A stretch of 33,335 bases of DNA. Origin: a virus. The notes below the pieces were generated by a model. It saw nothing but the letters and a program-made list of their open reading frames with translations, had not been told where the DNA came from and did not search any database. The stretch spans positions 1 through 33,335 of the IMG/VR virus record IMGVR_UViG_3300024262_000139; one strand, given 5' to 3'. Below are positions 1 through 33,335 of this stretch, piece by piece. How positions within the stretch are numbered: the first letter of the stretch is position 1; every line of letters starts with the position of its first letter. A program made the position numbers and the translations under genes.

Positions 1-603
1 ATCCCTGACAACAGAAGAAACGACCAAGCAAGCGGCTAACTTTGACCCAAGGAAATTATACCCAAACGGCTGAGTTGACATGATACAAGATCCGATTGCT
101 GAATTTACAAGTTTTCCTTTTTCAAGGCAGTCTGCGTTACTCCACCCAATGTAATTATCACGAACGGTGATGCAAATCACATCAGACGAAACGGAAGTCG
201 CTCCCAAATATTTGTGGGTATTTTTGTCACGGATTAGAAACCTCAAAAATCTACCTGGTGTTTGATCAAACGGCATAGTGTGACAAAACACTCGCAACAT
301 TAACCAATGTTCCGCTAAATATTTATTTTCAGGATCAACAAACACGATCTCAGGTTGAAGTTCTTCAAGTTCTTTAACCGTTGATTCCTTGTTGTTTATA
401 TCAGTTGGTTTCCAGATCTGAGCTTTAACAACGTCTGATTGACTTGCAAATTTAGCATATGTTTGGACTTCTTGCCACTTTTTAAAAAATGTGGCTTCTT
501 GCACCGACATTGTTTTCAAATCGTTGAGATTTTGTAAAATCCCGCTGTGCATTTCATCATATTCACTTAAACCATCAGGTTCTTCTAAAAAATTCTCAGG
601 CAT
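1..603 (-). CDS. DUF4338/DruA-like protein (N-terminal part, runs off window)
   Basis: Reading from the ATG at 603 gives 201 codons without a stop to the window edge, so the C-terminus is missing. Residues from about 115 on read RFLRFLIRDKNTHKYLGATS, then RDNYIGWSN and STQPFGYNFLGSKLAACLV. This pattern (LIRD, LGA, RDxxIGWS, PxGxNxxGxKL) matches my memory of the DUF4338 / Druantia DruA-type family, which I believe is GNAT-like; the catalytic role is not established. The first 100 residues are acidic and unrecognised. A consensus promoter lies directly upstream (TTGACT, 17 bp, TATAAT, 7 nt, ATG), suggesting early expression from a leaderless transcript. The family call rests on motif resemblance only. 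Confidence 0.6.
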   Translation of the reverse strand, partial: MPENFLEEPDGLSEYDEMHSGILQNLNDLKTMSVQEATFFKKWQEVQTYAKFASQSDVVKAQIWKPTDINNKESTVKELEELQPEIVFVDPENKYLAEHWLMLRVFCHTMPFDQTPGRFLRFLIRDKNTHKYLGATSVSSDVICITVRDNYIGWSNADCLEKGKLVNSAIGSCIMSTQPFGYNFLGSKLAACLVVSSVVRD

Positions 604-639
604 AAACTATATTATACAGTATAAAAAGATAAAAGTCAA
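604..639 (-). promoter_or_regulatory. sigma70-like early promoter, leaderless spacing
   Basis: On the minus strand, TTGACT (634-639), 17-bp spacer, TATAAT (611-616), then 7 nt to the ATG at 603. The expected transcription start falls on or next to the start codon. Confidence 0.8.
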
Positions 640-648
640 ATATTATTT

Positions 649-1314
649 TCAATCCCAAGATAAAAAACTACTTGAACGTTCTGAAATTTCATTTGAGATT
701 CCAAACATTTCACGTTTTGTAATTCCACGATTATCATTTTCAATCATACCCAATTCAGGATTGGCCATTTTGAATTTTTTAATTTCTGCAAATCCAACCT
801 TGTTATTTTTTGACAAATTATCCTTTACAAATAATGGTTGTAGATTAGTGTAATTAAAGCAGGTATACAACTCACGTTCATCCTCTAAATTAAATGAAGC
901 ACAAGGGCGAATATGATCAATGTGCCAAACTTCTCCGTGATTCTCCCATGTCATACCTTCAATAAATAAATTTTCCAAATATGTTCTCAATTCATTTGGA
1001 GTACATCCGACTAAATCCATTGTTTTGTGTTGTTTTTTCAAATTTTGTGATTTGAGAGCAGATATCACTCGTTGGGAAGCTCTGTTTCTTGCAACTCTGT
1101 GAGGTAGGGATTCATATCGCATATAACATTTTTTACAAAAAGAACGTTTTCCAGATGATGTTGATGAGTCATTAAAAAACTGGGAATACTCCTTCACGGA
1201 TTTACAACAACTACACTTTTTATGCTTTGGTTGTTTTACGTCGTCAAAAAATAAATTATTTGACGGCATAATATAATTATGAGAATCGTTTTTAACTTCT
1301 TCAAAAAATTTCAT
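649..1314 (-). CDS. HNH endonuclease, free-standing (221 aa)
   Basis: The N-terminal third has two cysteine pairs, C34/C37 and C60/C63, a zinc ribbon typical of phage HNH nucleases. The nuclease core is WHIDHIRPCASF at residues 130-141 followed by CFNYTNLQPLF and DNLSKNNK, which supplies the H-x-x-H and Asn positions of the HNH fold. It probably cuts DNA as a homing or free-standing mobile endonuclease. The C-terminal 50 residues are basic and unassigned. The ORF has its own early-type promoter ending 6 nt before the ATG and is not overlapped by its neighbours. Such genes commonly sit between phage genes as mobile passengers, and nothing here shows that it interrupts another gene. Confidence 0.85.
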   Translation of the reverse strand: MKFFEEVKNDSHNYIMPSNNLFFDDVKQPKHKKCSCCKSVKEYSQFFNDSSTSSGKRSFCKKCYMRYESLPHRVARNRASQRVISALKSQNLKKQHKTMDLVGCTPNELRTYLENLFIEGMTWENHGEVWHIDHIRPCASFNLEDERELYTCFNYTNLQPLFVKDNLSKNNKVGFAEIKKFKMANPELGMIENDNRGITKREMFGISNEISERSSSFLSWD

Positions 1315-1349
1315 AAATCAATATTACTACTTGAATTATATAAAGTCAA
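1315..1349 (-). promoter_or_regulatory. sigma70-like early promoter, leaderless spacing
   Basis: Minus strand TTGACT (1344-1349), 17-bp spacer containing TATAATT, TAATAT (1321-1326), 6 nt to the ATG at 1314. Confidence 0.8.
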
Positions 1350-1352
1350 GAT

Positions 1353-1727
1353 TTATTTTTTCTTTTCTTTATCTGCTTGTTGTTGTTTTATTTTGTCAGT
1401 CTGAATTGCTTTTGTATCTTCACGTATTATGACATTCCACGATTGGATGGTTTTATTCAATGTATTTGAAAGAATGCTCCCATCTGTATATCCGAGTATC
1501 TTTGGCGTTCGCCCTTGTTTTGACATTTCACGTCCAATAGAAATCAAAGTTGATTGAGTTTCATTCTTTGATTTTCCAGTGAAGTAAAAAAAGAAAGATT
1601 TCTTCCCCATGGCACTTACTACCTCTAATGATTTTATATCATTGCTATATGCAAGTGAATATTTTTTATTTGAAATGAAAACAAATAGATTGTCTGACTT
1701 TTTGGGAGTGTCTTTTGTAGCAGGCAT
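1353..1727 (-). CDS. Unknown small basic protein (124 aa)
   Basis: I do not recognise this protein. It is soluble by appearance, with no membrane segment. The middle (FFFYFTGKSKNETQSTLISI) is a plausible beta-hairpin plus helix, and the last 20 residues are a highly charged Lys/Gln tail (IKQQQADKEKKK). It starts 5 nt after the stop of the small membrane protein upstream (1733-2023), so the two are probably co-transcribed and may work together. No Shine-Dalgarno site is visible before the ATG. Confidence 0.7.
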   Translation of the reverse strand: MPATKDTPKKSDNLFVFISNKKYSLAYSNDIKSLEVVSAMGKKSFFFYFTGKSKNETQSTLISIGREMSKQGRTPKILGYTDGSILSNTLNKTIQSWNVIIREDTKAIQTDKIKQQQADKEKKK

Positions 1728-1732
1728 ATGAT

Positions 1733-2023
1733 TTAACTATTATCTGATTCATCTTTTGTAGTTGACTCAACTCGTTCGGACATCTTCTGCATCATTTCCT
1801 CTGCAATTTGAACTTGTTCTTTTCGATATCCATCTTGAAATACTTTCATCCCAACGGAAACAGCCAAAATTAAACATAACATACCAACAAAGATTAAAAC
1901 GGCAATAGCAAGAACTGTATATGCTGATAATACGATTGGAATTCCAAGTATCGTTAAGCATTTTACAATTGAAGTTGATGTTAAACAAAGAAAAAGTAAA
2001 AGTGTAATAGTTTGAATTATCAT
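1733..2023 (-). CDS. Small two-helix membrane protein (96 aa)
   Basis: Two hydrophobic segments are clear: residues 3-20 (with LLLFLCLTSTSIVKCLTILG) and about 33-60 (YTVLAIAVLIFVGMLCLILA). They are followed by a charged, soluble C-terminal tail of about 35 residues that could form an amphipathic helix. The architecture would fit a holin, an inner-membrane effector or a superinfection-exclusion protein, but no family is recognised, so function is left open. The ATG lies directly after the T-tract of a terminator-like hairpin (2024-2063), an odd arrangement. The gene is followed within 5 nt by the 124-aa unknown gene. Confidence 0.7.
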   Translation of the reverse strand: MIIQTITLLLFLCLTSTSIVKCLTILGIPIVLSAYTVLAIAVLIFVGMLCLILAVSVGMKVFQDGYRKEQVQIAEEMMQKMSERVESTTKDESDNS

Positions 2024-2063
2024 AAAAAATATAGTGGATGTGATATTTTACAACCACATCCAC
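2024..2063 (-). terminator. Rho-independent terminator after the 115-aa gene
   Basis: A perfect 9-bp stem (GTGGATGTG at 2034-2042 against CACATCCAC at 2055-2063, 12-nt loop) is followed on the minus strand by TATATTTTTT. It lies just downstream of the stop at 2073. The T-tract runs straight into the ATG at 2023, so it may act as an attenuator for the next gene. Confidence 0.75.
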
Positions 2064-2072
2064 ATTTTGAAA

Positions 2073-2420
2073 TTAAACAGTTGTTGTTTGTTTTGATGTT
2101 TGAGTGGTAGTATCTTTTGTACCGTCCACTTTTATCACATCCACGACTTCACTTTCATATTCTTCATGTAGTGTCACACCTGCTTTGATCGCTTCCAATA
2201 ACACCTTCTTCGTGACAGGTGTAGTAGAATAAACCACCGTTGGTCGTCCTACTGATTTTGGAGTTTTTCCAATTTGTTCAAGTTCACCCTCTTCAACAGC
2301 ACGATTTATACGAAATCGTAAAGTTATATTAACTGCATCAGGATGTGCAGATTGGATGTCTTGGATTGAGAAGAATGACTTTGGCCATTCAATTATTAGT
2401 TTTTTGTTTATATTGCTCAT
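2073..2420 (-). CDS. Probable winged-helix DNA-binding protein (115 aa)
   Basis: Residues 10-65 look like a winged helix-turn-helix: WPKSFFSIQDIQSAHPDAVN supplies helices 1-2, ITLRFRINRAVEEGELEQIG is a recognition-type helix and turn, and GRPTVVYSTTPV forms the wing. The C-terminal 30 residues are Thr/Gln rich and likely disordered. I infer a small transcriptional regulator or DNA-binding accessory protein; no named family is recognised. It follows rIIB by 24 nt and ends at a strong terminator, so it is probably the last gene of the rIIA-rIIB transcript. The region before the ATG is A-rich (AAAAATTGAAAA) with no Shine-Dalgarno site. Confidence 0.7.
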   Translation of the reverse strand: MSNINKKLIIEWPKSFFSIQDIQSAHPDAVNITLRFRINRAVEEGELEQIGKTPKSVGRPTVVYSTTPVTKKVLLEAIKAGVTLHEEYESEVVDVIKVDGTKDTTTQTSKQTTTV

Positions 2421-2444
2421 TTTTCAATTTTTAATATTCATTGT

Positions 2445-3404
2445 TTATTCTGTGTCAAATCCAGCACGATGATAACCACGTTTGTAACCACGGATATATT
2501 TTGCTGATTTTGATGAGGGCGTTTTGAATTGTATACCTGAGTTTGCATCAAGTTCCCCATCCATGCGACCTGTAAAATATTCTTCGTCGCTTTGATTGTC
2601 GGTTTTTATCTTCTTTTTCAAAGGATTTGCCTCTGGCATCTTCTCTGTTGCTTCGGAAGTGTAAACTGCTTTATCAAGAACTTTGTTGTAGTCTGCCAAT
2701 TCAGCAATCACTGTATATTGACACGTTCTAAGTTTGGCACAATTATGATCATTAGGAACTGAAACAGCATCACGTGGATTTACTTTCACAATCATCACAC
2801 GGTTTCCAACTTCTTCTATCGGTTTATCGTATATTCCACCATATTCTTTGACATAACCTATGGCACCAACATGAAGTCCTGCTGAACAATGTTCTCTTCG
2901 GTTTTTATTAACCAACTCACGATCCATTGTCACAACTTGTCCGATTGAGTTATCAATATTTCTGGTGTAGATATCCTTGAAGTTGTTGGTGATTGCTTTG
3001 TAAGCTAAAAAGCACCCATCTTCTGTAATCGGTAGTGAATACCTTTCAAGAAAATCATACAATTCATTGATTGATTCTTCTTCTGGATTTTCATACAAAT
3101 TCTTGATAAATGTGATCAAGTTATCAACAGAAAACCCTTCGCGAATCAATTCAGTGATTCTTTGTGTTAGATGATTGTGTAATGGTTTATCATTAAAGTA
3201 AACCACTCCGCCTTCAACTGTTATAATTCCTTTGCCGAATTCTTGTATTGCGGCAACTTTATCAATCAGAGAAGAAACTAAATCTTCGTTTTTTTCTCTA
3301 ATGGCATCTTTGATTTCCTCAAAGTATGGATGATCTGATTTGACGGTTTGTAAGTTTCCGTTCAAATACAAACCAATTGAGTCTTTGTTTATTATAGCAT
3401 TCAT
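2445..3404 (-). CDS. rIIB: rIIB-like protein
   Basis: In T4, rIIB acts with rIIA in membrane-associated control of lysis and exclusion by lambda Rex; the biochemical role is still unclear. Evidence here is the order rIIA-rIIB and the conserved central block: LYDFLERYSLPITEDGCFLA followed by YKAI, then HCSAGLHVGAIGYVKEYGG, typical of RIIB homologues. The 319-aa length is close to the 312 aa of T4 RIIB. The N-terminal 90 residues carry a short beta-rich segment (GKGIITVEGGVVYFNDKPLH), and the C-terminus ends in a conserved-looking basic segment (KYIRGYKRGYHRAGFDTE). A perfect promoter, TTGACA-17-TATAAT, overlaps the end of rIIA, so rIIB can also be transcribed separately. Confidence 0.88.
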   Translation of the reverse strand: MNAIINKDSIGLYLNGNLQTVKSDHPYFEEIKDAIREKNEDLVSSLIDKVAAIQEFGKGIITVEGGVVYFNDKPLHNHLTQRITELIREGFSVDNLITFIKNLYENPEEESINELYDFLERYSLPITEDGCFLAYKAITNNFKDIYTRNIDNSIGQVVTMDRELVNKNRREHCSAGLHVGAIGYVKEYGGIYDKPIEEVGNRVMIVKVNPRDAVSVPNDHNCAKLRTCQYTVIAELADYNKVLDKAVYTSEATEKMPEANPLKKKIKTDNQSDEEYFTGRMDGELDANSGIQFKTPSSKSAKYIRGYKRGYHRAGFDTE

Positions 3405-3419
3405 ATATAGTCTGGTGGC

Positions 3420-3448
3420 ATTATACCACTTATTTTATTTATTGTCAA
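3420..3448 (-). promoter_or_regulatory. Consensus sigma70 promoter for rIIB
   Basis: Minus strand TTGACA (3443-3448), 17-bp spacer, TATAAT (3420-3425). The -35 box is made from the last codons of rIIA. The gap to the rIIB ATG is 15 nt, leaving a very short leader of about 8 nt. Confidence 0.8.
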
Positions 3449-5597
3449 TAGTTTTTTCAACTAATTCGATATAATCCTTAATATCTGGATTATCATTGTA
3501 TGACGTTCCGATGTGTTTAAGCATCGGATAACGATTGAAAATTTCAGCTTTAACATCATGGATATTAAATTTAACAGACGAATCATCGATTCTGATTTTA
3601 TATATTAAATTTATATCATCCAGAAATTCCAAGTCAGTTTTATGATTTTTAAATCCATTTGTAAATTCTTCAATTTCATTCAGTTTCAACTCCAGAAATT
3701 TAGAATATTTCAATTTACAAATATCTCTCACAATATTACATTCAAAGGAATTATTATACGAGTATTTATAATTAGCATAAAACTCAACGGCTTCATTTTC
3801 ATCAATATATTTTTTGATGTGTTTATCAGCAAATTCATATAAATTTGTCCAATTTGGCAAATTCTTCACTTGTTTTGCTCTGTGTCTTGGAACCCCGATC
3901 AATGTGAAGTCTTTATCAATTGCGCCAATCTTAATCAGAATATCTTTCATATTTCCAAATGAGACAAAGTTGGATGTTGATCTGGTTGAGTTGGAATTTT
4001 GCAATTCATGTTTATATGTTTCAACATATATATATTCTCCAACTTTCTTGTCTTCAATTGTATAATCTGCCCAATTTCCAGATGGATTCCATGAGTAAGT
4101 TCTAATCATTTTTTTGAAAGTGCAACGATCCTTTGGGTTGTAAGCTCTGTTTGACTTCACTTTTGGGAGTGTAGAAGTTTTGACAATATTGGCTTTCGGA
4201 TATTTGCTTTCTTGTAATACAAACTTGAGATTATTATCATCTTCACCAAAAACATAACCACGGATTTTATTTCCACCTTCATTTTCAGATTCTATATATT
4301 CACGCAGTCTGGCTACTCCACCTGTTTTCAGATCATTGACGATGATTATATGATTTCGTTTACATACAAATTGAGAAGATATGTCTTTTCTCGCTTTATA
4401 TTCACCACGTTTGCTTTTTGGAGAACGATATTCATAAAACCCAAAATCCATAGGTGCGTTCAATTTACTATTTTTTTTGTAAATTGATGACGACTCAATT
4501 TTAGTATTTTTGAAATAATAGTCCCGATTTTCTAATTTTTTTGACAAATTATGTGAGAAATAACTACCACATACAAATATATCATGATATAAACATCTTG
4601 CTTCCCATAAATTTTTACATTTATTAAGCATATCATCAATTACGTTTTTAATATCCTCAAATACTTCCAAACATCTATTTTTGACATTTCTGATTGTTCT
4701 ATCATCAAAGTGTAGTGATTCACGACTTGCAGCAATTTCAAGCTGTCCGATGGGAAATGTGATTTCAATACCAGAACTTAAAACTGCTGATATAATTGAG
4801 TCATCATCACTTAAATTGTATGAATAATTTGAAAGGTTTAAGTTATTGTTTTGTATTGGATATGCAATATTACCCATTAAAGCATACGATATATGATTCG
4901 TATGGGTAGAAGATTGTGTATCATCTCGTTTGATGATTGACCAACCATCACCTGAATATGAGTATTCAGATTTCCGATACTTAAAATCGGGACAGTTTAA
5001 GATCTCTGGTCGGTTGAGGAAACGATTGTATATATCCTCGGAATATCTTTGAAATGTTGAAATGTCTTTTTCATCAACTGAAAATTGGATAAGCATGCCA
5101 TTTGGATCATTTGTTTTTTCTTCTCCAATTTTAGCACAATGTGGAACATCGTTTTCAAGGAAACAAGTGTAAATCCAACGAGTTCCGTTTTGAACTGAAA
5201 TCACGGAAAAGCTGTCCGTGTAACAAAATGGGGATTTTGACCCCAATCCCAAACACCCAATATAATCATTGCTTTCCGTTTTAGTTGATTCAAAATAGGT
5301 TGTGTATATTTTTTCAACTTCATCCGCATTCATCCCAACTCCAAAATCTCTAACAGAGAACCAAGGTTCTAAAATAGTCGGAAGGTGTACTTGAAATTTT
5401 ACATTTTCATTCCCAGCCGCAACATGAGAGTCATATGCATTTGTTGCAAGTTCTCTAATTGGCGGTGTAATTGAATCACTATAAATTCCCTTTGAGAGAA
5501 TGGAAAATGCTTTTGCATTTGCCTTAATTGTGAATTCTCGTGTGGTGATATCGCCTATTTGTTCAACGACATCAGAGGTTTTTCCGATAACTTTCAT
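3435..5597 (-). CDS. rIIA: rIIA-like protein with GHKL ATPase domain
   Basis: The 720-aa product is close in length to T4 RIIA (725 aa). The N-terminus has the GHKL (Hsp90/gyrase/MutL) fold signatures: N-box IRELATNAYDSH at residues 48-58, then DFGVGM at 84-89, and GLGSKSPFCY near 115. In T4 this membrane-linked protein, with RIIB, protects against prophage-induced early lysis. The long C-terminal region is rich in Asn, Tyr and Lys and is not recognised. The leader before the ATG is A-rich and lacks a Shine-Dalgarno site. A 32-aa ORF with its own promoter precedes the gene, so rIIA is probably translated from a transcript starting there or from a weaker internal start. Confidence 0.9.
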   Translation of the reverse strand: MKVIGKTSDVVEQIGDITTREFTIKANAKAFSILSKGIYSDSITPPIRELATNAYDSHVAAGNENVKFQVHLPTILEPWFSVRDFGVGMNADEVEKIYTTYFESTKTESNDYIGCLGLGSKSPFCYTDSFSVISVQNGTRWIYTCFLENDVPHCAKIGEEKTNDPNGMLIQFSVDEKDISTFQRYSEDIYNRFLNRPEILNCPDFKYRKSEYSYSGDGWSIIKRDDTQSSTHTNHISYALMGNIAYPIQNNNLNLSNYSYNLSDDDSIISAVLSSGIEITFPIGQLEIAASRESLHFDDRTIRNVKNRCLEVFEDIKNVIDDMLNKCKNLWEARCLYHDIFVCGSYFSHNLSKKLENRDYYFKNTKIESSSIYKKNSKLNAPMDFGFYEYRSPKSKRGEYKARKDISSQFVCKRNHIIIVNDLKTGGVARLREYIESENEGGNKIRGYVFGEDDNNLKFVLQESKYPKANIVKTSTLPKVKSNRAYNPKDRCTFKKMIRTYSWNPSGNWADYTIEDKKVGEYIYVETYKHELQNSNSTRSTSNFVSFGNMKDILIKIGAIDKDFTLIGVPRHRAKQVKNLPNWTNLYEFADKHIKKYIDENEAVEFYANYKYSYNNSFECNIVRDICKLKYSKFLELKLNEIEEFTNGFKNHKTDLEFLDDINLIYKIRIDDSSVKFNIHDVKAEIFNRYPMLKHIGTSYNDNPDIKDYIELVEKTIDNK

Positions 5598-5632
5598 TTT
5601 TTAACTTTTAACTTTCAATTTTTAATTTTTAA

Positions 5633-5731
5633 TTACAGGTATTGAGAAATTGTCAACAGCATAACCGTGACAAAATCAGAAACCTGATATGAATATATAT
5701 TGATTAATTCGTATAATTTAGTTGTTTTCAT
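5633..5731 (-). CDS. Short ORF (32 aa) behind a strong early promoter
   Basis: The ORF begins MKTTKLYELINIYSYQVSDF and ends in a hydrophobic segment, VTVMLLTISQYL, before a TAA stop. It is supported by its promoter: TTGACA (5761-5766), 17-bp spacer, TATTTT (5738-5743), 6 nt, ATG, the same geometry as seven other genes in the window. It fills the 169-nt gap between the VWA gene and rIIA. It could be a small early peptide or a leader peptide for rIIA. The promoter could instead simply serve rIIA with a long leader, so coding status is uncertain. Confidence 0.45.
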   Translation of the reverse strand: MKTTKLYELINIYSYQVSDFVTVMLLTISQYL

Positions 5732-5737
5732 AATATT

Positions 5738-5766
5738 AAAATAACATTTTTTATTTAGTTTGTCAA
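5738..5766 (-). promoter_or_regulatory. Early promoter before the 32-aa ORF and rIIA
   Basis: Minus strand TTGACA (5761-5766), 17-bp spacer, TATTTT (5738-5743). The -35 box starts immediately after the TGA stop of the VWA gene. Confidence 0.7.
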
Positions 5767-7800
5767 TCATTTTTTTAAAAATTCTTTATTCATTGTATTC
5801 GCTACTTGAGTGATATTCGTCACATCAATAAATCTTGAATTTCCGCCGTAAATATTCTTGAACTTCCGACATTCGGAATTTTTATCACCGATGAAATATG
5901 AAATCACATTTACACCTTTTTTGAGGATTTTATTCATTTGTTTTCTAGTGTGATCTTCTGCTCTTTCTCCTGAATAGTTGATACGATCAGTGTGAAAGCA
6001 AGGTTCTCCATCTGAGAAATTTAAGAAGTATGAATCACATTCAGCAGAAGATGGTTGGATTCTATCTAAAATCGCTTCAAAACATAATCCTTCTGGTGTT
6101 CCAGAATGTGAAATCAAATATGGAAATAAAGATTTTATTTTAGAAATCTTGTCAATTTTTGAATCATATGCCAATACAACACAAGGCAATCTATTATTTG
6201 CATTCACACGAAATGAAATTACCACATGAATATTGTTTGTCATTGAAGCAGCTTTTGCAATTGCGACAGCACACGTTAAAGCATTTTCAAATTTAATTCC
6301 ACTCATTGAACCTGAAGCATCAACCGAAAGATGTAGAAAAGCATCTTTATAACTGTCAATCTCCATTTTATAAAATACATTTTCAGCACCATATCCAAGT
6401 TCAGATAATATCCGTTTATCAAGTTTACCAGAACGTTTTCGGTTAAACACCGTTTTTCTGGATTCACCTCTTACTTTTAATTTCTTCCCAAGGCGTTTTC
6501 CAAGTATCAACCCATGTTCAACTTGATTTAACATATGAGCATCACAAGCACCCAATACAAAAGCATCAGATTGTAATATTGCTTTTGTCATTTTTTCAAC
6601 AACAACACATTCATTTGTAATTCCAAACTCAGGTGCAATCTTGACAGTTGAAACCCCAGCTTCTTCAAGCACAGATACCTCACGGGCAATTTCTTCATCA
6701 AGTTGTTTCTTTTGATGTTTCCCAAGTGTAAAGTCTTGCTGTCTTTCAAATTCCTTGATTGCTTTGGAGAGCTGTCGTTTTGAAATGTCATCCAATTCAA
6801 CATCTTTGTTTGTCGTTTGTGACTCATTGCAAGATGAAGGATTTTTGCCAATCTCATTTACAACACCTCCGAATATTTCCGATAAATCAAAATCATCTTC
6901 TTCAATATTTTCGGTTTTTGGGTTGTCATCGGACGTATCACTATCGTCATTTTTCTTCATCGGCCATTCGGAAGAGTCATCATTTGGTTGAAGTTTATCC
7001 GAATCTCCTTGTTGGGTTGGATTACAATTGTCAAACAATGAAAAGGGCTTTTTGGATTTTTTTGGTTTTTTCTTTTTGAAATCTCCAACACTATCCAAAA
7101 TTACATCATAAATCTCCAGAGCAACCAACAATCTATCATTGGGAGTTTTCAGTCTGTTTATACGCTTCAAATCCAATATTTCAGAAATTTCACGCAAACC
7201 ATTCAAAGCATCCAAATCGGTATTCGGGTTTGTCAAGTTAATAAGCCTATATTTATAGGATTCGTATGTTTCATCACGAAATGCACTTGATTTCAAGGTC
7301 GTTGTTATGATTTTTGTATTGAAATTATCATCATATAAAGCCTTGTAATAACCTCTGTATCCTGGTGCTGATTTATACACCATATAATCTATATACCTAT
7401 CCTCTACATAATTTACAAGCAGCCTGACATGAGATTCTACAGTTTTTTTGTCAAAGCCCTTGAATGTCGCTTCATCATACGTTGATTGTGGAATGTGTTT
7501 GAAGATTAATTTGAACATTTCAAAATCAGAATACACAATATGAGCACCCTCATGTAATGCCAATCCAACAGTTGTATCAATTTCGTCTTTGGAGACATCT
7601 CCTGAAATGTAAATTGTTTCGCCATTTGTCGCGGAAATTCTACCAGCAGTTGAAAATTTAACAGGGATTACTCTATTTGTCAAAATATTTACAAAACTAG
7701 ATATTCCACGGCGAAATAATGCCAATTGAAGAGGTGATGGGTTATCGGAGACATAATTTCCTTGAACCCAAAAATCAGAATGTGGTTTTGACTGTTTCAT
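5767..7800 (-). CDS. Metallopeptidase-like/VWA (CobT-type) protein
   Basis: This 677-aa protein combines two domains. Residues 83-87 read HEGAH, an HExxH zinc-peptidase signature within ALHEGAHIVYSDF. From about 489 on there is a von Willebrand A domain with the MIDAS motif DASGS at 494-498, and later the SGTPEG and NFSDGEP segments that complete the metal site. A highly acidic linker (about 260-330) separates them. Proteins of this type pair with MoxR/CobS AAA+ ATPases, and the partner lies just upstream. In cells such pairs remodel or insert metals into protein complexes; in marine myoviruses they are annotated CobS/CobT-like with unknown target. Early expression is inferred from its promoter (TTGACT-17-TATATT-6-ATG). 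Confidence 0.8.
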   Translation of the reverse strand: MKQSKPHSDFWVQGNYVSDNPSPLQLALFRRGISSFVNILTNRVIPVKFSTAGRISATNGETIYISGDVSKDEIDTTVGLALHEGAHIVYSDFEMFKLIFKHIPQSTYDEATFKGFDKKTVESHVRLLVNYVEDRYIDYMVYKSAPGYRGYYKALYDDNFNTKIITTTLKSSAFRDETYESYKYRLINLTNPNTDLDALNGLREISEILDLKRINRLKTPNDRLLVALEIYDVILDSVGDFKKKKPKKSKKPFSLFDNCNPTQQGDSDKLQPNDDSSEWPMKKNDDSDTSDDNPKTENIEEDDFDLSEIFGGVVNEIGKNPSSCNESQTTNKDVELDDISKRQLSKAIKEFERQQDFTLGKHQKKQLDEEIAREVSVLEEAGVSTVKIAPEFGITNECVVVEKMTKAILQSDAFVLGACDAHMLNQVEHGLILGKRLGKKLKVRGESRKTVFNRKRSGKLDKRILSELGYGAENVFYKMEIDSYKDAFLHLSVDASGSMSGIKFENALTCAVAIAKAASMTNNIHVVISFRVNANNRLPCVVLAYDSKIDKISKIKSLFPYLISHSGTPEGLCFEAILDRIQPSSAECDSYFLNFSDGEPCFHTDRINYSGERAEDHTRKQMNKILKKGVNVISYFIGDKNSECRKFKNIYGGNSRFIDVTNITQVANTMNKEFLKK

Positions 7801-7806
7801 ATGTAT

Positions 7807-7835
7807 AATATAGACCTGATATTATAAAAAGTCAA
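7807..7835 (-). promoter_or_regulatory. Early promoter, leaderless spacing
   Basis: Minus strand TTGACT (7830-7835), 17-bp spacer beginning TTTTATAAT, TATATT (7807-7812), 6 nt to the ATG at 7800. It lies just after the stop of the AAA+ gene. Confidence 0.8.
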
Positions 7836-7838
7836 GTT

Positions 7839-8768
7839 TTAATTGAATAAATCTTTTGAATCTGGAATATCCGATGAATCATATAGATCGTCGCCAAATC
7901 CAGAGTCAATGTATTTCTGAACAATTTTTCTGACAAATGATCGTTCCGAATCTACACCACCATCACCGTCAAATTCTGGATAAATCATCGCCTCTGATAT
8001 TTCAGATAATGAAAATCCGTCCAATGCCATTTCACCCATTTCAACAGCAAATCGTGTTGATAGAAAATTTGAAAGTTCTCCTTCTTCATTAAATGCATTT
8101 ACTCTGGTAGCCGATGTAATCTCACAAATTACTTCCAATAATTGTTGGTCTGCCTCTGGATACAATTGTTTCAAAAGTTCATATTCTTGTCGTGAATTTA
8201 ACAAATCAATTTCAACCTTTTGAAAACGATCTGAAAGCGCCCTATCCATTTGTCTGGTTGCCGTGTATTCCGACCCAATGTTTGCAGTTGCAATGAATGT
8301 AACCCCATCTGCCACTTTGATTGTTTCATGGTCATTCTTTTCATCCAATCGGATGTATCTTTGCCCATCCAACACAGGCATCAAAATGTTATGTGCCTCA
8401 GGGTGAGCACGAGATAACTCGTCTAAAAGAATAATTGAGTTTTCAGTTCGTATTGCCTGAATGAATAAAGACTCCGAGAAGTATGTTCCTTTGTCTTTGT
8501 CAAAATGAGTGTTCCCGATCAGAGTTGATCTTGGGTCTTGAGAGGCACCCAAATTAATTTTGAAAAATTTATCACCACGGCCAAGAGACTCGGCGAGACA
8601 TTCAGCAGCTAATGTTTTTCCACATCCAGTAGGTCCGATTAATACTATATTCTTTCCACGCAAAGCACATCGTGTCATGAGTTTCCATTTAAGTTCACTC
8701 ATAACCAGTTTAGATGGCTTGGATTTATAACAATTTTTTAATTGAGATTGTAGATTTGATTGATTCAT
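7839..8768 (-). CDS. MoxR/CobS-type AAA+ ATPase
   Basis: The 309-aa protein has Walker A GPTGCGKT at residues 45-52, Walker B SIILLDE at 111-117, a sensor-1-like VTFIATANIGSEY segment, and arginine-rich DRALSDRFQKVEID. This matches the MoxR/CobS branch of AAA+ ATPases, which act as hexamers on VWA-domain partners. The gene directly downstream encodes such a partner. In T4-like marine phages the pair is common but its substrate is unknown. Each of the two genes has its own promoter of the same class, so they can be expressed together yet independently. Length and motifs look intact. Confidence 0.88.
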   Translation of the reverse strand: MNQSNLQSQLKNCYKSKPSKLVMSELKWKLMTRCALRGKNIVLIGPTGCGKTLAAECLAESLGRGDKFFKINLGASQDPRSTLIGNTHFDKDKGTYFSESLFIQAIRTENSIILLDELSRAHPEAHNILMPVLDGQRYIRLDEKNDHETIKVADGVTFIATANIGSEYTATRQMDRALSDRFQKVEIDLLNSRQEYELLKQLYPEADQQLLEVICEITSATRVNAFNEEGELSNFLSTRFAVEMGEMALDGFSLSEISEAMIYPEFDGDGGVDSERSFVRKIVQKYIDSGFGDDLYDSSDIPDSKDLFN

Positions 8769-8775
8769 GATGTTA

Positions 8776-8804
8776 ATATTACATCACGAATTATAAAAAG
8801 TCAA
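8776..8804 (-). promoter_or_regulatory. Early promoter, leaderless spacing
   Basis: Minus strand TTGACT (8799-8804), 17-bp spacer beginning TTTTATAAT, TAATAT (8776-8781), 7 nt to the ATG at 8768. Confidence 0.8.
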
Positions 8805-8813
8805 TAGTTTTTT

Positions 8814-8847
8814 AAAAAAAATCCACCAGCGTGAGATTCTGGTGGAT
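8814..8847 (-). terminator. Rho-independent terminator of the 8.8-12.5 kb gene group
   Basis: A perfect 9-bp stem, ATCCACCAG (8821-8829) with CTGGTGGAT (8839-8847) and a 9-nt loop, is followed on the minus strand by a run of T (8814-8820). It lies about 35 nt past the stop of the 308-aa gene and just before the AAA+ promoter, separating late from early transcription. Confidence 0.88.
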
Positions 8848-8880
8848 CATAGTGCGAATTATCAGATTTCGCTTTACAAA

Positions 8881-9807
8881 TTATTTTTTCTTGGATGGTG
8901 TGTATTTCTCATCTTTACCAGCATTTTTCGCTTTACGTTCATCCTTATTGAAATCTTTCACCTTTGGAGTAGAAACTTTTGAATCTTTTCCTTTTGGAGC
9001 ATGTGAAGTTTCATGTTTTTTTGGCTTGTCAGTCATTTTGCTTGTTTTACTAGAATGACGTTTTTGCTTGGTTACAGTGTGACCATCCTTTTTAGTATCC
9101 AAATTTTTTGAATCGTGATTAGCTTTTGCGGTTTTTTTATGTTGTTCTTCACTAGCACGCTTTATAGCACCCCATACTGCATTTTCTATTTTATCCACAA
9201 GTTCATCCATTCCGATTCCTGGAATAATCTCATCTTTTGGGATGTCTTTTAAGTCTTTACCGTTAAATTCTTCTTGACGCTTTGTTTTTTTAACCTCTTC
9301 CATGTCACCAACTGTAGTTTCACATTTGCAGTCATCGTCTTTTTTCTTTTTGGCTTCCGCTAAAGTTACAGGTTTGTATTCATAGTCAGAATCCTCATTA
9401 TATGGTCGTTTTCCTTTTGCCAATGACTTACGAACATATGAACCGTCTTCATCTTCAATAATCTCTTTAAGGTCGTTTTTAATGAATTCACAAATATCCT
9501 CACATGAAACACCATTTTTGTAGATTCTATCCGAATCATGGGTGTATGCTCTGAGATCATATTTACCCATTCCTTCTTTGGCAATGTCTTTTACTGGGTA
9601 TAATTGAACATCAAATAGTTTTCCACCATGACCATCATCTAAAACGATTCTGGAAAAAGAATTGTTGATTAGAGCACGATACTCTTTGTTTAAAGTTTTG
9701 ATGGACTTATCCATTTCATCCAATTCATTGACCATTCTACGGTCTGCTGTAATTTGTTCGGAAACAAGTCTCTTAATGTGGGAACGTAATTTGTCGTGTG
9801 TTATCAT
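8881..9807 (-). CDS. Unknown protein with basic tail, candidate virion internal protein (308 aa)
   Basis: The N-terminus (THDKLRSHIKRLVSEQITAD) resembles the amphipathic, Lys-rich leader of the next three genes upstream. Residues 30-150 look globular (SRIVLDDGHGGKLFDVQLYP, then DLRAYTHDSDRIYKNG). From about 215 to the end the sequence is low complexity and rich in Lys, His, Asp and Ser, consistent with a disordered DNA- or RNA-binding tail. No family is recognised. It is the last gene of a four-gene group ending at a strong terminator, and it carries the late-type motif TATATTTATA 3 nt before its ATG. I infer a late, probably packaged protein; the cleavage motif is weaker here than in its neighbours. 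Confidence 0.65.
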   Translation of the reverse strand: MITHDKLRSHIKRLVSEQITADRRMVNELDEMDKSIKTLNKEYRALINNSFSRIVLDDGHGGKLFDVQLYPVKDIAKEGMGKYDLRAYTHDSDRIYKNGVSCEDICEFIKNDLKEIIEDEDGSYVRKSLAKGKRPYNEDSDYEYKPVTLAEAKKKKDDDCKCETTVGDMEEVKKTKRQEEFNGKDLKDIPKDEIIPGIGMDELVDKIENAVWGAIKRASEEQHKKTAKANHDSKNLDTKKDGHTVTKQKRHSSKTSKMTDKPKKHETSHAPKGKDSKVSTPKVKDFNKDERKAKNAGKDEKYTPSKKK

Positions 9808-9810
9808 GCT

Positions 9811-9820
9811 TATAAATATA
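9811..9820 (-). promoter_or_regulatory. Late-type motif TATATTTATA
   Basis: Minus strand TATATTTATA, 3 nt before the ATG at 9807. No matching -35 is seen. Taking TATATT as a -10 leaves 7 nt to the start codon. Confidence 0.6.
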
Positions 9821-9828
9821 AATATATT

Positions 9829-10107
9829 TTATTTTAGACGTTTTTGTTCTTCTAACGCTTTAAGTTTTTGGGATTTTTTCATTAGATCCTTACCAAGACC
9901 TTCAATTTCAGAAGCAGTCCAACCAGCAGCTTTTGCAGCTCCTATAATAGCAGTAGCACTTAACATACCAGCACCTTTTAGTGCAAGTTTTCCAATTCCC
10001 TTACCGACATTCTTGACACTTTTTCCTACAAATTTACCAGTGTCTTTTAAAAATCCTTCTTCAATTAAGGATTCTTTGATCAATTGTTTTAGTTCACTTT
10101 TTTTCAT
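9829..10107 (-). CDS. Candidate virion internal protein, Gly/Ala/Lys rich (92 aa)
   Basis: I place the start at the ATG at 10107 (MKKSELKQLIKESLIEEGFL) rather than the in-frame GTG at 10140, because this leader matches the neighbouring gene MTRKQLKYLIKEEI. IEE followed by G at residues 16-19 fits the T4 prohead-protease consensus (L or I, any, E, cut before A or G). After it comes a Gly-zipper-like, basic, membrane-active-looking segment (KNVGKGIGKLALKGAGMLSA). No known family is recognised. The gene follows the 631-aa gene with a small gap and no promoter of its own, so it is co-expressed. The inferred role is a packaged or ejected protein. Confidence 0.65.
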   Translation of the reverse strand: MKKSELKQLIKESLIEEGFLKDTGKFVGKSVKNVGKGIGKLALKGAGMLSATAIIGAAKAAGWTASEIEGLGKDLMKKSQKLKALEEQKRLK

Positions 10108-10126
10108 AATTTTTAAAATCATCGGA

Positions 10127-12022
10127 TCATCCCAATTCACGTGCTATGTCATTTTTAACCCATTCTAATGCTGCTTTTGTACTCTCACCATTAGTCATCT
10201 TCATCCCAGTTGTGAATGCGGAATCCATGTCATATCCAGAATTCGCCAATTTTAATTGTTCTTCAGGTGACATGGTTTTCATAATGTTTTGAAATACAGC
10301 TCCAGACGATCTACTCATGTCTTGATCAGCTAAATATTCTTGTACTTTAGGATCTAACTTGGAAACGTCACCGAAGGTTCTGGACATTCGTTGTAGTTGT
10401 TTTTCCGATAAATCGGGTTGGGATGTATTAGATCCTCCGACTTCCGTTGAATTCTTGCTAAGATCATCTCCCTTGGTATCAGGTTGCATCATGTTTCGTC
10501 CGTCTCGCATAGAAGAATTAATTTCCTTATCTGATATTTCGCCTGAGTTTATCTTATCAGCTATATCATCAATATTCGGAAGTTGATTTCCATTGGATTG
10601 TGATGAAATATAATCCATATAAGTATTCAATTTATTTTGATTTATATTCCCACCGGAAGTAATGTCATCAATTTTCAAAGAAGCTTTCATCAAATATGAT
10701 GGGGAATATTCTCCGTTTGAGTCGGATGCCATATTTAAAAATATTCTAGCTTGACTCGGAGAAATCCCTTTTTCAGACATAAATCCCAAATCATCAGCAC
10801 TAAAAGATTTAACAATTAAACCAAAATCATCATTTCCGGAATTCAACGATCCCATCATCCATTTTTTAATTTCTGGATTTTCATTGAAAAATTCAGCATC
10901 ATATCCACCGCCAGATTTAACAAATTCCGAATTAAACATTTTAGAAAAATCTTCATCCGAAATATTCATGTTTAATTCTCCTGAATAAATTCCATCGCCC
11001 CCAATAGCATCCTCTGCACCAGGAACAGACATACCATCAAATATACTACCAAAGAATTCTTTAATTCCACCGCCAACTAGTTTACCTACCAATGCAGTGA
11101 TTGCAGCTTTACCAAAGGCTTTTGCAGGTGGTTCACCAGCAAGCATACCATAAATACCTCTCATACCAATACCCATCACAATAGGAGCAGCTGGACCGGT
11201 GGCACCGGCAGCGGTTAATAACGCAACCATAGAACCGGCTATGAATGTTGCTTTACCCTTATGTTTTATCGCAACCTTGGAAAATTTATTCATTGCCTCA
11301 GCCATTCCTGGATTAGCCTTCTTAAAACGTTCTACAATTTGCTTGTATTTTTCATCAAAATTTTTCATCGGACCACTCTTTTGATAAAGAGCTTCCATTT
11401 TGTCGCCAATTTTAGTGGTTGCTTTCTGAATGATCGGCATTAATTTTTCAGCAGCTTTTTGTCTGGCAGCATCAGCAGCTTTTCCACCCAATTCACCAGC
11501 CTGTCCTAGTATGCTTTTGTCCTTTATCTCAACTTGAGTCGGACCTTTTTTCAATTCCGCTTCAACATATTTGAATAATTTTTGAAGTAATGGGTTATCC
11601 CCCATCTTATCCATATCCTTTTTATATTGTGCAGTGGCAGTTCCAACTCCCTTCTTAAAAGAGTTTAGTCGTGTATTGATCATTTTCAACTTCGCAGCTG
11701 CTTTTGGATCTGTAGATTCTTGACCTGATAAATTCTTTGCTATTTGTTTCCCGCCTTGAACAGCACCAGCTACTTTTGCTTTGGTTCTGTCAAATAAACC
11801 TTCTTCTAAAATTTTGGAATAATCTCCACAGGATAACCCATAAAATTCATTTAATAATTGGGTATCTGAATTTATGGAGTTTGACAGTTCTTCAAATAAT
11901 GGACGTAATTCATTAGCGACATCTAATATTTCACGTCTTTCCATAATAGAAAATGATGAATACGAATCACCGAGGCATTCTTTAAGTATTTTGTCTTCTG
12001 TAAGTAAATTTTTTAATTTCAT
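10127..12022 (-). CDS. Candidate large virion internal/ejected protein (631 aa)
   Basis: The N-terminus (MKLKNLLTEDKILKE) resembles T4 capsid-targeting leaders. Around residues 70-90 ILEEGLFDRTKAKVAGAVQG repeats the motif of the 151-aa protein upstream, and LEE-G fits the prohead-protease consensus. Residues of about 240-330 are strongly hydrophobic and glycine rich (FIAGSMVALLTAAGATGPAA, then GIGMRGIYGMLAG and ALVGKLVGGGIKEFFG), suggesting membrane insertion. The C-terminal half is acidic, Ser/Asn/Met rich and unrecognised. Its start overlaps the stop of the upstream gene by one base (TAATG), so translation is probably coupled. I infer a packaged protein that could enter the host membrane on DNA ejection; no homologue is recognised. 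Confidence 0.65.
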   Translation of the reverse strand: MKLKNLLTEDKILKECLGDSYSSFSIMERREILDVANELRPLFEELSNSINSDTQLLNEFYGLSCGDYSKILEEGLFDRTKAKVAGAVQGGKQIAKNLSGQESTDPKAAAKLKMINTRLNSFKKGVGTATAQYKKDMDKMGDNPLLQKLFKYVEAELKKGPTQVEIKDKSILGQAGELGGKAADAARQKAAEKLMPIIQKATTKIGDKMEALYQKSGPMKNFDEKYKQIVERFKKANPGMAEAMNKFSKVAIKHKGKATFIAGSMVALLTAAGATGPAAPIVMGIGMRGIYGMLAGEPPAKAFGKAAITALVGKLVGGGIKEFFGSIFDGMSVPGAEDAIGGDGIYSGELNMNISDEDFSKMFNSEFVKSGGGYDAEFFNENPEIKKWMMGSLNSGNDDFGLIVKSFSADDLGFMSEKGISPSQARIFLNMASDSNGEYSPSYLMKASLKIDDITSGGNINQNKLNTYMDYISSQSNGNQLPNIDDIADKINSGEISDKEINSSMRDGRNMMQPDTKGDDLSKNSTEVGGSNTSQPDLSEKQLQRMSRTFGDVSKLDPKVQEYLADQDMSRSSGAVFQNIMKTMSPEEQLKLANSGYDMDSAFTTGMKMTNGESTKAALEWVKNDIARELG

Positions 12023-12477
12023 TATTTTCCAGCCATTTTATTTTTAAGAGATTCAGATACTTTGAATATACCACCTATCATATTGGCAGTTTTTGGGTCT
12101 ATTTTGGATAATTCAGCGATAAATCCATTAAAATCTTTGCTTTTCAATCCCAATAATTTCGTAAAATCAGATTGAACTTCTCCCAACTGTTTACCAACCT
12201 TCTTCAAATATGTTCCAGTTAGTTGTTTAGCTACGGCTTTTTGTTTACCACCTGATGCACCTTGTTTCATGGCATCCTTCATGGATTGACCTTTTTCTCC
12301 TTTGCCCATGGCTTTATCTTTAACTGCACCCGCAGCTCCTTTTATACCAGAAACAGCGCCTTTGGCTTTTGCTTTCATCCTATCCAACACACCTTCATCA
12401 AGTATATCATCGGAATGGTGGATGAGTTGAAACCGAATTTCTTCTTTGATTAGGTATTTCAATTGTTTACGAGTCAT
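12022..12477 (-). CDS. Candidate virion internal protein, Gly/Lys rich (151 aa)
   Basis: The leader MTRKQLKYLIKEEI is followed at about residues 26-38 by ILDEGVLDRMKAK, in which LDE-G fits the T4-type prohead-protease site. The segment after it (AKGAVSGIKGAAGAVKDKAM) is a Gly/Ala/Lys repeat like the one in the 631-aa protein downstream. The C-terminal 60 residues look helical and soluble. The late-type motif TATATTTATA lies 3 nt before the ATG, making this the likely first gene of the four-gene late group. No database family is recognised; the structural-internal-protein assignment is inference from motif and context. Confidence 0.65.
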   Translation of the reverse strand: MTRKQLKYLIKEEIRFQLIHHSDDILDEGVLDRMKAKAKGAVSGIKGAAGAVKDKAMGKGEKGQSMKDAMKQGASGGKQKAVAKQLTGTYLKKVGKQLGEVQSDFTKLLGLKSKDFNGFIAELSKIDPKTANMIGGIFKVSESLKNKMAGK

Positions 12478-12480
12478 ACC

Positions 12481-12490
12481 TATAAATATA
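12481..12490 (-). promoter_or_regulatory. Late-type motif TATATTTATA
   Basis: Minus strand TATATTTATA, 3 nt before the ATG at 12477, in the 20-nt gap after the mom-like gene. Confidence 0.6.
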
Positions 12491-12497
12491 TATCACA

Positions 12498-13289
12498 TCA
12501 AAAAAATGTATTTTCCGACGACTGAATTATAGGTTCATATTGTTCAATTGGAAAATTAAATTCTTCTGCATTTTTTGGATATGGTAAAATTGGAGCTTTT
12601 AATTTCTTTTTAAGCTTCTTAGTTTCCCCCTTGCCAGTCAGAAAGTAGATATATCTATGTTTTGCTGGTTCTTGTTTTCTCCAAAAGGTTTGACCAACCG
12701 TTTTTCTCAAATGTTCAACATTATGACTGCCGTATTTTTCAAATACAGTTCGTGAGTGAATCCATTTATACGGATCATTCGTCAATGACAATCCGTAATT
12801 AGCCATTAGTTGTTGTTTTCCTGCTCCTTGATATAACCAGTTTGTTGCTTGGTATATTCCACCCAAATGTTGTTGGTCTGGATCAGAGTATGAAATAAGC
12901 AGCTTAACATGAGGTCTGTGTTTTTTAAGGAAATGAAAACTCTGTGAAATGCAATAACTTTCTATATTCTTTCCGAAATTATCTAAAATTGCTAACCTTG
13001 TCAATTCATACACTTCTCCCATTTCAATATTTTCACATATTGATTTAGCAGCGCTTCGCCCGACTGGATTTCCATACACCAACACCCCAATTAATTCATC
13101 ATTAACACAATCCAAAAACTTATGTTCCTTTTGAGTGGAATAAAAAATCCCAATGGCACAAGAACACATAGTCCAAGCGTGGCTATAATGATTTTTTATT
13201 ATAAAGGGTTTTGCAGTAGAGGAACTAATTTCTCTAATTGATACTCTGCTAGTATCAACATATCCTTCGGTATTTTGTATTTCTTGCAT
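12498..13289 (-). CDS. mom: Mom-like adenine modification protein
   Basis: This resembles phage Mu Mom, a GNAT-like enzyme that converts adenine in DNA to a carbamoylmethyl derivative and blocks many restriction enzymes. Matching segments are IIKNHYSHAWTMCSCAIGIF near the N-terminus, ELIGVLVYGNPVGR, VYELTRLAILDNFGKN, then LLISYSDPDQQHLGGIYQAT followed by NWLYQG. I choose the ATG at 13289; an upstream in-frame TTG at 13298 is less likely. The start lies inside the 3' end of the HNH gene (91-nt overlap, different frame). A second, frameshifted copy of the first 44 codons lies upstream at 14105-14238. No promoter of either class sits at this start, so expression may depend on the upstream transcript. 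Confidence 0.75.
   Translation of the reverse strand: MQEIQNTEGYVDTSRVSIREISSSTAKPFIIKNHYSHAWTMCSCAIGIFYSTQKEHKFLDCVNDELIGVLVYGNPVGRSAAKSICENIEMGEVYELTRLAILDNFGKNIESYCISQSFHFLKKHRPHVKLLISYSDPDQQHLGGIYQATNWLYQGAGKQQLMANYGLSLTNDPYKWIHSRTVFEKYGSHNVEHLRKTVGQTFWRKQEPAKHRYIYFLTGKGETKKLKKKLKAPILPYPKNAEEFNFPIEQYEPIIQSSENTFF
13156..13175 (-). repeat. 20-bp identity with the mom fragment (copy in intact mom)
   Basis: These 20 bases, encoding WTMCSC and the first base of the next codon, are identical to 14118-14137 in the frameshifted mom fragment. The flanking codons have diverged at many positions. Confidence 0.85.
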
Positions 13290-14056
13290 AATTTCCAATC
13301 CTTTGATTGTTTATTGTTACTTTTGGTCAATCCATGCCAACTTAATGGGGATTTACCATCAAGTTTTCGTATTTTATTAATTTTTGACATATAATTAGAA
13401 GCATGTGACCCACCAACCACTTTATAAACATTAGCAGAACTATCTTCAAATTCATAAATAAATGTCCCAGTCGTAACTTTTATATGAGATATACGTTCCC
13501 TCTTGGATTCTTTGATGTCATTATTATTTTCACAAATCAGTTTGCAAATCCACATAAAATATTCATTTGAATATGAATTCTTCATGATATTTATATCTTT
13601 GTGAATATATTGAATATTTGATATATCATATCCACGGGAAGAATCAATTCTATCAATGGAAAAATTATCACAGGTTAGTTGCATTCCTGATAAATTACAT
13701 TTATAATCTTGATTTTCAGCTAAAATGATAAGATCATCATATGATACATTGAAGTCAAAATATTTTGTATTTCTCTTTAGTTTGTTGTATTTTGAAATTG
13801 GGAAAAACAAACTTCCACCTTTCCAGTTAGGATGACCGTCTTTTGATCTATTCTTTTGACACCCACAGCTCTTAACCCTTCCGTTCAATAAATAAAATGC
13901 CACTATTTTTTTTTCAGTGCCACATTTACATTTAGTCAATATTTCAGCACCATTTTTACTTCCCAAAGATACGCTTTCATTGATCACTGTCAAATCCCCA
14001 AAGAAATCACCCTTTGAAAATTTACCTTCATATTTAGACTTTCCTTTTTTACCCAT
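13199..14056 (-). CDS. HNH homing-type endonuclease next to mom (285 aa)
   Basis: Residues 43-66 carry CKCG and SCGC, a zinc-binding pair common in phage HNH nucleases. The core is SIDRIDSSRGYDISNIQYIH (133-152) followed by INIMKN, the DRID-GY-N-N form of HNH. The C-terminal third is basic and probably binds DNA. I choose the ATG at 14056, which has the late-type motif 3 nt upstream; a GTG at 14092 is an alternative. The last 30 codons run into the mom coding region in another frame. The gene lies between a broken mom 5' copy and the intact mom gene, which points to homing into this locus. Confidence 0.85.
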   Translation of the reverse strand: MGKKGKSKYEGKFSKGDFFGDLTVINESVSLGSKNGAEILTKCKCGTEKKIVAFYLLNGRVKSCGCQKNRSKDGHPNWKGGSLFFPISKYNKLKRNTKYFDFNVSYDDLIILAENQDYKCNLSGMQLTCDNFSIDRIDSSRGYDISNIQYIHKDINIMKNSYSNEYFMWICKLICENNNDIKESKRERISHIKVTTGTFIYEFEDSSANVYKVVGGSHASNYMSKINKIRKLDGKSPLSWHGLTKSNNKQSKDWKLCKKYKIPKDMLILAEYQLEKLVPLLQNPL

Positions 14057-14059
14057 GAT

Positions 14060-14069
14060 TATAAATATA
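14060..14069 (-). promoter_or_regulatory. Late-type motif TATATTTATA before the HNH gene
   Basis: Minus strand TATATTTATA, 3 nt before the ATG at 14056. Confidence 0.6.
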
Positions 14070-14104
14070 CAACACGAATCAAAATAATACACAAATATGT
14101 TAAT

Positions 14105-14238
14105 TCATATACCGATAGCACAAGAACACATAGTCCATGCATGAGATAATGGTATTTCACAATCAAGTCTTTGGCGACTTTTGAGTTTATTTCACGAAGT
14201 GATACTCTAGATGTATCTACATAACTTTCTTCAGGCAT
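14105..14238 (-). pseudogene. mom 5' fragment, frameshifted
   Basis: The reading frame from the ATG at 14238 gives PEESYVDTSRVSLREINSKV and continues to KYHY. At about 14146 one base appears missing relative to mom. In the shifted frame the sequence continues SHAWTMCSCAIGI and stops at TGA (14105-14107). Over 41 aligned residues 32 match the intact Mom N-terminus, but the DNA has diverged apart from a 20-bp identity. It retains a full early promoter (TTGACA-17-TATATT-7-ATG). The homology ends just before the HNH gene. It is best read as the remnant of a second mom copy disrupted by, or carried with, the HNH gene. Without frame correction the ORF reads on to 14059. Confidence 0.8.
14118..14137 (-). 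repeat. 20-bp identity with intact mom (copy in fragment)
   Basis: Identical to 13156-13175. It is the only long exact match between the two mom 5' ends and lies close to the HNH gene, so it is a candidate recognition or recombination site. Confidence 0.85.
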
Positions 14239-14245
14239 ATTGCCC

Positions 14246-14274
14246 AATATATCACATTATAGTGAGTTTGTCAA
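14246..14274 (-). promoter_or_regulatory. Early promoter before the mom fragment
   Basis: Minus strand TTGACA (14269-14274), 17-bp spacer, TATATT (14246-14251), 7 nt to the ATG at 14238. The -35 box overlaps the TGA stop of the receiver gene. Confidence 0.78.
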
Positions 14275-14762
14275 ACTTTATTTTTATTGTGAAAATTATA
14301 AACTTTACGATACCGAGTTTCAACATCCTCAATATTTATTTTTTTATGATATAGTTGCTTGAAAATATCAATCATCTCAACAAATTCATGTATATCTTGT
14401 GTTTTGTCAAAAAGTAAATCAATTTTATAAGACCCCAAATGTTCTCGGATAATATCAGTCGATAAAGTATATAAAAATACATATGATTCAGTAAATAACT
14501 CTTTTACAAGAATTGACAGCATATCACCTGTAATTATAGGCATCATCCAATCAATCAAAAACAAATCAACCTTCTCTCCTTTCATTTTTTGAACGTTGGA
14601 ATATTTTAATGCTTTTTGTGGACAATTAAATGTTGAAACTTTGATACCTGTAAACGAACGTTTAATCCGTTCAATTGACAATTTCAAAACCAAAGAATCA
14701 TCATCAACAATTACAATATGATATTTCGGTGTTGAAAGTTTAGTTTTGAGGAATTTAATCAT
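14271..14762 (-). CDS. CheY-like response regulator receiver protein (163 aa)
   Basis: Receiver-domain residues are all present: acidic triplet D20-D22 in HIVIVDDDSLVL, phospho-acceptor D71 in LFLIDWMMP, a Ser/Thr switch in LYTLST (98-102), and Lys 120 in LLFDKT. A short C-terminal helix region follows, with no DNA-binding output domain. Such proteins act by phosphorylation-dependent binding to a partner. I choose the ATG at 14762, which overlaps the stop of the upstream gene by 8 nt; an in-frame ATG at 14801 would overlap more. The gene is translationally coupled to a membrane-anchored coiled-coil protein. Stand-alone receivers are unusual in phage genomes; a histidine kinase is not visible here, so the phosphodonor may be the host. 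Confidence 0.82.
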   Translation of the reverse strand: MIKFLKTKLSTPKYHIVIVDDDSLVLKLSIERIKRSFTGIKVSTFNCPQKALKYSNVQKMKGEKVDLFLIDWMMPIITGDMLSILVKELFTESYVFLYTLSTDIIREHLGSYKIDLLFDKTQDIHEFVEMIDIFKQLYHKKINIEDVETRYRKVYNFHNKNKV

Positions 14763-15141
14763 TTTTTTCTTGTCGTTGATATTCCCGAATGATTTTTTCA
14801 TATTCTCCGATTTTTTTATTAAGTTCAGCTATCTGATTTTTGTATTCTATGATCTGTTCCTTATATTCTATAATCTGAGTTTTCAACATGGAAATGTCAT
14901 CACGATACACAGATATCATATTCTGTAGTTCTTGGGTTGATTCTTGACATTTTATCAAGTCGGCACGTGTATTGGATAAATCACCGCGAACTTCGTTTCT
15001 GAATGATTCATTTGCTTTGATAATTTCAGAAAAAGCATCCGTGTTATTCTTTTTTCTGGTGCTCAAGTAAGTAAAGATGGCGGTTATAAACGCAACCGTT
15101 ATTCCACCTATTACTTGCCAGACCACTGTAGTTATTTCCAT
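14755..15141 (-). CDS. Membrane-anchored coiled-coil protein (128 aa)
   Basis: Residues 5-27 form one membrane helix (VVWQVIGGITVAFITAIFTY). From about 40 to 122 the sequence is a long charged coiled coil with a short repeat, IIEYKEQ/IIEYKNQ at about 90-103. The topology (N-terminal anchor plus long coil) would fit an i-spanin or a membrane-bound signalling partner. There is no lipoprotein partner next to it, so spanin is only one option. The gene overlaps the receiver gene by 8 nt, suggesting the two act together. A late-type TATATTTATA motif precedes the ATG, with the early-like spacer CTTTTTATAAT further upstream. Confidence 0.75.
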   Translation of the reverse strand: MEITTVVWQVIGGITVAFITAIFTYLSTRKKNNTDAFSEIIKANESFRNEVRGDLSNTRADLIKCQESTQELQNMISVYRDDISMLKTQIIEYKEQIIEYKNQIAELNKKIGEYEKIIREYQRQEKND

Positions 15142-15145
15142 TATG

Positions 15146-15155
15146 TATAAATATA
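15146..15155 (-). promoter_or_regulatory. Late-type motif TATATTTATA
   Basis: Minus strand TATATTTATA, 4 nt before the ATG at 15141. The upstream CTTTTTATAAT resembles the spacer of the early promoters, but the -35 is degenerate (ATCACT). Confidence 0.55.
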
Positions 15156-15180
15156 CACAATATTATAAAAAGTGATTTTT

Positions 15181-16368
15181 TTACCCTAAGTCTTCTGTGT
15201 CAGTAGAATCTTCTGTTTTATCCCACAACCTACGAACTCTATCCTTTACAGCGTTTTCACCGTCGCCCATTTTCTTATAAACATTCTTTCCACTTTCGGA
15301 TGATGGGTCAAATATATCAATCTGCCCGCATGAAGCATCAAACATACATGGGAATGTTAATCCGTCAGCGCCAAAACGATTTTTAATAATATGCATTCTT
15401 GCTGTGTTTTGCAGTTTATCTTCTCGTTTTCTTGATATGGAAGCAACAAAGTCAGCAGTCATAATTTTTCTATATGAATCAGCGATACCACCAGCTTCAA
15501 TGATTTCTTCATTAGTCTGACTTCTGTTTGCTTGTGAAGCAGTCCAAACTGGAATTTGCAATTCACCAGCCATAGCACGAAGTTCTTCATAAATCCCACC
15601 TGACTCTTGGTATGAATTTGAATTCTTCTCCGCTGAAATAGGTCTTAGTATATCAGCATAATCAACAATGACCAAATCCACCTTTTTATTCGTAAGCATT
15701 TGAATTCTATCAATGTAACTTCTCAGACTTAATGCTGAAACTGTTTTTATTGGGTAATATTTGATCTTCAAGAATCCATCAAGGCTTTCAAGTGATTCTA
15801 CAACCTTGTTTTTGTTTTTCACAATTGACTGAAAATCTATACCCGTGAAACAACAGTCATAACGTCTTCCAACATACTTTTGCTGTAACTCCATAGTAAA
15901 GTGAACCACATTTTTACCTTGTCTGAGAGCTTCCGCTCCAACTTTGTTCAAACACCATGAATTATGACTCAATATACCATTTGAATAGTAACAATGGACA
16001 TCTTCTACGCTAATATCAAACAATATCTCAGATTTTCCAGATTTTTGTTCAACTACCTTTGTATGACCCGACTCGGTTTCAACTAACTGATCGGTTGATA
16101 AATCCTTCGTGAATACCCACTCACCATTAGACTTTACTCTGTGTTTTGGTGAGGTTTTGAGTGTTTTATTATTCCCGAAATATGTAGTCACCGTATTCTG
16201 TTTCTCAGTTCTGAACATATTAGCAATTCGTTTGTATCCGGCTGGAGTTTTCACCCGAATATCAACGGGTGGTGTTTTGGAAGCATGTTCTTCATCGGGA
16301 ATCCCAATGGAAGAAAATAATTCTTTAATTTTTACTTTTTTCTGTGTGTTTCTGATTTGTATATTCAT
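15181..16368 (-). CDS. Split intein C-half fused to helicase C-terminal part (gp41-like)
   Basis: Residues 1-136 are the C-terminal intein half: VKTPAGYKRI, the block B motif TSPKHRV (72-78), then DISVEDVHCYYSNGILSHN ending in His-Asn, with Ser137 as the +1 nucleophile. Residues 137-395 continue the replicative helicase from the Walker A serine: SWCLNKVGAEALRQG, the Walker B-like VDLVIVDYADILRP, then WTASQANRSQ and HIIKNRFGADG. Joined to the 213-residue N-extein the product is 472 aa, close to T4 gp41 (475 aa). The ATG overlaps the stop of the endonuclease gene (ATGA), so translation is probably coupled. The acidic C-terminus looks complete. Confidence 0.9.
   Translation of the reverse strand: MNIQIRNTQKKVKIKELFSSIGIPDEEHASKTPPVDIRVKTPAGYKRIANMFRTEKQNTVTTYFGNNKTLKTSPKHRVKSNGEWVFTKDLSTDQLVETESGHTKVVEQKSGKSEILFDISVEDVHCYYSNGILSHNSWCLNKVGAEALRQGKNVVHFTMELQQKYVGRRYDCCFTGIDFQSIVKNKNKVVESLESLDGFLKIKYYPIKTVSALSLRSYIDRIQMLTNKKVDLVIVDYADILRPISAEKNSNSYQESGGIYEELRAMAGELQIPVWTASQANRSQTNEEIIEAGGIADSYRKIMTADFVASISRKREDKLQNTARMHIIKNRFGADGLTFPCMFDASCGQIDIFDPSSESGKNVYKKMGDGENAVKDRVRRLWDKTEDSTDTEDLG
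15961..16368 (-). other. C-terminal split-intein half (IntC, 136 aa)
   Basis: It covers intein blocks from the segment after block A through block G, including block B (TxxH in TSPKHRV), block F (DVHCYYSNG) and block G (ILSHN). Cleavage and ligation are expected between Asn136 and Ser137. Block B lies in this half, unlike in gp41-1-type split inteins where it is in the N half. Confidence 0.88.
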
Positions 16369-17285
16369 CTTAAAAAATTGTTTATTCTGTTTATTTGTTC
16401 GTCTTTGTTATTCAACCAATCATTTTCCCATATCTCAATGACATCATATCCTTTTGATATCAAATACTCTTTTCGGAGTTTATCACTTTTCCATTTATCT
16501 TTAGCTTTGATTGGAAGAAGATGTTCATTGATGATTTCATCAGCTTTATACATTTCAGGATTAGCATGCCAAAAATCACCATTAACTTCAATTATTTTAT
16601 TACCTGAAATGATATCAACAATATAAGGGCCGATTGGAATGTTTGATTCAGCATCACCGCTAACGTTATTTTTCACTTGAGAGTATACCTCCATCTCTAA
16701 TTTGGAAGTCCCATTAAATTTCCCAAAGTGTTTAGCCCATTTTGCGGCACCCACTTGAGATATCAATTTTTTCATTGAGTTTGATATCTTCCGTTTAGAT
16801 TCCTCAGTTCTAATATGTCCCTTGAACTTAGAAGATTTGGAAGAATTTTCCGATTGGAGTTTATAAATCTCTATTTTAGCTTCTTCTTCTGTCATGTCAT
16901 ATTTATCCACCCAATACTCAATCCTCCATACTGATCTATCATGTGTATACTTTTCAGCTGATTTGTTTGCATTTTCAGTTTGAATCTCTGAAATTTTTCT
17001 TTTCGCCTCAAATTCTGAATAACCACGTTTCAACCAATAATTAACTGAAAAAATAGATCCCCCTTCTTTCTGAGTATTGGACATTTTCAATCGGTTTTCT
17101 GGATCACTCATCCATTTTTTAGATGTCTCTGACAATCGTTTTCTAACTTCATCGGAAACAATTGCAAGTTTAGTCTCTCCAAATTGAGACTTGTAATCAT
17201 CGCCTGATATTTTGTGAGTTCGGTTTAAATGTGACACTAAACTTTTCATTTTACGTCCGCATATTTTACATGTTATTAATTCCAT
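16365..17285 (-). CDS. Vsr-like (EDxHD-type) homing endonuclease (306 aa)
   Basis: The N-terminus has a C2H2-like finger, CKICG(6-10) with SHLNRTH (18-24). Two related repeats follow, VNYWLKRGYSEFEAKRKISE (81-100) and IEYWVDKYDMTEEEAKIEIY (122-141), with NUMOD3-like helices such as RTEESKRKISNSMKK. The C-terminal nuclease domain is Vsr-like: IVDII with D224, then IIEVNGDFWHANP with E233, D237 and H240, and VIEIWENDW. This fits the endonuclease family described between split-intein halves in 'fractured' phage genes. It sits between the two helicase-intein halves, has a late-type motif before its ATG, and overlaps the IntC gene by 4 nt. It probably promotes homing of the split-intein cassette. 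Confidence 0.85.
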   Translation of the reverse strand: MELITCKICGRKMKSLVSHLNRTHKISGDDYKSQFGETKLAIVSDEVRKRLSETSKKWMSDPENRLKMSNTQKEGGSIFSVNYWLKRGYSEFEAKRKISEIQTENANKSAEKYTHDRSVWRIEYWVDKYDMTEEEAKIEIYKLQSENSSKSSKFKGHIRTEESKRKISNSMKKLISQVGAAKWAKHFGKFNGTSKLEMEVYSQVKNNVSGDAESNIPIGPYIVDIISGNKIIEVNGDFWHANPEMYKADEIINEHLLPIKAKDKWKSDKLRKEYLISKGYDVIEIWENDWLNNKDEQINRINNFLR

Positions 17286-17288
17286 GGG

Positions 17289-17298
17289 TATAAATATA
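17289..17298 (-). promoter_or_regulatory. Late-type motif TATATTTATA before the homing endonuclease gene
   Basis: Minus strand TATATTTATA, 3 nt before the ATG at 17285, inside the intein break. It may let the endonuclease and C-half be transcribed apart from the N-half. Confidence 0.6.
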
Positions 17299-17318
17299 CA
17301 AAAATGTATAAATTTATG

Positions 17319-18182
17319 TTAAGATTTACCGTTTCCACTTGAATTATTTTTTAAATTTTCAAGCTCCCACAAAATATTGTAAACTTGCCACCCAAAACAC
17401 TTCTCTACTCCATTGATAATTCCCGACATGTCATATTGATTAAATGGGTCTATCCAGAGGGTAAATATACTTCCATCATTACGGGTGAAGTCTATTCCGA
17501 GTTCCTGATATTGAATTTCAATTTCAGTATTAGGACCAACGCATTTTCCAATTCCCGCTGGAGCAACAAATACCCCTAATTCACCTGGGCCTAATCCACC
17601 ATCCATAAGATCATCAACGACATCCCAGTTTGTCTTTACAGCGTCACGACAGTCTTCAAGCAATCGTTCATCAATCTCAGTCATATAATCATGACCATCA
17701 TCACGTTCCATGCCTGCTTTTAAGGCTTCATCAACCGTATGCTTTATTTTTTCATATTCTCCATTTTTAAGCAAATCAGCAGAATCAAGGATTGCAGATT
17801 TCAATTTTTGATTTTTACAAAATTCAAGAAATGCACTGCGAATATAATTTAAATCACTGTCGTCAATATTTGCATATACCTGACGTAATGACTCAATGAC
17901 TGCTTGTTTAGTGACGACATCGCTTACGCTATTTAGTTCATTTTTGAACACTGTCATCGTTGGTATATCTTTGTATTTTTGAAAATACTCGCCTATTGTA
18001 ATCACGATCCATTTGTGACTTTCATTTTCAAAAAAATCAACATGAAGGATATCTAAAATTTGTTGAAGGAAAGCTTTACCAGTACCTGTTCCTGATAGAT
18101 CTTTTTTTGGATCTAATAGTGCTGATAAGCATTTAATTTGGAAGTCGTTTCCAAATTTTTTAAGTGTGTCTATTTCTGCCAT
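17319..18182 (-). CDS. Helicase N-terminal part (gp41-like) fused to split intein N-half
   Basis: Residues 1-213 are a DnaB/gp41-type helicase: an N-terminal helical domain, a linker ending TNWDVVDDLMDGGLGPGELG, and the start of Walker A, VAPAGIGK. Position 214 is Cys of an intein block A, CVGPNTEIEIQ, and 74 intein residues follow to the stop. The helicase is therefore cut between Lys and Ser of the Walker A motif, and only protein trans-splicing with the product of 15181-16368 would restore ATPase activity. The helicase works at the replication fork, loaded on the lagging strand with SSB and primase. A TATATTTATA motif lies 22 nt before the ATG, with no Shine-Dalgarno site. Confidence 0.9.
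   Translation of the reverse strand: MAEIDTLKKFGNDFQIKCLSALLDPKKDLSGTGTGKAFLQQILDILHVDFFENESHKWIVITIGEYFQKYKDIPTMTVFKNELNSVSDVVTKQAVIESLRQVYANIDDSDLNYIRSAFLEFCKNQKLKSAILDSADLLKNGEYEKIKHTVDEALKAGMERDDGHDYMTEIDERLLEDCRDAVKTNWDVVDDLMDGGLGPGELGVFVAPAGIGKCVGPNTEIEIQYQELGIDFTRNDGSIFTLWIDPFNQYDMSGIINGVEKCFGWQVYNILWELENLKNNSSGNGKS
17322..17543 (-). other. N-terminal split-intein half (IntN, 74 aa)
   Basis: It starts with the catalytic Cys214 and block A (CVGPNTEIEIQ). It lacks a TxxH block B. The remaining 60 residues (for example GSIFTLWIDPFNQYDMSGII) do not match the usual intein N2 region and are not explained. Confidence 0.82.
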
Positions 18183-18204
18183 ATTTTGTGTTGTGTTGTT
18201 CGTT

Positions 18205-18214
18205 TATAAATATA
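18205..18214 (-). promoter_or_regulatory. TATATTTATA motif upstream of the helicase N-half
   Basis: Same decamer as before the late genes, but 22 nt from the ATG at 18182. It lies in the 68-nt gap after the nuclease gene. Confidence 0.45.
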
Positions 18215-18250
18215 ATTCGTTTAAAAGCAAAAATCAAATTAAAAGAATGA

Positions 18251-19336
18251 TTACTGCGATTTGGCGTAAAAATCCAATGTGTCAAATGTTTCTCGTAACC
18301 ATACATGATGATTTTTAAAACATGCGGCGCTGAAAAGCCTGTATTTTTTAAGCAATGACGTAAATTCAAACGTATTCATTGGATCTATTTTTTTATTAAT
18401 AATATCTTGAATTTTAAGTTTTACGAATGAACTTATATCCGATTCTCCAAGCTGCATTAAACAGTGATTTCGTTCAATTATTTGTTCATTCTCACAAATT
18501 AAATTATATGCTTTCAATTTTCCGTTTTGATTGTCTTTCGCATACTTCATCATATCCGACAATGTAAATTCTTCTTCTGTTGACAATTGGGGGAATGCTT
18601 TTATAGCGGTTTTTATACCGATTCCTTTTACTCCGTCAACATTGTCCGATTTATCACCGTTTAAAATTTTGTATAAGATGTAGTTTTTTGAGGTTATACC
18701 TGTTTCGTCAAATACTTCTTTTGGTCCATACATCCTTTTTTTGCTTGGACTATAAACCTTCACCTTATCATTAATTAGTTGATAAAAATCTTGGTCAGTA
18801 CTCATAATGGTTATACTATCTGTATCCTCTTTGTTGAAAATTTCAGTACAAAGATAAGCAATTGAATCATCTGCCTCGATATTTTCAATTGCCATCATGC
18901 TTACAGGTAGATTATGACACAACACAGCGGCTTTTTGAAGTTGGTTAAGTAACGACACATCCCCATCGTCAGAAGAATCCTCGTAAATTCGGTTCAATCG
19001 TATTTTGCTTTTCCGCTTTGCTTTGTAATTTTTATAAACTGCTTGACGTTTCTTTGATCCGCCTTGACCATCAAATACAATTACACACCGTGTAGGCTTT
19101 AATGTTCGTATGGCATAACCTATGCTTTTGAAAAACCCATCAATCCCACCGATATGATCACCGTTATCATCCATTGCTGGATTTACGCAATATGATCGTA
19201 TGAATGTATTATTGCCATCAATCAAAAGGATATCTGAATTAATATTTTTATCAAATTTGTTCGTATTTTCATCTTTGTTCAAATTTTCAAACAGAGAAAA
19301 CAGCTTTTTCTTTTGATTGTTGTTTAAATTGGTCAT
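18251..19336 (-). CDS. rnh: FEN-family 5'-3' nuclease (T4 RNase H-like)
   Basis: This flap-endonuclease family enzyme removes RNA primers and flaps from Okazaki fragments. All metal-site motifs are visible: D40 in LLIDGNN, D89 in VIVFDGQGGSKKRQ, E154/D156/D157 in IENIEADDSIAYL, D181 and D183 in MSTDQDFYQL, and a helix-three-turn-helix with metal ligand in GDKSDNVDGVKGIGIKTA (about 227-244). The length (361 aa) is slightly above T4 RNase H (305 aa) because of a polar N-terminal extension of about 35 residues. It sits next to the helicase, consistent with lagging-strand work. An early-type promoter ends 7 nt before the ATG, in the short divergent region shared with the plus-strand gene. Confidence 0.9.
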   Translation of the reverse strand: MTNLNNNQKKKLFSLFENLNKDENTNKFDKNINSDILLIDGNNTFIRSYCVNPAMDDNGDHIGGIDGFFKSIGYAIRTLKPTRCVIVFDGQGGSKKRQAVYKNYKAKRKSKIRLNRIYEDSSDDGDVSLLNQLQKAAVLCHNLPVSMMAIENIEADDSIAYLCTEIFNKEDTDSITIMSTDQDFYQLINDKVKVYSPSKKRMYGPKEVFDETGITSKNYILYKILNGDKSDNVDGVKGIGIKTAIKAFPQLSTEEEFTLSDMMKYAKDNQNGKLKAYNLICENEQIIERNHCLMQLGESDISSFVKLKIQDIINKKIDPMNTFEFTSLLKKYRLFSAACFKNHHVWLRETFDTLDFYAKSQ

Positions 19337-19343
19337 TATTCTA

Positions 19344-19371
19344 ATAATACAATATTTATAAGCAAAGTCAA
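19344..19371 (-). promoter_or_regulatory. Early promoter of the 5' nuclease gene
   Basis: Minus strand TTGACT (19366-19371), 16-bp spacer, TATTAT (19344-19349), 7 nt to the ATG at 19336. The spacer also contains AATATTTATA on the plus strand (19351-19360), which may serve the divergent gene. Confidence 0.65.
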
Positions 19372-19385
19372 ATTATAAGAAATAC

Positions 19386-20870
19386 ATGAAATTAACGGAT
19401 AAAATTTTAAAAGAATGGTGTTTAAAAATACCAAGAGGATTTCCGCTGTTAGAAAATGGCAAATTTACATGTGAAAATGACTTATCAATACTTAAAGAAA
19501 TGATCAATTCATATTTGATTCTAGAAGCTCGTGGGATATATGGGCGGGAATCTGATGAGGTTTTTGAACATAAACCAACAGGAATAAAAGCCAAATTCGT
19601 TTCGGTGAAGTCATATCCAGATCCTAAAATTTCTAATAAATTAAGATTTGATAACGTGGATGAACGAAATACAAAAATAAAAGATTTGGAAGATTCAGGA
19701 AAAAAAATTGATTGGGTGAATACACCGAATAATAGATTGCTATCATTCGGCCTCATTAAGTTGGCAATAGGCGATAAAAACTTCATATACTGGGGAAAAT
19801 ATTTTGAACAAATTAAGCCAAATATGTTTTCAATGTGGAAAAACAATCAAATACCAGCCGGTTGGGAGTTGCAAATAAAATCATCATTGAAAGAAAAGTT
19901 TCCAGTCAAACCAAAACATCTTATAAAAACTTCCGAAATATTTAAAAATGCTAAAGATGTAATAGACGCCGTATCCAAAAATTCACGACCAGATACAACT
20001 GACATATTAACAACCGCATTGGAAAATGCACACAAAGGCGAAACCGTTGTGTTTCCAGGTATGGCGGAATATGAAGAACCGATCCGTGATTATTTTGGTG
20101 AGATTTTCGGACCATTGGCAATGATGGGTGGACAAGTAAAAGGCCAAGCAAATGATGCCAAAAAACAACTGGCAGGTGGACAAGACTGGTCAACAATGGG
20201 TATATCATGGCCTATGAATAGTAATACAAATTTAATTGACAGCAGTTTTGTTTCAAAAAAAGGTATGATTGGGATAAGTTCTAAAGGCGGAAAAGGAGCA
20301 AAAGCAAGTTCCAGCAATCTTTACAAAGCATATATCGATGTAAAAAGAGCAGGAAATGTAGAACTACTTAACGAATTATCAGATATAATACCCATTTTGA
20401 CAATTATACAATCAAACACAATCATAGATGGTCCATTTAGACTTGCGGAATATCTGAGGTTAAGCATTTCAAAAAACTTGGAAAATGAGATTAAAAGTTA
20501 TATAAAAAACGACAAAAGAGATTTAGATGGAATTTCACCCGAAGCAAAAACATTAATATCAATTAAAAAATTTAAGTATTCAAATTCATTTAGAACTGGA
20601 TATGCTTTATTGAGTGTTGTTGCTAAACTGGTGGCCGATAGTATCAATAACAATGACAACTTAGATTTTTCATCCAAGGCTTTGTCATTGTTGAATAACT
20701 CAAGTATTATTCAACTACACATAACAACCCAAACAAAGGGTGATGATGTATATGTAAAAGAATATAAAGCAATATATCCTCCAAAATTCACTGGAAAAAT
20801 AGAATTGGATGGTGAAAAATCATATTATTCATCCAATGCGTCCGGAAAAATTGCATTTGGTTTTGTATAA
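19386..20870 (+). CDS. Unknown large protein, only plus-strand gene (494 aa)
   Basis: I do not recognise this protein with confidence. Features seen: an N-terminal helix (MKLTDKILKEWCLKIPRGFP), a beta-rich segment with FEHKPTGIKAKFVSVKSYPD, an aromatic block (FIYWGKYFEQIKPNMFSMWK), and a striking central motif, LIDSSFVSKKGMIGISSKGG followed by KGAKASSSNLYKAY. The D...GISSKGG arrangement could be a degenerate PD-(D/E)xK-like nuclease core, but this is speculation. There is no membrane segment. It is transcribed opposite to all neighbours, from a 49-nt divergent region, and ends at a bidirectional terminator. That isolation suggests an independently regulated or acquired gene. Confidence 0.85.
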   Translation: MKLTDKILKEWCLKIPRGFPLLENGKFTCENDLSILKEMINSYLILEARGIYGRESDEVFEHKPTGIKAKFVSVKSYPDPKISNKLRFDNVDERNTKIKDLEDSGKKIDWVNTPNNRLLSFGLIKLAIGDKNFIYWGKYFEQIKPNMFSMWKNNQIPAGWELQIKSSLKEKFPVKPKHLIKTSEIFKNAKDVIDAVSKNSRPDTTDILTTALENAHKGETVVFPGMAEYEEPIRDYFGEIFGPLAMMGGQVKGQANDAKKQLAGGQDWSTMGISWPMNSNTNLIDSSFVSKKGMIGISSKGGKGAKASSSNLYKAYIDVKRAGNVELLNELSDIIPILTIIQSNTIIDGPFRLAEYLRLSISKNLENEIKSYIKNDKRDLDGISPEAKTLISIKKFKYSNSFRTGYALLSVVAKLVADSINNNDNLDFSSKALSLLNNSSIIQLHITTQTKGDDVYVKEYKAIYPPKFTGKIELDGEKSYYSSNASGKIAFGFV

Positions 20871-20871
20871 A

Positions 20872-20897
20872 AAGGGCGGTATATTTCAACCACCCTT
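20872..20897. terminator. Bidirectional terminator between convergent genes
   Basis: Stem AAGGGCGGT (20872-20880) with ACCACCCTT (20889-20897), one mismatch, 8-nt loop. On the minus strand it is followed by TTTTTAT, ending the recombinase transcript; on the plus strand by AATTTAATT after the stop at 20870. Confidence 0.8.
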
Positions 20898-20904
20898 AAT
20901 TTAA

Positions 20905-22128
20905 TTATTCTGCGATTCCTTCACCATCCTCAAAATCATACTCAATGTCTTCGTCAGCACACTTCGTTTGATCTTTGTATTGCATGATGTGAATATCACA
21001 AAGTTCTTTATACAAATCATCTTTCAGAGTTTTATTAGTTTCCAACAATCTCGTAAAATTATCTTTACAGATTTCATAAATTTTTCCATCTGAACAATGA
21101 TATGTATGTTTGGTTTGTCCGCCTGATGCTTCAATCAAATTATCTAAAGCATTTTCATTTGCTGATAATGCCTTTTTCTTTTGATCTGTTGTCATACCCT
21201 TTTGTAGAACTTTATGTTCCGACAATGTGGCAATCCAATTTCCATAATTATCTAAACCACGGTCAAAAAACAAATCAAATTCACACTGTCTCATAGGCGG
21301 ACCTAATCTATTTTTGATGATTTTACATCTAGTCTGAATTCCAATTACATTTTTATCTTTATTTTTAATTTGACCGATTGCTTGTAATCTTAACCGTAAA
21401 CTAGCGTGGAAGGCTAATGCCTTTCCTCCTGATGTCGTGTAAGGGTCTCCGAACATGGCATTCATCTTCACCCTCAACTGATTGGTGAAAATCAACGCCA
21501 CACGTTGCCTCGCTATCATTTGGGTTATCTTACGCATTGCCTTTGAATTGATAATAGCCTTTGCGGTTGCATAACCATCTTTACCATGATCAGATTCCAT
21601 TTCAGTTTTACAACTGGCAGCAGCAATTGAATCAACGACGATTGTAACCAGACGATCTTTGGTTGACCCTCTAATCTTTTCAATAATTTTTTCAATGTTG
21701 TCGTAAATTTCCTCAACGTGGTCACATGAAATGTAAAGCAATGTATTCAAATCTACACCGATTGCCCTTACAAAATTTGTTTCCAATGAAGACTCTGTAT
21801 CAATGAATACTGCCAATCCACCTTTTTTCTGTGTTTCCGCTAAAGCGTGCATACACAATAACGTTTTACCCGAATGTTCTAAACCTGTAACCTCAGTTAT
21901 TCTCCCAACTGGAAAACCAGCATCTGGTCGGTTACACATCACTAAATCCAATTGATCATTTCCACTTGGAACCCAATCAATGATTTTTGAAGGATCGTCA
22001 GGATTATCATCACCTAAAACAAATGCGATATTTCCACCGTCTTTATTTGCTTTATTGAGCATAGCCGCTATTTCATCAGCCAATTTATCTCTACCTGTAT
22101 CCTCTACTTCTACTTTTTTCTTTGCCAT
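20905..22128 (-). CDS. uvsX: UvsX/RecA-like recombinase
   Basis: This ATP-dependent strand-exchange protein drives recombination-dependent replication and repair with the gp32-like SSB encoded upstream. Walker A GLEHSGKT is at residues 82-89, with GFPVGRITEVTG before it. Further RecA-fold landmarks are VFIDTESSLE, LVTIVVDSIAAAS (Walker B), FTNQLRVKMNAMFGDPYTTS (loop L2 region) and GGKALAFHASLRLRL. The C-terminus is acidic (DEDIEYDFEDGEG), as in RecA. Length is 407 aa from the ATG at 22128, which has AAGGGA upstream as a weak ribosome site; an in-frame GTG lies 8 codons upstream. Unlike the helicase, no intein interrupts it. Confidence 0.9.
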   Translation of the reverse strand: MAKKKVEVEDTGRDKLADEIAAMLNKANKDGGNIAFVLGDDNPDDPSKIIDWVPSGNDQLDLVMCNRPDAGFPVGRITEVTGLEHSGKTLLCMHALAETQKKGGLAVFIDTESSLETNFVRAIGVDLNTLLYISCDHVEEIYDNIEKIIEKIRGSTKDRLVTIVVDSIAAASCKTEMESDHGKDGYATAKAIINSKAMRKITQMIARQRVALIFTNQLRVKMNAMFGDPYTTSGGKALAFHASLRLRLQAIGQIKNKDKNVIGIQTRCKIIKNRLGPPMRQCEFDLFFDRGLDNYGNWIATLSEHKVLQKGMTTDQKKKALSANENALDNLIEASGGQTKHTYHCSDGKIYEICKDNFTRLLETNKTLKDDLYKELCDIHIMQYKDQTKCADEDIEYDFEDGEGIAE

Positions 22129-22153
22129 ATATTTTTCCCTTGATTTTAACACT

Positions 22154-22192
22154 AAAAAAGGTGGGTACCAGCGTTATGCTGGTATCCCACCC
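22154..22192 (-). terminator. Rho-independent terminator after the SSB gene
   Basis: Long GC-rich hairpin with GGTGGG and TACCAGC against GCTGGTA and CCCACC (one bulged base, GTTAT loop, 22160-22192), followed on the minus strand by six T (22154-22159). It lies between the SSB stop at 22215 and the recombinase start, so it may also reduce read-through into uvsX. Confidence 0.88.
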
Positions 22193-22214
22193 TAAACGAA
22201 CCAATCAACACGAA

Positions 22215-23006
22215 TTAGTTGTTAAACAACTTATCGAAATCATTTTCTACATCTTTAGAAGAAGCTTTAACTTCTGTCTTTTCTTCAACCGCTGACTTTT
22301 CCTCAACCTTAGTTTCACTTGAAGTTTCAGTTTCATCATCCGAATCTTCCGTTCCTTCACCCTCTGGATTCAAATAAGCATCCAAAGCCGCTTTCAGTGT
22401 TTCATATGAAGGTTCTTCACCATATATGTCAGAAATTGGAGATTGATTTTTTATAGCCTCAATTACATCCTTGTCACCAACAACAGATGGCTTACGACGT
22501 GGTCTTATTTGAGTCTCTGGAAAATTCTTCCCAGCGGCTTCAGCTGAAATATACTCAACTGTGATGTCAGTACCATTTTTCAAATCGGTAATATCACCAT
22601 ACTCTTCATCAGCAACGATGCCTAATAATGTTTGATATACTTGTTTTCCAAATCCCCAAAATCTTACACCCTTGTCTTCTTCTCCACGTACGATTACTGG
22701 AGCGTAGATACGCATCTTTGGGTAAAATTGTTTACTCAATTCAAAGTCGTCTTTATCGCCTGAATTTCTAAGTTTGTTAGCAATCTCAACGATTGGATCT
22801 GGTCGACCAAATGAAGTTGGTGACAGATAAGTTTTTCCATTGAATCCGTAGTGGAATTTCAGCTCAATAAAAGGATTATCCGGTTGTTCTTTACATGGAA
22901 CCAATCTAATATTCTGAGTTCCCTCAGATGGTTTCCAAGAATTGTTCGTTCTTTTGTTTTTGTTTGAGATTTCTCCCAGTCTTTGTCTCATTTTTGCAAT
23001 GTCCAT
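22215..23006 (-). CDS. gp32-like single-stranded DNA-binding protein
   Basis: The 263-aa protein matches T4 gp32-type SSBs. The core has FIELKFHYGFNGKTYLSPTS, FYPKMRIYAPVIVRGEEDKG followed by VRFWGFGKQVYQTLLGI, then DEEYGDITDLKNGTDITVEY. A basic N-terminus (KMRQRLGEISNKNKR) is the likely cooperativity region. The C-terminus, from about 205, is a long acidic tail ending DFDKLFNN, used in gp32 for partner contacts. The cysteine cluster of the T4 zinc site is missing. The ATG has the clearest Shine-Dalgarno site in the window (AAGGA, 7 nt). The A-rich leader and the palindrome in its promoter hint at autoregulation. Confidence 0.9.
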   Translation of the reverse strand: MDIAKMRQRLGEISNKNKRTNNSWKPSEGTQNIRLVPCKEQPDNPFIELKFHYGFNGKTYLSPTSFGRPDPIVEIANKLRNSGDKDDFELSKQFYPKMRIYAPVIVRGEEDKGVRFWGFGKQVYQTLLGIVADEEYGDITDLKNGTDITVEYISAEAAGKNFPETQIRPRRKPSVVGDKDVIEAIKNQSPISDIYGEEPSYETLKAALDAYLNPEGEGTEDSDDETETSSETKVEEKSAVEEKTEVKASSKDVENDFDKLFNN

Positions 23007-23076
23007 TTGTCATTCCTTATTTTTTAGTTTTTATTTTTCAATTACGCCAATTATAGTCGGCATTAATAAATATCTA

Positions 23077-23104
23077 ATTATACCACGAAAATCGTGTTTG
23101 TAAA
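23077..23104 (-). promoter_or_regulatory. SSB gene promoter with palindromic spacer
   Basis: Minus strand TTTACA (23099-23104), 16-bp spacer, TATAAT (23077-23082) preceded by TGG. The spacer holds a 13-bp palindrome, CACGA-AAA-TCGTG (23084-23096 on the plus strand), a candidate operator. The leader to the SSB ATG is about 65 nt and holds a 10-codon ORF. Confidence 0.6.
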
Positions 23105-23118
23105 ATTATAAGAACTTT

Positions 23119-24024
23119 TTATAAAAAAAAGATACAAGCACCGATAATTACTATCACCACAGCACCTACAGCAATTAACATTTGCTTCTTCTTTTTCTTT
23201 TTTTCAACCTTTTCTTGGTTGATTTGTTTTGATTGTTTTTTAGCAACAAAGTCAGCTTCTTCAAATGATTCAAGGTAATAAAATCCGCTGATTGATATTT
23301 GTTTTGCAAGATCGTGGTCAATGAAGAAAAATCCATTGTCACCCCAAGTTGAATCCCAACTATTTTGACATTCCCAGTATAGTTTTCCATTGATTGTTTT
23401 CCAACCAATTATACTTACAGCATGTCCGCCGTTTGTGTTTTCGCTATTGAGATATTGTTCTGAATCAATTATTCCAGAACCTGGTATATTATAAACATAG
23501 TCATATGTCAAAAATGACCACCATAAGTTTTCATTCTTTATCAATCTCTTAACTTTTGCTTTACAATTTTCATCATTTACATCAACAAAATAATAAGCAT
23601 GGATTTTTCGTTTGGCGGCATCATCTTTTGCAAATTCAGCAGGAGTTATATCTTCATTTAACTTGTTATATGGGTAATATTCTTCTAAACAAACTCCGTC
23701 TATCCGCAATCCCTCACAAGCACCTGTAATGGAGGTTCCGCTGTATGTTTCACCTTTCCATTCATCATAATATTTGGCGTTTTTATAAACCCACATAGAA
23801 CTCAAATTATCATCTTTAAATTTGGGTATGCTATTGAGAACCACTTTTCCACTCATACCAACACAAGCACCAATATTTCCTTGATTCTGAATTGATATAT
23901 TTTGATTTCTCCGTGAAAATTCAAGTTCGGTTGGTTCTACTATATTTAATGCTGAATGTGAATCTTGAATTTTCCAATCCATTCCATCAACATTACTTGG
24001 GAATACATTACAAACAGGTTTCAT
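23119..24024 (-). CDS. Papain-like (C1) cysteine peptidase with C-terminal membrane anchor
   Basis: Catalytic residues of the papain family are all present: oxyanion Gln48 and Cys54 in IQNQGNIGACVGMSG (the usual six-residue spacing), His201 in NTNGGHAVSIIGW, and Asn221 in YWECQNSWDSTWGDNGFFFI. Papain pro-region sequences are absent; the first 40 residues are short and unassigned. After the catalytic domain a charged linker (KVEKKKKKKQ) leads to one hydrophobic helix at 283-301 (AVGAVVIVIIGACIFFL) ending at the C-terminus. With no signal peptide, this predicts a cytoplasmic peptidase tail-anchored in the inner membrane. The substrate is unknown. It overlaps the 132-aa gene by 4 nt (ATGA). Confidence 0.85.
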   Translation of the reverse strand: MKPVCNVFPSNVDGMDWKIQDSHSALNIVEPTELEFSRRNQNISIQNQGNIGACVGMSGKVVLNSIPKFKDDNLSSMWVYKNAKYYDEWKGETYSGTSITGACEGLRIDGVCLEEYYPYNKLNEDITPAEFAKDDAAKRKIHAYYFVDVNDENCKAKVKRLIKNENLWWSFLTYDYVYNIPGSGIIDSEQYLNSENTNGGHAVSIIGWKTINGKLYWECQNSWDSTWGDNGFFFIDHDLAKQISISGFYYLESFEEADFVAKKQSKQINQEKVEKKKKKKQMLIAVGAVVIVIIGACIFFL

Positions 24025-24419
24025 ACATTTATGATCTTGTATAGTTTAGTGTTGATTATATTTGCACCGTCATCATTTGTAAGCAATAACGTGTTGGTAT
24101 AATCTGACCAGTCAATTTCATATCGTTCGTCAATTTTACCGCCATTATTTTCTTTGATGATTTCATTCAAAGCATTAATCGTATATAAAGTATTCGTTTG
24201 TTTTTTTCGGTGTACCGAAATGGTTTTTGGCAAAAATTCATCATCCCTACCTAATTCAACATTGTATGTTATGTATAACTGATAATCATTGTCAACATTT
24301 TGTAAAATGTATATTTTATTATACAATATTTCATGAGAATTATTGACCAATAGTAATGTTTGTTCACATTCCTTTTTATTCGTAAATGTACATAATAAAT
24401 GTGAACGACTTTTATACAT
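24021..24419 (-). CDS. Conserved-looking phage protein of unknown function (132 aa)
   Basis: The protein has a compact alpha/beta pattern with the notable stretch LPKTISVHRKKQTNTLYTIN followed by ALNEIIKENNGG, then DWSDYTNTLLLTNDDGANII. I have a memory of this HRKK-TNTLYTINALNE segment in marine T4-like myoviruses, where it has no assigned function, but cannot verify it here. It is soluble, with no motif for catalysis. It overlaps both neighbours (8 nt upstream, 4 nt downstream), so the trio 24412-25251, 24021-24419 and the C1 peptidase gene forms one translationally coupled block. Confidence 0.75.
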   Translation of the reverse strand: MYKSRSHLLCTFTNKKECEQTLLLVNNSHEILYNKIYILQNVDNDYQLYITYNVELGRDDEFLPKTISVHRKKQTNTLYTINALNEIIKENNGGKIDERYEIDWSDYTNTLLLTNDDGANIINTKLYKIINV

Positions 24420-25251
24420 CAGCTTTTGAACCTTTACGTTTCAAATAATCATCCATCCAAAGTAACATTTCATCTTTGTCTTCAACTTTCGCTGGATCTA
24501 AAATCCCACGACGATCAGTTGATGCTCTAAATTTATTATTTTCATCAAACCATCTTCCGCTTTTATCAAATTCCCATTTCTGCTTTAAAGCAAATAAAAT
24601 TGTAGGGTGAAGCATATCCCAATTAATACCATCCGAGGTTTCAATTGATGGGTCTGATTTCATTGCTTCTATTTTGGTTTTTATTGAATCCAAAACATCG
24701 TAAACGTGATGAGTTTCATCTGATTCAGTATCATCTCCAGATTCCCTTTCACGGAATTCAAAGTCGTCATCGTTTGCAAATGGTAGATCAAACTTAAATT
24801 GTTTGTCAATTTCAGCTTTCTCAGGTGAATCAAAATCTGAAAATAAATCTTCGGTGTCAGGTTCTTCATCTTCAACATTAGAATCGCTGGATGTATCATC
24901 CTCTTCATCATCTGTTGTTGATTTTTCATCGTCGTTACTTTTCGCTGAACCTCCAGTTGGGTCATTTGGAAAATGACTTCCACGTTTTAAAGCAGCCTTC
25001 TTCGATTCAGCATCAGGAAATGTAACTAAAATACCATCTTTGTTGTATGCTTGTCGTTCGGGAAAATTTCCTTCATCAACTTTCAAATTTTCCATCAACT
25101 CATGGGTAACATCATATCCAACACGTTGAGTCAAATACTCACGTAATATTGATTTGTGATAAGTGTTTTCAATTCTGAAAATTCCATCCTTAATTCTGTC
25201 GTCCAGACATATCTCGGAAAGTATGTCATTTAAAAATGATTTTATGTTCAT
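24412..25251 (-). CDS. Conserved-looking acidic phage protein of unknown function (279 aa)
   Basis: The start is taken at ATG 25251 (MNIKSFLNDILSEICLDDRI); an in-frame TTG two codons upstream is less likely. The N-terminal region (KDGIFRIENTYHKSILREYL, then ERQAYNKDGILVTFPDAESK) looks well folded and conserved. Residues of about 105-185 are strongly acidic and low complexity (DDEEDDTSSDSNVEDEEPDT). The C-terminal 80 residues are again ordered (INWDMLHPTILFALKQKWEF). I do not recognise a function; the acidic linker suggests a protein-protein scaffold. A late-type motif (TATATTTATT) lies 4 nt before the ATG. The gene directly follows the polymerase gene. Confidence 0.75.
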   Translation of the reverse strand: MNIKSFLNDILSEICLDDRIKDGIFRIENTYHKSILREYLTQRVGYDVTHELMENLKVDEGNFPERQAYNKDGILVTFPDAESKKAALKRGSHFPNDPTGGSAKSNDDEKSTTDDEEDDTSSDSNVEDEEPDTEDLFSDFDSPEKAEIDKQFKFDLPFANDDDFEFRERESGDDTESDETHHVYDVLDSIKTKIEAMKSDPSIETSDGINWDMLHPTILFALKQKWEFDKSGRWFDENNKFRASTDRRGILDPAKVEDKDEMLLWMDDYLKRKGSKADV

Positions 25252-25255
25252 AGGC

Positions 25256-25265
25256 AATAAATATA
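25256..25265 (-). promoter_or_regulatory. Late-type motif TATATTTATT
   Basis: Minus strand TATATTTATT, 4 nt before the ATG at 25251, one base from the decamer seen at the other late-type starts. Confidence 0.5.
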
Positions 25266-25273
25266 ACAGGTTT

Positions 25274-26653
25274 TTAAACTTTTAGTTTTTGTAACTGTTT
25301 ATAATTATTACCCGCCTTAATTTTTATTGGAAATTTATTGTTATACATCATAATTCTTTTAATTTCCCTCACCAAGTCAATTCCATCATCTTTGTGAAAG
25401 TCAATTAAGATAGAGTCATACGTATACAATACAATTTTAGATTTTGAATTTTTCAAAAGCATATTCACATCTTTTGTAATTCCCAATGCATGTTCCGTTT
25501 CATAGGCTTGGAGAATGTAATTGCTGAGTTTGCTTGGGTTTACATCGTCTCCAATGTGATCAAGATTGATTTGTCTACTGTAAACAGGAGTCTCAACATA
25601 TCCATTTTCAAGGAAAAAATCCCAACGTTGGGTAATGTATTCATTCCATTTTTTGAAATATGGTATATTTTTATACTTATGTTCAACTCCACCATACAGT
25701 TGTCTGAATGTAAGTGATTTTGAATTATTCAACTCCACAATATTCAGTTTCTTTTTGTGGAAATAATATGTACCCAAATACTCATAAATGTTCAAATCAG
25801 GATCAATGTCATAATTAATTAAATTTGCAATCAAATGAGGATGGAATGCTGTAAAGTCAAAATCAATCAATTTCCCATCGTTTCCAAAACGTGAAATGAA
25901 ACATTCTCTGGTATCATCATCTTTATTTAGAGCTGCAAAGTTAATTCCATCAAAAGCATTTGAAGGTCTGCCAGTGGATGTTAAAATGTTGTACTGAGAA
26001 TATATTAGATTATCATTAATATGTTTTGTTTTTTCAGTACTGAAACTTCTTCCAAACTTTTCAACGTCAACAAATAATCCATTTTTTTCAATTTGACATA
26101 AAGTATCCAATATATTATCATTCAATCCTAAAAAAGATTGTAAATGTAAACGGTTAGATTCTGAATTCAATACCTCATTCACTTTTGCGTAAATTTGTTC
26201 AAAGATTTCAAGGTGTTTATTCAAAGGAATAATCGTATTCAAAATATTACACTCTCTAAAATTGAATCTGTAAAAATTATGTACTGGTAGATTAATCTCA
26301 GTGTTTATTTCAATGTTATTCAAGTATCCTAGAATCTGTACATCTAACGTATCACAGACATCGCATAATTGACAAAAACTCTTCTTGTTGACCACGTATC
26401 GTTTGTTTGTCATTGTGTTGAGTATTTGGCAGCACCTGCTAACAGGAATATCACTCAAAGTATCTGTATGGTTTATGCAAATTGCATATGTTACATCATT
26501 TGAGATGGACTTCACAAAAATGATACTAATTTCATCTGAACATGGATGTTTGTATGAAGATACGGGTATGCAATGTAAAAATACATTTCTGTTTTTTATT
26601 TTTTGCTTGAAATCTTCTAATTCTAATTCTGTTTGAATAATTTTAAAATCCAC
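25274..26653 (-). CDS. Divergent family A DNA polymerase (459 aa)
   Basis: The C-terminal half has the pol I palm and fingers motifs. STGRPSNAFDGINFAALNKD (226-245) is the family A STGR...N signature. Motif A is DFDFTAFHPHLIA with D266. Motif B is K312-x3-F316-x3-Y320-G321 (KSLTFRQLYGG). Motif C is YTYDSIL with D413. Two oddities: motif C reads Tyr-Asp-Ser where most have His-Asp-Glu, and the protein is short for a pol I. The N-terminal 150 residues show no DxE exonuclease site, so proofreading is probably absent. It may be a replicative, repair or degenerate polymerase. The start is GTG, placed by a promoter (TTGACA-17-TATCTT) ending 6 nt before it. Confidence 0.78.
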   Translation of the reverse strand: MDFKIIQTELELEDFKQKIKNRNVFLHCIPVSSYKHPCSDEISIIFVKSISNDVTYAICINHTDTLSDIPVSRCCQILNTMTNKRYVVNKKSFCQLCDVCDTLDVQILGYLNNIEINTEINLPVHNFYRFNFRECNILNTIIPLNKHLEIFEQIYAKVNEVLNSESNRLHLQSFLGLNDNILDTLCQIEKNGLFVDVEKFGRSFSTEKTKHINDNLIYSQYNILTSTGRPSNAFDGINFAALNKDDDTRECFISRFGNDGKLIDFDFTAFHPHLIANLINYDIDPDLNIYEYLGTYYFHKKKLNIVELNNSKSLTFRQLYGGVEHKYKNIPYFKKWNEYITQRWDFFLENGYVETPVYSRQINLDHIGDDVNPSKLSNYILQAYETEHALGITKDVNMLLKNSKSKIVLYTYDSILIDFHKDDGIDLVREIKRIMMYNNKFPIKIKAGNNYKQLQKLKV

Positions 26654-26659
26654 ATCCCA

Positions 26660-26688
26660 AAGATATCATATAAATTTCAGAATGTCAA
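26660..26688 (-). promoter_or_regulatory. Early promoter at the polymerase gene, leaderless spacing with GTG start
   Basis: Minus strand TTGACA (26683-26688), 17-bp spacer, TATCTT (26660-26665), 6 nt to the GTG at 26653. Confidence 0.7.
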
Positions 26689-26694
26689 TAAAAA

Positions 26695-26811
26695 AATACT
26701 GTACAATATACTTAGTACTAAATACTGTACTATAAATTACTTAGTACATATTAGTACATTAATATTATGTTTTATTTATTTGTACTAATATTGTACTATA
26801 TAATAAGTACA
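26695..26811. repeat. GTAC-box array (eight boxes) with direct and inverted repeats
   Basis: GTAC occurs at 26701, 26715, 26727, 26744, 26754, 26782, 26793 and 26807. AATACTGTAC is repeated exactly at 26695 and 26721, and ACTTAGTAC at 26710 and 26739. ATATTAGTACA (26748-26758) is the perfect inverted repeat of TGTACTAATAT (26781-26791), and TGTACT (26792-26797) of AGTACA (26806-26811). The array lies in a 193-bp non-coding gap and overlaps a promoter. Confidence 0.88.
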
Positions 26812-26818
26812 GTGTCAA
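26790..26818 (-). promoter_or_regulatory. Second promoter upstream of polymerase, embedded in GTAC boxes
   Basis: Minus strand TTGACA (26813-26818), 17-bp spacer, TACAAT (26790-26795). One GTAC box lies in the spacer and one overlaps the -10, the layout expected for a repressor-controlled promoter. The leader to the polymerase start would be about 130 nt and crosses the other boxes. Confidence 0.65.
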
Positions 26819-26846
26819 GTTAAAATAACTTTTTTTAGAAAAAAGA

Positions 26847-27236
26847 TTAAAAACCTCTGTAAAGTTCCAATGGATTATTCAGAAAATCACGAAGTTCAGG
26901 GTATATTTTTGAATTTTCATCAATTGATTTTTGATTTTTCTCAAAAACGCCTTGAGTTTGAATTGTTCGTCCATTCATAATATTTCTACTTGGCCCTGAA
27001 ATATACCATAGTATACGTACTGTATCATATAATGGAGAAATGTCAAGTTTTAATAAATTTTTATCACGCACTTCAGTGACTTCACCTGAATTTCTTCGTA
27101 TAGCAAAAAATCTATAAATTTCACCTTCGGTATATTCTTCCTCTGTCGGTACAGGTTTATATGACACTGGAAAATCCGAGTTTGTAAGTCCATCCGGTAT
27201 AGAATCAATTTGAAAATATTTATCAACTAAATTCAT
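26847..27236 (-). CDS. Probable baseplate-associated protein (129 aa)
   Basis: I do not recognise a named family. The protein is soluble, beta-rich in the middle (EGEIYRFFAIRRNSGEVTEV, then YDTVRILWYISGPSRNI) and ends in a Pro/Leu-rich segment (RDFLNNPLELYRGF). Its ATG overlaps the stop of the 758-aa tail protein (ATGA), so it is translated with the baseplate genes and probably belongs to the virion. It is the last gene of the visible tail operon; the GTAC region follows. Confidence 0.65.
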   Translation of the reverse strand: MNLVDKYFQIDSIPDGLTNSDFPVSYKPVPTEEEYTEGEIYRFFAIRRNSGEVTEVRDKNLLKLDISPLYDTVRILWYISGPSRNIMNGRTIQTQGVFEKNQKSIDENSKIYPELRDFLNNPLELYRGF

Positions 27237-29509
27237 TTGGTTTCAATTTCAGCAAATGCAAGAACTTCTGGAAATGGTCTTAATCCGGCTGTTATTGTAG
27301 TTGTCCACATATGATCTGATATTTGATGTTTCACATTTTTAACTTGGTATACAGCGTTTTTTGAATATGCATCTGAAATTCCATTCAATGAGAATACATC
27401 TAAAAATTTCAATCCTGATATGCCAAGCATTTCTATTTCAACTTCTACACCAGGAACCAATCCATTATAAATTGCACTGTTGTATAAATTTTTATCACTT
27501 GTTATCAGATTTCTCATGATATCATCATTTGGTTCAGCAAATTTAATAGTTGAGTTTTTGATTTTTAATTTACAGTATAAATTTGGTTCAATTGTTTTTG
27601 TTGCGGCAACTGTGTTTGATTCTATCTTCTTTTTTACTTCATCCTTTAGTAACAGTTTATTTATCATCGGATCAGTTATGCTAGTTCCACGTACTTGTGT
27701 GTGAAATGCATATTCATCACGGTCTCCATTTTTTGTACTAGAAGATAACATGGTTTGGGTTGCAACTGAATCGGGTAAATTTATACCAAATGTTAAATTT
27801 TTTATTACACTATTACTAGATAATGGATTGAATGTGTATAATTTATCCCTGAAAAGTGAAATGTTTGTGGCTAAATTACTATCTCGTATTGTATGAATTC
27901 CATTTGAACCTTGACTTGGATCTAATGGAACTATGCTGAAATCCCATATATTACAGGCAGCAGCTGACATTTTAGATAATATATACATTAACATTCCTTT
28001 GAATGATGAATTTCCACTTACAGCATCCAGCACCAATTCAGATGATATAAATAAATCAGACAACTTTCCGTAATATCCTTTCTTCACGTATAGTTTACCA
28101 TCTACTGTTAAATCTTGACTATATTCTGGAAATTTTGGTTTTCCCGAAATTGGATTTGAATCAAATAAATTACTTAAATTTACTCGTTTAGTTGATAATC
28201 CAGTACCATTTTCACTTGCGATTGATTGTAATGATTTTTTTGCCTCTGCAAATTCATCATCTCCTAACGTTTCAACAAAGCCATTTTCAAATTCTTCCTT
28301 CCCGCCTTTTGTAAAATTTAACGATGGAGCTTTTTCATTGGGAATTAGAAGGATCGAAGCATCAATCGTTTTTAAATTTGGAGTTGCTGAAATATACTCA
28401 TCCCTTGCTGATGGATGATCATTAATTTTATCTATAACTATCTTGAACATGTCTGTAGTTTTTGACTTATCAACTCCTGTATTTGAAGTGTAATTTATAA
28501 ATGAATTTACAATATCCACAAACAAACCAAATGATAACCACTTACCTTTTCCAGGTATAGAAGTTTCATTATTACTCAGTGTATGAGTTTCCCTCCAATA
28601 TTTTTCAGTAATCACCCGTCCTTTTACATCAAATGGTTTGGAAAATTCTTGATATTTCTCGTTGTCTATAATATTTATCAAATTTTTGTCAATATAATCT
28701 GGAAATGATTGTGATTGATTATCGTCTTCATTTTTCTTCGGTTCAGTTTTCACGGTTTTCATTTTTAATCCATGAATTGCCTCCCCTACTTGTAGAATAT
28801 CAAATGATATATCAAAGCCACCATCAGATCTTAAACTATATTCATAATTAGTTATACGACCAAATATAGAGTCATAATTTCCATTTGATTTTTCTTGAGC
28901 GGCGTTTCCATCCAATGGATTTTCGAATCTTTTAAATCTCTCTTCGTCACTTGAAACATTTATTGAACTTGCTGGGTTAAAATTATTCCAACCCCATTCA
29001 ACAAAACATGTTATACCCGGAACTAAAAAAAACGGAGTAAGATAATCCAATTGAAATTTTGATGAAACTGAAGCCTTGACCGTTGCCTTTTTATATTTTC
29101 CACCATCTCCACCTAAAGTTTCAGTGGATAGTGATAAAACTCCAGGAGGTGGTCTATGTAAGTTAGGCATTGTATTTGGCAATGTATATTCGTTTCCAAA
29201 TATATCATATCCAATTACACCTTGGGTAAATGAGTTATCTGAATTTCCAAATCCGTAAATTTTATCAAAACCATCTTGAGTAAATAGTTGAAATCCATTC
29301 CCTGATACACCTGGCAATGAAACTTGGGCATTAGACACAACCCTAACCCATGCAGACTTTGGACCTTTATATGGCGTTGAACCGTCATATTTGAGTATAC
29401 TATCCGCAGTTGAAAATCCGAAATCTTTTTCTCTATTTTCAATTTCTTTTACGACCCACTCTCTGATTGGAGTTAGTGCGTAAAATGTGTCTGAATTATA
29501 ATCTGGCAT
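27233..29509 (-). CDS. Large baseplate/tail structural protein (758 aa)
   Basis: The protein is large, soluble and beta-rich, Ser/Asn/Gly abundant, with no membrane segment or enzyme motif. N-terminal SDTFYALTPIREWVVKEIEN and the segment YLTPFFLVPGITCFVEWGWN look like ordered structural elements. The C-terminal region (VPGVEVEIEMLGISGLKFLD, then VYQVKNVKHQISDHMWTTTI) resembles the last domains of hub proteins that end in an adaptor beta-barrel, where 'H.I....W.T.i..g' patterns are common. Position next to the LysM protein and the 745-aa tail protein supports a baseplate hub or wedge role. The exact T4 counterpart (for example gp27) cannot be assigned from sequence alone. Confidence 0.65.
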   Translation of the reverse strand: MPDYNSDTFYALTPIREWVVKEIENREKDFGFSTADSILKYDGSTPYKGPKSAWVRVVSNAQVSLPGVSGNGFQLFTQDGFDKIYGFGNSDNSFTQGVIGYDIFGNEYTLPNTMPNLHRPPPGVLSLSTETLGGDGGKYKKATVKASVSSKFQLDYLTPFFLVPGITCFVEWGWNNFNPASSINVSSDEERFKRFENPLDGNAAQEKSNGNYDSIFGRITNYEYSLRSDGGFDISFDILQVGEAIHGLKMKTVKTEPKKNEDDNQSQSFPDYIDKNLINIIDNEKYQEFSKPFDVKGRVITEKYWRETHTLSNNETSIPGKGKWLSFGLFVDIVNSFINYTSNTGVDKSKTTDMFKIVIDKINDHPSARDEYISATPNLKTIDASILLIPNEKAPSLNFTKGGKEEFENGFVETLGDDEFAEAKKSLQSIASENGTGLSTKRVNLSNLFDSNPISGKPKFPEYSQDLTVDGKLYVKKGYYGKLSDLFISSELVLDAVSGNSSFKGMLMYILSKMSAAACNIWDFSIVPLDPSQGSNGIHTIRDSNLATNISLFRDKLYTFNPLSSNSVIKNLTFGINLPDSVATQTMLSSSTKNGDRDEYAFHTQVRGTSITDPMINKLLLKDEVKKKIESNTVAATKTIEPNLYCKLKIKNSTIKFAEPNDDIMRNLITSDKNLYNSAIYNGLVPGVEVEIEMLGISGLKFLDVFSLNGISDAYSKNAVYQVKNVKHQISDHMWTTTITAGLRPFPEVLAFAEIETK

Positions 29510-29515
29510 AACATT

Positions 29516-29803
29516 TTAACTTTCAAATTCGGATAACGCTTGTTGAAAACTCACTGGTATCCGAATTTGAATACCAGGTTTTAAAAATCTTGTTCCTTTT
29601 CCACCTTTATTAGCAGCCGCTATGATCCACCATAGACTTGAATTTTCATAATATTTATGAGCTAATGAGTCAAACGTATCTCCATCTTGGGAATATATGT
29701 AAATATCATTTTCAGAAATGGGTATATTAGGAATAATTCTAGATGGAAATGATAGTGACCCATCAAATCTTTTTTGTGCTGGTATATTTTGGTATCTAGC
29801 CAT
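29516..29803 (-). CDS. LysM-like baseplate wedge protein (gp53-like, 95 aa)
   Basis: Residues 36-60, SQDGDTFDSLAHKYYENSSL followed by WWIIAAAN, match the LysM-like motif of contractile-tail baseplate proteins (T4 gp53 and relatives). In those it ties wedge components to the hub. The C-terminal FLKPGIQIRIPV is the usual end of the LysM fold. The protein is little more than the domain plus a 30-residue N-terminal arm. It lies between two large tail proteins with gaps of 2-6 nt, part of one late operon. Confidence 0.75.
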   Translation of the reverse strand: MARYQNIPAQKRFDGSLSFPSRIIPNIPISENDIYIYSQDGDTFDSLAHKYYENSSLWWIIAAANKGGKGTRFLKPGIQIRIPVSFQQALSEFES

Positions 29804-29805
29804 AA

Positions 29806-32043
29806 TTAAAAATCGTCGGATGCAGTGCTTCCCTGGGAAGTTGGGAAATCTCTAAATTCAGGATCAGGTAATATTCTACCTTTAAATTGTGAAGTTATTG
29901 TGGTTGTGGTCGTGGTAACTGTGGCATCAGGAACAGGTGTAATACCCGCGTCTTGTCTTTCTTGAGTTTTTTCCTCTGATAAATCAACAGGTGCAATTTC
30001 AGGTTTACTATTTTTAGGTTTAGTCGGAGGTCTTGGAGCGTTTATTTTCTCAACATATTCCAATGGGTCGCCGAATCTTAAATTTCTAGCGGCTGGTAAA
30101 GTTTTTTCAATCAATGTACAACTTATATTTACATCAACTATCATTGGCAATTTATCACCGGATGTTCTTCCAATTTCCCATGGGGATTCGTCTGGTATAC
30201 TTATACTGAAACTTTTAATTATTGATGGTTGATTTACATATAGATCGCCAATTGTCAATTTCATAAATGGAGGTACCATCGCTTTATATTTACCACCATC
30301 TACAATATCCAGGTTTGTACTTGGGTAACACAACCCTTGCAATCTATCAACTCGTTTCCACATAGGCTTCATTTCCTTATATGACGAAGCATACACTCTA
30401 AAATTGAAAGACAAATCACGAGTTACCCCATTGTATAAATATACTTTGTCTGCTCTGCCTAAGTATTTTATGTCATTCCATTCTGGATTTGTATTTTGTG
30501 AAATGCCTTTGAGTGTAGCTCTAAAAATTATATATTCTCCATTTACAAGATCATTGAAGAAAAATGGAATAATGTCAGATTTTCCATTTTTGTAATTGTC
30601 TTGTTGTTTGAAATCAATAATTCCAAGACGATTGACCAAATCCCCTCTTTCAGCTTCATTTCCTGATGCGTTGGGGAAAAGAAATTTCTTTTCACGTGAG
30701 TTGAAAGCAATATTATCTCCTGTGATTTTACTGTTTGATTTTTTATAATATCCCTGAGTTGGATGTCTTCCAGCCCCTTTGTAATTTCTATGTTGAGCCT
30801 CGGATGTTTTAGCTATAGCATTTAAACGGGAGTAGTCAAATAATTCCGTGTTTTCAAATTTAGAATTTAAATCATTGATTATTTTGTTGTCAATCGGATT
30901 AATATTTGGACTTGGAACACTTAATTCATTTGATTTGTTTACAATTGAATTTGTAAATTTATTTTTAATACTAACAGAATCAAACGCCTTATTATTTCTA
31001 TTATCCACAACCAACGGATCAATTGTGTTATCTAAATATTTATTTTCAGCCTTCCTAGGATCTTCTCGTGTAACTGAACCACCGTTGAAATTTTTAATTA
31101 AACTAAGATTGTTACCTGGGAAATTTCTTACCAACGGACCGGTTGTATTAGCAACCCCACTACGAACCATAGTGTTATATGATGTTTCGTCGCCTCTGTA
31201 AAATTCCTCTTGACCACTGGCAAAAATGCCAGAAAATGGAGCGGTGAATGTTTTTAATTTATTTTTAAGCGATTGTCCCAGTTTACCCAATAATCCACCT
31301 GAAGCAGATTCACCGCCATCTAACCAAATCGCGTCAAAATGAGCTTTTCCACCTGCTGCTGTATGACCACGAAGCAAACCAGCACCTTGGCCCGATGCCA
31401 ACGTTGATAATGCTGTATCACCAACCGTTGATCTTGGGGCTGTGGTACTTTTACCACCAAATCCAAACAAACCAAGTATAGCACCACCGATACCGCCTCC
31501 TGTATCTATAAATCTAAGCGGTCTATCTTGACCGAATATAGAACCAATTGGTCTTGCGGCTGCTGAATTAATACTCAATGGATTATATAATCTAGTTTCA
31601 TCAAACGCATTTTGACCTTGTAGTAAAAACTGAGTTGCAATGTGTTTCAACCCTTGACCTGACAATAACATTTTACTAAGTCTTTCTTGATCTTGTATTG
31701 CTGAACCAATAGGCAAAGCACGATTGTCATACCGTTTAATAAATTTTTTAAAATTGGAATCGTTTAATTCAGTCCAAACATAAGGTTGTCTAAATCCAAA
31801 ATTTGAAAACGGAACATCTTGTGCGTAAATTGACCCACGACCATAAATATCATTTTCAGCATCTTCAAATCTAGCAACATTATCAAAATAGTTTCCAGGC
31901 AAAGTACTCTTAGGTTCTGAATTACCCAATCCACGTGGTGAATAAAACGCATTTTTGTTTTCACGAAAAATCTTAAATGATTCGCTGTTTTGTCGTAATA
32001 ATATTAATGGACTTCCATCAACTGGAGTATTTACCAATGCCAT
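29806..32043 (-). CDS. Large tail/baseplate structural protein (745 aa)
   Basis: The C-terminal 250 residues contain an ordered block: YIIFRATLKGISQNTNPEWN, YLGRADKVYLYNGVTRDLSF, MKPMWKRVDRLQGLCYPSTN and FMKLTIGDLYVNQPSIIKSF, then PDESPWEIG. I associate this pattern with baseplate proteins encoded next to the LysM gene in myoviruses, from memory. The N-terminal 450 residues are Gly/Asn rich with long loops (GGGIGGAILGLFGFGG). The extreme C-terminus has a Thr-rich stretch (TVTTTTTTITS), probably flexible. The motif GATATTTATT lies 3 nt before the ATG. The gene follows the tape measure by 29 nt, which fits a distal tail or hub component. Confidence 0.65.
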   Translation of the reverse strand: MALVNTPVDGSPLILLRQNSESFKIFRENKNAFYSPRGLGNSEPKSTLPGNYFDNVARFEDAENDIYGRGSIYAQDVPFSNFGFRQPYVWTELNDSNFKKFIKRYDNRALPIGSAIQDQERLSKMLLSGQGLKHIATQFLLQGQNAFDETRLYNPLSINSAAARPIGSIFGQDRPLRFIDTGGGIGGAILGLFGFGGKSTTAPRSTVGDTALSTLASGQGAGLLRGHTAAGGKAHFDAIWLDGGESASGGLLGKLGQSLKNKLKTFTAPFSGIFASGQEEFYRGDETSYNTMVRSGVANTTGPLVRNFPGNNLSLIKNFNGGSVTREDPRKAENKYLDNTIDPLVVDNRNNKAFDSVSIKNKFTNSIVNKSNELSVPSPNINPIDNKIINDLNSKFENTELFDYSRLNAIAKTSEAQHRNYKGAGRHPTQGYYKKSNSKITGDNIAFNSREKKFLFPNASGNEAERGDLVNRLGIIDFKQQDNYKNGKSDIIPFFFNDLVNGEYIIFRATLKGISQNTNPEWNDIKYLGRADKVYLYNGVTRDLSFNFRVYASSYKEMKPMWKRVDRLQGLCYPSTNLDIVDGGKYKAMVPPFMKLTIGDLYVNQPSIIKSFSISIPDESPWEIGRTSGDKLPMIVDVNISCTLIEKTLPAARNLRFGDPLEYVEKINAPRPPTKPKNSKPEIAPVDLSEEKTQERQDAGITPVPDATVTTTTTTITSQFKGRILPDPEFRDFPTSQGSTASDDF

Positions 32044-32046
32044 ATC

Positions 32047-32056
32047 AATAAATATC
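32047..32056 (-). promoter_or_regulatory. Late-type motif GATATTTATT
   Basis: Minus strand GATATTTATT, 3 nt before the ATG at 32043, a two-base variant of TATATTTATA. Confidence 0.45.
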
Positions 32057-32072
32057 TATGATATGGATTTTA

Positions 32073-33335
32073 TTAGAAATCATATTTTTCAGCGGATGCT
32101 AGCTGACGTGAAACTTTTTTTCCATCCATATTAACAGATATTCCACCAGCTTTAAGTGCAGTAACCAAATCCGTTAGTAATACATTCGTTTTTCTTTGTT
32201 CTTCTAACATTTCAGAATTTGATGAACCACCCAACCCAGCTGAAAGTTTGTCAACTAAACTGTTTAATGGATTGAATTCACTTAATGGTATTATTGCTTC
32301 AGCACCAGCTTCACCTGCTGTAACCTTGGTTGCTTTTGTTACGACTCCACCACGTGCCATTTTAGGTTCATCGTCATCTCCGAACCAGTTACCGGGGTTC
32401 CATTTAGAATCCATTATACCTTTTAATTTATCAGATATAAAACTAAAATCAAATTTTGATTTTATCCACTCCCAGACACCACTAACCGAATTTTTCAACG
32501 ATTCCCACATACCGGAAAAGTCAAAATTGCTGAATAGATTTACAACCAATTTTATGACGTTATCAAATGCTGATCCAACTTTATCTGTTATCATTTTTCC
32601 AAAATTATCCACGCCGAATAAATTTCCGACCAAGTCAAATACCATTTCAAATGGAGACCAAAGAGCAGCAAGTATTGCTTTCGGCATCCCAAATAATGTT
32701 CGTAAAATTTTCTCAAACACGCTTGTGCTTTCATCACTCCACACAGAAAACATATCCGAAACAAACCTCCACAATGTTTCAACTGCTAAAATTACCCATC
32801 CAATAGGATTTAACCATTTAGCGAAAAATAATCCTATTTTAGATACGATTTTAAATAAAAATGAAACAGGTTTTAAAATTTTACCAATCAATCCCCCAAC
32901 ATTTGATATGTTTTTCGCCATTTTTGCAACAAAACCCACTACACTCCGAAACATAGAAACTATAGGTTTGAAAATTTTACCAAACCTCCCCATAGTTTGA
33001 CTAAATACACTGGCTAATGCTGCAATTTTTCCAAATCCAACCGCTAAAATTGGGATTATTACATATAATGTACCGAATACTTCTCCAATCTTTTCTGCAA
33101 CAGGGATCATTTTTTTTGAAAATTTCTCCCATTTTTTTGTATTTTCTCCTGCTCCAAATATCATATCGGCTACTTTTTGGAATGGTTTTATAAAACCTTT
33201 GATAAAAGCGCCGACGATTTGTAATGTGGGTGTTAAAACTTTTACCAGTATATCAATTACAGGAACTAAAATATCTTGGATTTGAACCCAAACGTCTTTC
33301 AATGCATTCATTGATTGTTCTCGTTGTGATTGCAT
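32073..33335 (-). CDS. Tail tape measure protein, C-terminal part (runs off window)
   Basis: At least 420 residues are visible; the frame is open to the window edge, and the ATG at the edge is probably internal. The sequence is typical of a tape measure: long amphipathic and hydrophobic helices (LYVIIPILAVGFGKIAALAS, KIGLFFAKWLNPIGWVILAV), then repeated Trp/Phe-rich segments. Near the C-terminus is the GGVVTKATKVTAGEAGAEAI motif ending IPLSE, which is diagnostic for many phage tape measures. It sets tail length during assembly and is ejected with DNA. It is the first visible gene of the tail block on this strand. Confidence 0.85.
   Translation of the reverse strand: MQSQREQSMNALKDVWVQIQDILVPVIDILVKVLTPTLQIVGAFIKGFIKPFQKVADMIFGAGENTKKWEKFSKKMIPVAEKIGEVFGTLYVIIPILAVGFGKIAALASVFSQTMGRFGKIFKPIVSMFRSVVGFVAKMAKNISNVGGLIGKILKPVSFLFKIVSKIGLFFAKWLNPIGWVILAVETLWRFVSDMFSVWSDESTSVFEKILRTLFGMPKAILAALWSPFEMVFDLVGNLFGVDNFGKMITDKVGSAFDNVIKLVVNLFSNFDFSGMWESLKNSVSGVWEWIKSKFDFSFISDKLKGIMDSKWNPGNWFGDDDEPKMARGGVVTKATKVTAGEAGAEAIIPLSEFNPLNSLVDKLSAGLGGSSNSEMLEEQRKTNVLLTDLVTALKAGGISVNMDGKKVSRQLASAEKYDF

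What the first reader, a model, noticed from the sequence alone, without database searches (positions are those of the whole stretch)
15181..18182. Helicase broken inside Walker A by a split intein whose break lies between blocks A and B
The gp41-like helicase is encoded in two halves. The first ends GIGK then an intein Cys; the second ends the intein with SHN and resumes with the Walker A Ser. The exteins add up to 472 aa, as in T4 gp41. Fractured helicase genes with split inteins are known, but in gp41-1 and gp41-8 type inteins block B (TxxH) is in the N half. Here TSPKHRV is in the C half, so the break is much earlier, as in the atypical AceL-TerL type. IntN also carries about 60 residues with no visible intein match.
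Basis: partly seen in the sequence, partly recalled or inferred. Interest (0 to 1): 0.85.

Follow-up and report, generated by a model that had tools for sequence, protein, structure and literature searches.

The report
Split helicase with early-broken mobile intein
A phage replication helicase is made as two proteins that a split, self-splicing intein should join; the intein is broken unusually early, carries an extra folded piece, travels with its own DNA-cutting gene, and that gene has a copy of its presumed target just upstream, probably a self-regulating switch.

Summary
The gp41-like helicase is encoded in two halves. The first ends GIGK, then intein Cys1; the second ends the intein in SHN and resumes at the Walker A Ser (213+259=472 aa). 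Block B is in the C half. An EDxHD-type homing endonuclease gene (HEG) lies between. The layout recurs in about 20 viral lineages. Two relatives encode the intein in one open frame, and one of these models as a confident intein fold (pLDDT 93; Z 19.6 to VidaL).

Two corrections. The break lies between the first two strands (S1, as in VidaL and PolB16), not after the first helix as in AceL-TerL. The "60 unmatched residues" are a conserved folded insert in that hairpin; published natural short IntN are 15-37 aa.

Beyond the finding: the cassette moves horizontally. A copy of the left half of the insertion site sits upstream of the HEG start (16 of 21 lineages; controls 1 of 38 and 3.4%), at near-constant spacing but in changing reading frames. 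Own-site copies also occur at a second helicase site (inverted) and in Vibrio phage vB_VmeM-32. Best read as operators for HEG autorepression, known for I-TevI; I know of no report for split-intein HEGs. Trans-splicing, cleavage and repression are untested.

The parts
17544..18182 (-). Helicase N half (N-extein, 213 aa), ends ..APAGIGK inside Walker A
   Evidence: phrog_19 E 2e-24; intein-free relatives continue GxGK|SW
17508..17543 (-). IntN residues 1-12, CVGPNTEIEIQY: Cys1, block A, first hairpin strand
   Evidence: C1 G3 N5 T6 I8 Y12 invariant; strand 7-20 in the model of the one-piece relative
17343..17507 (-). IntN insert, about residues 13-67: conserved strands plus helix inside the first intein hairpin
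   Evidence: conserved in about 20 lineages, dN/dS mostly 0.04-0.06, folded in the model at pLDDT about 86-92, present in one-piece inteins L019 and L065
17319..17342 (-). Variable IntN tail (..SGNGKS) and stop
   Evidence: not conserved as protein; overlaps the DNA-level site copy
17325..17336 (-). Copy of the Walker A codons (GGAAACGGTAAA) upstream of the endonuclease gene; putative operator
   Evidence: pattern in 16 of 21 HEG loci, 1 of 38 at the other site, 0 of 5 without HEG; 39 nt before the HEG start here
17289..17317 (-). AT-rich inverted repeat and TATTTATA box before the HEG start; possible late promoter
   Evidence: same box about 11 nt before 15141, 12477 and 9807 gene starts; mild folding signal, pooled z -5.1 by mononucleotide shuffle
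16365..17285 (-). EDxHD (Vsr-like) homing endonuclease gene, 306 aa
   Evidence: MTES_1575, DUF559, NUMOD3 (below cut-off) and vsr matches; E197, D224, H240, D268 nearly invariant in 20 relatives
15961..16368 (-). IntC (136 aa): second hairpin strand, helix, block B SPKH, C-terminal SHN
   Evidence: Hint/intein profiles; S73, H76, H135, N136 invariant
15181..15960 (-). Helicase C half (C-extein, 259 aa, resumes S+1 W) and stop
   Evidence: DnaB_C E 5e-15, phrog_19 3e-43

Best explanation
A fractured gp41 helicase gene of a T4-like phage. IntN (74 aa) and IntC (136 aa) associate, fold into one Hint domain, and by class 1 splicing (Cys1, block B SxxH, penultimate His, Asn136, Ser+1) join GIGK to SW, restoring the Walker A loop and an active helicase. 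The break is in the first beta hairpin (S1). IntN carries a folded insert, inferred to help IntN dock on IntC. The EDxHD endonuclease encoded between the halves is inferred to cut intein-free helicase genes near GxGK|S, so that the IntN-HEG-IntC cassette is copied in by homing. A copy of the left half-site, mostly 43-52 bp before the HEG start, is probably an operator through which the endonuclease represses its own gene. Shown by sequence: the anatomy, the recurrence, one-piece relatives, the predicted fold of one relative, horizontal transfer, the site copy. Inferred: splicing in this phage, cleavage, repression, the docking role.
For: Both halves and splice-junction residues. About 20 lineages with the same layout. 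One-piece relatives. AF2 model pLDDT 93, pTM 0.85, Z 19.6 to VidaL over 137 residues. Intein-free alleles at GxGK|SW. Transfer: cassette 87-88% identical between L011 and L009 or L013, helicase flanks 68-73%; trees disagree for L059. Site copy tests at two sites plus vB_VmeM-32.
Against: No splicing, cleavage or repression was measured. The fold was modelled on a one-piece relative (49% identical in IntN, 40% in IntC), not on the window's own pair. The site copy is missing in L006 and imperfect in L016, L053, L064 and L068, and the loci are related, so counts are not independent.
Confidence: 0.88

Rival explanations
1. The site copy upstream of the HEG is not an operator but a scar or homology arm left when the HEG invaded the intein at a target-like sequence.
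For: Collaborative-homing models expect HEGs to insert near their own target. In this window an HNH gene is preceded by a partial copy of the Mom gene, which looks like such a scar.
Against: No right half-site is found on the other side of the HEG. The copy persists in diverged lineages at near-constant spacing to the HEG start, is lost without a HEG, and is inverted at the second site.
Confidence: 0.3
2. The two halves do not splice: they act as a two-subunit helicase, or the locus is decaying.
For: Genes in pieces without splicing are known in phages (ribonucleotide reductase case cited in PMC10448857).
Against: The break is inside Walker A, between Lys and Ser; all splice residues are conserved; exteins and intein are under purifying selection; two relatives are re-fused as complete inteins.
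Confidence: 0.05
3. The IntN insert has a role other than docking IntN to IntC, for example in folding, solubility or helicase partner binding, or is a tolerated remnant.
For: It is kept in the one-piece inteins L019 and L065, where no docking of separate chains is needed. Its length varies and in L053 IntN is only 33 aa.
Against: It is conserved and predicted to fold as part of the hairpin, and most split members keep it.
Confidence: 0.45

Closest known systems
VidaL split intein (PDB 6vgv) and PolB16 OarG
   Same: Natural S1 break in the first hairpin, long IntC; VidaL is the top Foldseek hit
   Different: Their IntN are 16 and 15 aa; here 74 aa with a folded insert
AceL-TerL, GOS TerL
   Same: Atypical early break, block B in IntC
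   Different: Break after helix alpha1 (S2), IntN 25-37 aa
gp41-1, gp41-8 and other canonically split inteins of fractured phage genes (Dassa 2009, not readable here)
   Same: Fractured gp41 gene with a HEG between the halves; gp41-1 is a sequence relative
   Different: Block B in IntN, short IntC; different insertion site. A gp41-8-like intein occurs as a second split in some of the same helicases
gp41 of Vibrio phage vB_VmeM-32 (isolate)
   Same: Early-split intein in Walker A with an endonuclease gene between and an own-site copy upstream of it
   Different: IntN 27 aa without insert; inserted at GVN|TGKS, not GxGK|S
I-TevI, I-TevII, I-TevIII operators of phage T4
   Same: Copy of the homing site just upstream of the HEG (PMC2988022)
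   Different: Group I introns and other enzyme families; repression shown for I-TevI, not tested here

Membership tests
Class 1 split intein | Cys/Ser1, block B T/SxxH, C-terminal His-Asn, Cys/Ser/Thr+1 | tested here: met
   C1; S73 and H76; H135 and N136; S+1
Class 1 split intein | Hint fold of the joined halves | tested here: met
   one-piece relative only: pLDDT 93, Z about 16-20 to many inteins
Class 1 split intein | trans-splicing activity | not testable with these tools
   needs co-expression
S1 atypical split (VidaL, PolB16) | break between the first hairpin strands | tested here: met
   strand 7-20 in IntN, partner strand 71-81 and helix 82-88 in IntC by alignment to L019
S1 atypical split (VidaL, PolB16) | short IntN (15-37 aa in reported natural cases) | tested here: not met
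   74 aa here, 33-74 in the split family; a size range, so filed as a variant
S2 atypical split (AceL-TerL) | break after helix alpha1 | tested here: not met
   helix segment KIKELF is in IntC
Canonical gp41-1/gp41-8 split | block B in IntN | tested here: not met
   block B at IntC 73-76
EDxHD homing endonuclease | conserved E, D, H, D catalytic pattern and DNA-binding modules | tested here: met
   E197, D224, H240, D268 nearly invariant; vsr, DUF559, NUMOD3 matches, some weak
EDxHD homing endonuclease | cleaves the intein-free site | not testable with these tools
   needs enzyme assay
HEG autorepression operator (I-TevI type) | homing-site copy upstream of the HEG | tested here: met
HEG autorepression operator (I-TevI type) | copy overlaps the HEG promoter; enzyme binds and represses | tested here: inconclusive
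   promoter-like box nearby; binding not testable here

The most novel reading that the evidence does not exclude
Endonuclease genes lodged between the halves of split inteins carry a copy of their own homing-site half upstream as an operator, at three unrelated insertion positions so far and in either orientation. Transcriptional self-restraint like that of I-TevI would then be a general feature of fractured-gene mobile elements; and a natural split intein can carry a folded domain in its first hairpin.
Probability: 0.6. Interest if true: 0.72.

Novelty: new variant of a known kind. Interest (0 to 1): 0.6.

Why it matters
It adds a new natural split-intein architecture (S1 break, folded insert, split and one-piece versions of one intein), useful for asking how split inteins arise, re-fuse and find their partner, and as a source of orthogonal tools. 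The site copies make regulation of intein-associated homing endonucleases directly testable, and may allow their targets to be read from sequence.

Tried and rejected
Walker-A-like C-termini of IntN as a protein motif: rejected, because in other loci the copy lies in other reading frames or past the stop. Right half-site near the HEG 3' end: not found. Plain 21-nt matching per locus was weak for most loci; the codon pattern taken from the site and the pooled tests were clear. Direct-orientation copy at the gp41-8-type site: not found, it is inverted. Genome contigs: no relative of IntN. Isolated phages: no match to IntN. Pseudomonas phage MIJ3 and Agrobacterium phage Atu_ph07 matches looked like inteins by coverage but are intein-free helicases. 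Alignments A3 and A6 misplaced IntC rows and were not used for conclusions. Two TerL split inteins (Va1, CP21) were looked at but not used to test the site copy, because their genes overlap or are interrupted several times. Dassa 2009 and a DOI tried for the VidaL paper are not held.

Full report
Observation. Minus-strand ORFs 17319-18182 and 15181-16368 encode the two halves of a gp41/DnaB-like helicase with intein sequence at the inner ends: HelN 213 aa ..APAGIGK | IntN 74 aa, and IntC 136 aa ..SNGILSHN | HelC 259 aa SWCLNK... Profiles support helicase on both halves and Hint/intein on the C half. A 306-aa endonuclease gene (16365-17285) lies between; its stop overlaps the IntC start (ATGA). 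Intein-free relatives run straight through GxGK|SW. Surrounding genes (rIIA, UvsX, gp32, 5'-3' exonuclease) point to a large T4-like phage; the record is a 33-kb IMG/VR fragment.

Recurrence. Searches with IntN, IntC and their alignments found the same HelN-IntN / HEG / IntC-HelC layout in about 20 viral lineages. Variants: one-piece inteins without a HEG (L019, identical in DNA to L020; L065); split without a HEG (L046, L052, L059); a HEG remnant (L049). The one-piece forms sit among split forms in the trees, so halves appear to have re-fused, or been split, more than once.

The extra residues. IntN residues 13 to about 67 are conserved (G16, W30 and P33 invariant in the first alignment), with dN/dS 0.04-0.06 in most informative pairs and 0.21 in one, and occur inside the one-piece inteins. 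AF2 of the L019 intein (204 aa, 46-row alignment) gives pLDDT 93 and pTM 0.85: strand 7-20, then the insert (strands 26-31, 36-39, 42-45, helix 46-62), then the partner strand 71-81. Foldseek's best hit is VidaL; VIA gives Z 19.6 with 137 residues aligned at 1.9 A. The insert therefore sits within the first hairpin and the break is of S1 type. Natural atypical splits are reported at S1 (VidaL, PolB16) or S2 (AceL, GOS TerL), with IntN 15-37 aa (PMC13014065). The model is of a relative at 49% (IntN) and 40% (IntC) identity; the window's own two chains could not be modelled jointly.

In-protein control. L003, L015, L052, L060 and L065 carry a second split intein in the C half at ASQxxR/S, canonical like gp41-8, with block B in the N half. 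This makes the early break of the first one plain.

Mobility. Between L011 and L009 or L013 the cassette is 87-88% identical in DNA while the helicase on either side is 68-73%. L059 groups with L061 by helicase but with L056 by intein, both with good support. Both indicate transfer of the cassette between diverged helicases. The HEG has the E, D, H, D residues and DNA-binding modules of EDxHD enzymes, the family of I-Bth0305I (PMC3943268).

Site copy. Several IntN end in GxGKS/T. At the DNA level this is a copy of the Walker A codons before the insertion point, present in other loci in other frames or after the IntN stop. The pattern GGNNNNGGNAAR, taken from the site itself, is present in 16 of 21 HEG-bearing loci against 0.25 expected by shuffling, 1 of 38 split-intein regions at the other site, and 43 of 1250 background windows (binomial p 7e-20, not corrected for relatedness). 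None of five loci without a HEG has it (Fisher p 0.003 with the remnant counted as HEG). The distance to the HEG start is near constant, mostly 43-52 nt, 39 in the window. For 28 HEG regions at the gp41-8-type site, own-site similarity is in inverted orientation (pooled Z +5.9; best 19 of 24 in L069), with cross-site controls near 0; the inverted orientation was noticed by eye before it was tested. The Vibrio phage vB_VmeM-32 case was then looked at as a fresh test: 17 of 24 direct, 0 of 500 shuffles. Homing-site copies upstream of I-TevI (shown) and of I-TevII and I-TevIII (proposed) act as autorepression operators (PMC2988022). By analogy the copies here are probably operators; a scar or homology arm is the main rival. 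Loci are related, so the counts are not independent events.

Verdict. A real, functional-looking, atypically split intein and mobile element: a known kind with a new architecture, plus a probably general regulatory feature that, to my knowledge, has not been described for split-intein endonucleases. Dassa et al. 2009 could not be read here, so a prior mention there is not excluded.

Noticed in passing
window 12498-14247 (minus): An HNH endonuclease gene (13199-14092) lies directly upstream of an intact Mom-family gene and is itself preceded by a partial, frameshifted copy of the 5' part of Mom (14059-14247): perhaps a HEG insertion scar or another target copy.
   Followed up: partly
L003, L015, L052, L060, L065 (helicase C half): A second, canonically split gp41-8-like intein with its own endonuclease gene (a remnant in L052) breaks the same helicase again at ASQxxR/S, so the helicase comes in three pieces, or two pieces in L065 where the first intein is in one frame.
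   Followed up: partly
L150 (Vibrio phage vB_VmeM-32, KU160494): This isolated phage has gp41 fractured by an early-split intein (IntN 27 aa) with an endonuclease gene between, mostly annotated as hypothetical proteins; its RecA-like recombinase record also bears an intein C part.
   Followed up: partly
L154 (Vibrio phage Va1), L158 (Campylobacter phage CP21): Terminase genes broken by early-split inteins; in Va1 the endonuclease appears fused in frame to the IntC and terminase C part.
   Followed up: no
window, upstream of 9807, 12477, 15141, 17285: A TATTTATA box about 11 nt before several gene starts, while other genes have TTGAC..TATAAT-like sequence: possibly two promoter classes.
   Followed up: no
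window 25274-26653 (minus): A 459-aa ORF matches only the C-terminal part of a phage DNA polymerase profile (phrog_17), so the polymerase is partial or strongly diverged here.
   Followed up: no
window 23119-24024 (minus): A papain-family cysteine protease gene (Peptidase_C1, 5e-17) in a phage replication region.
   Followed up: no
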